Assembly (NCBI RefSeq): GCF_035918015.1
Contig: NZ_CP109132.1
Coordinates: forward strand, 4,464,001 to 4,528,000
Source of the DNA: Streptomyces sp. NBC_01754
GTDB lineage: Bacteria; Actinomycetota; Actinomycetes; Streptomycetales; Streptomycetaceae
Direction: 5' to 3'
Length of the DNA: 64,000 nt
The notes under the pieces are model-generated. The model did not search any database and had not been told where the DNA came from. It saw only the letters and a program-made list of their open reading frames with translations. Shown here piece after piece: positions 1 to 64,000 of this stretch. A program made the position numbers and the translations under genes. Each line of letters begins with the position of its first letter. The first letter of the stretch is position 1.

Positions 1-557
1 AGCCGGGCCTCGACGAGCTGGAGGCGCCACTCCTCCAGGCGGGTGCGCTGGTTCTCCGCGTACGGGCCGGGGACGGAGGCGAGCGCCGGGCCGTCCCACA
101 GGCCGAGGAGCTCGTCGATCAGCGTGCGGGCCCGGAGCCGGTCGCCGCGGTGGCGCGCCTTCTCGGCCTCGGCGGCGAGGTCCTGCGCGTGGGTGAGGTC
201 GAGGGCCTCGCGGTGCACCCGTACGGCGTAACCGCCGGACTCACTGACCAGGGTGTCCTGGCCCAGGACCTTGCGCAGCCGGGAGGCGTACGTCCGTACG
301 GTCGCCAGGGCCTGCGACGGGGGGACGTCGCCCCAGAGGGCGTCGATGAGTTCGGCGGCGGTGGCCGTGCGGCCGTCGCGCAGGAGCAGGGCGGCCAGCA
401 GGGCCCGTTGCTGCGGTGATCCGGTGGCGAGCGTCTGACCGCCGCGCCACGCGCGTACCGGGCCGAGCACGGCGAAGCGCAGCCCGGTACCGGCGGCCCG
501 TTCGTGCGGAGCGCGTTGCTCCGGAACGTGCACGCCGGGTCCGTTGTCGCGGCCCAT
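1..557 (-). CDS. AfsR/SARP-family transcriptional regulator, N-terminal part (runs off window)
   Basis: The reading frame starts at the ATG whose complement is at 555-557, with a G-rich Shine-Dalgarno (AGGGGG) a few bases upstream, and continues past the left edge; about 185 residues are visible. After a ~25-residue lead comes an OmpR-type winged-helix DNA-binding domain (LRFAVLGPVRAWRGG, then LIDALWGDVPPSQALATVR and TYASRLRKVLG). It is followed by the start of a bacterial transcriptional activation domain (GGYAVRVHREALDLTHAQDL). This order is that of SARP/AfsR regulators, which activate secondary-metabolite or differentiation genes in Streptomyces. Whether an NB-ARC/TPR part follows, as in full-length AfsR, cannot be seen. 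The target is unknown; it is divergent from nothing in the window and reads leftward. Confidence 0.85.
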   Translation of the reverse strand, partial: MGRDNGPGVHVPEQRAPHERAAGTGLRFAVLGPVRAWRGGQTLATGSPQQRALLAALLLRDGRTATAAELIDALWGDVPPSQALATVRTYASRLRKVLGQDTLVSESGGYAVRVHREALDLTHAQDLAAEAEKARHRGDRLRARTLIDELLGLWDGPALASVPGPYAENQRTRLEEWRLQLVEAR

Positions 558-727
558 GGATGCCCCCTGTCCTGCTCGCCCCGCCGGTCCCGCCCCGCTC
601 CGTACCACTCGTATCGCGCTCAACAGTCTGCCTTGTCGTGGCCGGACTCGTCAGCAACGGGTGGTGCTCCGCACAGGACCGTGACGGTGTCGGGGGCCCG
701 GGCCCGTGCGGAGCGGGTGACGGAAGG

Positions 728-1552
728 TCAGCGGGCCAGCGGCAGCTGGAGTTCCGTGACCCATCCGGCGCGGTCCGGCGGGCACTCCAGACTCACCTCG
801 CGGGTGTGACCCGCGGCACGGCGCCCGTGGGCGTCGAGCCAGCGGGCCAGCACCTGCTCGGTGGCCAGTACGCCGTCCATGGAACCCCGGTGGACGACGG
901 TCGCGGCCTCGAACGCGGGCAGTTCGACGACGGTGACGCCGGTGTCGCCGAGCGGTCCGGGCGGGGCGCCGACGCTCACCCCGGCGTGCACGGTGACGGC
1001 TCCGTCGCCGGCCGGGACGTCCTCGTACCGTGCGATGCCGGGCCCCGTGGGGTCGACGCCCGCCTCGGCCAGCAGCGGCAGCAGCCGGTCGTACAGCGGT
1101 CCGACGACCGGGGAGATGTCCTGCGGCCGGTAGCCGGCGGCCGTCGCGGTCAGCTCGGCGACCCGGACCGCCGGGATCCGCTTGATCATGACGTCGTTGT
1201 CGGGCATGTGTCCCTCGCTCTCGATGGACCGGAGCCTCGCCTCGACCCGCGTCAGCCGCGCGGCCGTCGCGGTCATCGCCGCCTCCAGCTCCGCCCGGCG
1301 CAGCCGCAGCATCCCGCGCAGTTCCTCCGCGTCCACCCGTTCGTCGAGGACGGCCCCCACCTGCTGGAGGGTGAAGCCGAGGTCCTTGAGCGCGATGATG
1401 CGGTTGAGGCGGGCCAACTGGGCGGCGCCGTAGTAGCGGTAGCCGGTGGCGGGGTCGGTGCGGTCCGGGCGCAGGAGGCCGAGGGCGTCGTAATGGCGCA
1501 GCATCCGGGCCGAGACCCTGCCGTACCGGGCGAAGTCTCCGATGGTGAACAT
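728..1552 (-). CDS. MerR-family regulator with GyrI-like effector-binding domain
   Basis: This 274-residue protein opens with a MerR winged helix (MFTIGDFARYGRVSARMLRHY, DPATGYRYYGAAQLARLNRI; residues 1-70). A dimerisation helix follows (about 75-110), then a C-terminal domain of about 150 residues resembling GyrI-like/BmrR-type small-molecule-binding domains. Such proteins sense hydrophobic or cationic compounds and remodel the spacer of a promoter, often that of an efflux gene. No efflux pump lies next to it here, so the target is unknown. The start is the ATG at 1552, chosen because the domain begins at residue 1. The ligand is not predictable from sequence alone. Confidence 0.88.
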   Translation of the reverse strand: MFTIGDFARYGRVSARMLRHYDALGLLRPDRTDPATGYRYYGAAQLARLNRIIALKDLGFTLQQVGAVLDERVDAEELRGMLRLRRAELEAAMTATAARLTRVEARLRSIESEGHMPDNDVMIKRIPAVRVAELTATAAGYRPQDISPVVGPLYDRLLPLLAEAGVDPTGPGIARYEDVPAGDGAVTVHAGVSVGAPPGPLGDTGVTVVELPAFEAATVVHRGSMDGVLATEQVLARWLDAHGRRAAGHTREVSLECPPDRAGWVTELQLPLAR

Positions 1553-1640
1553 GGTGCTTCCAGGAGAGGGTCTGACACGGGGTGAAGGTCAAGCAGGGGC
1601 CGCTGTCCGGGCGGCCCGGGTCCACGCTCCGGGGAAAGGC

Positions 1641-1682
1641 AGGAGCCCCGTTCCTCCGCCGAGACGGGGGAGCGGGGCTCCT
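1641..1682 (-). terminator. Terminator of the cold-shock gene
   Basis: Perfect 10-bp stem (AGGAGCCCCG at 1641-1650 with CGGGGCTCCT at 1673-1682) that continues inward with further pairs. It lies about 40 nt beyond the stop codon of the leftward cold-shock gene. There is no clear U tract, as is usual in Streptomyces. Confidence 0.75.
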
Positions 1683-1723
1683 TGGGTACTGCGAAGCCGG
1701 CCGCGATCGGCCGACCCGGGCAA

Positions 1724-1927
1724 CTAGGCCGGGGTGACGTTCTCAGCCTGCGGGCCCTTCGGCCCCTGAGTGACGTCGAAGTTCACGACCTGGTTCTCCT
1801 CGAGGGAGCGGAACCCGGACGCGTTGATCGCGGAATAGTGGACGAAGACATCCGGGCCGCCGCCGTCCTGGGCGATGAAGCCGAAGCCCTTTTCAGCGTT
1901 GAACCACTTGACGGTTCCGGTAGCCAT
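1724..1927 (-). CDS. Cold-shock protein (CspA family)
   Basis: A 67-residue single cold-shock domain, essentially an OB-fold RNA/ssDNA chaperone. The two nucleic-acid-binding motifs are visible: KGFGFIAQ (RNP1) and VFVHYSAI (RNP2). The size matches the family (65-70 aa). I use the internal ATG at 1927 ([16 protein letters not shown]). The longer frame opening at 1972 adds 15 residues unlike the family, and the internal ATG has a GGAGG ribosome-binding site. These proteins melt RNA secondary structure during cold or growth transitions. The gene has its own promoter and a leader of about 120 nt containing a hairpin followed by U tracts. In S. coelicolor a cold-shock gene also lies beside mqnA (from memory). 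Confidence 0.95.
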
Positions 1928-2063
1928 AAGCCCTCCTTGGGCCAAAGGGTTGCCCTGCTCCAGAACCTGCAAACAAGTCTGAAAACTACAAAAGCCTGCG
2001 GGTTACATGCTCCGCAGGCTCTGTACTGCAAGGGAAACCAAACTGCAACTTGCGGCGAGCCTA
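1928..2063 (-). promoter_or_regulatory. Promoter and structured 5' leader of the cold-shock gene (possible attenuator)
   Basis: Reading leftward, a TAGGCT -10 element (complement at 2058-2063) would start transcription near 2050, giving a leader of about 120 nt. Within it is a perfect 9-bp hairpin (AGCCTGCGG at 1993-2001 with CCGCAGGCT at 2012-2020, 10-nt loop). On the transcript the hairpin is followed directly by TTTTGTAGTTTT, that is, a stem plus U tracts, unusually terminator-like for this GC-rich genome. The rest of the leader is AT-rich. Long structured leaders are typical of csp genes, where they act in mRNA stability and translation. Premature termination is my inference. Confidence 0.5.
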
Positions 2064-2173
2064 GCACGCAGTCCGCGGGGAGCGGTAGAGGGAAAGATCA
2101 CTTCACCCGGATGTTTGATTGAGCCGCCGAACGGCTGACGGACAAGGCTCCCGGAAGCCGTCCCGGCGCCCCG

Positions 2174-3090
<917 letters not shown>

Positions 3091-3096
3091 CCCGGG

Positions 3097-3145
3097 CGGA
3101 CGGGAATGGCGCGAGAGTAGATGAATCTCGTACCATTCCCGTCCG
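3097..3145 (+). terminator. Terminator after mqnA
   Basis: Perfect 13-bp stem (CGGACGGGAATGG at 3097-3109 with CCATTCCCGTCCG at 3133-3145), enclosing a second 5-bp stem (CGAGA/TCTCG at 3112-3116 and 3126-3130). It begins 6 nt after the mqnA stop codon. Confidence 0.85.
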
Positions 3146-3412
3146 GCTCTTTCGCCGCGGGTCCGGGAGCACTCCATTCCGTCGCGGGGAATGCGTAGGA
3201 ACCTCCGGACCCCATCGAGGCGGATGTCTGCCGTATATATGAGGAGTCGAATAGGCGGGTGGTCTCCGGTGGCCACCGGTTCGCGATCCGGTATCGCCCC
3301 GGTGAACGTCGTCAGGTCCATGCCGAGCGGTGCAATCGCGCCTTTCGGCATGGCGAAAACCTTGGCTTCGTTCCCTTAGGGACCGAAATCGACGGAAGGG
3401 GTCCCTGCGACC

Positions 3413-3466
3413 GGCGACCCCGGACGCCTAGGCTGCGACCTGGCGACCCCGGACGCCTAGGCTGCG
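3413..3466 (+). repeat. Tandem 25-bp duplication carrying two TAGGCT -10 elements upstream of the kinase gene
   Basis: Two identical 25-nt copies, 3413-3437 and 3442-3466 (period 29), each contain GGACGCCTAGGCTGCG. TAGGCT is a good Streptomyces housekeeping -10 element (3429-3434 and 3458-3463). The downstream copy lies about 37 nt before the kinase ATG at 3501. This looks like a duplicated promoter core. The rest of the gap 3146-3500 shows only a small hairpin near 3174-3192 and no gene. Confidence 0.6.
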
Positions 3467-3500
3467 CCCGGAGGTCCCGGGGCTCACAGGGGGAGAGCGT

Positions 3501-5315
3501 ATGCAGCCGCTGGAAGCCGGCGAACCGCGCACGGTGGGGGCCTACCGGCTGATCGGCAGGCTCGGAGCGGGCGGGATGGGCCGGGTCTATCTGGGCCGCA
3601 GTGCGGGCGGTCGCACCGTCGCGGTCAAGGTCGTCCACCCTCATTTCGCCCTCGACGAGCAGTTCCGCGCCCGCTTCCGGCGCGAGGTGGAGGCCGCGCG
3701 ACGGGTCGGCGCCCGGTGGACCGCCCCGGTCCTGGACGCCGACCCGGACGCGCCCGTGCCCTGGGTGGCGACCGGCTACGTCGCGGGGCCGCCGCTCGCG
3801 GAAGCGGTCACCCGGCACGGGCCGTTGCCCGAGCACACGGTACGGGTGCTCGGCTCCGGTCTCGGCGAAGCGCTCGCCGCCGTCCACGGGCACGGGCTCA
3901 TCCACCGCGATGTGAAGCCGTCCAACGTCCTGCTCGCCCTCGACGGCCCCCGGCTGATCGACTTCGGCATAGCCCGGGCCCTCGGCGCGACCGTCTCCCT
4001 CACCTCCACCGGGGTATCCGTCGGCTCGCCCGGCTACATGGCCCCGGAACAGATCCGCGGCCTGGACGTCTCCGGCGCGGCCGACGTCTTCTCACTGGGC
4101 GCCGTCCTCGCGTACGCGGCGACGGGCTGCGCCCCGTTCCCGGGGGACTCCTCCGCCGTACTCCTCTACAAGGTGGTGCACGAGGAACCCGAACTGGGCG
4201 ATCTGGAGGGCGAACTGCGCGAACTCGTCACCGCCTGTCTCGCCAAGCGGCCCGGCGACCGGCCGGCCCCGGCGGAACTGGCCCGGAGGCTGGCACCCGG
4301 CGGGGCGGCCGTGCTCGTGGGCGCGGGGTGGCTGCCGGACCCGCTGGTGCGTGAGGTCAGCCGGTCCGCGGTGGCCCTGCTGGACCTGGAACCGCAGGAC
4401 GATCCGGTGCAGTCGGGGCCGGTGCCGTTCAGCAGCGCCTCGCTGGGCAGCGCGCCACGGGACGGGTTCGGCCCGCCGGTGCCGCCGTTTCCGTCCGGTG
4501 CCCCGGATCCGGGGCCGGCCTCGACGGGCGCTCCGGGCCCGGGTGCGGGTCCGTCCTGGCCGTCCCACGCCCCGGCCCCGTACTCCTCCGCCTCCTCTTC
4601 GCCTTCCCCGTATCCGTCCTCCTTCCCCCCGGCCCCGGGACCGACCCCGGCCCCGCCCCCGGAACCGGGCGCCGCGGGACCGGACGGGGCGTACCCCGCG
4701 GGGAGTTCGGGGGAGCACCGGCCCGGCATCCGGGCAGGAGTGAGCCTGGGCACCGGCACGCGGGAGGGCGGAGGACGCGGCCGCCGGGTCAGCTGCACGG
4801 TCGCGCTCGCCGTGACCGGCGCGGTGGCCGCCGTCACCGTCGGGGCGACGATGCTGAACGGGCTGCTCCCGGGCGGTGACGACGACCGGCAGGGCAACCA
4901 GGGCGCCGCCGCCCCGTCGGCCACCGGGACGGCGGGGCCGGTGGACGTGCTGCCCGAGGAGTTCGTCGGCACCTGGCAGGGAACCACCGTCGAACGCAAC
5001 GGGAGCTCGCACGGCACGGTCACCGCCGTGTTCACCGACGGAGCGAAGGGTGAGGACGTGGTCCGGCTGACCTACCGGATCGACGTACTCGGGACGAGCG
5101 TCGTCTGCAAGGGCATCGGCAGGTTCGTCGCGGGCACGGCCACGGAGCTGAAGGTCCGCGAACGCACCGACCCCGACCACACCGACACCCTCCTGTGCAC
5201 CGGCGGCGACGCCGACGTCGACTTCACCCTCGACCCCGACGGGACCCTCCGCTACCAGTCCCACGAGGATGCCGCGGGCACGCCGAAGGGCAGGCTCACC
5301 CGGTCCGGCGGCTGA
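3501..5315 (+). CDS. Transmembrane serine/threonine protein kinase (PknB-like)
   Basis: 604 residues. The N-terminal kinase domain (about 14-267) has a glycine loop LGAGGMGRVY (21-30), VAVK with Lys43, catalytic loop HRDVKPSN (Asp137), IDFG (Asp154-Gly156) and APE (181-183), so it should be active. A Pro/Ser-rich linker (about 300-415) leads to one transmembrane helix (about 430-452) and an extracellular domain of about 150 residues. That domain begins LPEEFVGTWQGTT and holds two Cys, resembling small lipocalin-like sensor domains of Streptomyces kinases rather than PASTA repeats. The expected topology is kinase inside, sensor outside. It is a single gene with possibly duplicated promoter elements. 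Substrates and ligand are unknown. Confidence 0.92.
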   Translation: MQPLEAGEPRTVGAYRLIGRLGAGGMGRVYLGRSAGGRTVAVKVVHPHFALDEQFRARFRREVEAARRVGARWTAPVLDADPDAPVPWVATGYVAGPPLAEAVTRHGPLPEHTVRVLGSGLGEALAAVHGHGLIHRDVKPSNVLLALDGPRLIDFGIARALGATVSLTSTGVSVGSPGYMAPEQIRGLDVSGAADVFSLGAVLAYAATGCAPFPGDSSAVLLYKVVHEEPELGDLEGELRELVTACLAKRPGDRPAPAELARRLAPGGAAVLVGAGWLPDPLVREVSRSAVALLDLEPQDDPVQSGPVPFSSASLGSAPRDGFGPPVPPFPSGAPDPGPASTGAPGPGAGPSWPSHAPAPYSSASSSPSPYPSSFPPAPGPTPAPPPEPGAAGPDGAYPAGSSGEHRPGIRAGVSLGTGTREGGGRGRRVSCTVALAVTGAVAAVTVGATMLNGLLPGGDDDRQGNQGAAAPSATGTAGPVDVLPEEFVGTWQGTTVERNGSSHGTVTAVFTDGAKGEDVVRLTYRIDVLGTSVVCKGIGRFVAGTATELKVRERTDPDHTDTLLCTGGDADVDFTLDPDGTLRYQSHEDAAGTPKGRLTRSGG

Positions 5316-5333
5316 GCCGGCACCGGGCTGGCG

Positions 5334-5359
5334 TAGGCTGGATCGGTCCGCGGATCCGC
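5334..5359 (+). promoter_or_regulatory. Candidate promoter and palindrome upstream of mqnC
   Basis: TAGGCT at 5334-5339 is a plausible -10 element, giving a leader of about 40 nt to the GTG at 5388. A perfect 10-bp palindrome GCGGATCCGC (5350-5359) lies just downstream of the predicted transcription start. No convincing -35 is visible. Confidence 0.4.
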
Positions 5360-5387
5360 AGAAAAACCGCCGAAAGGTGACAGCCCG

Positions 5388-6587
5388 GTGACCGAGAAGG
5401 CCGACCTTCAGCCCGTCCTCGACCGCGCCGCCGCAGGCGGGCGGATCACCCCGCAGGAGGCGCTCGACCTGTACCGGTCGGCTCCGCTGCACGCGCTGGG
5501 AGCGGCCGCCGACGCCGTACGCCGCCGCCGCTACGCCGGTACGGAGCACATCGCGACGTACATCATCGAGCGCAACATCAACTACACCAACGTGTGCGTC
5601 ACCGCCTGCAAGTTCTGCGCCTTCTACGCCGCGCCGAAGGACACCGGCAAGGGCTGGACCCGCGACCTCGACGACATCCTGCGCCGCTGCGCGGAGACGG
5701 TCGAGCTCGGTGGCACACAGATCATGTTCCAGGGCGGTCACCACCCGGACTACGGCGTCGAGTACTACGAGGAGCACTTCTCCGCGATCAAGAAGGCGTT
5801 CCCCCAGCTGGTCATCCACTCGCTGGGCGCCTCCGAGATCGAGCACATGGCCCGGATCTCGGGGGTGTCGGCCGAGGAGGCCGTCTCCCGGATCCACGCC
5901 GCCGGCCTCGACTCCTTCGCGGGAGCCGGCGCCGAGCTGCTGCCGGCCCGGCCGCGCAAGGCGATCGCCCCGCTCAAGGAGTCCGGCGAGCGCTGGCTGG
6001 AGATCATGGAGACCGCCCACGGGCTGGGTGTCGAGTCCACCGCCACCATGCTGATGGGCACCGGCGAGACCAACGCCGAGCGCATCGAGCACCTGCGGAT
6101 GATCCGTGAGGTACAGGACCGGACGGGTGGCTTCCGGGCCTTCATCCCGTACACGTACCAGCCGGAGAACAACAAGCTGAAGGGTCAGACGCAGGCCACG
6201 CTCTTCGAGTACCTGCGGATGATCGCGATCGCCCGGATCTTCCTGGACAACGTGGCCCACATCCAGGGCTCGTGGCTGACGACCGGCAAGGAGGTCGGCC
6301 AGCTGTCGCTGCACTACGGCGCGGACGACCTCGGCTCGATCATGCTGGAGGAGAACGTCGTCTCCTCGGCCGGTGCCAGGCACCGCTCGAACCGGCTGGA
6401 GATCATCGACCTGATCCGCAAGGCCGACCGGGTGCCCGCGCAGCGCGCCACGACGTACGAGCACCTCGTCGTCCACGACGACCCGGCGAACGACCCGGTC
6501 GACGAGCGCGTCGCCTCGCACATCTCCTCCACGGCGATCGCCGGGGGTACGGCCCACCCGGAGCTGAAGCTCCTCGACGCCAACTAG
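5388..6587 (+). CDS. mqnC: Cyclic dehypoxanthinyl futalosine synthase (radical SAM), menaquinone pathway
   Basis: 399 residues with the radical-SAM cluster motif C-x3-C-x2-C (Cys70, Cys74, Cys77; CVTACKFC). The sequence following it is typical of MqnC (GGTQIMFQGGHHPDYG, PYTYQPENNKLKG, LEENVVSSAGA). The enzyme uses S-adenosylmethionine and a [4Fe-4S] cluster to cyclise dehypoxanthinyl futalosine, forming the carbocycle that becomes the naphthoquinone ring. The GTG start at 5388 is preceded by AAAGGTGACAG. The next gene begins 7 nt after the stop, so the two are probably cotranscribed. Together with mqnA, menG, the GGR gene and the polyprenyl synthase it makes this a menaquinone-rich neighbourhood. 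Confidence 0.95.
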   Translation: MTEKADLQPVLDRAAAGGRITPQEALDLYRSAPLHALGAAADAVRRRRYAGTEHIATYIIERNINYTNVCVTACKFCAFYAAPKDTGKGWTRDLDDILRRCAETVELGGTQIMFQGGHHPDYGVEYYEEHFSAIKKAFPQLVIHSLGASEIEHMARISGVSAEEAVSRIHAAGLDSFAGAGAELLPARPRKAIAPLKESGERWLEIMETAHGLGVESTATMLMGTGETNAERIEHLRMIREVQDRTGGFRAFIPYTYQPENNKLKGQTQATLFEYLRMIAIARIFLDNVAHIQGSWLTTGKEVGQLSLHYGADDLGSIMLEENVVSSAGARHRSNRLEIIDLIRKADRVPAQRATTYEHLVVHDDPANDPVDERVASHISSTAIAGGTAHPELKLLDAN

Positions 6588-6594
6588 CCACCCC

Positions 6595-7215
6595 GTGCTG
6601 ACGATCCACGCCGCCGACGCGGTACTCGGCGCCCCGGAGGGGGCGGACTCCGTGGCCGTGGACGGCGGCGTCGTCGTCGCGGTCGGGCCCCGGGCGGACG
6701 TCTCCGCGGCCTTCCCCACGGCCCGGGTGCGCCGCTGGCCGGGGCTGATCGGCCGGGGGCTGGTGAACACCACCGCCCAGGAGCTGCTGGAGGCGGCCTA
6801 CCACCCCGACCCGCGCGAGGCGGACACGCTCGGCACCCGCCCGCTGTTCGGCGAGGCGGTCACGGTGCTGGCCATGGACGACGCCCGCTGGGGCGCCAGC
6901 GCCCGGCGCGGGCTGCAACGGATGCTGCGGCACGGCACGACCGCCGTCGCCGGGACGTTCACCCGCCCCGGGGTGCGCATGGCGGTGACGCGCTCGGGCC
7001 TGCGCGTCCACCCACCGGTCGAGGGCGGCGCGAACCGGCCGGCATCCCTCGACCCGCTGGCGGACTCCGGCCACCCGGGCGGTCCGCCGGAGGTCCGGGG
7101 CCCGGCGGACCTGGCCGTGTTCGACGTACGGGACGCGGCGGAGCTGGCTGCGCGGGGAGCGGGCAGCTGTGTCGCCACGGTGCTGGGCGGCCGTCTCCTC
7201 TTCCGCGCGAGCTGA
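6595..7215 (+). CDS. Imidazolonepropionase-like / degenerate amidohydrolase-domain protein
   Basis: 206 residues, GTG start, 7 nt after mqnC. The N-terminus (LTIHAADAVLGAPEGADSVA, VDGGVVVAVGP) and the C-terminus (GPADLAVFDVRDAAELAARG, then CVATVLGGRLLF) form the beta-sandwich edge of amidohydrolases. Here the metal-binding HxH, normally in a PGLIDxHxH context, is replaced by PGLIGRGLVNTTAQ, and most of the TIM barrel is missing. It is therefore unlikely to be a metal-dependent hydrolase. From memory, a similar short protein follows mqnC in other Streptomyces, which argues against a recent pseudogene. A structural or menaquinone-related role is possible; function unknown. Confidence 0.75.
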   Translation: MLTIHAADAVLGAPEGADSVAVDGGVVVAVGPRADVSAAFPTARVRRWPGLIGRGLVNTTAQELLEAAYHPDPREADTLGTRPLFGEAVTVLAMDDARWGASARRGLQRMLRHGTTAVAGTFTRPGVRMAVTRSGLRVHPPVEGGANRPASLDPLADSGHPGGPPEVRGPADLAVFDVRDAAELAARGAGSCVATVLGGRLLFRAS

Positions 7216-7322
7216 GCGTGGCCTTGCCGGCCCTCCGTCCTCGCTGATCGGGCGTCGCCTCTCCTGGACGCCTACGGGTCTGCCCGCGCACGGTGCTGGG
7301 GATCTCCGACCGTTCAGGCACC

Positions 7323-7376
7323 GCGCGCGCGAACGGCCCCGGACGAGGAGCCCGAGGCCGGGGAGCGCGCTTTTTT
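7323..7376 (+). terminator. Intrinsic terminator with U tract
   Basis: Composite stem (outer GCGCGC arms at 7323-7328 and 7365-7370, inner CCCCGG/CCGGGG) followed immediately by six T residues (7371-7376). It would end the mqnC transcript. The T run is unusual for this genome. The remainder of 7216-7479 shows no gene. Confidence 0.75.
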
Positions 7377-7479
7377 GCGAGAGAAGCCCTCAGTGGTCGA
7401 AGCAACGCGCGGCGCCCCGCCTGCCACACCCGCCTCCAGGAGAGCGGTGCTCCCCGGAAGCGTGCGGGTCCGCCAGACC

Positions 7480-8412
7480 TCACGGCACCGACGGGCCCCC
7501 CAGGTAGCGGCCGTCCTCGGTGTACGGCCAGGCGTTGGACTTGCAGCCCTTCAGGCCCTTGATCTGCTGCATCATCGCGGGGGCGGGCAGGCCCGGGCCG
7601 GGGCAGGTCTCGTGGCCGTGGCCCAGCCAGTGGCCGACCTCGTGGTTGATGATCAGGGCCCGGTACTCGGCCGGGGAGCCGTCGAACGTCGGTGAACCCA
7701 GCTGCCAGCGCCGGAGGTTGACCATGACGTTCTTCCCGCCTCGGCAGTTCACCTCGCCGCCGGTGTCCAGGCCGTACTGCCCGCAGAGCTTGTCGGTGGT
7801 GGCAGGGGTGCCGATGCGTACGACCAGCCCGGCGGACTCGTCCGTGACTTGGCGGAAGCTGCGGGTGCCGCCCTCGTTCCACCCCCGGGGGTCGTCGAGT
7901 ATCGCGGCCACGTCCTCGGCGGCGCTGTCGGGGTCCACGCCGATCCCGTCCTCCACCTCGACGCGGTAGGCGCTGCCGCCGCCGGAGGAGGAGACACCCG
8001 CGCGGGCCACCGTGAAGGTGCCCGGTCCCGACTCCGGTACGGAGTCCGGGTCCGGTGCCTCCTCGGTGCTCGGGGAGGCCTCGGGGGACTTCGGAGCCTT
8101 AGGAGCCTTCGGGCTCGCAGACGCCTCGGGTGAGGAGGGGGCCGGTGACGCCGGGCCGGTGGGTTCCCGGGCCACGGCTACGGCGTCGTCGTCGTGCTGC
8201 CAGGGCGGGTTGACGAAGAGGAACGCGGCGAAGGCGCCGACCGCGACGATCGCCCCCGCGACGACCGCGCGGCGTCTCTGCCGACGTCTCCGGCGCTGCT
8301 GGGCCCGCCTGCGGCTCTGTGCGCGCGAGGGCTGAGGCCCGGAAGCGGGTGTTCTCGGGCGCCGCCGGGAGCCGCGGGAGTTCCGTATTCGACGTGTACT
8401 TTCGCTATGCAT
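7480..8412 (-). CDS. DUF3152 protein: membrane-anchored metzincin-like zinc peptidase
   Basis: 310 residues. A very Arg-rich N-terminus (1-48) precedes one hydrophobic helix (about 49-67, AVVAGAIVAVGAFAAFLFV), then a Pro/Ser/Ala-rich linker (about 70-130) and an extracellular domain of about 180 residues. That domain carries HEVGHWLGHGH at 257-267, which fits the HExxHxxGxxH zinc motif of metzincins exactly. The membrane orientation should place the domain outside the cell (type II). The family is found in actinobacteria as DUF3152; its substrate is unknown. The start is an ATG at 8412. It is convergent with the mqnC transcript. Confidence 0.85.
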   Translation of the reverse strand: MHSESTRRIRNSRGSRRRPRTPASGPQPSRAQSRRRAQQRRRRRQRRRAVVAGAIVAVGAFAAFLFVNPPWQHDDDAVAVAREPTGPASPAPSSPEASASPKAPKAPKSPEASPSTEEAPDPDSVPESGPGTFTVARAGVSSSGGGSAYRVEVEDGIGVDPDSAAEDVAAILDDPRGWNEGGTRSFRQVTDESAGLVVRIGTPATTDKLCGQYGLDTGGEVNCRGGKNVMVNLRRWQLGSPTFDGSPAEYRALIINHEVGHWLGHGHETCPGPGLPAPAMMQQIKGLKGCKSNAWPYTEDGRYLGGPSVP

Positions 8413-8943
8413 GTTCTGGTGAGTATCCGTGGTCTCGGTGTGGTCGTCCAGGATCGGTCCTCGGCTCCGAACGCTCTCCGGCTGGTTCTGGGCAGGGGCC
8501 CTCGCCGGCGTACCGCATCACCTTCGTGGGCCCGTACACCCTTACTGGGTAAGGAAATTGACTGACGGTCAGGTGCTGGCGGCTTTCTTGGGCAGGACCG
8601 GGCCGGACCGTCAGCAGGGCGGCCGCCGCCGGGCCGGGCGGGCCGGCGGGCCGTGTCGGCCGCGCCCTCGGTACGCCGTCCGGCAGTCGTCCGGCACGGT
8701 CGTCGGGGCCCCGTCCGGGCGCAGCTCTCGAAGACGAGTCGAAGGCGCCTCGGAGTGCCCCCGAAGGCGTCCTCGAAGCCCCTCGGGCCGGTGGTGCCCG
8801 GTCTGCCCAGGACGGTCATCCGTCACCCTCTCTCCGGTTCCCTTGTGCTTCTCACTCCTCTATGAGTGCCACCGGCACCAAAAGGTTGAAGGCCGGTCCA
8901 CGCCGCCGGGGGCGGCCGGGGGGCGGGCTGCTTGAATGGGACG
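8413..8943. other. 531-bp intergenic region between the DUF3152 gene and menG
   Basis: Divergent spacer. I see no credible gene: the short frames here are random high-GC openings. A TTGACTGACGGTCAGG stretch near 8558-8573 includes a small inverted repeat (TGAC/GTCA) but has no -10 at the right distance. No tRNA or riboswitch was recognised. Confidence 0.5.
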
Positions 8944-9636
8944 GTGACCCGAGCATCCCTGGAAAAGCAGCCGCACGAAGTCGCCTCGATGTTCGACGAC
9001 GTGGCGGCGAACTACGACCTGACCAACGATGTGATCTCCCTCGGGCAGGCCAGGCGCTGGCGCAAGGAGGTCGCCAAGGCGGTGGACGCCCGCCCGGCGC
9101 AGAAGATCCTGGACCTGGCGGCCGGCACGGCCACCTCCTCGCAGCCCTTCGCGCGGGCCGGTGCCTACGTGGTGCCCTGCGACTTCTCGATCGGCATGCT
9201 GCGGGTCGGCAAGCGGCGTCACCCGTGGATGCCGTTCACGGCGGGGGACGGGACCCGGCTGCCGTTCAAGGACGAGACCTTCGACGCGGTCACCATCTCC
9301 TTCGGTCTGCGCAACATCCAGGACACCGACCAGGCGCTGCGCGAGCTGTACCGGGTGACGAAGCCCGGCGGGCGCGTGGTGATCTGCGAGTTCTCCCAGC
9401 CGACCTGGGCGCCGTTCCGCCGGGTCTACACCGAGTACCTGATGCGGGCGCTGCCCCCGGTCGCCCGCACGGTGTGCAGCAATCCGGACGCTTACGTCTA
9501 CCTCGCCGAGTCGATCCGCGCGTGGCCCGACCAGGCGGGGCTGGCCGGGCTGTTGCGGAAGGCCGGCTGGTCGCAGGTCGCGTGGCGCGACCTCACCGGC
9601 GGGGTCGTCGCCCTGCACCGTGGGGTCCGCGTCTGA
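8944..9636 (+). CDS. menG: Demethylmenaquinone methyltransferase (UbiE/MenG)
   Basis: 230-residue class I SAM methyltransferase. The family signatures are [19 protein letters not shown] near the N-terminus, [12 protein letters not shown] (SAM-binding motif I), and [15 protein letters not shown] with [19 protein letters not shown]. It methylates demethylmenaquinone at C-2 to give menaquinone, the last ring step. I choose the GTG at 8944 ([13 protein letters not shown]) over an upstream TTG at 8932. No Shine-Dalgarno is obvious; TTGAAT at 8932-8937 could be a -10 for a leaderless mRNA. It is convergent with the GNAT gene and separated from it by a hairpin. Confidence 0.95.
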
Positions 9637-9695
9637 GGGGCCTCCCTCGCCGCCGCGGCGGGGCGTAGCGCTGGGGCCGGACGCCCCCGGCCCGG

Positions 9696-9729
9696 CGACC
9701 CCACCGCGCCGCTGGGCCGGGTGGGGTCG
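9696..9729. terminator. Hairpin between convergent menG and GNAT genes
   Basis: Perfect 10-bp stem CGACCCCACC (9696-9705) with GGTGGGGTCG (9720-9729). It lies between two convergent stop codons, so it may terminate both transcripts. Confidence 0.65.
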
Positions 9730-9775
9730 GCTCGGGCCGTTTCAGGCTGGTTCGCGCCGGCTCGGGCCGGTTCGC

Positions 9776-10294
9776 TCAGAGTGCCAGCCGGAAGCAGTAC
9801 GCCTCCTGTCCGGACACCGGAATCGTGTAGGTCTCGGCCTGCCGCATGCCCAGCCGCCGGGCCACCGACAGCGAGCGCTCGTTCCCCGATCTGATCATCG
9901 CGACGACCTCCGGCACCCCCGCCGCGCGTACCCGTTCCAGCGTGGTGCGGGCGGCGGCGGTCGCGTACCCCCGGCCCCAGGCCGCCCGGGCCAGCCGCCA
10001 GCCGAGCTCGATCTCGCCGACCGGACCGAACGAGGTCTGCGGCCACGGCTGGGCGCCGGTGAACCCCAGCACCTGGCCGGCGTCGTCCAGCAGCGTCCAC
10101 AGGCACAGGCCGTGTTCCGCGTCGTGCCGGCGCTGGCGCGCGGTCAGTTCCTCGTAGACCGACATCTCCGCCGGCCGGCCGCCGTGGAACTCCATCACCT
10201 CCGGGTCGGCGAAGATCCGGTGCCAGACCGGGGCGTCCTCGTCGGTGGGGACACGCAGGTGTACGAGCGGGGCGGCGGGGAGCGCGAGCGACAT
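9776..10294 (-). CDS. GNAT-family N-acetyltransferase (RimJ/RimL-like)
   Basis: 172 residues, ATG start at 10294. The fold elements of the Acetyltransf_3 type are visible: LVHLRVPTDEDAPVWHRIFA at the start, EIELGWRLARAAWGRGYATA containing the acetyl-CoA pyrophosphate loop, and VVAMIRSGNERSLSVARRLG, the typical helix after the loop. Such proteins acetylate ribosomal N-termini, small amines or antibiotics; the substrate here cannot be inferred. A much longer open frame on this strand continues past 10294 only because of GC-rich codon bias. It is divergent from the geranylgeranyl reductase gene, with a 96-bp shared promoter region. Confidence 0.88.
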   Translation of the reverse strand: MSLALPAAPLVHLRVPTDEDAPVWHRIFADPEVMEFHGGRPAEMSVYEELTARQRRHDAEHGLCLWTLLDDAGQVLGFTGAQPWPQTSFGPVGEIELGWRLARAAWGRGYATAAARTTLERVRAAGVPEVVAMIRSGNERSLSVARRLGMRQAETYTIPVSGQEAYCFRLAL

Positions 10295-10330
10295 CTGGGA
10301 GCCCTTCGGAGTCGAAACGGCAAGCCCCCA

Positions 10331-10361
10331 TAGACTGCACGCGACAGGTGCCGCGCGGCAC
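10331..10361 (+). promoter_or_regulatory. Candidate promoter and 14-bp palindrome upstream of the GGR gene
   Basis: TAGACT at 10331-10336 is a -10-like element. It is followed by a perfect palindrome GTGCCGCGCGGCAC (10348-10361) lying between it and the GTG start at 10391. A repressor site or an RNA hairpin is possible; no regulator is identified. Confidence 0.35.
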
Positions 10362-10390
10362 GCGATTTCGAGTCTTCGGGAGATCCGGAC

Positions 10391-11677
10391 GTGACCGAGC
10401 AGCCCTTGTCCGAACACAGCGCGGACGTCATCGTCGTCGGTGCGGGCCCCGCCGGCTCCACGACCGCGTACTACCTCGCCAAGGCCGGACTCGACGTCCT
10501 CCTCCTGGAGAAGACGGCCTTCCCCCGTGAGAAGGTCTGCGGCGACGGCCTCACTCCGCGCGCCACCAAGCAGCTCGTCTCCATGGGCATCGACATCTCC
10601 GAAGAGGCCGGCTGGCTCCGCAACAAGGGGCTGCGCATCATCGGCGGCGGCGTCCGCCTCCAGCTGGACTGGCCCGACCTCGCCTCGTACCCGGACTACG
10701 GGCTGGTCCGCAAGCGCGACGACTTCGACGAGCAACTGGCCCGGCAGGCGCAGAAGGCGGGGGTGCGGCTGTACGAGCGGTGCAACGTCGGCGCCCCGGT
10801 CACCGACGCGCGTACCGGCCGGATCACCGGCGTGCACGCCAAGCTCGGCGAGGAGAAGACCCCGGTCACCTTCCACGCCCCGCTGGTCGTCGCCGCCGAC
10901 GGCAACTCCACCCGCCTCTCCCTGGCGATGGGCCTGCACCGGCGGGACGACCGCCCGATGGGCGTCGCGGTGCGGACGTACTTCACCTCGCCCCGCCACG
11001 ACGACGACTACCTGGAGTCCTGGCTGGAGCTGTGGGACCGGCGCGGCGCCGAGGACCGCCTGCTGCCCGGCTACGGCTGGATCTTCGGCATGGGCGACGG
11101 CACGTCCAACGTGGGCCTCGGCATCCTCAACTCCTCGTCCGCCTTCAAGGAGCTCGACTGGCGCGAGGTGCTGAAGGCGTGGTGCGCGTCGATGCCCGAG
11201 GACTGGGGTTTTGAACCGGAGAACATGACGACGCCGATCCGGGGCGCCGCGCTCCCGATGGCCTTCAACCGGCAGCCGCACTACACCAAGGGGCTGCTGC
11301 TCGTCGGTGACGCGGGCGGTCTCGTCAACCCGTTCAACGGCGAGGGCATCGCGTACGCCATGGAGTCGGGGCAGATCGCCGCGGACGTCATCGTGCAGGC
11401 CCAGGCCCGCGCGACGGCGGCCCAGCGCGAACTGGCCCTCCAGCACTACCCGAAGGTACTCAAGGACACCTACGGCGGTTACTACACGCTGGGCCGTGCC
11501 TTCGTGAAGATGATCGGCAACCCCAAGGTCATGAAGATCGCGACACAGCGCGGTCTGACCCACCCGCTGCTGATGAAGTTCACGCTGAAGATGCTCGCCA
11601 ACCTCACCGACCCCACGGGCGGCGACGCCATGGACCGCGTCATCAACGGGCTCTCCAAGGTGGCCCCGAAGGCCTGA
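10391..11677 (+). CDS. Geranylgeranyl-reductase-family FAD protein, candidate menaquinone side-chain reductase (MenJ-like)
   Basis: 428 residues. The FAD-binding GxGxxG is at the N-terminus (VIVVGAGPAGSTTAYYLA), followed by FPREKVCGDGLTPRA, typical of the geranylgeranyl reductase group. The second FAD motif is LLVGDAGGLVNPFNGEGI. Family members saturate prenyl double bonds. In mycobacteria MenJ hydrogenates one isoprene of menaquinone-9, and Streptomyces make partly hydrogenated MK-9. Its position next to menG and the nuo operon fits that role. The GTG start at 10391 lacks a strong ribosome-binding site. The alternative is reduction of another polyprenyl lipid, such as the polyprenol-phosphate used by the next gene. 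Confidence 0.87.
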   Translation: MTEQPLSEHSADVIVVGAGPAGSTTAYYLAKAGLDVLLLEKTAFPREKVCGDGLTPRATKQLVSMGIDISEEAGWLRNKGLRIIGGGVRLQLDWPDLASYPDYGLVRKRDDFDEQLARQAQKAGVRLYERCNVGAPVTDARTGRITGVHAKLGEEKTPVTFHAPLVVAADGNSTRLSLAMGLHRRDDRPMGVAVRTYFTSPRHDDDYLESWLELWDRRGAEDRLLPGYGWIFGMGDGTSNVGLGILNSSSAFKELDWREVLKAWCASMPEDWGFEPENMTTPIRGAALPMAFNRQPHYTKGLLLVGDAGGLVNPFNGEGIAYAMESGQIAADVIVQAQARATAAQRELALQHYPKVLKDTYGGYYTLGRAFVKMIGNPKVMKIATQRGLTHPLLMKFTLKMLANLTDPTGGDAMDRVINGLSKVAPKA

Positions 11678-11724
11678 GGGAGGGCCGCCGGGGCGTGCAC
11701 GGTGCTGCGGTAGGTTTGCGGACC

Positions 11725-13263
11725 ATGCGGGCAACACGGGCGTGGAGTGCCGTCGGCTGCCGCCGGCTGGGCGCGGCGGGTGCGGCCGGAGCCGCTCTGG
11801 GCGGCTGGGCCGTCGGCACCCTGCCGGCTCACGACCCGTGGGGCCTGTGGGTCCCGCACGGCACCGCGGTGACCGCCGTGGGATACGCGCTGGCCTACGG
11901 CGGACTGACGGTCCTCGTCGTCGCCTGGTGGCTGTACGGCAGGACGGGTGCCGGCGTCCGCGACACCCTGGTCACCCTCCTGTGGTGGGCCGCGCCGTTC
12001 GTGCTGGCCCCACCGCTCTACAGCGCCGACGTCTACAGCTACCTCGCCCAGGGCGCGATGGTCCTCGAAGGGCACGACGTCTACAGCGTCGGCCCCTCCG
12101 TCCTGGACCCCGACGGGCCGGGCGGCGACGCGGCGGCGAGCGTCGGCGGGCAGTGGACCGACACCCCGGCCCCGTACGGCCCGTTCTTCCTGATCCTCGC
12201 GCGGGCGGTGGCCTGGGCGACCGGCGGTGCCGTCGTGCCGGGCGTCCTGCTGATGCGCCTGATCGCCCTCGGGGCGCTGGCCCTGACGGCGTGGGCACTG
12301 CTGCGCCTGGCGCGGGAGCACGGCCGGGACGGGGGCGCCGCGCTGTGGCTGGGGGCGCTGAACCCGCTGCTGCTGACGCACGTGGTGGGCGGCCTGCACA
12401 ACGACGGTCTGATGGCCGCACTCATGCTGGCGGGTGTGGCGTGCACGCTGCGCGGGAGGTGGGTCACCGGTTCGGTGCTCATCGGGCTGGCCATGATGGT
12501 CAAGTCGCCCGCAGCGGTGGCGCTTCTCTTCACCGGCGTCGTGGTGGGCCGGGCGGCCACCGGTGCGGTCGTGCGCCGGGTGGTCAAGGGGCTGCTGGGG
12601 CCCGGAGCGGTCGCCGGGGCGGTCGTGGTCCTGGTGACGCTGCTGGGCGGCACCGGGTTCGGCTGGCTGGGCACCCAGGGCGTCGCCGGCCGCATCCACA
12701 CCGCGCTCTCGGCCACCAGCGACCTGGGCCTCGGTCTCGGGCACCTGGGGCGGCTGCTGTTCGGAACCGACCCGGAGCCGGTCAGGTCGGCCGTGCAGAA
12801 CCTGGGCCTGGCGGCGGCGCTGGTGCTGATCGCCCTGCTGGGGTGGCGCTCCGCCGTGGGACGGACCCGGCCGGTCCACGCGCTCGGCCTCGCGCTGCTG
12901 GCCCTGGTGGCCCTCTCCCCGATGGTGCAGCCGTGGTACCTGCTGTGGGGCACGGTGGTGCTCGCCGCCACCGCGGGCGGGGGCCGGGTCCGCGACACGG
13001 TGGTGGTGCTGTCGGCGGCGCTCGTCTACGAGACGCAGCCCTCGGGTTCGACCCCCGCCTACGGGTTCGTGCTGGCGGGCCTCACCTGTGCGCTCGGGGT
13101 GCTGCTGGTGCGCCGTACCGAGGCCGAGGCCGAGGCCGAGGCCGGTCCCGGGGACGGGGACGGGGACGGGCCGTCACTCCCGAGCGGGGGAGCGACGGCC
13201 CGAAGCGGTGCGCGACCGCTTGTGAATCAGAGAACGCGGACCGCGCCCGACGGCGGGTCGTAG
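11725..13263 (+). CDS. Polyprenol-phosphomannose-dependent alpha-1,6-mannosyltransferase (MptA/MptB-like, GT-C)
   Basis: 512 residues from the ATG at 11725 (MRATRAWSAV), with about a dozen hydrophobic helices. The first loop has PLYSADVYSYLAQGAMVLEG and WTDTPAPYGPFFL, the GT-C acidic motif and the TPAPYGP signature of MptB-type enzymes. These membrane glycosyltransferases extend mannan chains of lipoglycans using polyprenyl-phosphate mannose outside the membrane. TAGGTT at 11711-11716 could be a -10 for a near-leaderless transcript. The C-terminal tail is low-complexity (EAEAEAEAG, GDGDGDG). Its last 37 nt overlap the 3' end of the convergent NlpC/P60 gene, and a strong hairpin lies inside its last codons. 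Confidence 0.85.
   Translation: MRATRAWSAVGCRRLGAAGAAGAALGGWAVGTLPAHDPWGLWVPHGTAVTAVGYALAYGGLTVLVVAWWLYGRTGAGVRDTLVTLLWWAAPFVLAPPLYSADVYSYLAQGAMVLEGHDVYSVGPSVLDPDGPGGDAAASVGGQWTDTPAPYGPFFLILARAVAWATGGAVVPGVLLMRLIALGALALTAWALLRLAREHGRDGGAALWLGALNPLLLTHVVGGLHNDGLMAALMLAGVACTLRGRWVTGSVLIGLAMMVKSPAAVALLFTGVVVGRAATGAVVRRVVKGLLGPGAVAGAVVVLVTLLGGTGFGWLGTQGVAGRIHTALSATSDLGLGLGHLGRLLFGTDPEPVRSAVQNLGLAAALVLIALLGWRSAVGRTRPVHALGLALLALVALSPMVQPWYLLWGTVVLAATAGGGRVRDTVVVLSAALVYETQPSGSTPAYGFVLAGLTCALGVLLVRRTEAEAEAEAGPGDGDGDGPSLPSGGATARSGARPLVNQRTRTAPDGGS
13167..13202 (-). terminator. Hairpin terminator of the NlpC/P60 gene, inside the 3' end of the mannosyltransferase gene
   Basis: Stem CGGGCCGTC (13167-13175) with GACGGCCCG (13194-13202) continues as CTCCC/GGGAG. 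It is 25 nt beyond the NlpC/P60 stop codon, and it also lies within the coding sequence of the opposing gene. Confidence 0.65.
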
Positions 13264-14087
13264 TCCAGCGACTTCTGCACCACACCGGTGCTGGAGTTCT
13301 GCGCGCCCACGAACTGGCCGCCGCCCACGTAGATCGCCACGTGGTACGCGCTGCCCGCGCCACCCCAGTACAGGATGTCGCCGGGCTGCAGGTTGCTGAG
13401 CGAGACCTGGGTGCCGGCCGTCGACTGGCTCTGCGAGACACGCGGCAGGTCGACCCCCACCGTGCGGAACGCGGCCTGGACGAGCCCTGAGCAGTCCCAC
13501 GAGTTGGGGCCGGTGCCGCCGGAGACGTACGCGTCGCCGACATGGGCCTGGGCGAACGCGACGACGGAGGCCGCGGAGCCGGTGGCGCTGGAGGAGTACG
13601 ACGCCACCGAGGTGCCGGCCGAGGACGAACCGGAGGACGAGGCCGAGGACGACGCGGAGGACGAGCTGGAAGGAGCGCTGAGCGTGGTGCGCTCGGCGCT
13701 GCGGGAGGCGCGCTCGGCGGCCTCCGCCTTGGCCTTGGCGGCGGCTTCCGCCTTCTCCTTGGCCTCGGCCTTGCGGACGGCCTCCGCCTTGGCCTTCTTG
13801 GCCTTCTTGGCGGCGTCGGACGCCGCGGCGTCCTCGTTCGCCCGCGTCTCGAAGTCGAGCGCGACCTGCTGCGTCGCCTGGGCGGACGCGGCGACGGCGG
13901 TGGAGAGCCCGGCGGTGATGGTCGGCATCTCGATGGTCTGGGTCACCGGCTCGGCCTGAGCCGGTCCGGCGGCACCCGCGACCGCGATGGTGCTGAGGAC
14001 GCCACCGGCAACTCCTGCCCGCAGCGCCGTCTTCGAGGCACTCTGGCGGGGTTTCCGGTGGCTGGGTATGTGAGCGGTGTGGGACAT
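13227..14087 (-). CDS. Secreted NlpC/P60 (C40) peptidoglycan endopeptidase
   Basis: 286 residues from the ATG at 14087. A signal peptide (about 1-45, ending GPAQA before EPV) is followed by an Ala/Lys/Glu-rich coiled-coil region (about 65-140) and a Ser-rich linker. The C-terminal NlpC/P60 domain has catalytic Cys199 (SWDCSGL) and His249 (AYHVAIYVGG). Such enzymes cleave gamma-D-Glu-mDAP bonds in stem peptides during growth, sporulation or germination. A GTG at 14144 would add 19 residues and is less likely because the signal peptide would be internal; neither start has a strong ribosome-binding site. It is divergent from nuoA. A Crp-like site lies 240 bp upstream. Confidence 0.9.
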   Translation of the reverse strand: MSHTAHIPSHRKPRQSASKTALRAGVAGGVLSTIAVAGAAGPAQAEPVTQTIEMPTITAGLSTAVAASAQATQQVALDFETRANEDAAASDAAKKAKKAKAEAVRKAEAKEKAEAAAKAKAEAAERASRSAERTTLSAPSSSSSASSSASSSGSSSAGTSVASYSSSATGSAASVVAFAQAHVGDAYVSGGTGPNSWDCSGLVQAAFRTVGVDLPRVSQSQSTAGTQVSLSNLQPGDILYWGGAGSAYHVAIYVGGGQFVGAQNSSTGVVQKSLDYDPPSGAVRVL

Positions 14088-14217
14088 GGGTACTAGCGCT
14101 ATCAGGGCTGTAGGGCTCCCATCAAGAAACGTGTGTTGCGACACAGTTACGTTCGGAATCTGTGAATCCGCTTAGCTGGGGCCCTTATTGACGCCGTAAC
14201 GGGCAAAACGGGCGCTG

Positions 14218-14241
14218 GTGATCATGGGTGTGATCATGGGT
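14218..14241. repeat. Perfect 12-bp tandem repeat containing TGATCA
   Basis: GTGATCATGGGT occurs twice head to tail (14218-14229 and 14230-14241), upstream of the NlpC/P60 gene. Each copy contains the palindrome TGATCA. It may be a regulatory site; no known factor is assigned. Confidence 0.6.
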
Positions 14242-14326
14242 TTTCAGCAAAACGCCCGAATTGCCCGCCACCTACCATCCGTTCACTTGCTTGGCCAAGC
14301 CCGCTTTCATCGACTTCGGCCCTCTA

Positions 14327-14340
14327 GTGACGCAGGTCAC
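14327..14340. promoter_or_regulatory. Crp-like operator between the NlpC/P60 gene and nuoA
   Basis: GTGACGCAGGTCAC fits the published Streptomyces Crp consensus GTG-N6-GNCAC exactly and is itself an inverted repeat (GTGAC/GTCAC). It is 240 bp upstream of the NlpC/P60 start and about 470 bp from the main nuoA promoter region. Crp governs germination and cell-wall hydrolase genes in S. coelicolor, so the hydrolase is the likelier target. Confidence 0.6.
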
Positions 14341-14674
14341 AGTGCGTGTGCCGCCTTGGGGGCGGCCGCGCGCCCGCCCTCCGCGTGGCTCCCCGGGGGT
14401 GGATCCATTTGGGGCGGGGTGCCCCTTTGGTAAGTCATGTCCGTTTGGTGGAGGGGGTGTCGGGTGTCTGCGCTCGGGAGCTCGTGAACACGTGCGCATT
14501 GCTCGCCCCGGCGCCCGGCGCGTTCCGCCCGACGCCCGGCGCCCCCCCTTCCGGGTGGCGTGACGTCTCGGCCGTTGCCTTTACCACCGGTCTCGCGTCC
14601 AGCACCAATTTGCGTGCACGGTCCCCCCATTGATAGAGCGACACGCCTTTGACCAGCCACGACACTCTCAGATG

Positions 14675-14794
14675 TCACGTCTCGTGATCACTCGACCGCT
14701 TCGCGTACGAAGATCACCGCTCATCCGACTTCATGATCGTTCGTCAGGTGGTGGAGATCACAAAGACGTTGGTGCACCCCGTGTCGCAGATCAC
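14675..14794. promoter_or_regulatory. Cluster of four GATCAC motifs upstream of the nuoA promoter
   Basis: GATCAC occurs at 14686, 14712, 14756 and 14789, three times as AGATCAC, all in the same orientation. The first copy abuts an inverted repeat TCACG-TCT-CGTGA (14675-14687). Spacing is 26, 44 and 33 bp. This could be an activator array for nuo transcription; no cognate protein is known to me. Confidence 0.4.
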
Positions 14795-14807
14795 AGGACG
14801 ACGGGCA

Positions 14808-14846
14808 TAGGATGCGGGGCAGTCGGGCTTGTGAACTGCCTCACAT
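14808..14846 (+). promoter_or_regulatory. nuoA promoter -10 and overlapping Rex-like (redox) operator
   Basis: TAGGAT at 14808-14813 is a plausible -10 element. Starting 16 nt further is TGTGAACTGCCTCACA (14830-14845), matching the Rex operator consensus TGTGAAC-N3-TTCACA at all but one position. Rex is the actinobacterial NADH/NAD+ sensor, repressing respiratory genes at low NADH. I recall nuo being reported as a Rex target in S. coelicolor. A site just downstream of the start point would block transcription directly. Confidence 0.72.
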
Positions 14847-14925
14847 GTGCACGATCTTGATGAGGTGGCGAGCCGGTCGCCCGATGCGGTCCAACGGTCA
14901 AGGACGACTGGAAGGAGCGAGGAGC

Positions 14926-15285
14926 GTGAATGCCTACGCGCCCATCCTCGTGCTCGGCGCCCTCGGGGCAGGGTTTGCGATCTTTTCCGTGGTCATGGCC
15001 ACGCTTATCGGCCCCAAGCGGTACAACCGGGCAAAGCTCGAAGCGTACGAGTGCGGTATCGAACCCACACCCACGCCGGCCGGAGGCGGCCGCTTCCCCA
15101 TCAAGTACTACCTGACGGCGATGCTGTTCATCGTCTTCGACATCGAGATCGTCTTCCTCTATCCCTGGGCGGTCACCTTCGACGCCCTGGGGATCTTCGG
15201 GCTCGTGGAGATGCTGCTCTTCGTGCTCACCGTCTTCGTCGCCTACGCGTATGTGTGGCGCCGGGGCGGCCTGGAATGGGACTGA
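14926..15285 (+). CDS. nuoA: NADH-quinone oxidoreductase subunit A
   Basis: 119 residues from the GTG at 14926 (VNAYAPILVLGALG), preceded by GGAAGGAGCGAGGAGC; an upstream in-frame ATG at 14812 lies in the promoter/operator region and is rejected. Three membrane helices are visible. The first cytosolic loop has the family motif KLEAYECGIEPTPTPAGGGR, and the second helix has LFIVFDIEIVFLYPW. This is a membrane-arm subunit next to the quinone site. It is the first gene of the 14-gene complex I operon nuoA-N, whose transcript is about 16 kb long. The next gene follows after 18 bp. Confidence 0.97.
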   Translation: MNAYAPILVLGALGAGFAIFSVVMATLIGPKRYNRAKLEAYECGIEPTPTPAGGGRFPIKYYLTAMLFIVFDIEIVFLYPWAVTFDALGIFGLVEMLLFVLTVFVAYAYVWRRGGLEWD

Positions 15286-15303
15286 GGGGCTGAGGGGCAC
15301 ACC

Positions 15304-15858
15304 ATGGGACTCGAAGAGAAGCTGCCGAGCGGCTTCGTTCTGACCACTGTCGAGCAGGCCGCCGGATGGGTGCGGAAGTCGTCCGTCTTCCCCGCCACCT
15401 TCGGCCTCGCCTGCTGCGCCATCGAGATGATGACCACCGGGGCGGGGCGGTACGACCTGGCCCGGTTCGGTATGGAGGTCTTCCGCGGCTCACCGCGGCA
15501 GGCGGACCTGATGATCGTCGCGGGCCGGGTCAGCCAGAAGATGGCGCCCGTCCTGAGGCAGGTCTACGACCAGATGCCGAGCCCCAAGTGGGTCATCTCC
15601 ATGGGCGTTTGCGCATCATCGGGCGGAATGTTCAACAATTACGCCATTGTTCAGGGTGTCGATCATATTGTCCCGGTCGACATCTATCTGCCGGGATGCC
15701 CGCCGCGCCCCGAGATGCTGATCGACGCCATCCTCAAGCTCCACCAGAAGATCCAGGGCACCAAGCTGGGGGTCAACGCCCAGGAGGCGGCCCGCGAGGC
15801 GGAGGAGGCGGCCCTCAAGGCGCTCCCGCTGATCGAGATGAAGGGGCTGCTGCGGTGA
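15304..15858 (+). CDS. nuoB: NADH-quinone oxidoreductase subunit B
   Basis: 184 residues. The four Cys that bind cluster N2, the electron donor to quinone, are present: Cys37-Cys38 (LACCAIE), Cys103 (GVCASSGG) and Cys132 (PGCPPRPE). It sits at the junction of the peripheral and membrane arms and contacts NuoD at the quinone pocket. The C-terminal extension is Ala/Glu-rich. The stop codon overlaps the nuoC start (GTGA), indicating translational coupling. Confidence 0.97.
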
Positions 15859-16571
15859 GCGACGAACTGAACACCAACAGCGGCCAGGTGCCCGCGCCCA
15901 ACGACGGCTCCGGCGAGGTCATCGGCGTACGCAAGGGCATGTTCGGCGCGAACAACGGCGGCGACACCTCCGGCTACGGCGGGCTCGTCCGCACCGTGAC
16001 CCTGCCGGGCGCCACCTCCCGGCCGTACGGCGGCTGGTTCGACGAGGTGGCCGACGAGCTGGAGGGCGCCCTGGAGGAACAGGAGCTGCTCCCCTCCGAG
16101 GTCATCGAGAAGACCGTCGTCGACCGGGGCGAACTCACCTTCCACATCGCCCGCGAGCACCTGCCCCGGGTCGCCCGCACCCTGCGCGACGACCCCGCCC
16201 TGCGCTTCGAGCTCTGCACCGGGGTGAGCGGCGTCCACTACCTGGGGGACAAGGGCCGCGAGCTGCACGCGGTCTACCACCTGCGGTCGCTGACCCACGG
16301 GCGGCTGATCCGCCTGGAGGTGTCCGCCCCGGACAGCGACCCGCACATCCCGTCCCTCGTCGAGGTCTACCCGACCAACGACTGGCACGAGCGCGAGACC
16401 TACGACTTCTTCGGGCTGGTCTTCGACGGACACCCCGCCCTCACCCGGATCATGATGCCGGATGACTGGCAGGGCTTCCCGCAGCGCAAGGACTACCCGC
16501 TCGGCGGCATCGCCGTCGAGTACAAGGGCGCCCAGATCCCGGCTCCGGACCAGCGGAGGTCGTACAGCTGA
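15855..16571 (+). CDS. nuoC: NADH-quinone oxidoreductase subunit C
   Basis: 238 residues from the GTG at 15855, which overlaps the nuoB stop by 4 nt. A frame open further upstream belongs to nuoB territory and is ignored. The 30-kDa subunit signature [18 protein letters not shown] is present, followed by [20 protein letters not shown]. NuoC is a scaffold of the peripheral arm, bound to NuoD. The N-terminal 50 residues are Gly/Asn-rich and specific to actinobacteria. NuoC and NuoD are separate here, unlike the E. coli NuoCD fusion. Confidence 0.96.
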
Positions 16572-17893
16572 TGTCCACTTCCCAAGCATCCTCACGCACC
16601 ACCACCGAGGGGACCGTGTACACGGTCACCGGCGGCGACTGGGACGAGGTCGTCGAGTCCGCCGCCAAGGCGGACGACGAACGCATCATCGTCAACATGG
16701 GTCCCCAGCACCCCTCCACGCACGGCGTGCTGCGGCTGATCCTGGAGATCGACGGCGAGACCGTCAAGGAAGCCCGCTGCGGTATCGGCTATCTGCACAC
16801 CGGCATCGAGAAGAACCTCGAATTCCGCAGCTGGACCCAGGGCACCACCTTCGTCACGCGCATGGACTACCTGACCCCGTTCTTCAACGAGGCGGCGTAC
16901 TGCCTCGGGGTCGAGAAGCTGCTCGGCATCGAGGACGAGATCCCCGACCGGGCCACCGTCCTGCGCGTGCTGCTGATGGAGCTCAACCGGATCTCCTCGC
17001 ACCTGGTGTGCGTCGCCACCGGCGGCATGGAGCTCGGTGCCACCACGATCATGATCTACGGCTTCCGGGACCGTGAACTCGTCCTGGACCTCTTCGAGCT
17101 GATCACCGGCCTGCGGATGAACCACGCCTTCATCCGGCCCGGCGGCCTCGCCCAGGACCTGCCGCCCGGCGCGGTAGACCGGATCCGCGAGTTCATCAAG
17201 ACCATGAAGAAGAACCTGCCGGAGTACGACAAGCTCGCCACCGGCAACCCCATCTTCAAGGCCCGCATGCGGGACGTCGGCTATCTCGACCTGACCGGCT
17301 GCATGGCCCTCGGCGCCACCGGCCCCGTCCTGAGGTCCGCCGGACTCCCGCACGACCTGCGCAGGACCGACCCGTACTGCGGGTACGAGACCTACGACTT
17401 CGAGGTGCCGACCGCGGACACCTACGACGCCTACGGCCGCTTCCTCATCCGCCTGGAGGAGATGCGGCAGTCGCTCCGGATCGTCGAGCAGTGCCTGGAC
17501 CGGCTGGAGCCGGGCCCGGTCATGGTCGGTGACAAGAAGATCGCCTGGCCCGCGCAGCTCGCGCTCGGCCCCGACGGTCTCGGCAACTCGCTCGACCACA
17601 TCAAGAAGATCATGGGCACCTCCATGGAGGCCCTGATCCACCACTTCAAGCTGGTGACCGAGGGCTTCCGGGTCCCGCCCGGACAGACGTACACCGCCCT
17701 GGAGTCCCCCAAGGGCGAACTCGGTGTGCACGTCGTCTCGGACGGCGGCACCCGGCCCTTCCGGGTCCACTTCCGCGACCCGTCCTTCACCAATCTGCAA
17801 GCCATGGCGGCGATGTGCGAGGGCGGCCAGGTCGCCGACGTCATCGTCGCCGTCGCGTCCATCGACCCCGTGATGGGAGGCGTCGACCGGTGA
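16571..17893 (+). CDS. nuoD: NADH-quinone oxidoreductase subunit D
   Basis: 440 residues, related to the NiFe-hydrogenase large subunit but without its Ni ligands. The quinone-pocket pair is conserved: His51 ([11 protein letters not shown]) and Tyr100 (RMDYLTPF), with the same 49-residue spacing as His38/Tyr87 of the Thermus enzyme. NuoD forms the quinone-binding cavity with NuoB. The start ATG overlaps the nuoC stop by one base. This is the only nuoD in the window; the second nuo cluster has none. Confidence 0.97.
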
Positions 17894-18747
17894 CCGCGTC
17901 CAACCAAGAAGTCAGCCTGGGGATGCCGCAGCTCCCCGCCCCCGCCTACCCGGCCGAGGTGCGAGCCCGGCTCGAAGCGGACGCGAAGGAGGTGATCGCC
18001 CGCTACCCCGGAAGCCGTTCCGCCCTGCTGCCGCTGCTGCACCTGGTGCAGTCCGAGGAGGGGTACGTCTCCCGTACGGGCATGGCCTTCTGCGCCGAAC
18101 AACTCGGCCTGACCACCGCCGAGGTGACCGCCGTCGCCACCTTCTACACGATGTACCGGCGCAGGCCGAGCGGCGACTACCAGGTCGGGGTCTGCACCAA
18201 CACCCTGTGCGCGGTCATGGGCGGCGACGCCATCTTCGACCGGCTCAAGGAGCATCTGGGCGTCGGCAACGACGAGACCACCGAGGACGGCAAGGTCACC
18301 CTCGAACACATCGAGTGCAACGCGGCCTGCGACTTCGCGCCCGTCGTGATGGTCAACTGGGAGTTCTTCGACAACCAGACGCCGCAGAGCGCCACCCGGC
18401 TGGTCGACGACCTGATCGCCGGCCGGACCGTCGAGCCCACCCGCGGCGCGCCCCTGTGCACGTACAAGGAGACGGCCCGCATCCTGGCCGGCTTCCCGGA
18501 CACCCGCCCCGGCGCCGTCGAGGCGACCGGCGGAGCGGGCGCCGCCTCCCTGGCCGGACTGAGGTTCGCCAAGGGCGAGGCCGTACCGCAGGCCCGTGTG
18601 GTCGGCCCCCGGGACTCGGCCCCGCAGGACACCCCGCCGCACGACCCGTCGCCGACCGAGCACCTGAGCTCGCACGACGCACCGCAGCAGACATCGGCCT
18701 CCGACCCGGCGCACCCGGCCGGACCCGCAGCCGAGGAGGGGGAGTGA
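17890..18747 (+). CDS. nuoE: NADH-quinone oxidoreductase subunit E
   Basis: 285 residues from the GTG at 17890 (overlapping nuoD by 4 nt). The thioredoxin-like [2Fe-2S] domain carries Cys102, Cys107, Cys143 and Cys147 (CTNTLC, CNAAC), the ligands of cluster N1a in the NADH module. Typical NuoE is about 160-200 residues. Here about 85 extra Pro/Ala/Asp/His-rich residues at the C-terminus look disordered and lineage-specific. It pairs with NuoF. Confidence 0.95.
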
Positions 18748-20120
18748 TGACGTTGGCCGCCGAGATCGACACCGACGGAACCAGCCCGGAGAAGCTCCTG
18801 TCCCCCGTCCTGTCGGCCTTCTGGGACGAGGCGGAGCCCTGGACGCTGGACACCTACCGCCGCCACGACGGCTACGAGGGACTGCGCAAGGCGCTGGCCA
18901 TGACGCCGGACGACCTCATCGCGTACGTCAAGGACTCCGGTCTGCGAGGGCGCGGCGGTGCCGGCTTCCCCACCGGGATGAAGTGGCAGTTCATCCCGCA
19001 GGGCGACGGCAAGCCGCACTACCTCGTCGTCAACGCCGACGAGTCGGAGCCGGGCACCTGCAAGGACATGCCGCTCCTCTTCGCCAACCCGCACAGCCTC
19101 ATCGAGGGAATCGTGATCGCCTGCTACGCGATCCGCTCCTCGCACGCCTTCGTCTATCTGCGCGGTGAGGTCGTCCCCGTACTGCGGCGGCTGCACGAAG
19201 CCGTGCGCGAGGCGTACGCGGCGGGCTACCTCGGCAAGGACGCCCTCGGCCCCGGGCTCGACCTGGAACTCACCGTGCACGCGGGCGCCGGCGCCTACAT
19301 CTGCGGTGAGGAGACGGCGCTGCTCGACTCGCTCGAAGGACGGCGCGGCCAGCCCCGGCTGCGTCCCCCCTTCCCCGCGGTCGCCGGTCTGTACGCCTGC
19401 CCCACCGTGGTGAACAACGTGGAGTCCATCGCCTCGGTTCCCGCGATCCTGAACCGGGGCAAGGACTGGTTCAAGTCGATGGGCAGCGAGAAGTCCCCGG
19501 GCTTCACGCTGTACTCGCTCAGCGGCCACGTCACCAGCCCCGGCCAGTACGAGGCGCCGCTCGGTATCACCCTGCGCCAGCTGCTCGACATGAGTGGCGG
19601 GATGCGGGCCGGACACCGGCTGAAGTTCTGGACCCCGGGCGGTTCCTCCACCCCGATGTTCACCGACGAGCACCTCGACGTCCCGCTGGACTACGAGGGC
19701 GTCGGCGCCGCCGGATCCATGCTCGGCACCAAGGCCCTCCAGTGCTTCGACGAGACCACCTGCGTGGTCCGCGCGGTCACCCGGTGGACCGAGTTCTACG
19801 CCCACGAGTCCTGCGGCAAGTGCACACCCTGCCGCGAGGGCACGTACTGGCTCGTCCAGCTGCTCCGCGACATCGAGGCGGGCAAGGGCGAGGCGGCCGA
19901 CCTCGACAAGCTCAACGACATCGCCGACAACATAAACGGCAAGTCCTTCTGCGCCCTCGGCGACGGCGCCGCGTCGCCGATCTTCTCCTCGCTCAAGTAC
20001 TTCCGCGAGGAGTACGAGCAGCACATCACCGGCAAGGGCTGCCCCTTCGATCCCGCCAGGTCGACCCTCTGGGCCGACGACACCGACGACACGCACGCTC
20101 ACCTGGGGGTGAACGCATGA
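18747..20120 (+). CDS. nuoF: NADH-quinone oxidoreductase subunit F (NADH- and FMN-binding)
   Basis: 457 residues from the ATG at 18747. The glycine-rich FMN/NADH motif is at 67-77 ([11 protein letters not shown]), followed by [12 protein letters not shown]. Ligands for cluster N3 are Cys356, Cys359, Cys362 ([12 protein letters not shown]) and Cys402. This subunit takes hydride from NADH and passes electrons one at a time into the Fe-S chain. A GTG at 18744 is an alternative start one codon earlier. It overlaps nuoG by 4 nt. Confidence 0.97.
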
Positions 20121-22633
20121 CAGTCACCACGAGTGCGCCCTCCGGGGGCGGCGAGGCGGCCGTCCCGCCCGAGGAACTCGTCACGCTGACCATCGACGGC
20201 ATCGAGATCAGCGTCCCCAAGGGGACCCTGGTCATCCGGGCCGCCGAACTCCTCGGCATCGAGATCCCGCGCTTCTGCGACCATCCGCTCCTCGACCCCG
20301 CCGGTGCCTGCCGACAGTGCATCGTCGAGGTCGAGGGCCAGCGCAAGCCGATGGCCTCCTGCACCATCACCTGCACCGACGGCATGGTCGTCAAGTCGCA
20401 GATCACCTCGCCGGTCGCGGAGAAGGCCCAGAAGGGGGTGATGGAGCTCCTGCTCATCAACCACCCCCTGGACTGCCCGGTCTGCGACAAGGGCGGCGAG
20501 TGCCCCCTCCAGAACCAGGCGATGTCGCACGGCGGCACCGACTCCCGCTTCGACGGCAAGAAGCGCACCTACGAGAAGCCGGTCCCGATCTCCACCCAGG
20601 TGCTGCTGGACCGTGAACGGTGCGTGCTCTGCGCCCGCTGCACCCGGTTCTCCAACCAGGTGGCGGGCGACCCGATGATCGAGCTGATCGAGCGCGGGGC
20701 GCTCCAGCAGGTCGGTACGGGCGAGGGCGACCCGTTCGAGTCGTACTTCTCCGGCAACACCATCCAGATCTGCCCGGTCGGGGCGCTCACCTCGGCCGCC
20801 TACCGCTTCCGCTCCCGGCCCTTCGACCTGGTGTCGTCGCCTTCGGTGTGCGAGCACTGCGCCGGCGGCTGCGCGACCCGGACCGACCACCGCCGCGGCA
20901 AGGTCATGCGGCGGCTCGCCGCCGACGACCCCGAGGTCAACGAGGAGTGGGTCTGCGACAAGGGCCGCTTCGGCTTCCGCTACGCCCAGCAGCGCGACCG
21001 GCTCACCACTCCGCTGGTCCGCAACGCGGACGGTGTGCTGGAGACGGCGAGCTGGCCGGAGGCGCTCCGGGCGGCGGCCGACGGACTGGCCGCCGCGCAC
21101 GGGCGGGCCGGTGTCCTGACCGGCGGCCGGCTGACCGTCGAGGACGCCTACGCGTACAGCAAGTTCGCCCGGGTCGCCCTCGGCACCAACGACATCGACT
21201 TCCGGGCCCGGACCCACAGCGCCGAGGAGGCAGACTTCCTCGCCGCGCGGGTGGCCGGACGCGGGCGCGACCTCGACGGAACGGGCGTCACCTACACCGC
21301 GCTGGAGAAGGCGCCGGCGGTCCTGCTGGTGGGCTTCGAGGCCGAGGAGGAGGCCCCCGGCGTCTTCCTGAGGCTGCGTAAGGCCCACCGCAAGCGCGGT
21401 CAGCGGACGTACGCGCTCGCCCCGTACGCCAGCCGGGGCCTCGTGAAGGCGGGCGGCACCCTGCTCCCCGCCGCACCGGGCACCGAGACCGAGTGGCTGG
21501 ACGCGCTCGCGGGCGGGGTCGGCCTGGACGCCGAGGGCGCCGCCGCCGCGGAGGCCCTGCGCGGAGAGGGCGCCGTGATCGTCGTCGGCGAGCGGCTCGC
21601 CGGAGTACCCGGCGCGCTGACCGCCGTACTGCGGACGGCCGCTGCCACCGGTGCCGCACCGGTGTGGATTCCGCGCCGGGCCGGCGAGCGCGGCGCGCTG
21701 GAGGCGGGCGCGATCGCCTCGCTGCTGCCCGGCGGACGCCCGGCGACCGACCCGCGGGCCCGCGAGGAGGTGGCGTCGCTCTGGGGCGTCGCCGGGCTCC
21801 CCGCCCGCCACGGCCGCGACACCGGCCAGATCGTGGAGGCCGCCGCCACCGGCGAGCTGGGCGCGCTGCTGGTCGCGGGCGTCGATCCGGAGGACCTGCC
21901 CGATCCGGCGCGGGCCCTGACGGCCCTGGACGAGGTCGGTTTCCTGGTCTCGCTGGAGCTGCGGCCGGGCGCGGTCACCGAGCGCGCCGACGTGGTGCTG
22001 CCCGTCGCCGCCGTCGCGGAGAAGCCCGGCACCTTCCTCAACTGGGAGGGCAGGGCGCGGATGTTCGAGGCCGCGCTCAAGCCCGAGCAGCTGCCGCGGA
22101 CGCTCTGCCCGACCGACGCCCGGGTGCTGCACATGCTGGCCGACGCCCTCGACGTCCACCTGGCGCTGCCGGACCTGAGGGCGGCCCGCCGGGAGCTCGA
22201 CCGGCTCGGCGGATGGCAGGGCCCGTACGCACAGGACCCCCGGGAGTCCTCCCGGCCGCTGCCCCGGCCCGGTGACGGCGAGGCGGTCCTGGCGGGCCAC
22301 CGGCTGCTGCTCGACCGGGGCCGGCTCCAGGAGGGGGACGAGGCGCTGGCCGGTACCCGGCACGCGGCCGTCGCCCGGCTCTCCGCCGCCACCGCCGCCG
22401 AGGCCGGGGTGAAGGACGGCGACCTGCTCGCCGTCACCGGCCCCGCCGGCACCACCGAACTCCCGCTGGCCGTCACCGTGATGCCGGACCGGGTGGTCTG
22501 GGTGCCGCTCAACTCCGTCGGCCGGGGCGTACCCGCCGACACCGGTGCGCGGCCGGGCGGAGCGGTCCGGATCCATCCGGCCTCCCAGGCCGCGCCGGCG
22601 GACGCAGTCGTGACATCGGAGGTAGGAGAGTGA
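20117..22633 (+). CDS. nuoG: NADH-quinone oxidoreductase subunit G
   Basis: 838 residues from the ATG at 20117. The N-terminus is a [2Fe-2S] ferredoxin-like domain ([20 protein letters not shown]), then the N5/N4 cluster region ([28 protein letters not shown]). VCEHCAGGC with a later CDKGRFG could bind an N7-type cluster. The rest is a molybdopterin-oxidoreductase-like domain without cofactor function in complex I. It conducts electrons from NuoF toward NuoI. The second half is Ala/Glu-rich and less conserved, as usual. Coupled to nuoH by a GTGA overlap. Confidence 0.96.
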
Positions 22634-24033
22634 CCGGCCTCGCCCAACTCGCCGCGGCACCCCAGGACGTCGTCCTGGCCGCCGAGGATCTGTCGATGTT
22701 CGGCACCGACCCGTGGTGGCTCGTCGCCGTCAAGGCGGTGTTCTGCTTCGCGTTCCTGATGGTGACGGTGCTCTTCGCCATCGTGTGGGAGCGCAAGGTC
22801 GTCGCCTGGATGCAGCTGCGTGTCGGCCCCAACCGGCACGGCCCCTGGGGCCTGCTCCAGTCGCTCGCCGACGGCGTGAAGCTGATGCTGAAGGAAGACG
22901 TCGTCGTCAAGCGCGCCGACAAGGTCGTCTACGTCCTGGCCCCGATCATCGCCGCCGCACCGGCGTTCATGGCGATCGCGGTCATCCCGTTCGGCCCGTC
23001 CGGCAACGAGGTGTCGATCTTCGGCCACCGGACGACGATGCAGCTCACCGACCTGCCGATCGCGATGCTGTACATCCTCGCGGTCGCGTCCGTCGGCATC
23101 TACGGCATCGTGCTGGCCGGCTGGTCCTCCGGGTCGACGTACCCGCTGCTCGGCGGTCTGCGCTCGTGTGCCCAGATGATCAGCTACGAGATCGCGATGG
23201 GCGCCGCGTTCGCCTCGGTGTTCCTCTACTCCGGGTCGATGTCGACCTCGCAGATCGTCGAGGCGCAGCAGGACCGCTGGTTCGTGATCCTGCTGCCGGT
23301 CTCCTTCATCATCTACGTCGTCACCATGGTCGGGGAGACCAACCGCGCCCCGTTCGACATGCCCGAGTCCGAGGGCGACCTGGTCGGCGGCTTCAACACC
23401 GAGTACTCCTCGATCAAGTTCGCGATGTTCATGCTCGCCGAGTACGTCAACATGGTCACCGTCTCGGCGGTCTCCGTGACCCTGTTCCTGGGCGGCTGGC
23501 GGGCCCCGTACCCGGTCAGCACCTTCTGGGAGGGCGCGAACCACGGCTGGTGGCCGATGCTCTGGTTCGTCCTCAAGGTCCAGCTGCTCCTCTTCTTCTT
23601 CATCTGGCTGCGCGGCACCCTGCCCCGCGTCCGCTACGACCAGCTGATGAAGCTCGGCTGGAAGGTCCTGATCCCGGTCTCCGTGGTCTGGCTGATGATG
23701 GTGGCCACCATCAGGGCGCTGAACAACGAGGGGTACGACTTCACCAGGATCGTGCTGTACGTCGTCGGGGCCGTGATCGCGATCCTGCTGATCTCCTTCG
23801 TCGCCGACGTCTTCCGCGACCGCAAGGCCAAGGCCGCCGAGGAGGCGGCCGGACCCGAACCGGCGTTCGACCCGATGGCGGGCGGGTTCCCGGTGCCGCC
23901 GCTGCCCGGCCAGACCCTGCCGCCGGTGCCGCGCCGCAGGCCACGAGGCGAGCGGGAGCTCGTTGTCAGTGGTGGTCCGGATACTCAGAGTGACGATCGC
24001 GCGGGTAACGGAAAGGAGGCCGACGGTGTCTGA
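22630..24033 (+). CDS. nuoH: NADH-quinone oxidoreductase subunit H
   Basis: 467 residues, eight or nine membrane helices. The conserved cytosolic loops are intact: [20 protein letters not shown] and [20 protein letters not shown] followed by NTEYSS, which line the quinone channel and the proton-entry region. NuoH anchors the peripheral arm to the membrane arm. About 65 Pro/Arg-rich residues extend the C-terminus beyond the E. coli length. The GTG start at 22630 overlaps nuoG. nuoI starts inside its last codons. Confidence 0.97.
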
Positions 24034-24622
24034 GCCATCGGAGCCCTCAGGGGACGCGTTCATGAATCCGGTCGCCGGCTTCGGCGTGACCTTCAAGGCC
24101 ATGTTCAAGAAGCGGCTGACCGAGCAGTACCCGGAGACGCCGAAGGTGACGGCGCCGCGCTTCCACGGCCGGCACCAGCTCAACCGGCACCCCGACGGCC
24201 TGGAGAAGTGCGTCGGCTGCGAGCTGTGCGCCTGGGCCTGCCCCGCCGACGCGATCTACGTGGAGGGCGCGGACAACACCGACGAGGAGCGCTACTCACC
24301 GGGCGAACGCTACGGCCGCGTCTACCAGATCAACTACGCGCGCTGCATCCTGTGCGGGCTGTGCATCGAGGCGTGCCCCACCCGGGCACTGACCATGACC
24401 AACGAGTTCGAACTCGCCAACACCACCCGCGCGAGCCTCATCTACACCAAGGACGAGCTCCTCGCCGGACTGGAGGAGGGCATGGTCGACAGTCCGCACG
24501 CGATCTTCCCCGGCATGGACGAACAGGACTACTACCGGGGCCTGGTGACCGAGGCCGCCCCGGGTACGGAACGCCAGGCGGCCGTCTCCAAGGGCGAGTC
24601 CGAGAAGGAGGTGGACGCGTGA
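24026..24622 (+). CDS. nuoI: NADH-quinone oxidoreductase subunit I (2x[4Fe-4S])
   Basis: 198 residues from the GTG at 24026, chosen for its GAAAGGAGG ribosome-binding site (24011-24019). The frame is open from 23963 but that part overlaps nuoH. Two ferredoxin-type motifs bind clusters N6a and N6b: Cys62, 65, 68, 72 ([12 protein letters not shown]) and Cys107, 110, 113, 117 ([12 protein letters not shown]). It carries electrons to NuoB. It overlaps nuoH by 8 nt and nuoJ by 4 nt. Confidence 0.96.
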
Positions 24623-25518
24623 ACGCCTCCCTGGCCGCAGCGGCCTCCGCCACCTCGACCGGTGAGGCGGTCCAGTTCTGGCTGCTGGGTACGGTCGCCG
24701 TCATCGGGGCGCTCTCCACGGTCCTGATGAAGAGGGCGGTGCACAGCGCGCTGTCGCTCGCCGGCACCATGATCGTGCTGGCGGTCTTCTACCTCGCCAA
24801 CGGCGCCTACTTCCTGGGCATCGTCCAGATCGTCGTCTACACCGGCGCGATCATGATGCTGTTCCTCTTCGTCGTCATGCTCGTCGGCGTCACGGCCGCG
24901 GACTCCCTGAAGGAGACCATCAAGGGCCAGCGCTGGCTGGCCGCCGGCTGCGGTCTGGGCTTCGGCGTCCTGCTGATCGCCGGGATCGGCCAGGCGTCGC
25001 TGCGCAGCTACAACGGCCTGGGCGCGGCCAACGCCCTGCACGGCGGGAACGTCGAGGGACTGGCCAACCTCATCTTCACCAAGTACGTCTTCGCGTTCGA
25101 GATCACCGGCGCCCTGCTGATCACGGCGACCGTCGGCGCGATGCTGCTCACCCACCGCGAGCGCACCGAACGCGCCAAGACGCAGCGGGAGATGTCCGAG
25201 GACCGGGTGCGGGGCAATCACCTGCCGCCGCTGCCGGCCCCCGGTGTCTACGCCCGGCACAACGCCGTGGACATCGCCGGTCTGCTCCCGGACGGCACCC
25301 CGTCCGAGCTGACGGTCATGCAGACGCTGCGCCGCCGCGGCCAGATCCGCGACGTGTCCGGCGAGGCGCTCGCCGACCTCAAGGCACTGGAGCAGCGCTC
25401 CGGCGAGCGGCTGGGCCGCGGTACCGCGGCCCGTGCCGAGGCGTCCGAGGGCACCGCTCCGAAGGACCACGCAGAAGAAAAGGACCACGCAGAAGAAGGG
25501 GAGGAGGTCGCCAAGTGA
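24619..25518 (+). CDS. nuoJ: NADH-quinone oxidoreductase subunit J
   Basis: 299 residues from the GTG at 24619. Five membrane helices occupy about residues 10-190, including [20 protein letters not shown], which holds the conserved helix TM3 that bends during turnover. The C-terminal ~110 residues are charged ([23 protein letters not shown]) and likely cytosolic. E. coli NuoJ is only about 184 residues, so the tail is an actinobacterial addition. It overlaps nuoK by 4 nt. Confidence 0.95.
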
Positions 25519-25814
25519 ATCCGGTCAACTACCTCTACCTCGCGGCCCTTTTGTTCACGATCGGTGCCTCCGGGGTGCTGATCAGGCGTAACGCGATCGT
25601 GGTGTTCATGTGCATCGAGCTGATGCTCAACGCCTGCAACCTCGCGCTCGTCTCGTTCTCCCGGATGCACGGCAACCTCGACGGCCAGATCCTCGCCTTC
25701 TTCACGATGGTCGTCGCCGCCGCGGAGGTCGTGGTCGGGCTCGCGATCATCGTGTCGCTGTTCCGTTCCCGGCACTCGGCCTCGGTCGACGACGCCAGCC
25801 TGATGAAGCTGTAA
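25515..25814 (+). CDS. nuoK: NADH-quinone oxidoreductase subunit K
   Basis: 99 residues, three helices, related to MrpC. Conserved membrane glutamates are visible in [18 protein letters not shown] and [17 protein letters not shown], both part of the proton path. The GTG start overlaps the nuoJ stop. A 12-nt gap with AAGGGG precedes nuoL. Confidence 0.96.
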
Positions 25815-25826
25815 GGGGTCGCAGTC

Positions 25827-27722
25827 GTGGAAAACCTGATCGCGCTGCTGATCGCGGCGCCCTTGCTCGGAGCGGCGGTGCTGCTCTGCGGCGGCCGCCG
25901 GCTCGACCGGTCCGGACACTGGATCGGTACGGTGCTTGCCGCCGCCTCCTTCGTCGTCGGTGCGGTGCTCTTCACCGACATGCTGGGCAAGGGCGCCGGT
26001 GACCGCGCCCTGCACCAGAAGCTGTTCAGCTGGGTCCCGGTCGAGGGCTTCCAGGCCGACGCGGCCTTCCAGCTCGACCAGCTGTCGATGACGTTCGTCC
26101 TGCTGATCACGGGTGTGGGCACGCTGATCCACATCTACTCCATCGGCTACATGGAGCACGACGAACGCCGCCGACGCTTCTTCGGCTTCCTGAACCTGTT
26201 CCTCGCGGCGATGCTCCTCCTGGTCCTCGCCGACAACTACCTGCTGCTGTACGCCGGATGGGAGGGCGTCGGCCTGGCCTCGTACCTGCTCATCGGCTTC
26301 TGGCAGCACAAGCCCACCGCGGCGGCCGCCGCGAAGAAGGCATTCCTGGTCAACCGCGTCGGTGACGTCGGGCTGGCCATCGCCGTCATGCTGATGTTCA
26401 CCACCTTCGGGACCTTCGCCTTCGGGCCGGTGCTGGGGGCGACCGGAGACACCGGCGAGGGCAAGCTCACGGCGATCGGCCTGATGCTGCTGCTCGCGGC
26501 CTGCGGCAAGTCCGCCCAGGTACCGCTCCAGTCCTGGCTGGGTGACGCGATGGAGGGCCCGACCCCGGTCTCGGCCCTCATCCACGCCGCCACCATGGTC
26601 ACCGCGGGCGTCTACCTGATCGTCCGCTCCGGCGCGATCTTCAACGCCGCACCCGACGCGCAGCTGGTCGTCACGATCGTCGGCGCGGTCACACTGATCT
26701 TCGGTGCGATCGTCGGTTGCGCGAAGGACGACATCAAGAAGGCCCTCGCCGGGTCGACGATGTCGCAGATCGGCTACATGATCCTCGCCGCGGGCCTCGG
26801 CCCCATCGGCTACGTCTTCGCGATCATGCACCTGGTGACGCACGGCTTCTTCAAGGCGGGCCTCTTCCTCGGCGCCGGTTCGGTCATGCACGGCATGAAC
26901 GACGAGGTGGACATGCGGAAGTACGGAGGACTGCGGAAGTACATGCCGGTCACCTTCGTCACCTTCGGTCTCGGCTACCTCGCGATCATCGGCTTCCCCG
27001 GTCTGTCCGGATTCTTCTCCAAGGACAAGATCATCGAGGCCGCGTTCGCCAAGGGCGGCACCGAGGGCTGGATCCTCGGCTCGGTGGCCCTGCTGGGCGC
27101 CGCGATCACCGCGTTCTACATGACGCGCGTGATGCTGATGACGTTCTTCGGGGAGAAGCGCTGGCAGCCGGACGCCGAAGGCCGTGAGCCGCAGCCGCAC
27201 GAGTCCCCGAAGTCCATGACCGTCCCGATGATCGTGCTGGCCTTCGGGTCGGTCTTCGCCGGAGGCTTCTTCTCGGTCGGCGACCGGTTCCTGCACTGGC
27301 TGGAGCCCGTCACCGGACACGACCACGGCGACGCCCCGATCGGTGCCGCCACCGTCACGGCGGCCACCATGGTGGTCCTGGTCATCGGGGTCGCCGTCGC
27401 CTGGACGATGTACGGGCGCAAGCCGGTCCCGGTCGTCGCCCCGCGCGGCTCGCTGCTCACCCGGGCGGCCCGCCGCGACCTGCTCCAGGACGACTTCAAC
27501 CACGTGGTCCTGGTCCGCGGCGGCGAACACCTCACCCGGTCCCTGGTCTACGTCGACCACACCCTGGTCGACGGCGTCGTCAACGGTACGGCCGCCTCGA
27601 TGGGCGGGCTCTCCGGCCGGCTGCGCAAGCTGCAGAACGGCTACGCCCGCTCCTACGCGGTCTCGATGTTCGGCGGTACGGCGGTACTCATCGCCGCGAC
27701 CCTGCTGATGAGGGCGGTCTGA
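25827..27722 (+). CDS. nuoL: NADH-quinone oxidoreductase subunit L (antiporter-like)
   Basis: 631 residues, about 16 membrane helices. Hallmarks of the Mrp-antiporter family are present: [18 protein letters not shown] (conserved Glu), [20 protein letters not shown] and [20 protein letters not shown] (conserved Lys and His), then [20 protein letters not shown]. It is the most distal proton pump of the membrane arm and provides the long lateral helix. GTG start at 25827. Confidence 0.97.
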
Positions 27723-27726
27723 TCCC

Positions 27727-29322
27727 ATGTCCTTTCCCCTCCTGACAGCGACGGCGGCCCTCCCGGCGATCGGCGCGGTCGTGACCGCCGCCGTACCGGC
27801 CGGGCGCCGTACGGCCGCCAAATGGACGGCTCTGTTCTTCTCCCTGGGCACCCTCGTCCTGGCCGGACTGGTCTTCGCCCGCTTCGAACCCGGCGGTGAC
27901 CGCTACCAGCTCACCGAATCGCATGCCTGGATCGCGGACTTCGGCGTCCGGTACGACCTCGGGGTCGACGGCATCGGGGTGGCGCTCCTCGCCCTCACCG
28001 CGCTGCTGATCCCCTTCGTCCTGCTGGCCGGCTGGCACGACGCCGACCCCCTGGCCACGCCGGACGGCGGCTCCACCCGGAGCGGTTCCTCCCGCTGGCG
28101 CCCCACCCAGGGATTCTTCGCCCTGATCCTCATGGTGGAGGCGATGGTGATCCTCTCCTTCGAGGCCACCGACGTCTTCCTCTTCTACATCCTCTTCGAA
28201 GCCATGCTCATCCCGATGTACTTCCTCATCGGCGGCTTCGGGGACCGGGCCCACGCCGGCAGCGAGGAGAACGCGGCCGCCCAGCGCAGCTACGCGGCCG
28301 TCAAGTTCCTCCTCTACAACCTGGCCGGCGGGCTCATCATGCTGGCCGCCGTCATCGGCCTCTACGTCGTCGCCGGCAGTTTCTCCCTCTCGGAGATCGC
28401 CGAGGCGCGGGCCAACGGCTCCCTGGAGATGGCCGGCAGCACCGAGAAGTGGCTGTTCCTCGGCTTCTTCTTCGCCTTCGCGGTGAAGGCCCCGCTCTGG
28501 CCGCTGCACACCTGGCTGCCCAACGCCATGGGCGAGGCGACCACCCCGGTCGCCGTCCTGATCACCGCGGTCGTCGACAAGGTCGGCACCTTCGCGATGC
28601 TGCGCTACTGCCTCCAGCTCTTCCCGGAGGCCAGCAAGTGGGCGACGCCGGTGATCCTGGTCCTGGCGCTGATCTCCATCCTCTACGGGGCCCTGCTCGC
28701 CGTCGGTCAGCGCGACATCAAGCGGCTCATCGCCTACGCGTCGATCTCGCACTTCGGCTTCATCGTGCTGGGCATCTTCGCGATGACCAGCCAGGGCCAG
28801 TCGGGCGCCACGCTCTACATGGTCAACCACGGGATCTCGACCGCCGCGCTGATGCTCGTCGCCGGATTCCTGATCACCCGTCGGGGATCGCGTCTGATCG
28901 GCGACTACGGCGGGGTGCAGAAGGTGGCGCCGGTACTGGCGGGGACCTTCCTGATCGGTGGTCTCGCCACGCTCTCGCTGCCCGGGCTCGCCCCCTTCGT
29001 CAGCGAGTTCCTGGTCCTGGTCGGCGCGTTCAGCGCCTATCCCGCGGTCGGCGTCGTCGCCACCGTCGGCATCGTGCTCGCCGCGCTCTACGTCCTCCTC
29101 CTCTACCAGCGGACGATGACGGGACCGGTCCGCGAGAGCGTCCGGGCCATGCCCGACCTCAGGGTCCGTGAGCTGGCGGTGGCCCTTCCGCTGGTCGCCC
29201 TGCTGATCTTCCTGGGCGTCTTCCCGAAGCCCGTCACCGACGTCGTCAACCCGGCGGTGCAGCACACCATGCAGGACGTACAGAAGAAGGACCCCCAGCC
29301 CGAGGTGGAGGCCGCCAAGTGA
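27727..29322 (+). CDS. nuoM: NADH-quinone oxidoreductase subunit M (antiporter-like)
   Basis: 531 residues, about 14 helices. ILFEAMLIPMYFLIGGFG holds the conserved Glu, and FFFAFAVKAPLWPLHTWLPN and EATTPVAVLITAVVDKVGTF hold the conserved Lys residues of the half-channels. YASISHFGFIVLGIF is also typical. It is the second proton pump of the arm. The ATG starts 4 nt after the nuoL stop, and the stop overlaps the nuoN GTG. Confidence 0.97.
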   Translation: MSFPLLTATAALPAIGAVVTAAVPAGRRTAAKWTALFFSLGTLVLAGLVFARFEPGGDRYQLTESHAWIADFGVRYDLGVDGIGVALLALTALLIPFVLLAGWHDADPLATPDGGSTRSGSSRWRPTQGFFALILMVEAMVILSFEATDVFLFYILFEAMLIPMYFLIGGFGDRAHAGSEENAAAQRSYAAVKFLLYNLAGGLIMLAAVIGLYVVAGSFSLSEIAEARANGSLEMAGSTEKWLFLGFFFAFAVKAPLWPLHTWLPNAMGEATTPVAVLITAVVDKVGTFAMLRYCLQLFPEASKWATPVILVLALISILYGALLAVGQRDIKRLIAYASISHFGFIVLGIFAMTSQGQSGATLYMVNHGISTAALMLVAGFLITRRGSRLIGDYGGVQKVAPVLAGTFLIGGLATLSLPGLAPFVSEFLVLVGAFSAYPAVGVVATVGIVLAALYVLLLYQRTMTGPVRESVRAMPDLRVRELAVALPLVALLIFLGVFPKPVTDVVNPAVQHTMQDVQKKDPQPEVEAAK

Positions 29323-30983
29323 GCGCAACAGCTGTCCACAGCCTGTGGACGACGGCGGGCGAGGTGACGTCGGCGGCGCCGGGCGACCGCTTCACCGCGC
29401 CGACCATCGAATACGCCCAACTGGCGCCCGTCCTGATCGTGGTCGGCGTCGCCGTCCTGGGCGTCCTGGTCGAGGCCTTCGTCCCGCGGCGCGCCCGGTA
29501 CACCACCCAGGTGTCCCTGACGGTCCTCGCGCTCGCGGCGTCGTTCGCCGCGGTCATCGGGCTGGCGGCCGACGGATACGCCACCGAGGGCGCGCACATC
29601 GCGGCCATGGGGGCCATCGCCGTCGACGGTCCGGCCCTCTTCCTCCAGGGCACGATCCTGCTGGTCTCGATGGTGTCCGTCTTCACCTTCGCCGAGCGGC
29701 GCCTGGACCCGGCCGCGAACGGCAACCGGGTCGACTCCTTCGCGGCCCAGGCCGGTTCGGTACCCGGCAGCGACAGCGAGAAGGCCGCGGTCAAGGCCGG
29801 GTTCACCACCACCGAGGTCTTCCCGCTGGTCCTGTTCTCGGTGGCGGGCATGCTGGTCTTCCCGGCCGCCAACGACCTGCTGACGCTCTTCATCGCGCTG
29901 GAGGTCTTCTCCCTCCCGCTCTACCTCCTGTGCGCCGTCGCCCGCCGCAAGCGGCTGATGTCGCAGGAGTCCGCGGTGAAGTACTTCCTGCTCGGCTCCT
30001 TCTCCTCGGCGTTCCTGCTCTTCGGGATCGCCCTGCTCTACGGCTACGCGGGCACCGTCTCGTACGCGGGCATCGCCAACGTGGTCGACGGCGGGGTCCA
30101 GGAGATCGACCCGGCCCTCGCCGACACCATGGGCAACGACGCGCTGCTGCTCATCGGCGGTGCGCTGGTCCTGATGGGTCTGCTCTTCAAGGTCGGCGCC
30201 GTGCCGTTCCACATGTGGACCCCGGACGTCTACCAGGGCGCCCCCACCCCGGTCACCGGATTCATGGCGGCCGCCACCAAGGTCGCCGCGTTCGGCGCGC
30301 TGCTGCGTCTGCTGTACGTGGTGCTGCCGGGCCTCACCTGGGACCTGCGCCCGGTCATGTGGGGCGTCGCGATCCTCACCATGATCGGCGGTGCGGTCGT
30401 CGCGATCACCCAGACCGACGTCAAGCGGCTGCTGGCCTACTCCTCGATCGCGCACGCCGGGTTCATCCTGGCCGGTGTCATCGCGGCCAGCCCCGAGGGC
30501 ATCTCGTCCGTCCTCTTCTACCTCGGCGTCTACTCCTTCGTGACCGTCGGCGCCTTCGCCGTCGTCACCCTGGTGCGCGACGCGGGCGGCGAGGCGACAC
30601 ACCTGTCGAAGTGGGCCGGCCTCGGCCGGCGCTCGCCGCTGACCGCGGCGGTCTTCGCGGTCTTCCTGCTGTCCTTCGCCGGAATCCCGCTCACCTCGGG
30701 CTTCTCCGGCAAGTTCGCCGTGTTCAAGGCGGCGGCGGACGGCGGAGCGGCCGGACTGGTCGTGGTCGGTGTGATCTCGTCGGCCATCGCCGCGTTCTTC
30801 TACATCCGGGTCATCGTCCTGATGTTCTTCAGCGAGCCGAAGGCGGACGGCCCCACGGTCGCCGTCCCGTCCCCGCTGACGATGACCACGATCGCGGTCG
30901 GGCTCGCCGTCACCGTGGTGCTGGGCCTGGCCCCGCAGTACTTCCTGGACCTGGCGAGCCAGGCCGGGGGCTTCGTACGGTAA
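29319..30983 (+). CDS. nuoN: NADH-quinone oxidoreductase subunit N (antiporter-like)
   Basis: 554 residues, about 14 helices. LFIALEVFSLPLYLLCAVAR (conserved Glu), LLFKVGAVPFHMWTPDVYQG and APTPVTGFMAAATKVAAFG (Lys), and TDVKRLLAYSSIAHAGFILAG are the family landmarks. It is the third pump unit, next to NuoK. Last gene of the operon; a strong hairpin follows. The first 20 codons contain an inverted pair of DnaA-box-like sequences. Confidence 0.97.
   Translation: MSATAVHSLWTTAGEVTSAAPGDRFTAPTIEYAQLAPVLIVVGVAVLGVLVEAFVPRRARYTTQVSLTVLALAASFAAVIGLAADGYATEGAHIAAMGAIAVDGPALFLQGTILLVSMVSVFTFAERRLDPAANGNRVDSFAAQAGSVPGSDSEKAAVKAGFTTTEVFPLVLFSVAGMLVFPAANDLLTLFIALEVFSLPLYLLCAVARRKRLMSQESAVKYFLLGSFSSAFLLFGIALLYGYAGTVSYAGIANVVDGGVQEIDPALADTMGNDALLLIGGALVLMGLLFKVGAVPFHMWTPDVYQGAPTPVTGFMAAATKVAAFGALLRLLYVVLPGLTWDLRPVMWGVAILTMIGGAVVAITQTDVKRLLAYSSIAHAGFILAGVIAASPEGISSVLFYLGVYSFVTVGAFAVVTLVRDAGGEATHLSKWAGLGRRSPLTAAVFAVFLLSFAGIPLTSGFSGKFAVFKAAADGGAAGLVVVGVISSAIAAFFYIRVIVLMFFSEPKADGPTVAVPSPLTMTTIAVGLAVTVVLGLAPQYFLDLASQAGGFVR
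29332..29352. other. Inverted pair of DnaA-box-like sequences in the 5' end of nuoN
   Basis: CTGTCCACA (29332-29340) and, inverted, TGTGGACGA (29344-29352) each match the Streptomyces DnaA box TTGTCCACA at 8 of 9 positions and are 3 nt apart. They lie inside codons for AVHSLWTTAG, so chance is possible. Confidence 0.3.
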
Positions 30984-30998
30984 CGGGAGGAAGCCACC

Positions 30999-31043
30999 AC
31001 GACGCCGGACGGGCAGCGGAAAGTCAAGCCCGTCCGGCGTTGT
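30999..31043 (+). terminator. Terminator of the nuoA-N operon
   Basis: Perfect 13-bp stem ACGCCGGACGGGC (31002-31014) with GCCCGTCCGGCGT (31028-31040), extended by three outer pairs, 13-nt loop. It starts 16 nt after the nuoN stop. Confidence 0.85.
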
Positions 31044-31100
31044 CGTACGCGGCGCCTATGGTTGCCGGTGACGGGTGAAGACGGACGGACGGGCGCGACC

Positions 31101-33176
31101 ATGAGTGTGACGACCGAGAGCGCGGCGCAGCAGACGCTGCACCGGGTATTCGGGTACGAGGCGTTCCGCGGCGAGCAGGGCGCGGTCATCGACCACGTGG
31201 TCGCCGGCGGCGACGCGGTCGTCCTCATGCCCACGGGCGGCGGAAAGTCCCTCTGCTACCAGATCCCCGCCCTGGTCAGGCCCGGCACCGGCATCGTGGT
31301 CTCCCCGCTGATCGCCCTCATGCAGGACCAGGTGGACGCCCTGCGGGCGCTCGGTGTCCGGGCCGGCTTCATGAACTCCACCCAGGACTTCGACGAGCGC
31401 CGCTCGATGGAGTCCCAGTTCCTGGCGGGCGAGCTGGACCTGCTGTATCTGGCCCCCGAGCGGCTGCGCCTGGACTCCACCCTCGCCCTGCTCGCCCGCG
31501 GCGAGATCTCCGTGTTCGCCGTCGACGAGGCGCACTGCGTCGCCCAGTGGGGCCACGACTTCCGCCCCGACTACCTGGCCCTGTCGGTGCTGGGGGAGCG
31601 CTGGCCCGACGTACCCCGTATCGCGCTGACGGCCACGGCGACGGAGGTCACGCACCGGGAGATCACCCAGCGTCTCGGCATGCCCGAGGCGAAGCACTTC
31701 GTCGCCGGCTTCGACCGTCCCAACATCCAGTACCGGATCGTGGGCAAGTCCGACCCCAAGAAGCAGCTGCTCACCTTCCTCAAGGAGGAGCACGCGGGGG
31801 ACGCGGGCATCGTCTACTGCCTCTCGCGCAACGCGACGGAGAAGACCGCCGAGTACCTCTGCCGCAACGGCATCGACGCCGTGCCGTACCACGCGGGCCT
31901 GGACGCCGGGACGCGCGCCGCCCACCAGTCGCGCTTCCTGCGTGAGGAGGGCCTGGTCGTCGTCGCGACGATCGCCTTCGGCATGGGCATCGACAAGCCG
32001 GACGTCCGCTTCGTCGCCCACCTCGACCTGCCCAAGTCCGTCGAGGGGTACTACCAGGAGACCGGCCGCGCCGGCCGTGACGGGGCGCCGTCCACGGCCT
32101 GGATGGCGTACGGCCTCCAGGACGTCGTCCAGCAGCGCAAGATGATCCAGGGCGACGAGGCTTCCCCGAGCTCTCCACTCCGCTCGAACAGGGGAGACCC
32201 CTATCGGCGCCAGGCGGCCGCGCACCTCGACGCGATGCTGGCGCTCTGCGAGACCGTGCGGTGCCGCCGGGCCCAGCTCCTGACGTACTTCGGCCAGGAG
32301 CCGCCCCAGGAGACCTGCGGAAACTGCGACAACTGCCTCAGCCCGCCGGAGACCTGGGACGGCACGGTGGCCGCGCAGAAGGCGCTGTCCACCGTCGTCC
32401 GGCTGAAGCGGGAGCGGAACCAGAAGTTCGGGGCCGGGCAGATCATCGACATCCTGCTGGGCCGCAAGACGGCGAAGGTCATCCAGTTCGACCACGACCA
32501 GCTCTCCGTCTTCGGCATCGGCGAGGAGCTGGCCGAGGCGGAGTGGCGGGGTGTGATGCGCCAGCTGCTGGCCCAGGGGCTGCTCGCGGTCGAGGGGGAG
32601 TACGGCACGCTGGTGCTGACCGAGGAGAGCGGTTCGGTGCTGGGCCGGGAGCGTGAGGTGCTGCTCCGCAAGGAGCCGAAGCGGCCCACGTCCCGCACGT
32701 CGGTCAAGGGCGACCGCAAGGCGAAGTCGACTCCTGTCGATCTGCCGGCCGAGGCGGTCCCGGTCTTCGAGGCGCTGCGCGCCTGGCGCGCGGCCCAGGC
32801 GAAGGAGCTGGGCCTCCCGGCGTATGTGATCTTCCACGACGCGACGCTGCGCGAGATCGCCACCCTGCTCCCCGGCTCCCTGGCGGAGCTGGGCGGGGTC
32901 AGCGGACTGGGCGAGAAGAAGCTCGCGACGTACGGGGAGGGGGTCCTGGAGGTGCTGGCGGGGTTGGACACCCCGGCCGCCCCGGAGCCCGGCCTCGCCA
33001 CGGTCCCGCATCAGGCCCCGCCCCGGACCACCGCCGCCGTCCCGCCCCAGGCCCCGGCCGCAGCCGAACCGGCCCCGTCCCGCCCGGCCCCGGCCGAGCC
33101 GGCTGCCCCCGCACGGGCGGTGGCCGACCCTGACCAGCACCTCGGCTGGGACGAGGAACCGCCCGAGTTCGACTGA
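31101..33176 (+). CDS. recQ: ATP-dependent DNA helicase RecQ
   Basis: 691 residues from the ATG at 31101 ([11 protein letters not shown]); a TTG 39 nt upstream is less likely. Superfamily 2 motifs: Walker [31 protein letters not shown] (DEAH plus the RecQ aromatic loop), ALTATAT, and ETGRAGRDG (motif VI). A RecQ zinc-binding domain (CRRAQLL, CGNCDNC), winged helix, and C-terminal HRDC domain ([20 protein letters not shown]) follow, then a Pro/Ala tail. It unwinds recombination and replication intermediates 3'-5'. An extra ~14-residue segment (about 355-369, [13 protein letters not shown]) between motif VI and the zinc domain is encoded by a palindromic repeat inserted in frame. Confidence 0.95.
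32162..32205. repeat. Palindromic intergenic-type repeat inserted in frame in recQ
   Basis: The ~44-bp segment has TCCCCGAGC, then GCTCGAACAGGGGA and GACCCCTA. The arms TCCCC/GGGGA and GAGC/GCTC can pair. I recall closely similar sequences (CCCCGAGCTCTC, then CGCTCGA and CAGGGGGGACCCC) as a dispersed repeat in Streptomyces genomes, both intergenic and as in-frame coding insertions. It adds about 14 residues without breaking the frame. Confidence 0.6.
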
Positions 33177-33196
33177 GCGCCGGGACCGGCCGCCGC

Positions 33197-33814
33197 CTAC
33201 TCCGGGGGCTCGGGGGCGGCCGCCCGGCGGCGGGAGACGATCGCGGTCAGATCGAGATCGACGGTGAAGGGAGTGGAGACCTTCATCCGGTCGTGGAAGA
33301 TCCCGGTGGACGTGTAGGCACCGGTGGCCGGCTCCAGCTCGAAGACGTAGACGACCGCCCGGCCGTCCTGGTTCTCCACCCGCCAGTAGTGCGGGATCCT
33401 CGCCCGCGCGTACTTCACGGGCTTGGTCTCCCGGTCCCGGGTGACGGATTCGTCGGACACGACCTCGACGGCCAGCAGCACGCTCTCGGCCGGGAACCGC
33501 GTCTGCCGCAGACTCTCGACCGCGTCCGCGCGCACGACGACGACATCGGGTTCGGGCCGGTTCTGGAAGTCGACGTCGATGGTGAACTCGCGAAAGACTT
33601 CCAGATCGAGTGGCGCGAGTGACTGCAACTGCCACTTCAGATAGTCGATCGCACGCTCGTGGAAAACGGTCTGCGGACTCACGAAGACAAGGCTCCCGTC
33701 GATCAGCTCCGTATGCGGAGGCAGATTCGGGAGTGTGTCCAGGTCATCGGCGGTCCAGCCGCCCACGGGCGGAACCGCCCACCGTGGCTCGGGTGCCTCG
33801 GGTTCGACGCTCAT
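33197..33814 (-). CDS. Uma2-family (DUF820) restriction-endonuclease-fold protein
   Basis: 205 residues from the ATG at 33814, which has GGGAG 5 nt upstream; an ATG at 33826 would add MGAL. The PD-(D/E)xK-like core is visible as RPEPDVVVV, then LLAVEVVSDESVTRDRETK and KYARARIPHYWRV. This family is abundant and multicopy in Streptomyces and cyanobacteria; its biological role is unresolved. It is convergent with recQ, 20 bp away. No partner methylase or toxin-antitoxin mate is adjacent. Confidence 0.88.
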   Translation of the reverse strand: MSVEPEAPEPRWAVPPVGGWTADDLDTLPNLPPHTELIDGSLVFVSPQTVFHERAIDYLKWQLQSLAPLDLEVFREFTIDVDFQNRPEPDVVVVRADAVESLRQTRFPAESVLLAVEVVSDESVTRDRETKPVKYARARIPHYWRVENQDGRAVVYVFELEPATGAYTSTGIFHDRMKVSTPFTVDLDLTAIVSRRRAAAPEPPE

Positions 33815-33973
33815 CAGTGCTCCCATAGGAAGGAGTCTCGTGGGTCGTCCAGACTATCCGCCGACAACCGGATCGGGCCCACCCGCACGTGTGCACGAGT
33901 CACGCGTCGTTGACGCGGGGGCCGACGGCGCACGGTGAGGGCGGCCGTGCGCCGCCGGGACGTCCCGGGTCGG

Positions 33974-35203
33974 TCAGGCGGCCGGCACGATCCGCCCGGT
34001 CACCTCGCCCAGCCCCACCCGCGTCCCGTGCGGCCCCGGCGCCCAGGCGGTCAGCGTGACCGTGTCGCCGTCCTCCAGGAACGTCCGGCTGCCGCCGGGC
34101 AGGTCCAGCGGGTCGCGGCCGTTCCAGGTGAGTTCGAGCAGGGAGCCCCGCTGACCCGGCTCCGCCCCGCTGACCGTGCCCGACCCGTAGAGGTCACCGG
34201 TGCGCAGCGAGGCGCCGTTCACCGTCATCTGCGCCAACTGCTGGGCCGCCGTCCAGTACATGGAGGCGAACGGCGGCTCGGCGACGGTCCGTCCGTTGAC
34301 CGCCACCGAGATCCGGAGATCGAAGCCGCCCGGCTCCTCCTCGTCCGCGTCCTCCAGATAGGGCAGCAGCGGGAAGTCCCGGGCCGGCGGCGCCGTACGG
34401 GCGGAGTCCAGGGCCTCCAGCGGAGTCACCCACGCCGATACGGAGGTGGCGAAGGACTTGCCGAGGAACGGGCCCAGCGGCACGTACTCCCACGCCTGGA
34501 TGTCCCGGGCCGACCAGTCGTTGAGCAGGCTGAGCCCGAAGACGTGCTCCCGGAAGTCGCCGAGCGCGACGGGGGCGCCCTGCTCGGACGGGACTCCGAC
34601 GACGAATCCGACCTCCGCCTCGATGTCCAGCTTCACGGACGGTCCGAACACCGGTGCCGGGTCCGTGGGCGCCTTGCGCTGCCCGGACGGGCGCACCACG
34701 TCCGTGCCGGAGACCACGACGGTGCCCGCCCGCCCGTGGTAGCCGATCGGCAGGTGCTTCCAGTTGGGGGTGAGCGCCGCGCCGTCCGGCCGGAAGATCT
34801 TCCCCACGTTGGTCGCGTGGTGCTCGCTGGCGTAGAAGTCGACGTAGTCGGCGACCTCGTAGGGCAGGTGCAGCGTCACCGACCCGACCGGGTGGAGCAG
34901 CGGCTCCATGTCCGGGCGGTGCGCGGGCACGGACACCCAGGCGGTCAGCGCGCGCCGGACGTCACGCCACGCGGTGCGCCCCGCCGCCAGCAGCGGCATC
35001 AGGCTCGGCTGCGCCAGCAGTTGGGCGTAGGGGGAACCGAGCGCGTGCGCGGCCGCACCGGCGTCCAGCACATGGGCGCCGATGCGGACCCCGACCCTGC
35101 GGTCCGCCGGGTGTTCGGGGGTGGAGAACACGCCGTACGGAAGGTTGTGCGGGCCGAAGGGATCGCCCTCGGCCAGATCGAGCGGACTGCTCTGCTCGGG
35201 CAT
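33974..35203 (-). CDS. fahA: Fumarylacetoacetase
   Basis: 409 residues from the ATG at 35203 (MPEQSSPLDLAEGDPFG) with a GAGGCGG ribosome-binding site; the frame is open further upstream but without family similarity. Metal ligands and catalytic residues correspond to mammalian FAH at a constant offset of 4: Asp122 (VDFYASEHHAT) with His129, Glu195 and Glu197 (LDIEAEVG), Asp229 (NDWSARDIQAWE). It hydrolyses 4-fumarylacetoacetate to fumarate and acetoacetate, the last step of tyrosine/homogentisate breakdown. Homogentisate dioxygenase and the isomerase are not adjacent, so the pathway is dispersed. Confidence 0.95.
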   Translation of the reverse strand: MPEQSSPLDLAEGDPFGPHNLPYGVFSTPEHPADRRVGVRIGAHVLDAGAAAHALGSPYAQLLAQPSLMPLLAAGRTAWRDVRRALTAWVSVPAHRPDMEPLLHPVGSVTLHLPYEVADYVDFYASEHHATNVGKIFRPDGAALTPNWKHLPIGYHGRAGTVVVSGTDVVRPSGQRKAPTDPAPVFGPSVKLDIEAEVGFVVGVPSEQGAPVALGDFREHVFGLSLLNDWSARDIQAWEYVPLGPFLGKSFATSVSAWVTPLEALDSARTAPPARDFPLLPYLEDADEEEPGGFDLRISVAVNGRTVAEPPFASMYWTAAQQLAQMTVNGASLRTGDLYGSGTVSGAEPGQRGSLLELTWNGRDPLDLPGGSRTFLEDGDTVTLTAWAPGPHGTRVGLGEVTGRIVPAA

Positions 35204-35318
35204 CTGTCGCCGCCTCGCTTTCCAGGTCGCTTGAGGGACACACGTTACGTCGGCACCCCCACCCGGCGGCACTGCCCCAACGACGCGTGATGCCCGGAAA
35301 GTCAGCTGATGACCGCGT

Positions 35319-37340
35319 TCAGCCGGCGGTCCGCGGAATCCTCTTCTCCCAGGTCCGGTGGAAGACGACCTCGTCACCGTCCCGGCACACGACCTCGTTG
35401 GACGTGATGAAGTCGTGCGCGTCCGCGGAGGTCTCCGAACGCGTCTCGACCCGGACGTCCCAGGCCATCTCCGGGCGGTGCAGCCGGACCGTCCAGTCGG
35501 AGCGGGCCCGAGCCGACAGCGGGTCGTCCTCCAGGATCGTGTACGTCTCCACCGCGTCCTCGGTGAACTCCAGACCGTCCGGGTAGACGCGGGTGCCGCC
35601 GTAGCGCGGGTCGACCTCCAGGCGCCACTCGCCCTTGGCCACGTCCCGGACCACCAGCCGTTCCGGGCGCGGCTCGTCGAGGGTGGCCGGGTACACGACG
35701 CCCAGCGGTTCGGCCTGCTCGGGCTCGCCGAAGGTGATGGCCGGGTCGTCGGTGTACCGGCGTACCGGCAGTTCGACGAGGCTGCCGTCGGCCTCCAGGA
35801 CGAAGCCCGCCGAACCGGCCTGCGGCCAGATCCACGGCCAGTAGGAGGAGGAGACGGCGATCCGGATGCGGTGGCCGCGCGGGAAGGTGTGGCCGATGCC
35901 GTTCAGCTCGAACGTCACGTCCTCGGTCTCCCCGACGGGCCAGTCCTCCGTACGGTCGCGCCCGTGCCGGGCCGCCAGGTTGAGGGCCCCCCGGGTCACC
36001 AGCGTGGAGGCGCCGTCCGGGGCCACGTCGCAGAGCCGGGCGATCACCTGCCCGCGCGGTACGTCCATCCGGATGCGCAGCCGCACGCGGGGACGGCCCA
36101 GGATCTCGACGGGGCCCTCCTCGACGGGGAACTCGAAGCACGCCGACCTGGCGTCCTCGTCGCGCTGGTCCGGCGGCAGGTCCGCGTCGTTGCCGAACGG
36201 GAAGAAACGGCCGGCGTCCGTCCCGGTCTGCTGCGGCGAACGGACGATCCGCGGTTCGCCCGCCAGCGCGTACGCCGTCGGGGTCACGTTCCCCGAGGGC
36301 CAGGACGCGTCGCCGACCCAGCGACCGGGCAGTGTCTCGTAGGCCGTGGCCGGGCGGTGCGAGCCGCTGATCCAGGACCGCAGCAGGGGCTCGTTCATCA
36401 CCCCGGTCTCCTTGTCCTTGAGGTGCTGGTCCCACCAGCGCAGCGTCTCCTGGAGGAAGCCGATCGCCGGTCCCGGAGGCAGCCCCCGGTCGGGGTACTG
36501 GTGCGACCAGGGGCCGATCAGCCCGCGTACCCGCCCCGGGTCCAGGTGCTCCACGAGCCGCAGGACGGTGTCGCGGTACGGGTCGTGCCAGCCGCCGACC
36601 GCCAGTACCTTCGCCTTGATCGCGCCGTAGTCCTCGCAGACGCTGCCGTGCTTCCAGTACGCGTCGCGGGTCTGGTGGGCCAGCCAGGTGTGGATGAAGG
36701 GGTCGACGGCCTCCAGACGGCTCAGCCACATCTGCCGCCAGTCCTCGCCGACGTCCGCCGGGTCGGGCGGCCGGCAGACGAAGGCGAGCATGGTGGCCGC
36801 CCAGGCGTGCATGTCCACACCGAGGACGGAGCCGCCCATGTAGTGGACGTCGTTGTCGTAGCGGTCGTCGGTCGAGCAGACCGTGACGACGGCCTTCAGC
36901 GGTTCGGGGGCGAGCGCGGCGATCTGGAGCGAGTTGAAGCCGCCCCAGGAGATGCCGAACATGCCGACCTTGCCCGAGCACCACTCCTGCCGCGCCAGCC
37001 ATTCCACGACGGCCACCCCGTCGGCGAGCTCGGTCGCGTCGTACTCGTCGCCCGGCATCCCCTCGCTGTTCCCGTGCCCGCGCACGTCGACGCGTACGGA
37101 GGCGTAGCCGTGGCCCGCGTACCAGGGGTGGCGCTGCCAGTCGCGGGGCGCCGTCCAGTCGCTGAGCCGGTAGGGCAGGTACTCCAGCAGCGCGGGCACC
37201 GGCTCGTCCGTGACCGGACGCCAGATCCGGGCGTACAGCTGGGGGCCTTCCCCGGCGCCTTCGGCCTGGGAGGTGTCCCCGAGCGGGATGTAGAGGTCCT
37301 CGTGGGTGGTCTCGTAGGGGAACGCGGTGCGGATCTGCAT
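35319..37340 (-). CDS. CocE/NonD-family hydrolase (X-Pro dipeptidyl-peptidase-like)
   Basis: 673 residues. An alpha/beta-hydrolase core with nucleophile Ser131 (MFGISWGGFN) and candidate Asp/His downstream (VGGWHDPYRD, IGPWSHQYPD) is followed by a C-terminal jelly-roll domain (RVRLRIRMDVPRGQVIARLC, HRIRIAVSSSYWPWIWP). These are the features of X-prolyl dipeptidyl aminopeptidases and cocaine-esterase-type acylases. No signal peptide, so probably cytoplasmic. It begins 9 nt after the peptide transporter gene and is likely cotranscribed, which favours a peptidase role on imported peptides over an esterase role. Confidence 0.88.
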   Translation of the reverse strand: MQIRTAFPYETTHEDLYIPLGDTSQAEGAGEGPQLYARIWRPVTDEPVPALLEYLPYRLSDWTAPRDWQRHPWYAGHGYASVRVDVRGHGNSEGMPGDEYDATELADGVAVVEWLARQEWCSGKVGMFGISWGGFNSLQIAALAPEPLKAVVTVCSTDDRYDNDVHYMGGSVLGVDMHAWAATMLAFVCRPPDPADVGEDWRQMWLSRLEAVDPFIHTWLAHQTRDAYWKHGSVCEDYGAIKAKVLAVGGWHDPYRDTVLRLVEHLDPGRVRGLIGPWSHQYPDRGLPPGPAIGFLQETLRWWDQHLKDKETGVMNEPLLRSWISGSHRPATAYETLPGRWVGDASWPSGNVTPTAYALAGEPRIVRSPQQTGTDAGRFFPFGNDADLPPDQRDEDARSACFEFPVEEGPVEILGRPRVRLRIRMDVPRGQVIARLCDVAPDGASTLVTRGALNLAARHGRDRTEDWPVGETEDVTFELNGIGHTFPRGHRIRIAVSSSYWPWIWPQAGSAGFVLEADGSLVELPVRRYTDDPAITFGEPEQAEPLGVVYPATLDEPRPERLVVRDVAKGEWRLEVDPRYGGTRVYPDGLEFTEDAVETYTILEDDPLSARARSDWTVRLHRPEMAWDVRVETRSETSADAHDFITSNEVVCRDGDEVVFHRTWEKRIPRTAG

Positions 37341-37349
37341 GGCGGTACC

Positions 37350-38849
37350 TCAGTGGACGGGGTGCATGGTGCGCCTGAGCCAGGGAGCGGCGGCGATGAC
37401 GGCCACACCGGCCACCACCGCGACGGCGCCGTTGACACCGAAGTAGGCGGGGTTGGAGACCTCGCCGTAGAGCTTCACGATCTGTGCCTGAATGCCGTTG
37501 GCGAGGGCGAGGGACAGGAACCACAGGGCCATCGTCTGGCTCGCGAAGGCCCTGGGGGCGAGCTTGGTGGTGGCGGACATGCCGGAGGTCTCCAGCAGGA
37601 TGTCGCCGAGCCCGAGCAGCAGGTAGGAGCCGACGATCCACCAGGCGGCCATCTTGTACGTGTCGTCGGCGTGACCGGAGGTGGGCAGGACCATCAGGAG
37701 GAAGGACAGACCGCCGAGGATCACCCCGAACGCGATCTTGTTGGAGGCGTGCGGCTGGCGCGGCCCCATCCGGGCCCACACGGTGGCCACCACGGGGGCC
37801 AGCGCCACCTCGAAGGCCCCCAGCGCGGACGCGTACCAGCTCGCCGGGAAGTGGTAGCCGAAGATCTCCGTCCGCGCGTTCGTCGAGGCCAGCAGCATCA
37901 TCGTCGAGTACGCCTGGAAGAGGATGAAGTTGAAGACGACCGAGGCGAGGAAGAGCACGACGTACGGGCGCAGCCTGCCGCGTTCCTCCGGGGTCACCCG
38001 GGGGCTCCGGAACATCACGGCGAAGTAGACGACCGGGGCGATCACCGCGAGGAGGGTGAGCAGGTCGACGAACCGGTCCATGGTGAGCCAGCCGGCCAGC
38101 GCCAGCGCGGTCGCCACCACGGCCACCACCAGGGCGCCGCCCGTGATCAGCAGTACGGCCCGGCGCATCGGGCCCGGAGCCAGCGCGTATTCGGCCGCTC
38201 CCTTTCGCCCGGCCAGGTGACGCCGGCCCGCCACGTACTGGATCAGGCCGAGCGTCATGCCGAAGGCGGCGGCGGAGAAGCCCCAGTGCCACCCGGCGTG
38301 GTCGCCGAGCCAGCCGGTGACCAGGGGACCGGCGAAGGCACCGATGTTGATACCCATGTAGTAGAGCGCGAAGCCGGCGTCCCGCCGCTGGTCCTCGGTG
38401 CGGTAGAGCTTGCCGACCATGGACGCCACGTTGGGCTTGAGCAGGCCGGTGCCCGCGCTGATCAGTCCCAGGCCCACCCAGGTCATGGCGGCGGTCGGCA
38501 CCGCCATCGAGTAGTGGCCGAAGGCGATGAGGACACCGCCGTAGAGAACGGCCCGGTAGGAGCCGAGGATCCGGTCGGCCAGCCAGCCGCCCGCGACGGA
38601 GACCAGATAGACGAGCGTGCCGTAGGCGGCGGAGACCGAGGCGGCGGTGCCCGGGTCCATGCCCAGGCCGTCGTGCGCGACCGAGTCCGCGAAGAAGAGG
38701 ACCAGGATCGCCTGCATGCCGAGGAAGGAGAACCGCTCCCAGACCTCCAGTCCGGACAGCGTCATCAGACCCCGTGGCTGACCGAAGAAAGCGTGGTCGT
38801 CCTCGGGGGCGGGGCCGTCCGGTTCACTGGTGGCGGTGGCGTGGGACAA
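37350..38849 (-). CDS. POT/PTR-family proton-dependent oligopeptide transporter
   Basis: 499 residues from a TTG at 38849, supported by AGGAG 7 nt upstream; the frame stays open far upstream without similarity. Around 12-14 membrane helices. Family motifs are FERFSF-like EVWERFSFLGMQAILVLFF, GGWLADRILGSYRAVLYGG, and GTGLLKPNVASMVGKLY, then FALYYMGINIGAF. It imports di- or tripeptides with protons. The next gene in the same direction (9-nt gap) is an X-Pro peptidase-like hydrolase, giving an import-and-digest unit. It is divergent from the polyprenyl synthase gene. Confidence 0.9.
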   Translation of the reverse strand: MSHATATSEPDGPAPEDDHAFFGQPRGLMTLSGLEVWERFSFLGMQAILVLFFADSVAHDGLGMDPGTAASVSAAYGTLVYLVSVAGGWLADRILGSYRAVLYGGVLIAFGHYSMAVPTAAMTWVGLGLISAGTGLLKPNVASMVGKLYRTEDQRRDAGFALYYMGINIGAFAGPLVTGWLGDHAGWHWGFSAAAFGMTLGLIQYVAGRRHLAGRKGAAEYALAPGPMRRAVLLITGGALVVAVVATALALAGWLTMDRFVDLLTLLAVIAPVVYFAVMFRSPRVTPEERGRLRPYVVLFLASVVFNFILFQAYSTMMLLASTNARTEIFGYHFPASWYASALGAFEVALAPVVATVWARMGPRQPHASNKIAFGVILGGLSFLLMVLPTSGHADDTYKMAAWWIVGSYLLLGLGDILLETSGMSATTKLAPRAFASQTMALWFLSLALANGIQAQIVKLYGEVSNPAYFGVNGAVAVVAGVAVIAAAPWLRRTMHPVH

Positions 38850-39005
38850 AGCGGTAACTCCTGATCGTATGAGCTGATCCCGAACATACCGGCGGTGGCG
38901 GGAAGGCGCCCACGGTGATCCAAACGGGACCGGATACGCTGACGCGAGTGAGGACAACGACACATCGACATCCCGTGTGATCGTCAGCAGACAGGAGATC
39001 CCCTC

Positions 39006-40016
39006 GTGACCGTCGTCGGGCCGTTCGGACTGCGCGTGCGGGACCAGGCCCTGGAGGCCGATGTCCAGGCTGGTTTGTCCGCCGTCGAGGCCGGGCTGCT
39101 GGGTGCCACCAAGAGCGAGGTCCCGTTCATCACGGAGGCCGCTCAGCACCTCGTGAACGCCGGGGGCAAACGGTTCCGCCCGCTGCTGGTGATGCTCGCC
39201 TCGCAGTTCGGTGACCCGGACGCGCCGGGTGTCGTCCCCGCGGCCGTGGTCGTCGAGCTGACGCACCTGGCGACGCTGTACCACGACGACGTGATGGACG
39301 AGGCGGACGTACGCCGCGGGGTGGCGAGCGCCAACACCCGCTGGGGCAACTCCCTGGCCGTCCTGACGGGTGACTTCCTCTTCGCCCGCGCCTCGCACAT
39401 CCTGGCCGACCTCGGCCCCGAGGCCGTACGCATCCAGGCCGAGGCGTTCGAGCGGCTGGTCACCGGCCAGATCCTGGAGACCGCCGGCCCGCGGCCCGGA
39501 CACGACCCGGTCGACCACTACATGGACGTCCTCAGCGGCAAGACCGGTTCGCTGGTCGCCGTGGCCGGCCGGTTCGGCGCCATGATGGCGGGCGCCGACG
39601 AGTCGGTCGTCGACATCCTCACCCAGTACGGGGAGCGGCTCGGCATCGCCTTCCAGCTCGCCGACGACTTCCTGGACATCGCCTCCGACTCCCACGAGTC
39701 CGGCAAGACCCCCGGCACCGACCTCCGCGAGGGCATCTCCACCCTCCCCGTACTCCATCTGCGCGCCCGGGCCGCCGCCGAGGGCAGGCCGGAGGACCTG
39801 GAGCTGCTGGAACTGCTCGACGGCGACCTCAACGACGAGGCCCGGCTCGCCGAGGCGCTGCACGGGCTGCGGGCCCATCCGGCACTGGAGCAGGCGCGGC
39901 GAGACACCGTCCGGTACGCCCAGGAGGCCCGGGCCACGCTGACGCCGCTGCCCGAGTGCTACACGAAGTCCGCCCTCGAAGAGCTGTGCGACGCCGTGGT
40001 GCACCGCACCGGCTGA
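39006..40016 (+). CDS. Long-chain trans-polyprenyl diphosphate synthase
   Basis: 336 residues from the GTG at 39006 (CAGGAGATCC ribosome-binding site). First aspartate-rich motif DDVMD at 94-98, second DDFLD at 220-224, GGKRFRPLLVML near residue 54, and GKTGSL at about 180. Residues before the first motif are small (HLATLYHDD), consistent with a long product. In this context it most likely makes the nonaprenyl (or similar) diphosphate side chain of menaquinone. Exact chain length cannot be read from sequence. It stands alone, divergent from the transporter gene. Confidence 0.92.
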   Translation: MTVVGPFGLRVRDQALEADVQAGLSAVEAGLLGATKSEVPFITEAAQHLVNAGGKRFRPLLVMLASQFGDPDAPGVVPAAVVVELTHLATLYHDDVMDEADVRRGVASANTRWGNSLAVLTGDFLFARASHILADLGPEAVRIQAEAFERLVTGQILETAGPRPGHDPVDHYMDVLSGKTGSLVAVAGRFGAMMAGADESVVDILTQYGERLGIAFQLADDFLDIASDSHESGKTPGTDLREGISTLPVLHLRARAAAEGRPEDLELLELLDGDLNDEARLAEALHGLRAHPALEQARRDTVRYAQEARATLTPLPECYTKSALEELCDAVVHRTG

Positions 40017-40329
40017 CCCCGAACGCCGTGGCGCGCCGCGCGGGTGCTCCCGAACGCCGTGGCGCATCCGGTGGGTTGACCCCGAACACCGTGGTCCGCC
40101 CTCATGAGCCGGCGGCCCTTGGGGGTCCCGCCGGTGCCGACCCTAGGGTCCTCGCCGCCCGTGTCATCCCGGAGAGGTAGGAGCGGTTGCTCCCCGGGGC
40201 TGACGTCTGACGCCGCCCGATTTGGTCAGATGGAGAGCATCCACTTCCGACCCCACGGGGTGAGAAGGGCGGCGGGGAGTGGACGAGCGCGACGCGATGG
40301 CAGCCGCCGATCACGGAGGTAGGGCACAC
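40017..40329. repeat. Intergenic region with a three-copy ~31-bp tandem repeat
   Basis: CCCGAACGCCGTGG begins at 40018 and 40049, and as CCCGAACACCGTGG at 40081 (spacing 31 and 32), directly after the polyprenyl synthase stop. The rest of the region has a TAGGGT -10-like element near 40144 that could serve the next gene. No gene is seen here. Confidence 0.6.
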
Positions 40330-41583
40330 ATGGCACCGAACGACAGCGCACAGACCACGGGCGTGACCGCCGACGAGGCCGGGGGCACGGTCGTGGGCCG
40401 TCGGAAGGCGGCTCGCTACGTCGTCCCCGTCGCGGTGGCGGCAGTGGCGGCGGCGACGATCGGGCTCGTCCCGGCGCTCGCCGACTCCGGCGACCCGGAA
40501 CTGCCGGAGATCACCGCGCAGCAGCTCGTCGAGAAGATCGCCGCGTCCGACCAGCAGCAGCTCTCCGGCATGCTGAAGATCAGCACCGATCTGGGGATCC
40601 CGTCCTTCGGCGGGCTCGTCGACTCCTTCGTACCGGGCGGCACGGGAGGCGGGGACACCTCGGGCGCGGCGCCCGAGGCCAAGCTGACGGAGCTCGCCTC
40701 CGGCACGCACACGCTCCGGATCGCGGCGGACGGCCCCGACCGTCAGAGCCTGTCCGTCCTCGACAAGGGCTCCGAGTACAGCGTCGTCCACAACGGGGCC
40801 GACGTCTGGGCGTACGACAGCGGAAGCGACGAGGTGTACCACCAGCGGGCCGAGGGCGGGTCCGGGGACCACCACACCGCCGGGAAGGCCGTACCGGGCA
40901 CCCCCAAGGAGATGGCCGAGAAGGCGCTCGCCGCGGTGGGCGACACCACGTCCGTCACGGTCGACGGCACGGCGCGGGTGGCGGGCCGCGACGCCTACCA
41001 GCTGCTGATCAAGCCCAAGCAGTCCGGTTCGACGATCGGGTCCATCAGGGTCGCGGTGGACGCCGAGCACGGCGTCCCGCTGAAGTTCACCCTGGCACCG
41101 AGTGGCGGCGGCAAGGCGGTGGTCGACGCCGGCTTCACCCGGGTCGACTTCGGGAAGCCCGACGCCTCGGCCTTCTCCTTCACCCCTCCCAAGGGCGCCC
41201 GGGTGACCGAGGCCGACGAACTGACGGCGGACATGCACGAGAAGGGCTCCGCCTTCGAGAAGGGTCCCGCCTTCGAGAAGGAGCTGGCCCAGCTGGGCGG
41301 CGGCCCCGGCGCCGTGAACGTGATCGGTGAGGGCTGGAGCGCGGTCGCCGAGATCGACGGGGGCGGCAGTGCCGAGGGGCTCACCGGAGACGGCGCGGCC
41401 GGGCTGCCCGCCGAGGCACAGGGCTTCCTGGGCTCCTTCGGCGACAAGGTCACCGGCGGCTTCGGCACGGGCACGGTCTTCAAGACCCGCCTGGTCAACG
41501 CCCTGCTGACCGAGGACGGCAAGGTCTACGTCGGTGCCGTCACCAAGGACACGCTGGTGAAGGTGGCCGAGAGCGCCCGGTAG
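40330..41583 (+). CDS. Exported LolA-like/DUF2092-type protein
   Basis: 417 residues from the ATG at 40330 (GGAGG ribosome-binding site), rather than the upstream GTG at 40279. An N-terminal hydrophobic segment (about 34-57, VVPVAVAAVAAATIGLVPALA) looks like a signal peptide or anchor, with no lipobox Cys. The main domain (about 60-320) has alternating strands as in LolA/RseB-like lipoprotein carriers (LSGMLKISTDLG, YSVVHNGADVWAYDSGSDEV, LKFTLAPSGGGK). A Gly-rich tail follows. Such proteins bind acyl chains in the cell envelope. The ligand is unknown; no sigma factor lies next to it. Confidence 0.8.
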   Translation: MAPNDSAQTTGVTADEAGGTVVGRRKAARYVVPVAVAAVAAATIGLVPALADSGDPELPEITAQQLVEKIAASDQQQLSGMLKISTDLGIPSFGGLVDSFVPGGTGGGDTSGAAPEAKLTELASGTHTLRIAADGPDRQSLSVLDKGSEYSVVHNGADVWAYDSGSDEVYHQRAEGGSGDHHTAGKAVPGTPKEMAEKALAAVGDTTSVTVDGTARVAGRDAYQLLIKPKQSGSTIGSIRVAVDAEHGVPLKFTLAPSGGGKAVVDAGFTRVDFGKPDASAFSFTPPKGARVTEADELTADMHEKGSAFEKGPAFEKELAQLGGGPGAVNVIGEGWSAVAEIDGGGSAEGLTGDGAAGLPAEAQGFLGSFGDKVTGGFGTGTVFKTRLVNALLTEDGKVYVGAVTKDTLVKVAESAR

Positions 41584-41592
41584 GACACCCGC

Positions 41593-41637
41593 CGCGCGGT
41601 GCCTCTCCGTACGCCCCGTACGGCGGGGCGCCGCGCG
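41593..41637 (+). terminator. Two-tier hairpin after the LolA-like gene
   Basis: Outer arms CGCGCGGTGCC (41593-41603) and GGCGCCGCGCG (41627-41637), with one G-T pair, enclose an inner perfect 7-bp stem CCGTACG/CGTACGG (41607-41623). It begins 10 nt after the stop codon. Confidence 0.8.
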
Positions 41638-41884
41638 CATCGTGGGCCCGCTTTCGCGACGAAGGACGTCACGCTCCGAACGGTGCCCGTCTGCAGGGAG
41701 GCGAGCCGTCCGCACCGTCGGCCGGTCGAGCCGTCCCCCGATCGGCTCGTCGCGGCCCGAACGGCACGAACGGTAGAGGTGAAACGTCACGACACGGTAC
41801 GTTCCGTTTCCGCCAGGTCATTGTTCGACTTTCGGCGACGAGCTGTCAACAAGCGGTGGTCGGTATCTCCCCTATGCTCACCGA
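41638..41884. promoter_or_regulatory. Promoter region of the TetR gene
   Basis: No gene seen. TATGCT at 41873-41878 sits 6 nt before the ATG at 41885, so the TetR mRNA may be leaderless. A loose inverted repeat GAAACGT/ACGTTCC near 41779-41806 might be an autoregulatory operator. No clear -35. Confidence 0.4.
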
Positions 41885-42472
41885 ATGATCACATCGCCGA
41901 GTTCCCTGCGCCGCAGCGAGAGATCACGGCGGGCGACTCTCGACGCCGCCCTCGAACTGTGTACGGATAGGGGCTACGGCCGGGTCACCGTGGAGGCCAT
42001 CGCGGTCCGGGCCGGCGTGAGCAAGAAGACGATCTACCGCTGGTGGCCGTCGAAGGGGGCGGTCCTGCTGGAGGCGTTCGTCGACGCGTTCGTCGGTGCC
42101 ACGCCTTTCCCCGACACCGGCGACATCGCGCTGGACCTGCGGACCCACATCAACAGCGCGGTGCGGCTGACCTCCATGCCGCCCTGCGGACCGGCGTACA
42201 CCGGGATCCTCTCCGAGATGCACTACGACGACGCCCTGGCCGAGGCCGTCCAGGAGCAGTTGGTCCGCCCGCGCTTCGCGGCGGCCGAGGCTCGGCTGCG
42301 CAAGGCCCAGGAGCAGGGGCGGATACCGGCGGACGCGGATCTTCCGCTGGCCGTGGAGATGCTCTACGGCCCCCTCTACTACCGCCACGTGCTGCGCAAG
42401 CCGCCCCAGGACGAGGCGGCGGTCGCCGTGCTGGTTGACCACGTCCTGCGTTCGCTGGGCTCGGGTGGGTGA
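41885..42472 (+). CDS. TetR/AcrR-family transcriptional regulator
   Basis: 195 residues. The N-terminal helix-turn-helix (about 15-62) is standard: RRATLDAALELCTDRGYGRV, VTVEAIAVRAGVSKKTIYRW, WPSKGAVLLEAF. The C-terminal ligand domain has the TetR_C-type motif LPLAVEMLYGPLYYRHVLRK common in actinobacterial repressors. No adjacent divergent target gene, so it may be autoregulatory or act elsewhere. It is convergent with the DUF397 pair across a bidirectional terminator. Confidence 0.92.
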   Translation: MITSPSSLRRSERSRRATLDAALELCTDRGYGRVTVEAIAVRAGVSKKTIYRWWPSKGAVLLEAFVDAFVGATPFPDTGDIALDLRTHINSAVRLTSMPPCGPAYTGILSEMHYDDALAEAVQEQLVRPRFAAAEARLRKAQEQGRIPADADLPLAVEMLYGPLYYRHVLRKPPQDEAAVAVLVDHVLRSLGSGG

Positions 42473-42534
42473 GGGGGAGGGACCTCAGCCGAGGTGGCGG
42501 GTCCAGCACCACCATGGGATCAGCCTGGAGACGA

Positions 42535-42566
42535 CAGGAGCCCCGTCCCTGCGGACGGGGCTCCTG
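42535..42566. terminator. Bidirectional terminator between TetR and DUF397 genes
   Basis: Perfect 14-bp stem CAGGAGCCCCGTCC (42535-42548) with GGACGGGGCTCCTG (42553-42566) and a CTGC tetraloop. It lies between two converging genes. Confidence 0.9.
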
Positions 42567-42581
42567 GCCGTACCGACCTGT

Positions 42582-42791
42582 TCAGACGGTGCGGAAGTCT
42601 CCGGTCTTGACGCCGGTCACGAAGGCGGTGAAGGCGGTGGCGGGGACGGTGAGGACCGGGCCGTCGGGGTTCTTGGAGTCGCGGACGGGGACCGTGCCGG
42701 TGGTGGCGGCGCGGGCCGGCGCCCACTCGACGCAGGTGCCGCCGTTGTCGCTGTAGGAGGACTTGTACCAGCGGAGGGAGTGGGTCGTCAC
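42582..42791 (-). CDS. DUF397 protein, copy 2
   Basis: 69 residues from the GTG at 42791 (VTTHSLRWYKSSYSDNGG). The DUF397 signature is complete: WYKSSYS, CVEWAP, VPVRDSKNPDGPVLTVP, and AFVTGVKTGDF. These small Streptomyces proteins are almost always encoded beside an XRE-family regulator with a DUF5753 domain, and the pairs have been compared to toxin/antitoxin or developmental switches (e.g. the BldB-like/WhiJ family). It is a near-identical duplicate of the upstream gene. Same ribosome-binding context (AAAGGGCACCCC). Confidence 0.9.
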   Translation of the reverse strand: MTTHSLRWYKSSYSDNGGTCVEWAPARAATTGTVPVRDSKNPDGPVLTVPATAFTAFVTGVKTGDFRTV

Positions 42792-43010
42792 GGGGTGCCC
42801 TTTCGCGGTGGTCCGGTTGGGGGTGTGGCTCAGACGGAGTGGAAGTCTCCGGTCTTGACGCTGGTCACGAAGGCGGTGAAGGCGGTGGCGGGGACGGTGA
42901 GGACCGGGCCGTCGGGGTTCTTGGAGTCGCGGACGGGGACCGTGCCGGTGGTGGCGGCGCGGGCCGGCGCCCACTCGACGCAGGTGCCGCCGTTGCCGCT
43001 GTAGGAGGAT
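42593..43010 (-). repeat. 170-bp direct repeat spanning the two DUF397 genes
   Basis: 42593-42762 and 42841-43010 (offset 248) are nearly identical; I count two substitutions (a C/T near 42612 and a T/C near 42748). It covers most of both DUF397 reading frames and marks a recent tandem duplication or ongoing gene conversion. Confidence 0.85.
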
Positions 43011-43045
43011 TTGACCCAGGCGGGGGTCGCGGAGTCGGTCGTCAC
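42830..43045 (-). CDS. DUF397 protein, copy 1
   Basis: 71 residues from the GTG at 43045 (VTTDSATPAWVKSSYSGNGG), overlapping the stop of the XRE gene by 4 nt, so translation is coupled. Residues from CVEWAP to GDF are almost identical to copy 2; the N-terminal dozen residues differ, which may set partner specificity. As the copy directly coupled to the regulator it is the presumptive original. Confidence 0.9.
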   Translation of the reverse strand: MTTDSATPAWVKSSYSGNGGTCVEWAPARAATTGTVPVRDSKNPDGPVLTVPATAFTAFVTSVKTGDFHSV

Positions 43046-43881
43046 GGGGTGCCCTTTCGTAGCTGGTGGAGCATGTCCACGGAGGCCGTCTGCGACAGAG
43101 ACATGGCCTGGAGCTGATGGTAGTCCCTCATCAGCGGTACGGCTGAGGCCAGTTCACGGTCCAGATGCCCTCGGGTCTGGGACTCGACATAAGAGACCAC
43201 CGACCGGTCCGCGAGGGTCAGCAGGTTCACCGCTCGGTTGAAGGGCCGGTGTTCGCCCATGCTGTAAGGGGCGAGCTGAAGCATGGTGTTCGGCCGCTCG
43301 GCGAAGTCGACGAGATGTTGCAACTGCGCGTCCATGGCTGTGGCCCCTCCAACGGGTCTCCGGACACAGCTTTCGTCCAGCACCGCGACGACCAGAGGTG
43401 GTATGGGGCGCATGAGCGCGGCCTGGCGGTCCAGGAGGAGCGAGAGTCGTTCCTCAGCTTGATCGGGCGTGATGGCGCCCCGCGCGACCGCACTGGCGTC
43501 CAGGGCCTGCGCATAGGCAGCGGTCTGGAGTAGACCGGGGATTACTCCCACCTCGAAAAACTTGATCTCCACCGCCCGGCCTTCGAGTCTCACGTACTCG
43601 GGAAAGCCCTGGAGAAGCACGCCGTGCCGCAGCTCCCGCCACGCGCGCTCGAACGAGTCGTCGGTTCCCTCCACACCTAACGCAGTGTCAGCGGCGAGCG
43701 AAAACCTGCGGGTCGGCGGTTTGTGACCGGTTTCCACGCCCGAGACGTGACGCCCGGAGTATCCGATCCGTAGGCCGAAATCATCCTGGTTCCAGCCGCG
43801 CGCCTCGCGTGCGCTGCGCAAACGCGCGCCGAACGCCGCTGCCGGGCCCGCGTCCGGGTTCAACTCCTTGCGGTTTACCAA
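43042..43881 (-). CDS. XRE-family regulator with DUF5753 domain (WhiJ-like)
   Basis: 279 residues, start at 43881 (MVNRKELNPDAGPA). A helix-turn-helix occupies about 17-70 (ARLRSAREARGWNQDDFGLR, YSGRHVSGVETGHKPPTRR). The remaining ~190 residues are the DUF5753 domain (FFEVGVIPGLLQTAAYAQAL, LLDRQAALMR, VVAVLDESCVRRPVGG). In S. coelicolor, WhiJ and many paralogues pair with DUF397 proteins to control differentiation or antibiotic genes. Here it heads a three-gene unit with two DUF397 copies and is divergent from two small unknown genes. Confidence 0.93.
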   Translation of the reverse strand: MVNRKELNPDAGPAAAFGARLRSAREARGWNQDDFGLRIGYSGRHVSGVETGHKPPTRRFSLAADTALGVEGTDDSFERAWRELRHGVLLQGFPEYVRLEGRAVEIKFFEVGVIPGLLQTAAYAQALDASAVARGAITPDQAEERLSLLLDRQAALMRPIPPLVVAVLDESCVRRPVGGATAMDAQLQHLVDFAERPNTMLQLAPYSMGEHRPFNRAVNLLTLADRSVVSYVESQTRGHLDRELASAVPLMRDYHQLQAMSLSQTASVDMLHQLRKGTP

Positions 43882-43973
43882 CGTTTCCTCCGCTTCCAGA
43901 ACGTTGAAGCAGTCCTGACTCTAGGTCAATGCTGGACCTCTTGGTAGTGGAACGACTACGGAGAGGCATGGTC

Positions 43974-44234
43974 ATGCCCGTCGAGCGTGAGCTTTCCGAC
44001 CGCCCCGCGCCCCCACCCGTCCCGGCCTCCGGCACGCTCGTGGTGGACACGCGGCGCGGTGACCTGGTGGGCGAATTCCGGGGGGTCGCCGGCCCGTACT
44101 GGTCGCTGCGCCCGATCAGGGGCGGGACCGAGTGGGAGGCCGACCCCGCATACGTACGGCCGGCCACTGCCAAGGAGTACCTGCACGCGGCGACGGCGCG
44201 GGCGAACCGGCGGAGCGCGGGCGAGTGGCTCTGA
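43974..44234 (+). CDS. Small protein of unknown function, divergent from the XRE gene
   Basis: 86 residues from the ATG at 43974 (MPVERELSDRPAPPP), chosen because GGAGAGG (43960-43966) is 7 nt upstream; an ATG 2 codons earlier is too close. The core GTLVVDTRRGDLVGEFRG, then GPYWSLRPIRGG and EWEADPAYVRPA is beta-rich. I do not recognise the family but have the impression it recurs beside XRE/DUF397 loci. The 92-bp gap to the XRE gene must hold both promoters. It could be part of the same regulatory module. Confidence 0.7.
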   Translation: MPVERELSDRPAPPPVPASGTLVVDTRRGDLVGEFRGVAGPYWSLRPIRGGTEWEADPAYVRPATAKEYLHAATARANRRSAGEWL

Positions 44235-44289
44235 GACGCCGTCTCGTTTCCGATTCGGCAGGATCCGTCATGACCCGGAGGGATGAACC

Positions 44290-44655
44290 GTGAACCAGTG
44301 CACCGCCTTCACTCTGCTGAGCCCGCCGCGTCACCTGGCGGACCTCCTGAAGGACGCCGAGCCGGGACACGTCCTGTGTGAACTCGGCGAGGGGCATGGT
44401 GACGACCACGCCGCGCTGCTGTGGGATCTGGACGAGGACAGCGGCGGCGTATGGGCTCGCTGGAACGAACGGCGCAGCCGGCTGGCGCCGTTCGCGTGGT
44501 GTCCGGAGGCGGATGTCGAAGGAGGCGCGTGCGAACTGTTCGCCGAGCACTCCTCCGGGCACAGCTGGGAGGTCGTCGACCCCACAAGGGCGGCCCTGTG
44601 GGAGCAGGCGGAGCGGATGCGCTCCCACCTGTTCCCCGAGGAGGGCCTGTCCTGA
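44290..44655 (+). CDS. Unknown 121-residue protein
   Basis: GTG start at 44290 with GGAGGG (44277-44282). The protein is acidic (CELGEGHGDDHAALLWDLDE, WCPEADVEGG) with several Trp and four Cys. It follows the previous small gene by 55 bp in the same direction and may be cotranscribed. No domain recognised. The clean codon pattern and ribosome-binding site support a real gene. Confidence 0.65.
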   Translation: MNQCTAFTLLSPPRHLADLLKDAEPGHVLCELGEGHGDDHAALLWDLDEDSGGVWARWNERRSRLAPFAWCPEADVEGGACELFAEHSSGHSWEVVDPTRAALWEQAERMRSHLFPEEGLS

Positions 44656-45301
44656 GGTGCGGCCCGCGCCCAACCGGTCATCCGTATCGCGGGAGCCAAC
44701 GGGCGACGGCGCCCGTGCGAGGTGCTACAGCGACTTACCCGCGACAGGAACGGCGACGGCAACGGCAACAACGGCGACTGCACCCGTGCGCACGCAGAAG
44801 CTGGAAGGGGTCCCCGCCGATGCCGGCCCCTGCCCCGCCCTGGCGGGGCGGGGGAGACGGCCCTTGCTCTGCATCGCGACGCGGACGCGCTGTTCGGCCA
44901 GGGCGCGGCCGGCCGTGTGCGGGGTGGTGTTCCGGCGTTCGGCCTCGTCGAGGACGGTGACCGCGTCGGCGCGCAGCCGGGTCGAGATCGTGTGCGGCGG
45001 CCACCGGCGCGGGCAGCGGGCAGCGGCGGCCGCGGACAGCTTCGACGACATGGACCAGCGTCCGATTGGGACGTCGAAATCGGGCCAGGCTCCGTTTTCC
45101 TCTTGTCGCAGAACGGTCAGATCTGGTCGCATGTGATGTGCGATCGGCAGTTGATGGGCGTAGTTCCCGGGCGAGGTTGATGTGTCGCCGGTGGACGGTC
45201 GGTTGGTGTCGCGTGCTTCGTTTCCATTCCGGCGAACCACTCAGCACGCAGCGAACAGACGAACACGCTCATCCCGTCAGTTGAGGACGCATCAGCCCCG
45301 C
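44656..45301. other. 646-bp region without a confident gene; possible dehydrogenase C-terminal remnant
   Basis: No intact gene is convincing. On the minus strand, 44850-45051 could encode MSSKLSAAAAARCPRRWPPH followed by ADAVTVLDEAERRNTTPHTA and RALAEQRVRVAMQ. The latter weakly recalls the C-terminal helices of Glu/Leu/Phe/Val dehydrogenases. If so, it is a relic without the catalytic domain. Codon use is poor for an active gene. I list it only as a possibility. Confidence 0.25.
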
Positions 45302-46351
45302 TCAGGACGCCGGCGTACGCTCCGGGTCCGCCGGGCCTCCCCGGCCCGTGTCGGTGCCGGCCGCCGGGCCGCCCGCGTCCGGCCCCTCGGACGCCCAGGC
45401 GGAATCCGTACCCCGCCGCGCTCCCGCCTCGGCCGTCCGGACCGCGAGGCGCAGCGCCTCGGCCCTCGTCCGCCGTGCCGTACGCAGCGCGTCCCAGGTC
45501 AGCAGGATCAGCGCCACCCAGACGAGAGCGAAGCCGGCCCATCGCCCAGGCGGCATCTCCTCCTTGAAATACAGGATGCCCAGCCCGAACTGGAAGACCG
45601 GCGTCAAGAACTGGAGCAGCCCCAGGACCGACAGCGGCACCCGGATCGCCGCCGCGCCGAAGCAGACGAGCGGGACGGCGGTGACGAGTCCCGTCGTGGC
45701 GAGCAGGGTCGCGTGGCCCGCGCCCGAGGAGGCGAACGTCGACTCGCCGCGCACCCCGAGCCACAGCAGGAATCCGAGCGCGGGCACGAACAGCACGGCG
45801 GACTCGGCGGCCAGGGACTCCAGGCCGCCCATGTCGGCCTTCTTCTTCGCCAGGCCGTACGTCGCGAACGAGAAGGCCAGCGTCAGGGAGATCCACGGCG
45901 GCTGCCCGTAACCGATCGCCAGCACCAGGACCGCGGCGAAACCGGTCGCGACCGCCACCCACTGCGCGGGCCGCAGCCGCTCACCGAGCAGCAGGACGCC
46001 CATGGCGATGGTGACCAGCGGGTTGATGAAGTAGCCGAGCGAGGCCTCGACGACATGGCCGTTGTTGACCGACCAGATGTAGAGGCCCCAGTTGACCGAG
46101 ATGACGGTCGCGGCGACCGCTATCAGGCGCAGCTTCCGGGGCTGCCCGAGCAGCTCACGTATCCAGGCCCAGCGGCGCAGGGCCAGCAGGGCCACGCCCA
46201 CCACGCCGAGCGACCACACCATCCGGTGGGCGAGGATCTCCACCGCGCCGGACGCCCCCAGCAGCTGCCAGAACAGGGGGACCAGCCCCCACATCCCGTA
46301 CGCCCCGATTCCGTACAGCAGACCTGCCCGCTGTTCGTTCTTCCCCTGCAC
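45302..46351 (-). CDS. rarD: RarD/EamA-family transporter
   Basis: 349 residues, GTG start at 46351, ten membrane helices. RarD signatures: GLLYGIGAYGMWGLVPLFW, EILAHRMVWSL, NWGLYIWSVNNGHVVEASLG, YFINPLVTIAMGVLLLGE, and QFLTPVFQFGLGILYFKEE. EamA proteins export metabolites; E. coli RarD was named for chloramphenicol phenotypes, but the true substrate is unknown. About 60 Ala/Gly/Pro-rich residues extend the C-terminus. A perfect 15-bp hairpin directly upstream would enclose the Shine-Dalgarno. Confidence 0.9.
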   Translation of the reverse strand: MQGKNEQRAGLLYGIGAYGMWGLVPLFWQLLGASGAVEILAHRMVWSLGVVGVALLALRRWAWIRELLGQPRKLRLIAVAATVISVNWGLYIWSVNNGHVVEASLGYFINPLVTIAMGVLLLGERLRPAQWVAVATGFAAVLVLAIGYGQPPWISLTLAFSFATYGLAKKKADMGGLESLAAESAVLFVPALGFLLWLGVRGESTFASSGAGHATLLATTGLVTAVPLVCFGAAAIRVPLSVLGLLQFLTPVFQFGLGILYFKEEMPPGRWAGFALVWVALILLTWDALRTARRTRAEALRLAVRTAEAGARRGTDSAWASEGPDAGGPAAGTDTGRGGPADPERTPAS

Positions 46352-46352
46352 G

Positions 46353-46415
46353 GGCCCTCCCGGCGCTCCTCGGTCGACGGTCGGTCGACTGCACGACGGT
46401 AGCGCCGGGAGGGCC
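46353..46415 (-). promoter_or_regulatory. 15-bp hairpin in the rarD leader covering its ribosome-binding site
   Basis: GGCCCTCCCGGCGCT (46353-46367) and AGCGCCGGGAGGGCC (46401-46415) are exact reverse complements with a 33-nt loop containing two GTCGAC palindromes. On the rarD mRNA the 3' arm includes GGGAGG and ends one base before the GTG start. If transcription begins upstream of 46415, initiation would be strongly blocked unless the stem is opened. Confidence 0.6.
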
Positions 46416-46417
46416 GT

Positions 46418-46452
46418 CTGTCATAGCCGTCCCGCGCATACGGTCATGACAG
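46418..46452 (-). terminator. Hairpin after the SDR gene
   Basis: CTGTCAT (46418-46424) pairs with ATGACAG (46446-46452), with an inner CCGT/ACGG stem. It lies 13 nt beyond the SDR stop and may separate it from rarD. Confidence 0.6.
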
Positions 46453-46464
46453 GTGGCCGGTGAT

Positions 46465-47325
46465 TCACAGGGCGGCGACCGCCGAGGCCACCGTCTCGGC
46501 GAGAGGTGTGGTCGGGCGGCCGATGAGCCGGGCCAGTTCGCCGCCCGTCCCCGCGAGCAGCCCGCGCGCGATCGCCTCGTCGACGTCGGCCAGGATCGCG
46601 GCGAAGGCCTCCGGTACCCCGGCGCCGACCAGGATCTCCTGGTGCGCGGCGGCCGGGACCCTCTTGTACGTGATCTCCTTGCCGGTGGCTGCGGCGACCG
46701 CCGCGGCGTATTCGTCCAGCGACCAGGCGACGTCACCGCTCAGCTCGTAGGCCGCGCCGAGGTGGCCCTCGCCGGTCAGGACCGCGACCGCGGCGGCGGC
46801 GTAGTCCGCCCGGGTGGCGGAGGCGATGCGTCCGTCGCCCGCGTTGGCGACGACGGCGCCGTGTTCCAGGACCGGGGCGAGGGCGGCCGTGTAGTTCTCG
46901 GTGTACCAGCCGTTGCGCAGGAAGGTGTACGGGAGTCCCGAGTCGAGGATCAGCCGCTCGGTCGCCTTGTGCTCCTCGGCCAGCAGGAAGTCGGCGTCCG
47001 GCCCGCCGAGTATCCCCGTGTACGCGAGCTGTGCGACCCCGGCCGTCTTCGCGGCGTCGATCACCGCTGTGTGCTGGGCCGTCCGGCTGCCGACCTCGCT
47101 GCCCGAGATCAGCAGTACCCGGTCACCGGCGCGGAAGGCCCCGGCGAGGGTCTCGGGCCGGCCGTAGTCGGCGATGCGGAGCTCGACGCCCCGGGCGGCG
47201 AGCGGGGTGGCCTTCTCCTTGTCGCGGACGACGGCGACGACCTGGCCTGCCGGGACCGTGGCGAGCAACTGCTCGACGACGAGGCGGCCGAGGGCGCCGG
47301 TGGCTCCGGTGACAACGATGCTCAT
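46465..47325 (-). CDS. NmrA-like SDR: NAD(P)H-dependent quinone oxidoreductase type (QorB-like)
   Basis: 286 residues. Rossmann start MSIVVTGATGALGRLVVEQL (TGxxGxxG), then VAVVRDKEKATPLAARGVEL, LAYTGILGG, and FLRNGWYTENY, typical of YtfG/QorB-type atypical SDRs. These reduce quinones or act as redox sensors. It is divergent from an HxlR regulator with only 104 bp between, the arrangement seen for E. coli ytfG/ytfH-type pairs, so it is probably repressed by that regulator and induced by quinone or electrophile stress. Confidence 0.9.
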   Translation of the reverse strand: MSIVVTGATGALGRLVVEQLLATVPAGQVVAVVRDKEKATPLAARGVELRIADYGRPETLAGAFRAGDRVLLISGSEVGSRTAQHTAVIDAAKTAGVAQLAYTGILGGPDADFLLAEEHKATERLILDSGLPYTFLRNGWYTENYTAALAPVLEHGAVVANAGDGRIASATRADYAAAAVAVLTGEGHLGAAYELSGDVAWSLDEYAAAVAAATGKEITYKRVPAAAHQEILVGAGVPEAFAAILADVDEAIARGLLAGTGGELARLIGRPTTPLAETVASAVAAL

Positions 47326-47371
47326 GGGGTTCTCCTGGGTGCGCCGGTCCTGCTGCGAATGGTGTGCCCAC

Positions 47372-47420
47372 TTACCCTAAGAGAGGTGCTAACCCTGGGA
47401 AAGTACCCACTTTCAGGTAA
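47372..47420. promoter_or_regulatory. Inverted-repeat operator between the SDR and HxlR genes
   Basis: GAAAGT-ACCC-ACTTTC (47399-47414) is a perfect 6-bp inverted repeat, flanked by a wider TTACC (47372-47376)/GGTAA (47416-47420) pair. It is 16 bp upstream of the HxlR start and in the divergent promoter gap, the expected place for an HxlR dimer site. Confidence 0.55.
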
Positions 47421-47429
47421 GGTACTGGC

Positions 47430-47831
47430 ATGACGGTAAGCATCTTGGACCAGGTGGGCGGATGGCGCCCGGACGTCAACCAGCAGACCTGTCCCTCCCG
47501 GGTGGTCCTGGAACACATCACCAGCCGCTGGGGCGTGCTCGTACTGGCCGCCCTGCTGGAGCGTTCGCACCGGTTCAGCGAACTGCGCCGCACCGTCGGC
47601 GGAGTCAGCGAGAAGATGCTGGCCCAGACCCTGCGGACGCTGGAGCGGGACGGTTTCGTGGAGCGGGACGCGAAGCCGGTGATCCCGCCCCGCGTGGACT
47701 ACTCGCTGACCCCGCTCGGCCGGGAGGCCGCCGACCAGGTCTGGGCGCTGGCCCGCTGGTCCGAGCAGCGGCTGGACACGGTCGAGTCGGCACGCGCCCG
47801 GTACGACGCGCGGCGCGCTCAGTCCGGCTGA
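47430..47831 (+). CDS. HxlR-family (DUF24) redox-type transcriptional regulator
   Basis: 133 residues with a winged helix-turn-helix: RVVLEHITSRWGVLVLAALL, RFSELRRTVGGVSEKMLAQT, LRTLERDGFVERDAKPVIPP, RVDYSLTPLG. The conserved N-terminal Cys of HxlR/YodB-type sensors is present (QQTCPSRVVLEH, Cys21), which can react with quinones, aldehydes or disulfides. It most likely controls the divergent quinone-reductase-like SDR and itself. Its last 13 nt overlap the convergent permease gene. Confidence 0.92.
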   Translation: MTVSILDQVGGWRPDVNQQTCPSRVVLEHITSRWGVLVLAALLERSHRFSELRRTVGGVSEKMLAQTLRTLERDGFVERDAKPVIPPRVDYSLTPLGREAADQVWALARWSEQRLDTVESARARYDARRAQSG

Positions 47832-49774
47832 GGTGCCCGGCCCTCCTCCAGGGCGTGCAGCGCGCGCGACACGTCGAAGGGCAGGATCGTCACCGCGACG
47901 TGCCGCAGGGGGGCCAGCGTCTTCGCCATCCCCTCGCCCGTGCCCCGGTGCAGCAGCTTCCCCAGCACATGGCGGTACAGCCGCCGTGGCACCAGGACCG
48001 TCAGTGAGGTGTCCCCGTCGGCGGTGGTCCGGGCGGCGAGTTCCGCCATGGCGTGGTGCAGCCGCCGGTCCGGGCAGGCCACGACCTCCAGCTCCACAGA
48101 GGTCGCGGACGTGTTCGCCCACCGTTCGGCCAGCCGCTCCGCGTACGCCTCGTCGATCGCGAAGTGCACCGCCCGGATTCCGTCGGGGTGCAGCTCATGG
48201 GCGTAGCGCAGGCACTTCAGGGTCGCCAGGTCCAGCCGCCCGACGAGGACGAACACCAGATGGCGGCAGGTGAGCGGCCGGTCGGCCCCCGGGGGCTGGA
48301 TGCCCTCCAGCGCGGCGGCCTCGCTCCGGTACTCGCGGTTGATACGGATCAGCGCCCACACACCGACCGGGAAGACAACGACGACGAGCCAGGCGCCCTC
48401 CGTGAACTTGGTGACCGCGAAGATCAGCACCACCCCGGCGGAGCTCGCCGCGGCCAGGGCGTTCACCACGATCTTGGCGCGGCGGTGGGGCTCGCGGCGC
48501 CTGAGGTGGTACGCGGTGAGGCCGGCACCGGCCATGGTGAAGGCGGTGAACACGCCGATCGCGTACAGCGCCACCAGCTTGTCCACGCTGGCCCCGGTCG
48601 CCAGCAGCAGGGCCAGCGAGACCACGGCGAGGCAGATGACGCCGTTGGAGAACGCCAGCCGGTGCCCCCGCCGGGTCAGCACCCGCGGCAGGAACCTGTC
48701 CTGGGCGACGAAGCTCGCCAGGAACGGGAAGCCGGTGAACGGCGTGTTGGCCCCGGTGTACAGCACCAGAGCCGTCGCCAGCTGGACGAACACCAGCCCC
48801 ACCGTGCCCACGACCCCGCCCCCGAAGGCGAGATGGGCCTCCTGCGCGATGACGGTCGGCGTGCCGTCCTTGTAGGGGACGGCATGGGTGAAGTGCGCCA
48901 GCGTGGAGACACCGAGGACGAGGAACCCGAGCACGCAGCTCATGGTGATCATCGTGCGGCGGGCGTTGCGGCCCTGCGGCTCGCGGAAGGCGGAGATGCC
49001 GTTCGAGATGGCCTCCAGCCCGGTGAGCGAGGAGCCACCGTTGGCGAACGCGCGCAGCACGATGAAGAGCGACGCCCCGTAGAGCCAGCCGCTGCCCTCG
49101 GTGCCGAGCGGGACGACCCCGGGGGCGTGCAGATCGGCGTGCGGGAGGTCCCCGAAGAGGCCGCGTACGGCCGCGACGGCGATGACCAGGGTGATCGCCC
49201 CGATGAAGAGGTAGGCGGGAAGGGCGAAGAGCCGGCCGGCCTCCCGGACACCCCGGAGATTGCCGTACGCGAGCACCGCGATGGCGGCGACGGAGAGGGG
49301 GAGCTGGAAGCGGTCCATGCCGGTCCAGCCGCCGGTCAGATGGGCGAGCGAGATCAGCGCGTTGGTACCCGCCGACACCTGGACGGCGACCGTGACCACG
49401 TAGTCGACGAGCAGCGCGACGGCGGCGACCTGGGCGACGTTCGGCCCGAAGTTCTCCCGCGCCACGACGTACGAACCGCCCGCCCGCGTGTAGATCATGA
49501 CGACGTCGCTGTAGCAGAGCGTCAGCAGCACCAGGACGAGCAGGATCGCCCCGGTCACCGGCATGAGCAGGGTGAAGGCCGCCACCCCCGCGGCCGGCAC
49601 CAGGACCCGGAGCATCTGCTCCGTGCCGTACGCGGACGAGCTGACGCAGTCCGAGGCCAGGACGCCGAGGGCCGTCCGGTTGCTCAGCTTCTCCTCGCGG
49701 ATGCGGTCACTGGTGAGCGCCTTGCCGAGCAGGTGGTTCTTGACCCGGTATCCCGGGCCGCTGTCCAGGGCCAT
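47819..49774 (-). CDS. APC-superfamily permease, KimA-like
   Basis: 651 residues: about 12 helices (residues 35-480) and a cytosolic C-terminal domain of about 150 residues. The first helix region has ALGVLASDCVSSSAYGTEQM, followed by YTRAGGSYVVARENFG, the pattern of the KimA/YdaO group of potassium-proton symporters. The C-terminal domain resembles the universal-stress-like domain of KimA (CLRYAHELHPDGIRAVHFAI). KimA itself is controlled by c-di-AMP. No c-di-AMP riboswitch is seen here. Another APC substrate (amino acid) remains possible. ATG start at 49774. Confidence 0.85.
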   Translation of the reverse strand: MALDSGPGYRVKNHLLGKALTSDRIREEKLSNRTALGVLASDCVSSSAYGTEQMLRVLVPAAGVAAFTLLMPVTGAILLVLVLLTLCYSDVVMIYTRAGGSYVVARENFGPNVAQVAAVALLVDYVVTVAVQVSAGTNALISLAHLTGGWTGMDRFQLPLSVAAIAVLAYGNLRGVREAGRLFALPAYLFIGAITLVIAVAAVRGLFGDLPHADLHAPGVVPLGTEGSGWLYGASLFIVLRAFANGGSSLTGLEAISNGISAFREPQGRNARRTMITMSCVLGFLVLGVSTLAHFTHAVPYKDGTPTVIAQEAHLAFGGGVVGTVGLVFVQLATALVLYTGANTPFTGFPFLASFVAQDRFLPRVLTRRGHRLAFSNGVICLAVVSLALLLATGASVDKLVALYAIGVFTAFTMAGAGLTAYHLRRREPHRRAKIVVNALAAASSAGVVLIFAVTKFTEGAWLVVVVFPVGVWALIRINREYRSEAAALEGIQPPGADRPLTCRHLVFVLVGRLDLATLKCLRYAHELHPDGIRAVHFAIDEAYAERLAERWANTSATSVELEVVACPDRRLHHAMAELAARTTADGDTSLTVLVPRRLYRHVLGKLLHRGTGEGMAKTLAPLRHVAVTILPFDVSRALHALEEGRAPQPD

Positions 49775-49816
49775 GGCGTCATGATGGGCCGCCCCGGCCG
49801 GGCGGGGACGGCCAAA

Positions 49817-49849
49817 CGCCGGGCGGGCGGAAAAACGGCCCGTCCGGCG
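49817..49849 (-). terminator. Terminator after korB
   Basis: Stem from CGCCGGGCGGGC (49817-49828) with GCCCGTCCGGCG (49838-49849), one G-T pair, 9-nt loop. It separates korAB from the downstream permease gene. Confidence 0.7.
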
Positions 49850-49897
49850 CCGGGTGGTGCGGCGCCCCGGCCGCCCGGAGCGCCGCGCGGGGCACCG

Positions 49898-52904
<3,007 letters not shown>

Positions 52905-52969
52905 TGAACTGGACCTCCCTCGGGGCGGCGGCTCGGGACCGTCCGGCCCGCCGGCGGTCCAAGGCTTCA

Positions 52970-53032
52970 CCTTACGTCTGTAAGGGTCACCTTCCTCAGA
53001 TCGATCATATGGCCGATGCGTTTTTGAGTCAG
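52970..53032 (-). promoter_or_regulatory. korAB promoter with inverted-repeat operator or leader hairpin
   Basis: Reading leftward: -35 CTGACT (complement at 53027-53032), 17-nt spacer, -10 TATGAT (53004-53009), the best promoter seen in the window. Some 15-30 nt downstream of the predicted start is CCTTACGTCTGTAAGG (52970-52985), a perfect 6-bp inverted repeat. The leader to the GTG is about 93 nt. Confidence 0.65.
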
Positions 53033-53105
53033 GGATTCTCCGTGTTCGCCGCACGTCACAAGGGCCTCCCGCACCGGAAGGAATCCCCCCGCCCCTCGGT
53101 CTTCG

Positions 53106-53141
53106 GTCCTAGGCCGGTCACGCCCCGGAAGGACCTAGGAC
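53106..53141 (-). terminator. Hairpin at the end of the response-regulator gene
   Basis: GTCCTAGG (53106-53113) pairs with CCTAGGAC (53134-53141). The second arm contains the stop codon of the response regulator, so the stem begins in the last codons. Confidence 0.55.
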
Positions 53142-53794
53142 TTCAGATAGGTGAGCACCGCGAGAACACGGCGGTGATCACCCACGCTCGGTGACAGGCC
53201 CAGTTTCAGGAAGATGTTGCTGACGTGCTTCTCCACGGCGCCGTCGCTGACCACCAGCTCCTTGGCCACCGCCGAATTCGTCCGGCCCTCCGCCATCAGA
53301 CCGAGGACCTCCCGCTCGCGCGGGGTGAGGCACGCCAGCACGTCCTGCTTGCGGCTGCGGCCCAGCAACTGCGCCACCACCTCGGGGTCCAGGGCGGTCC
53401 CGCCCTGGGCGACGCGCACCACGGCGTCCACGAACTCCCGGACCTCGGCCACCCGGTCCTTCAGCAGGTAGCCCACGCCCCGGCTGCTGCCGGCCAGCAG
53501 CTCGGTGGCGTACTGCTCCTCCACGTACTGGGAGAGGACCAGTACCCCGATCTCCGGGTAGTCCCTCCGCAGCCGCACCGCGGCCCGGACCCCCTCGTCG
53601 GTGTGGGTCGGCGGCATCCGCACGTCGGCGACCACCACATCCGGCAGCTCGCCCCGGGCCGCGAGGTCGCCCACCGTCTTGATCAGCGCCTCGGCGTCCC
53701 CCACCCCCGCCACGACGTCGTGACCCAGATCGGTCAGCAGCCGGGTGAGTCCCTCCCGGAGCAGTACCGAATCCTCGGCGATGACGACTCGCAC
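53135..53794 (-). CDS. NarL/LuxR-type response regulator
   Basis: 219 residues from the GTG at 53794, chosen for GGAGG 5 nt upstream and because [15 protein letters not shown] is the standard start; a GTG 12 nt further out is possible. Receiver domain with phospho-acceptor Asp57 ([10 protein letters not shown]) and Lys in YLLKDRV; C-terminal LuxR helix-turn-helix ([34 protein letters not shown]). It follows two DesK-type kinases in the same direction, but a strong hairpin lies 250-290 bp upstream, so it may be transcribed separately. Confidence 0.95.
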
Positions 53795-54047
53795 CCTGTC
53801 CTCCACGACGCTGTGTCCCCCACTGTTGAAAAACGTTCTCTGCGGCCGGTTCACCGGGTGGCGCCCGCGACGCAGCGCGGGTTCCCGCCCCCGGGACGTC
53901 CAGCATCCCAGCATTCGACGCCCGAACGGGACGTCCTACGGATCTTTCCGGTGCTTGGCGCCGGTGCTTCCCACGGGTCCTTCGAACGGGTCCCCTCCCA
54001 CAGGTCTGCCCCACCGTCCTTCACACCGTCCTTCCGACCGCGACAGC

Positions 54048-54089
54048 CCGCAGTGCCCCTCCCGCCTCTTGGCGGAAAGGGCACTGCGG
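54048..54089 (-). terminator. Terminator between sensor kinase 1 and the response regulator
   Basis: Perfect 11-bp stem CCGCAGTGCCC (54048-54058) with GGGCACTGCGG (54079-54089), with an inner CCGCC-TCTT-GGCGG hairpin. It is about 50 nt after the kinase stop. The rest of 53795-54137 shows no gene. Confidence 0.8.
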
Positions 54090-54137
54090 TCTCGTCCGGG
54101 GGTTGTGCGGCACGCGTCCCCGGTGTCCGCCGGCCGG

Positions 54138-55499
54138 TCAGCCGCGCCAGGGCAGCTCGGCGGTGACCGTGGTCGGGCCGCCGGCCGGGGACTCGACGAC
54201 CAGCACGCCGTCCACCGAGTCCAGCCGCTCGGCGAGCCCGGCCAGGCCGCTGCCCGAGGAGACGTCGGCTCCGCCCCGGCCGTTGTCGGTGACCTGGAGC
54301 ATCAGCCGGTCCGCCGCACGCCACACGTCGACCGAGGCCCGGGTGGCCCGGGAGTGCTTGCTGACGTTCTGGAGCAGTTCGGAGACGGTGAAGTAGGCGA
54401 TGCCCTCGATGGCCTGGGCGGGCCTGGACTCCAGGTCCACCTCGACCGTGACGGGGACGGTGCAGCGGGAGGCGACGGCGGAGAGTGCGGCGTCGAGTCC
54501 GCGATCGGTGAGGACGGCGGGGTGGATGCCGCGGGCGAGGTCGCGGAGTTCCTGGAGGGCGACCTTGACCTCGCCGTGGGCTTCGTCGACCATGCGGGCG
54601 GCGGCTTCGGGGTCGGCGGTGAGTTTTTCCTTGGCGAGTCCGAGGTCCATGGCGAGGGCGACGAGGCGGGCCTGGGCGCCGTCGTGGAGGTCGCGTTCGA
54701 TGCGGCGGAGGTCGGCGGCGGCGGTGTCCACGACCACCCCGCGGTCCGACTCCAGCTCGGAGACCCGGTTGGCCAGCCGGGACGGGCCCAGCAGACCGAG
54801 GACCATCAGCCGGTCGACCGAGGCCAGCCCACGCACGATCCACGGGGTGACCAGCACGAGAGCCAGTCCGACCCCGCTGGTCACCGCCATCTCGAAGGGG
54901 GAGTCGAGGTAGACCTGGTGGGTGTTGTCGCCGTACAGCTGGATGCCGCCGGTGCCCGTGTACATCGGGAACACCCAGCGCCACAGCGGGTAGGTGAACG
55001 CCCCCCAGCCGGTCGCCCAGAACGTCACCGCGACCGGGAAGGCGAAGACGGCCCACGGGAAGTGCAGGACCGAGTAGAGCAGGTGCCGCCAGGACACCCC
55101 GCTCTTCAGCATCGCACCCACCCAGGACATCGGTCCGTCCGTCCTGCCGCGTACGGGGTCCGGAGCGGCCACGTCCAGACGGAGCAGCCCACGGGCCCGC
55201 GCACGCTCCAGCGCCCCGAATCCACGGCACATGGCCAGCCCGGCGGCGAGGATCGGAATGCCGAGGAAGGTGATCAGCAGGCCCGCGCTCACGGACACCA
55301 TGGTGATCGCGAAGGTGAACAGCACCGCACTGATCGGCAGGCTCAGCAGCAGATAGGCCAGCTCGCGCCAGACGCGCGCCTCAAGGGGGGCACGCAGCGC
55401 CGCCGGAAGGAAATGCTTCCCCGGACGGGCCGGGGGGCGGCCCCCCGAGCCGGCGGGACCGTGCTGGTCCCGGGTGTCCAGTCCGTATGCCGTGGCCAT
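54138..55499 (-). CDS. DesK-type sensor histidine kinase 1
   Basis: 453 residues from the ATG at 55499 (MATAYGLDTRDQHG). A membrane sensor domain with about five helices (60-250: LLLSLPISAVLFTFAITMVS, VTFWATGWGAFTYPLW) precedes a HisKA_3 dimerisation domain with His272 (ERDLHDGAQARLVALAMDLG) and a HATPase domain (FTVSELLQNVSKHS, GLAGLAERLDSVDG). It presumably phosphorylates the downstream NarL regulator. The stimulus is unknown; such sensors often detect membrane or envelope state. The region encoding 247-331 is DNA-identical to kinase 2. Confidence 0.93.
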   Translation of the reverse strand: MATAYGLDTRDQHGPAGSGGRPPARPGKHFLPAALRAPLEARVWRELAYLLLSLPISAVLFTFAITMVSVSAGLLITFLGIPILAAGLAMCRGFGALERARARGLLRLDVAAPDPVRGRTDGPMSWVGAMLKSGVSWRHLLYSVLHFPWAVFAFPVAVTFWATGWGAFTYPLWRWVFPMYTGTGGIQLYGDNTHQVYLDSPFEMAVTSGVGLALVLVTPWIVRGLASVDRLMVLGLLGPSRLANRVSELESDRGVVVDTAAADLRRIERDLHDGAQARLVALAMDLGLAKEKLTADPEAAARMVDEAHGEVKVALQELRDLARGIHPAVLTDRGLDAALSAVASRCTVPVTVEVDLESRPAQAIEGIAYFTVSELLQNVSKHSRATRASVDVWRAADRLMLQVTDNGRGGADVSSGSGLAGLAERLDSVDGVLVVESPAGGPTTVTAELPWRG

Positions 55500-56459
55500 G
55501 GGTGGCGTCCGTTTCTTCCTGGCGGGAACTCCCGCGAGCCGGTACAACGGCTGATCGTCCGTGCGCCTGGAGGGCGTGGTCGTCGCCGATACCTCAAGAG
55601 TGCTGTGCGGCGTGTTTCCGCACCATGAGGGCGGTATCCGTATCCAGGCGGGGGTTTTCCCCACCCCGGGGCCACGGAGGGGCGGCCGGTTCATGGCGGG
55701 CCGGGCCCGGCGGCCGGGATTGCGGTGGCCGGGGCGTGTGGACCCGTGCCGGGACGTGCCCGGGACATGCCGGGACGTGCCACTCCGGCCCGGGAGGAGT
55801 GGTCTAAGGGGCGACGTGTTTCGCCGGCATGTCCGTACGGTCCCGCCAGGGCAGCTCGGCGGTGACCGTGGTGGGCCCGCCCTCCGGGGAGTCCAGGACG
55901 AACAGCCCGTCCACGGCCCCCAGCCGTTCCGCCAGCCCTGACATGCCCGTACCGCCGTCCAACCGGGCACCGCCCGTCCCGTCGTCCCGGACCTGGACCA
56001 GCAACCGGTCCCCCGAGCGCCACACGTCGACCGACGCCGTACGGGCCCGGGAGTGCTTGCTGACGTTCTGGAGCAGTTCGGAGACGGTGAAGTAGGCGAT
56101 GCCCTCGATGGCCTCGGCGGGCCGGGCGGGCAGCTCGACCGACACCGTGACGGGGACGGTGCAGCGGGAGGCGATGGCGGAGAGTGCGGCGTCGAGTCCG
56201 CGGTCGGTGAGGACGGCGGGGTGGATGCCGCGGGCGAGGTCGCGGAGTTCCTGGAGGGCGACCTTGACCTCGCCGTGGGCTTCGTCGACCATGCGGGCGG
56301 CGGCTTCGGGGTCGGCGGTGAGTTTTTCCTTGGCGAGTCCGAGGTCCATGGCGAGGGCGACGAGGCGGGCCTGGGCGCCGTCGTGGAGGTCGCGTTCGAT
56401 GCGGCGGAGGTCGGCGGCGGCGGTGTCCACGACCACCCCGCGGTCCGACTCCAGCTCGG
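54505..56459 (-). repeat. 256-bp identical block shared by the two adjacent kinase genes
   Basis: 54505-54760 and 56204-56459 (offset 1699, no gaps) are identical by eye; a flanking ~170 bp on the H-to-ATPase side is also highly similar with scattered differences. The block encodes ELESDRGVVVDTAAADLRRI through the His box to GIHPAVLTDRG. Direct repeats of this size can recombine. Confidence 0.85.
55500..55803. other. 304-bp gap between kinases with short GGGAC repeats
   Basis: No gene seen. GTGCCGGGAC, GTGCCCGGGAC, ATGCCGGGAC and GTGCC follow one another at 55746-55780, a short degenerate tandem array (period 10-11). The rest holds presumably the kinase 1 promoter. Confidence 0.4.
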
Positions 56460-57000
56460 CCACCCGCCTCTCCAGTTCGTCGGAGGGCGAGAGCAGACCT
56501 CGCACCATCGCCCGGTCCGCGTTCGCCAGCCCGCGCACGATGAAGGGGAGTACCGGCCAGAGGACGAACAGACCCACCAGCACCACCGAGAACGTCACCA
56601 CGCCCCAGGGGAGCCGGATGAACGAGTACAGCAACGTCCGCCAGGCCACCGGGTCCTTGAGCTGTGACCACAGCCAGGAGAAGAAGCCCCGGTCCCGGCG
56701 GCCGCGTGGCATGGGGCTCGGCTCGTCGATCCGGACCCCGAGCAGTCCACGTGCCCGGCCGCGTTCCGCACGTCCGAGGCCGCGCGCACCGCGCAGTCCC
56801 AGCGCGAGCAGCGGCAGACCGACCACGGTGACGGACAGCCCCGCACCGACCCCGATCAGGAACACCGTGTAGACGAAACCGGCCAGTGCCATGGGGAGAT
56901 TGGCGAGCAGATACGCGATCTCCTGCCACGTCCACCGGTCGAAGGCGAAGCGTGCGGGCGGCGGCCGGTCGGTGTCGGGCGGGGGAGGGGTCATGGTCAT
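55804..57000 (-). CDS. DesK-type sensor histidine kinase 2
   Basis: 398 residues from the ATG at 57000 (MTMTPPPPDTDRPPPARF); the second Met is two codons in. Four or so membrane helices (25-165: IAYLLANLPMALAGFVYTVF, WGVVTFSVVLVGLFVLWPVL) are followed by HisKA_3 with His206 and a HATPase domain (DDGTGGARLDGGTGMSGLAE). The sensor part is shorter than in kinase 1, so the two probably sense different signals while sharing one phosphotransfer interface, consistent with both feeding the same regulator. It is divergent from nuoA2. Confidence 0.93.
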   Translation of the reverse strand: MTMTPPPPDTDRPPPARFAFDRWTWQEIAYLLANLPMALAGFVYTVFLIGVGAGLSVTVVGLPLLALGLRGARGLGRAERGRARGLLGVRIDEPSPMPRGRRDRGFFSWLWSQLKDPVAWRTLLYSFIRLPWGVVTFSVVLVGLFVLWPVLPFIVRGLANADRAMVRGLLSPSDELERRVAELESDRGVVVDTAAADLRRIERDLHDGAQARLVALAMDLGLAKEKLTADPEAAARMVDEAHGEVKVALQELRDLARGIHPAVLTDRGLDAALSAIASRCTVPVTVSVELPARPAEAIEGIAYFTVSELLQNVSKHSRARTASVDVWRSGDRLLVQVRDDGTGGARLDGGTGMSGLAERLGAVDGLFVLDSPEGGPTTVTAELPWRDRTDMPAKHVAP

Positions 57001-57109
57001 GGGACCAGCCTGCCGGGCGGCACGCCCGCACGCCATGGGGTTCGTGGGTGGCGAACAGTAGGGATAACCCCACCTCACCCGCTCGCTCCGGGACGGGCGG
57101 CACGCGAAG

Positions 57110-57162
57110 ACCGGTCACCGGGCGCGGTTCGGCACCGGTCACCGGTCACCGGGCGCCCGGTG
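57110..57162. promoter_or_regulatory. Direct repeats and 16-bp palindrome between kinase 2 and nuoA2
   Basis: ACCGGTCACCGGGCG occurs at 57110-57124 and 57141-57155 (31 bp apart); the second copy runs into a perfect palindrome CACCGGGCGCCCGGTG (57147-57162). A TAGACT -10-like element follows at 57239-57244 before nuoA2. A binding site for the local response regulator is possible. Confidence 0.45.
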
Positions 57163-57291
57163 GCGCGCGCCGGGTGCGGCGTCCGGAGCCGGACCGGACC
57201 AACCACCCCGAAGCGAAACGGGCGTGATGGTCAGGGCCTAGACTCCCGTGCGTACGGGGCATCGAACAGGGTGAGGGAGCGAGGGGCGGAC

Positions 57292-57702
57292 GTGGCGGAC
57301 GTGCCGGACGTACCGGAACCGACCGTACTCGCGGCGGACTACTTCCAGGGCTATGCGGTGGTCGGACTGCTCGCCGTGGTCGGCGTGCTGTTCGTCGCCG
57401 TCGCCTTCGGCGCCGGCCGGTTGCTGAGGCCGGTGGTCCCGACACCGGAGAAACTGCTCACTTACGAATGCGGCGTGGACCCCGTGGGGGAGGGCTGGGC
57501 CCATACCCGGGTCCGCTACTACGTGTACGCCTTCCTGTACGTGATCTTCGCCGTCGACTCCGTCTTCCTGTTCCCGTGGGCCACCGTGTTCGCGGCGCCC
57601 GGGTACGGGGCGACGACGCTGGTGGAGATGTTCATCTTCCTCGGTTTCCTGGCCGTGGGACTGCTCTACGCATGGAAGAAGGGCGTCCTCGCATGGGCGT
57701 GA
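57292..57702 (+). CDS. nuoA2: NADH-quinone oxidoreductase subunit A, second cluster
   Basis: 136 residues from the GTG at 57292 ([20 protein letters not shown]); a GTG at 57271 is also possible. Three helices with the family motif [17 protein letters not shown] and [13 protein letters not shown]. Compared with NuoA1 the motif LEAYECG becomes LLTYECG and FDIEIVFLYPW becomes VDSVFLFPW, so the conserved acidic pair of that helix is partly altered. It opens the second nuo cluster. Confidence 0.92.
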
Positions 57703-58331
57703 CGAGCCGGCCGGACCCGCAACCCCCCGTTCCGCTTCCCGATCCGACCCTGCCGTCCGAGCGGGAGAAGCTCGGCGTGCTGTCCCGGCTCGCGCCCGAA
57801 CCGATGAAGGTGGTCCTCAACTGGGGCCGCCGCTACAGCCTCTGGGTCTTCAACTTCGGACTCGCCTGCTGCGCCATCGAGTTCATCGCGGCGTCCATGG
57901 CACGGCACGACTTCATGCGGATGGGCGTCATCCCGTTCGCGCCCGGCCCCCGCCAGGCCGATCTGATGGTCGTCTCCGGCACGGTGACGGACAAGATGGC
58001 CCCGGCCGTGAAGCGGCTGTACGAGCAGATGCCCGAGCCCAAGTACGTCATCTCCTTCGGCGCCTGCTCCAACTGCGGTGGACCGTACTGGGATTCGTAC
58101 TCCGTGACCAAGGGCGTCGACCAGATCATCCCGGTCGACGTCTACGTACCGGGCTGCCCTCCCCGGCCGGAGGCGCTGCTCCAGGGGATCCTGAAGCTCC
58201 AGGAGAAGATCGCCCGCGAGTCGCTCGCCGGGCGGTACGCCGACGGCTCCGTCACCCGACCCTCGGCCGACGCCCTGCGCAGCGGCCTCGTCGCCGCCCC
58301 GAAGGCACCGGGGGAGGAGGGGGAGCAGTGA
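57693..58331 (+). CDS. nuoB2: NADH-quinone oxidoreductase subunit B, second cluster
   Basis: 212 residues from the ATG at 57693, overlapping nuoA2 by 10 nt; a GTG at 57699 is an alternative. All four N2-cluster Cys are kept: Cys59-Cys60 (LACCAIEF), Cys125 (GACSNCGG) and Cys155 (PGCPPRPE); Cys128 is an additional one. An electron-transferring role therefore looks intact. The partner NuoD, which completes the quinone site, is not encoded here. Confidence 0.94.
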
Positions 58332-59779
58332 GCGCCGCCGACGCGTACGACCGGCTGCCCGACTCCGTCACCGACCTCTTCGGTCCGGAGGCCACGGCCG
58401 CGTACGCCTACGACCTGCTGACCGTCGACGTCCCCGCCACGGGCTGGACCGCCGCCCTGGAAACGGCCCGGGACGCCCTGGGATGCACCTATTTCGACTG
58501 GCTGAGCGCGGTCGACGAGCCGGGCACCGGCTTCCGTGTCTGCGCCCACGTCGCGGCCCTGGGCGCGGGCACGGTGCGCCGTCTGCTCGTCCGCACGACC
58601 GTCCCGCACGACGCGGCCACCCTGCCGAGTGCCGTCGGTGTGTACGCGGGCGCGGCCTGGCACGAGCGCGAGACGCACGAGATGTTCGGCATCGGCTTCC
58701 AGGACCACCCGCATCTGGTCCCGCTGCTGCTGCCCGAGGGCTTCGAGGGACACCCGCTCCGGAAGGACTTCGTCCTGGCGGCCCGGGTCGCGAAGGCCTG
58801 GCCGGGCGCGAAGGAGCCGGGCGAGACCGGGCACGGCGGGCCGAAGCGGCGCACGATGCTGCCGCCGGGCGTGCCGGACCCCAACGAATGGGGGCCGCTC
58901 AAGGGGCAGCTCCCGCCGGCCCCGGCCCGAGGGGCGCGCGCGGCGGGCGCGGCGGGGGACCGGCCCGTACGCCGGACCCGCAGCGCGAGCGAGGTCTCGG
59001 CCGCCCAGCGCAGGGCGACACCGGAGCCTTCGGGCCCGGCGTCGGACGGGGCACGGAGTCCGGGCCCGGCCGGTGCTCCTGGCACGCCTGATACCCCGGG
59101 GGCGGCCGGTGCTCCGGAGGCGGCGACGCGGGGCCCGGGCGCGCCCGAGCCAGCGCGGGCCGCCCGTCCGCGCCGCAACCGCAGCGCTTCCCAGGGCTCG
59201 GCCAGCCAGGCCGCCGCGCCCAGGACCGTGCCTTCCGAGGCGGATGCGGACGCGGGCACGGATACGGGGACGAGCGGGGGCACGGATACGGGGACGAGCG
59301 GGGGCACGGATACGGGGAGGAGCGCGGGCACGGATGCCGACGCGGCAGGCGCTCCGGCGCAGGCCACACCACCGGCCCCACACGCCGACTCCCCGACGCC
59401 TGCCGGGTCCGGGGCCGACCCGGAGACCGCCACGCCCCGGCCTTCACGGCAGGCCGGTCCCGCGCGCGCCTCCGACGCCCCCTGGCACCAGGCCCGTCCC
59501 GCCTTCGACGGCTCCCCGTCCCCGAAGACGGACGCCCCGGGCCCCACGAAGGCGGACACCGCCCCGGAACCGCTTCCTGCCGCAGAGGCCGAAGCAGAGG
59601 AGAGCTCCAGCCCGGAGCCCGGCGCCGAGGCCCCGCACGACCCCGGGGCCGGAACCGCCGCCCAGGACCGCGAACCCGGCTCCGACTCCCCGCCCGCACC
59701 CGGCCCTGAGGCCCCCGCACCCGGCCCCGGGACCCCTGAACCCCGAACCGACCGTCCCGCCGGAGGCGATACGGCGTGA
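58328..59779 (+). CDS. nuoC2: NADH-quinone oxidoreductase subunit C, second cluster, with long low-complexity tail
   Basis: 483 residues. Residues 1-160 are a NuoC domain ([40 protein letters not shown]). The remaining ~320 residues are Pro/Ala/Ser/Gly-rich with repeated DTGTSGGT octapeptides and no sign of a NuoD domain, so it is not a NuoCD fusion. The tail is probably disordered. GTGA overlaps on both sides put nuoH2 directly after it, leaving no room for nuoD-G. Confidence 0.9.
59255..59326 (+). repeat. Three tandem 24-bp repeats in nuoC2
   Basis: Copies at 59255-59278, 59279-59302 and 59303-59326 (third slightly changed) with core CACGGATACGGGGA encode [24 protein letters not shown]. 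Length variation between strains is likely. Confidence 0.8.
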
Positions 59780-60744
59780 ACGACGTACTCGACGTCGCCC
59801 TCCGGCTGATCATCGTGTTCGCCGTGTTCCTGGTCGTCCCGCTCGTCGTGGGGCAGACCGAGCACAAGGTGATGGCCCATATGCAGGGCCGGCTGGGCCC
59901 CATGTACGCGGGCGGCTTCCACGGCTGGGCCCAGCTCGTCGCGGACGGGGTGAAGTTCGCGCAGAAGGAGGACATCGTCCCGGCCGAGGCGGACCGGCGG
60001 GTCTTCCAACTGGCCCCGGCCGTCGCGCTCCTCCCCTACCTCCTCGTGCTCGTCGCGATCCCGGTCGGACCCGGCGACGGAGCCGTCGGCCAGGTCATCG
60101 ACGCGGGCATCTTCTTCGTGCTCGCCGTCATGGGGATCGGCGTACTCGGGTCGCTGATGGCGGGCTGGGCGTCGGCCAACAAGTTCTCCCTGCTCGGCGG
60201 CCTTCGTACCGCCGCGCAACTCCTCGCCTACGAACTGCCGATGCTGCTCGCCGCGGCGTCCGTGGCCATGGCGGCGGGCACGGTCTCCCTGACCGGCATC
60301 CTGGACGCCTTCGAGTGGTGGTGGCTGCCCTGGCAGATCATCGGGGCGCTGGTCTTCTTCGTGGCCGGGCTCGCCGAGCTCCAGCGGCCGCCCTTCGACA
60401 TGCCGGTCGCCGACTCCGAGATCATCTTCGGGGCGTACACCGAGTACACCGGGCTGCGGTTCGCCCTGTTCCTGCTCTCCGAGTACGCCGGAATCGTCGT
60501 CCTGTGCGGTCTGACCACCGTCCTCTTCCTGGGTGGCTGGCACGGCCCGTTCGGCGCGGACGGCCTCGGCTGGGTCTGGACGCTCCTCAAGGCCGCCGTG
60601 CTCGCGTTCGTCGTCATCTGGCTGCGCGTCACCTTTCCCCGGATGCGCGAGGACCAGTTGCAGAAGTTCGCCTGGACGACGCTCATCCCTCTCGCCCTCG
60701 CGCAGATCGCGCTCACCGGCATCGTGAAGGTGGCGATCAACTAG
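59776..60744 (+). CDS. nuoH2: NADH-quinone oxidoreductase subunit H, second cluster
   Basis: 322 residues, eight helices. The loops differ from NuoH1: [20 protein letters not shown] in place of [13 protein letters not shown], and [20 protein letters not shown] in place of [38 protein letters not shown] is conserved. The altered quinone-channel loops suggest a different quinone or partner. GTG start overlapping nuoC2. Confidence 0.93.
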
Positions 60745-61397
60745 TGCCCCCGATTCCCGGCTCAGGCCTGGCCAAGGGCCTTGCCGTGACCCTGCGGACC
60801 ATGACGAAGCGCACGGTCACCGCCCAGTACCCGGACGTCCAGCCCGAACTGCCGCCCCGCACCCGCGGGGTCATCGGACTGTTCGAGGAGAACTGCACGG
60901 TCTGCATGCTCTGTGCCCGTGAGTGCCCCGACTGGTGCATCTACATCGACTCCCACAAGGAGACCGTGCCCCCGGCGGCTCCCGGTGGACGCGAACGCAG
61001 CCGCAACGTGCTGGACCGGTTCGCGATCGACTTCGCCCTCTGCATGTACTGCGGTATCTGCATCGAGGTGTGCCCCTTCGACGCGCTTTTCTGGTCACCG
61101 GAGTTCGAGTACGCGGAGACGGACATCCACGAACTCACCCATGAGCGCGACAAGCTCCGCGAGTGGATGTGGACCGTGCCGGAGCCGCCCGCACTCGACC
61201 CGGGGGCCGAGGAACCCAAGGAGTTCGCCGCCGCCCGCAAGACGGCCGACAAGCTCCGCGCCGCCGAAGAGGCCCGGCAGGCGGCAGAGGCCCAGCAGGC
61301 CGCCGAGGCCCGGCAGGCGGCAGAGGACCGGCAGACCCCGGGCACAGGCACAGACACAGGCACCGGCCCGGACACGGAGCAGGGGGGACAGGGGTGA
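60744..61397 (+). CDS. nuoI2: NADH-quinone oxidoreductase subunit I, second cluster (2x[4Fe-4S])
   Basis: 217 residues from the GTG at 60744 (one base shared with the nuoH2 stop). Two complete ferredoxin motifs: Cys51, 54, 57, 61 ([12 protein letters not shown]) and Cys100, 103, 106, 110 ([12 protein letters not shown]). In the absence of NuoE-F-G, this subunit is the natural docking point for soluble ferredoxin. The C-terminus is an Ala/Glu/Gln-rich helix repeat ([20 protein letters not shown]). Confidence 0.93.
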
Positions 61398-62026
61398 ACT
61401 TCGCAGCGGCCGCCGGGCATTCCGGCTTCCTCTCCCCGACCGGCGTGGAGATCGCCTTCCTCCTCGTCGGTCTCGCCACCCTCGGCGCGGCGGTCATCAC
61501 CGTCACGACCAAGCAGCTCGTGCACGCCGCGCTCTGGCTCGTCGTGGCGCTCGGCGGCCTGGCCGTCGAGTACCTGCTGCTCACGGCCGAGTTCATCGCC
61601 TGGGTGCAGGTCCTGATCTACGTCGGCTCCATCGTCGTCCTCCTCCTCTTCGGGCTCATGCTCACCCGGGCGCCCATCGGCCGTTCCCCGGACGCCGATT
61701 CCGGTAACCGGTGGGTCGCCCTCGGTGTGGCGGCCGCCTCGGCCGCCGCCCTTGTCTGGGTCGTCGTGGACGCCTTCCGGACCACATGGATCGATCTCGG
61801 CGGCCCGGCCCAGGGCTCCACGGATGTGACCGGCGCCTTCCTCTTCCGGCACTGGGTGCTGCCGTTCGAAGCACTCTCCGTCCTGCTGCTCGCCGCCCTC
61901 GTCGGCGCGATCGTCCTCTCCCGCAAGAGCGGCAAGGGCTTCGAGGACGGCAAGAACGCCGAGGGGGACGGCAAGGACGCCGCGCAACAGGGCACGATCC
62001 GCGCGACCCGAGAGGACAAGAGCTGA
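61394..62026 (+). CDS. nuoJ2: NADH-quinone oxidoreductase subunit J, second cluster
   Basis: 210 residues from the GTG at 61394 (4-nt overlap). Five helices, with [20 protein letters not shown] as the conserved third one. Charged C-terminal tail ([18 protein letters not shown]). Shorter than NuoJ1 and nearer the usual family size. The nuoK2 ATG overlaps its stop by one base. Confidence 0.92.
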
Positions 62027-62445
62027 TGCACCTCGCCTACCCCGCCGTGCTCGCCGTCCTCCTCTTCTGCACCGGGCTGTACGGCGTCCTCGCCCGCCGC
62101 AACACGATCCTCGTCCTGATGTCCGTCGAGCTCATGCTCAACGCCGTCAACCTCAACCTGGTCGCCTTCGACGTCTGGCTCCGCGACACCCTCCACTCCG
62201 GCCAGGCCCTCACCCTCTTCGTCATCGCCATCGCCGCCGCCGAGATCGGCATCGGCCTCGCGATCGTCCTGGCCGTCCACCGCAACCGCGGCGGCTTCCA
62301 CGTCGACCGGCTCCGCGACACGGCCGAGACCGACGACGCCGAAGCGCTCCCGGACGACGCGTACGCCGACGCCACCGCCGGCGCCCCCGCAGACCAGGCC
62401 ACTGCTCCGGCAGGGAAGGCACAGAAGGCAGAGGCCACCGCGTGA
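62026..62445 (+). CDS. nuoK2: NADH-quinone oxidoreductase subunit K, second cluster
   Basis: 139 residues: a NuoK core of about 100 with the membrane glutamates kept ([40 protein letters not shown]) and an added acidic, Ala-rich tail ([20 protein letters not shown]). The tail is absent in NuoK1. It overlaps nuoL2 by 4 nt. Confidence 0.93.
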
Positions 62446-64000
62446 CCATCACGACCCTCGCCGTCCTCGTCCCCCTTCTCCCCTTCCTGGGTGCCGCGGC
62501 CGGTCTTCTCCTCGGGCGGACCGCACCCGGCTTCGTCCGGCCCCTCGCCGTACTGCCCACACTCGCCGCCGCGGCCCTCGCGGTCGTCGTCGCCGTGCGC
62601 CAGGGCGGCGGCCGGGCCGTCGACGCGGCCACCCAGCTCACCCCCACGGGCTCGGTCCCGATCGACCTCGCCCTGCACCTCGACGGCTTCGCCGTCCTCG
62701 TGGCCGTCCTCGTCGGACTCGTCGCGACCTGCGTGCAGATCTACTCCACGGCCTATCTGAAGGACGACGTCCGCTACCCCTCGTACGCGGCCCTCGTCTC
62801 CCTCTTCACCTCCGCGATGCTGCTCGTCGTCTACTCCGGCGACCTGATGGTGCTCCTGGTCGGCTGGGAGATCATGGGCATCTGCTCGTACTTCCTGGTC
62901 GGCCACTACTGGGAGACGCCCGAGGCCCGCGCCGCCTCCCTCAAGGCCTTCCTGGTCACCAAGCTCGGCGACGTGCCGTTCCTCATCGGCCTGTTCGCCC
63001 TCGCGGCGGACACCGGGTCCTTCCGCATCACCAAGATCCTGACCGCCGTCACCCACGGCGGACTCGACCACCCCACCCTCATCGCCCTGCTGCTCCTCGC
63101 GGGCGTCGCCGGCAAGTCCGCGCAGTTCCCGCTGCACACCTGGCTGCCCGACGCGATGGCGGGCCCCACACCCGTCTCCGCGCTGATCCACGCCGCGACG
63201 ATGGTCGCCGCCGGCATCTACTTCGTGGCGCGCCTGCTGCCCGTCTTCGCGGCCTCCGGCGCCGCACTCGTCGTCCTCGCCGTGATGGCGGCCGTCACGA
63301 TGATCGGATCCGGGCTGGCCGCCCTCGCCCAGGACGACATCAAACGCGTCCTCGCCTACTCGACCATCGGCCAGCTCGGCTACATGTCGGGGGCCCTGGC
63401 CGTCGGCGACCGCGGGGCCGCAGTCTTCCACCTCCTGTCGCACGGAGCCTTCAAGGCCGTCCTCTTCCTCGGCGCCGGCGTCGTCATCCACGCGGCGGGC
63501 ACCAACTCGCTCGCCGCCATGTCCCGTATGGGCGGCCTCGCCAAGCGCATCCCCGACGCCTACTGGACGATGACCGTCGCCCTCCTCGCGCTCGCCGCCA
63601 TCCCTCCGTTCGCCGGCTTCTTCTCCAAGGAAGCCGTTCTCGTCGCCGCCGAACACACCGCCTTCGGCGACCGCGACGTCGCCCCGGCCGCGGCCGGCTG
63701 GACGATCCTCGTCGCCGGACTGCTCGCCGCCGTCCTCACCGCCGCGTACGCCACCCGCCTCTGGCTCCTGGCCTTCCGCGGACGGGGTACCGAGGCCCCC
63801 GACCACGGCAGGGAACCCGCCGCGATGACCTCCGTCCTGTGGGTCCTCGCCGTCCCCACCATCGGCTTCGGCCTCACCACCGGTGTCCTCGGGGACTGGT
63901 TCGACGGCCACGGCCTCACCCCCTCCCTGACGACCGCCGTCCTGTCCACCGGCGTCGGCCTCGCCGGCGGACTCGTCACCTACGGGGCCTGGCGCCACAC
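62442..64000 (+). CDS. nuoL2: NADH-quinone oxidoreductase subunit L, second cluster (runs off window)
   Basis: 519 codons visible from the GTG at 62442; the C-terminus lies outside. Antiporter-type residues are conserved: [20 protein letters not shown] (Glu), [20 protein letters not shown] and [18 protein letters not shown] (Lys/His), [16 protein letters not shown] (Lys). A proton-pumping role therefore looks possible. nuoM2 and nuoN2 are expected to follow but cannot be seen. Confidence 0.93.

Follow-up and report, generated by a model that had tools for sequence, protein, structure and literature searches.

The window analysed, a stretch of 64,000 nucleotides, ends inside a second complex I gene cluster, nuo2. 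Relevant genes are listed below by position in the window, unless L022 is named.

16571..17893, + strand: nuoD1, belonging to the first operon and listed for comparison; Thr where the bovine protein has Arg85, Tyr at the quinone-ligand position.
49898..50956, − strand: korB, 2-oxoacid:ferredoxin oxidoreductase beta; PRK11866 251 bits and TIGR02177 241 bits, both under cut-off.
50949..53054 (start may be 52775), − strand: korA, 2-oxoacid:acceptor oxidoreductase alpha; TIGR03710 654 bits, above cut-off.
57292..57702, + strand: nuoA2; PF00507 110 bits.
57690..58331, + strand: nuoB2, Fe-S cluster N2 subunit; PF01058 101 bits, cysteines; start codon probably near 57693.
58328..59779, + strand: nuoC2; PF00329 108 bits over residues 33-153, then a low-complexity tail of about 300 residues.
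59776..60744, + strand: nuoH2; PF00146 336 bits.
60744..61397, + strand: nuoI2; Fer4 match, TIGR01971 match under cut-off, two CxxCxxCxxxC motifs.
61394..62026, + strand: nuoJ2; gene model, order conserved in relatives.
62026..62445, + strand: nuoK2; gene model, order conserved in relatives.
62442..64000, + strand: nuoL2, cut by the window edge and ending at L022:1442; gene model, PF00361 matches.
L022:1446-3071, beyond the window, after nuoL2: nuoM2; gene model, family match.
L022:3068-4603, beyond the window, after nuoM2: nuoN2; gene model, family match.

Gene models and profile matches reproduce the order given by the initial annotation, A2-B2-C2-H2-I2-J2-K2-L2 on the + strand with overlaps of a few bases, and agree with it that D, E, F and G are lacking from the cluster, none lying between C2 and H2. 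The end at L2 did not hold. The window cuts the cluster, and M2 and N2 come after L2, the gene models of L2-M2-N2 extending to C1:4531603. The A, B, C and H-N subunits of 11-subunit complex I are present (by profile matches, except that J2 and K2 were assigned from their gene models and gene order). E, F and G, the mark of the canonical 14-subunit complex, are found neither in nuo2 nor in 14 named loci of Trp type, a type characterized below (named loci are the best 80 of 587). No NuoD lies between C2 and H2 in 19 of 20 nuo2 loci of the class, the 19 being those that show both genes; "class" is the class of the source organism. A NuoD hidden in the NuoC2 tail was considered and rejected, PF00329 being the sole Pfam match of NuoC2.

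Iron-sulfur motifs are intact, as previously annotated. Cysteines of NuoB2 (219-residue form) stand at 66, 67, 132, 135 and 162, the four of the N2 pattern among them, and both ferredoxin motifs of NuoI2 are complete. The altered quinone-channel loop of NuoH2 is real (GPNRHGP of NuoH1 becomes GPMYAGG, also found in 18/21 class rows) but not unique, since the same loop also varies in 11-subunit complexes outside the phylum.

The genome search proposed in the initial annotation found a second full-length NuoD, nuoD2, at C1:3168168-3169310, 1.35 Mb from nuo2 (PF00346; the other match is NuoD1). D is therefore absent from the cluster, as claimed, but not from the genome. The best curated model for NuoD2 is PRK12322 (398 bits, under its cut-off of 522). 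Large subunits of membrane-bound [NiFe] hydrogenases carry CxxC nickel motifs at both ends. A hydrogenase-type large subunit was rejected for NuoD2, which has no CxxC and scores 19.6 bits with PF00374, below the cut-off of 25.8. The hydrogenase pair at L019 is a separate locus.

In complex I, quinone is bound by a conserved His and a conserved Tyr of NuoD, and this head-group Tyr is generally considered nearly universal. Quinone contacts were taken to be His59, Tyr108 and Asp160 (bovine) and Tyr87 (Thermus), positioned here by alignment. Trp occupies the ligand Tyr position in 66/66 NuoD2s (Trp78 in the source genome), Tyr in 13/13 NuoD1s (one from the source genome, one from G028 and 11 from non-class genomes). 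The ligand His is kept in 34/34 nuo2-type D subunits and in 62/66 of all NuoD2s. NuoD2 keeps His29, Arg55 and, in nuo2 genomes, Glu130; His29, Arg55, Arg75 and Asp77 are retained in 12/12 orphan NuoD2s of nuo2-bearing genomes. Arg55, at the bovine Arg85 position, is Arg in 66/66 NuoD2s. Three NuoD positions (Met53, Trp78, Asp377) are at least 93% diagnostic in both groups for Trp-type versus Tyr-type complexes; at 93%, no such position was found in NuoB, NuoH or NuoI. The predicted nuo2 complex is a variant at the quinone-ligand Tyr site. No earlier report of Trp at this position of NuoD2 was found in the literature passages searched. Laboratory streptomycetes have the Trp version as well as a Tyr version within one cell, so the role of that residue becomes directly testable. 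One Trp-type record among the best 80 of 587 loci is titled Acidobacteria.

Outside the class, D lies between C and H in 16/20 related loci, and these in-cluster D subunits share 46-59% identity with NuoD2, against 34-40% with NuoD1. A NuoD tree of 61 sequences splits the 13 NuoD1s from the rest (branch 1.22, support 100/100); fast-evolving NuoD2 sequences mostly form one clade. A single move of the D gene that predates the separation of the class from families f51, f86 and f90 was considered as a possibility. In the NuoH tree, these families group with two loci having D in place (97/97); a tree constrained to join them to the class has p-AU 0.07. The NuoD tree does not decide. A protein search with an Acidimicrobiia D returned, among the matches listed, close relatives only.

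Scoring of 246 class genomes for NuoH2 and NuoD2 gave both in 59, NuoH2 only in 2, NuoD2 only in 39 and neither in 146. NuoD2 is present in 59/61 class genomes with NuoH2, in 39/185 without, and in 100/101 genomes of the genus (own included; 86-100% identity). Identity to NuoD2 of the source genome is 73-81% in 8/8 loci with nuo2 and 41-71% in 28/32 without, kinship ignored; the four exceptions (G116, G129, G167, G255) stand at 77-78%. These 40 loci were hand-chosen from 98 NuoD2-bearing genomes (32/39 without NuoH2, 8/59 with). For the neighbours PanC (55-64%; 14/32 loci without nuo2, 6/8 with) and FolP (57-69%; 14 and 4 loci), the ranges of the two groups overlap where measured; a third neighbour, F5, gives 52-70% without nuo2 and 61-68% with it. 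Where nuo2 is lacking, most of these NuoD2s have diverged further, unlike the neighbouring genes. The occurrence of NuoD2 in 39 class genomes without NuoH2, together with the retention of Arg and Trp in 32/32 of these NuoD2s examined, indicates that NuoD2 has some role independent of nuo2.

In the source genome, nuoD2 overlaps (ATGA) a gene of the MidA/NDUFAF7 family, PF02636, to which NDUFAF7 itself belongs. The product scores 55.9 bits (cut-off 23.3) and three relatives 128-141 bits; its best relative of solved structure is only 4f3n/4g67. PF02636 occurs in 86/98 class genomes with NuoD2, including 29 of the 39 without NuoH2, versus 5/148 class genomes without NuoD2. Among the best 80 of 587 loci, MidA was found in 30/37 of Trp type versus 0/43 of Tyr type, as sought with an actinobacterial-MidA profile that could miss distant members. 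In the same 80, it is absent from 5/14 named Trp-type clusters, and all 43 Tyr-type loci also have Arg at the Arg85-equivalent position, with no MidA found. Of the 20 related loci outside the class, just 2 showed MidA close to the cluster. Mitochondrial NDUFAF7 (MidA) is reported to act on Arg85 of NDUFS2 (PMC3829151); the corresponding Arg is described as unmodified in E. coli (PMC3750175). Methylation of NuoD2 Arg55 by MidA, by analogy with that of NDUFS2 Arg85 by NDUFAF7, is somewhat favoured; the activity that characterizes MidA/NDUFAF7 is symmetric dimethylation of this Arg. No earlier report of a link between MidA and NuoD2 was found in the literature passages searched. The pair would allow arginine methylation of NuoD to be studied in a simple bacterial setting, where NuoD1 of the same genome, with Thr at that position, provides an internal contrast.

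The best explanation is that nuo2 encodes ten of eleven subunits and that the orphan NuoD2, encoded elsewhere at a conserved locus beside midA, supplies the remaining one, D. In-cluster D subunits closer to NuoD2, co-occurrence of NuoH2 with NuoD2, and divergence of NuoD2 where nuo2 is absent together argue for a complex I of 11 subunits that lacks the NADH module and whose D gene has moved. That NuoD2 is the D subunit of the nuo2 complex is given a probability of about 0.85. The relocated gene would account for the incomplete look of nuo2.

Among the three options offered by the initial annotation, a distant NuoD homologue fits best; a borrowed NuoD1 and a D-less pump are unsupported. Use of NuoD1 from the first operon, with NuoD2 unrelated in function, is improbable. 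The 39 class genomes with NuoD2 but no NuoH2 speak for it, as do five NuoH2 genomes without intact NuoD2 (G028, G114, G202, G360 [fragments at contig ends] and G407), four of which carry a NuoD1, no NuoD being found in G202; but four of the five are at most 90% complete, and the assembly of the remaining one, G028, is split into about 1300 contigs. Related clusters bring their own NuoD2-type D, and the co-occurrence and divergence of NuoD2 also count against it. The same points weigh against a new type of ferredoxin-linked pump without D, which is very improbable in spite of the operon lacking D and of the 19 class loci with none between C2 and H2. NuoD is required to form the quinone cavity and the environment of N2, and the nuo2-associated orphans keep all four residues named above. 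nuo2 probably does not form a complex without D. The initial annotation held that a D2-E2-F2-G2 set elsewhere in the genome, co-purifying with NuoB2, would refute its reading; of that set nuoD2 was found, and related clusters hold a D of its type in place.

The ferredoxin-linked donor proposed earlier is sensible. korAB lies near nuo2 in 11/20 class loci of several families (within the stretches fetched around loci), which suggests ferredoxin as electron donor of the nuo2 complex, and nuoABC with korAB has been noted for Streptomyces (PMC13118837). No korAB was seen in the other 9/20 class loci or in the 20 non-class loci, and donors of 11-subunit complexes are described as unsettled and perhaps several (PMC11238625). 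With NuoD2 retained as D subunit, a different arrangement (some other ferredoxin-reducing enzyme or small carrier as donor, or a complex running in reverse) is a substantial possibility at somewhat under even odds; the ferredoxin/KorAB step itself is rated a little better than even.

In the proposed mechanism, KorAB encoded next to nuo2 probably makes reduced ferredoxin, from which electrons would pass through NuoI2 to N2 of NuoB2. Quinone, probably menaquinone, would be reduced in the NuoB2/D2/H2 cavity with altered head-group contacts, and its reduction would drive proton pumping by H2 and L2-N2. Arg55 of NuoD2 would be methylated by MidA. A wider reading is doubtful: that a complex I lineage particular to Actinomycetota has Trp for a supposedly essential Tyr and is tied to NDUFAF7-like NuoD methylation, and that NuoD2 with MidA is a stand-alone module functioning outside complex I where the rest of the complex is absent.

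The nuo2 of Streptomyces is described in passages of two accounts as nuoA2, B2, D2 and H2-N2, in one operon except for nuoD2 and without N-module (PMC3765725, 2013; PMC8388888, 2021). It is the same cluster as here, so the separate nuoD2 is already in print; nuoC2, MidA, Trp and clusters with D in place are not named in those passages. Found here are Trp at the quinone-ligand Tyr, the PF02636-NuoD2 association and korAB near nuo2. Likeness to NDUFAF7/NDUFS2 lies in PF02636 membership, a gene adjoining a NuoD and the target Arg; the difference is that the system is bacterial and its methylation predicted from sequence. Like the 11-subunit complexes of Bacillus, Paenibacillus, Desulfitobacterium, Chloroflexi and others, which have no N-module, nuo2 would comprise A-D and H-N without E-F-G, with NuoI and N2 motifs; unlike those, its D is encoded elsewhere. 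From Tyr-type 11-subunit complexes it differs at two quinone-site positions, with Trp in place of Tyr and Glu or Gln in place of Asp (37 versus 43 named loci, best 80 of 587), and by MidA in the locus. Cyanobacterial and chloroplast NDH-1 lacks E-F-G and has ferredoxin as donor; nuo2 shares the absence of E-F-G and, as proposed, the donor.

The window is located in a 7.74-Mb contig of a 7.77-Mb assembly. The second complex I cluster (nuo2) lies on the plus strand in the order A2-B2-C2-H2-I2-J2-K2-L2, and adjacent genes share overlaps of a few bases. L2 is interrupted at the window edge; M2 and N2 come next (L022, the stretch fetched beyond the edge). A Pfam domain is present in each of A2, B2, C2, H2 and I2 (the five scanned), and PF00361 is matched in L2, M2 and N2. 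D, E, F and G are absent from the cluster by gene models, as the initial annotation had described together with the gene order and overlaps. NuoC2 (window 58328-59779) carries a low-complexity tail of roughly 300 aa, probably of variable length among relatives, since the C2-H2 gap is unequal in size among them.

A second NuoD, for which a genome-wide search had been proposed, is indeed lacking in the cluster and was found elsewhere. PF00346 detects the first operon's NuoD1 and, in two pieces, one other gene at C1:3168558-3169307 (main contig). This gene and its neighbour midA, a PF02636 gene of the family of mitochondrial NDUFAF7, are as follows.

nuoD2, 380 aa, 1.35 Mb from nuo2, 237 bits to PF00346
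midA, L018:7144-8172 (fetched nuoD2 locus), 55.9 bits to PF02636

The best curated model for NuoD2 is PRK12322, below its cut-off. Within the genus, 100 of 101 genomes (own counted) encode NuoD2, at 86–100% identity; the sole genome without it, G028, consists of about 1300 contigs and possesses nuo2. The absence of D in nuo2 is now explained, and the explanation is largely in print already: passages of Streptomyces transcript papers (PMC3765725, PMC8388888) state that nuoD2 is separate from the nuo2 operon.

NuoD2 was assessed as the D subunit of nuo2 by five tests: co-occurrence, gene order, likeness, a shared residue and divergence without nuo2. NuoH2 occurs in 61 of 246 class genomes (63–100% identity; NuoH1 about 42%), 59 of them with NuoD2; the assemblies of the other two, G114 and G202, reach 72 and 80% completeness. 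NuoD2 occurs without NuoH2 in 39 of the 246 (e.g. NuoD2 loci L060, L067, L077). Outside the class, D lies between C and H in 16/20 loci of the phylum. The four loci without it are all of family f51, and D is likewise missing from three f86/f90 clusters. Of 17 genomes of these three families, 15 contain NuoD2 (54–58% identity); NuoH2 is also known in 13 of the 15, with NuoD2 on another contig or distant. The remaining two have only contig-end fragments (G360) or only NuoD1 (G407).

The in-cluster D proteins outside the class share 46–59% identity with NuoD2 versus 34–40% with NuoD1, and in a tree of 61 sequences the 13 NuoD1 are split from all others (support 100/100). The position of the quinone-ligand Tyr, placed by alignment, is Tyr in 13/13 NuoD1 and Trp in NuoD2 encoded away from nuo2 in nuo2-containing genomes (12/12), in f51-type orphans (6/6) and in in-cluster D (16/16). 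Where bovine NuoD has Asp160, both orphan groups carry Glu (12/12 and 6/6); in-cluster D has Glu in 14 and Gln in two.

NuoD2 is flanked in many class genomes by ftsH, folE, folP, folB/K and panC, nad, coaX, lysS (names read from sequence), and a PF02636 gene is a recurring neighbour (three relatives scanned). The TGA of midA overlaps the ATG of nuoD2 at L018:8169; orientation of the pair is not constant within the genus. By tblastn in fetched stretches, with queries partly from those loci, MidA was found at 8/8 genus loci (own counted), 37/40 class loci and 9/9 f51/f86/f90 loci, and at just 2/20 loci outside the class (L107, L108), directly after nuoN2. By profile, PF02636 is present in 86/98 class genomes with NuoD2 vs 5/148 without, four of these five being at most 80% complete. 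Among named loci (best 80 of 587), MidA accompanies 30/37 Trp-type vs 0/43 Tyr-type loci; within the Trp-type, 21/23 orphans and 9/14 clusters, always on the same strand after nuoN2. By record title, 36 of these 37 are actinobacterial and one is Acidobacteria.

According to PMC3829151, assembly requires NDUFAF7, which dimethylates NDUFS2 at Arg85; a passage of PMC3750175 reports the equivalent Arg as dimethylated in Paracoccus and unmodified in E. coli. This position is Arg in 66/66 NuoD2 and Thr in 13/13 NuoD1, so NuoD2 is the only possible substrate of the two NuoDs of this genome. Arg is also found in the 43 Tyr-type loci (best 80 of 587). By analogy with NDUFAF7, MidA would methylate NuoD2 at this Arg; the step is rated at somewhat better than even odds, since just 2/20 loci outside the class have MidA close to the cluster.

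Divergence was measured in 40 fetched class loci, chosen from 98 with NuoD2, against the NuoD2 of this genome. Identity is 73–81% in 8/8 loci with nuo2 and 41–71% in 28/32 without (other four 77–78%), a comparison that ignores kinship. For PanC (55–64% identity) and FolP (57–69%), measured where present, the two ranges overlap. Families f14 and f28 each contain both states, which suggests that nuo2 was lost more than once, but most fast-evolving NuoD2 fall into one clade of the tree. The 32 NuoD2 of genomes without nuo2 have Arg and also Trp in 32/32, His in only 28 and Glu in just 8. A PF00146 scan of 35 genomes with NuoD2 and without NuoH2 gave one NuoH match in 29, none in G157 and at least two in five; PF02636 is present in 29/39 such class genomes. 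To judge from sequence, these NuoD2 do not look like plain decay.

One further complex I-like locus is present.

L020:3125-11230 (C1:7221124-7229229), third cluster, A3, X3, H3, J3, K3, L3, M3, N3

X3 (393 aa) gives no match in a Pfam scan. Profile comparison aligns it with NuoB (43 columns, 91%) and NuoD (26 columns, 89%); the figure for the NuoC and NuoH controls is 0.1%. X3 does not have the N2 CC motif, and the cluster possibly encodes a complex I-like assembly that contains no redox centres. X3 has 408 homologues at E 0.001, the named ones among 120 matches listed being mostly Streptomyces hypothetical proteins; the cluster is present in G129 too (L154). A [NiFe] hydrogenase is located at L019:5532-8476; its small subunit has a Pfam match, and the large one was recognised by reading the sequence.

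korAB is encoded on the opposite strand, some 4 kb away from nuoA2. The interval from korA to nuoA2 (window 53135-57078, minus strand) holds three genes whose sequences suggest one response regulator and two histidine kinases; a response regulator cluster close to nuoABC and korAB is mentioned in a passage of PMC13118837. korAB was found in the fetched stretch of 11/20 class nuo2 loci (three of the 20, L035, L043 and L047, are on contigs stopping at or before A2) and was not seen in fetched stretches of 20 loci outside the class. Ferredoxin reduced by KorAB would feed electrons to nuo2; this is the best guess for the donor, at somewhat better than even odds, because NuoI2 is intact and the cluster has no NADH module. 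The electron donors of 11-subunit complexes are described as unsettled in PMC11238625. Judged by its genes, nuo2 probably belongs to an actinobacterial variant of the 11-subunit complex I that has Trp in its quinone site and MidA linked to it; no description of this variant was found in the literature searched.
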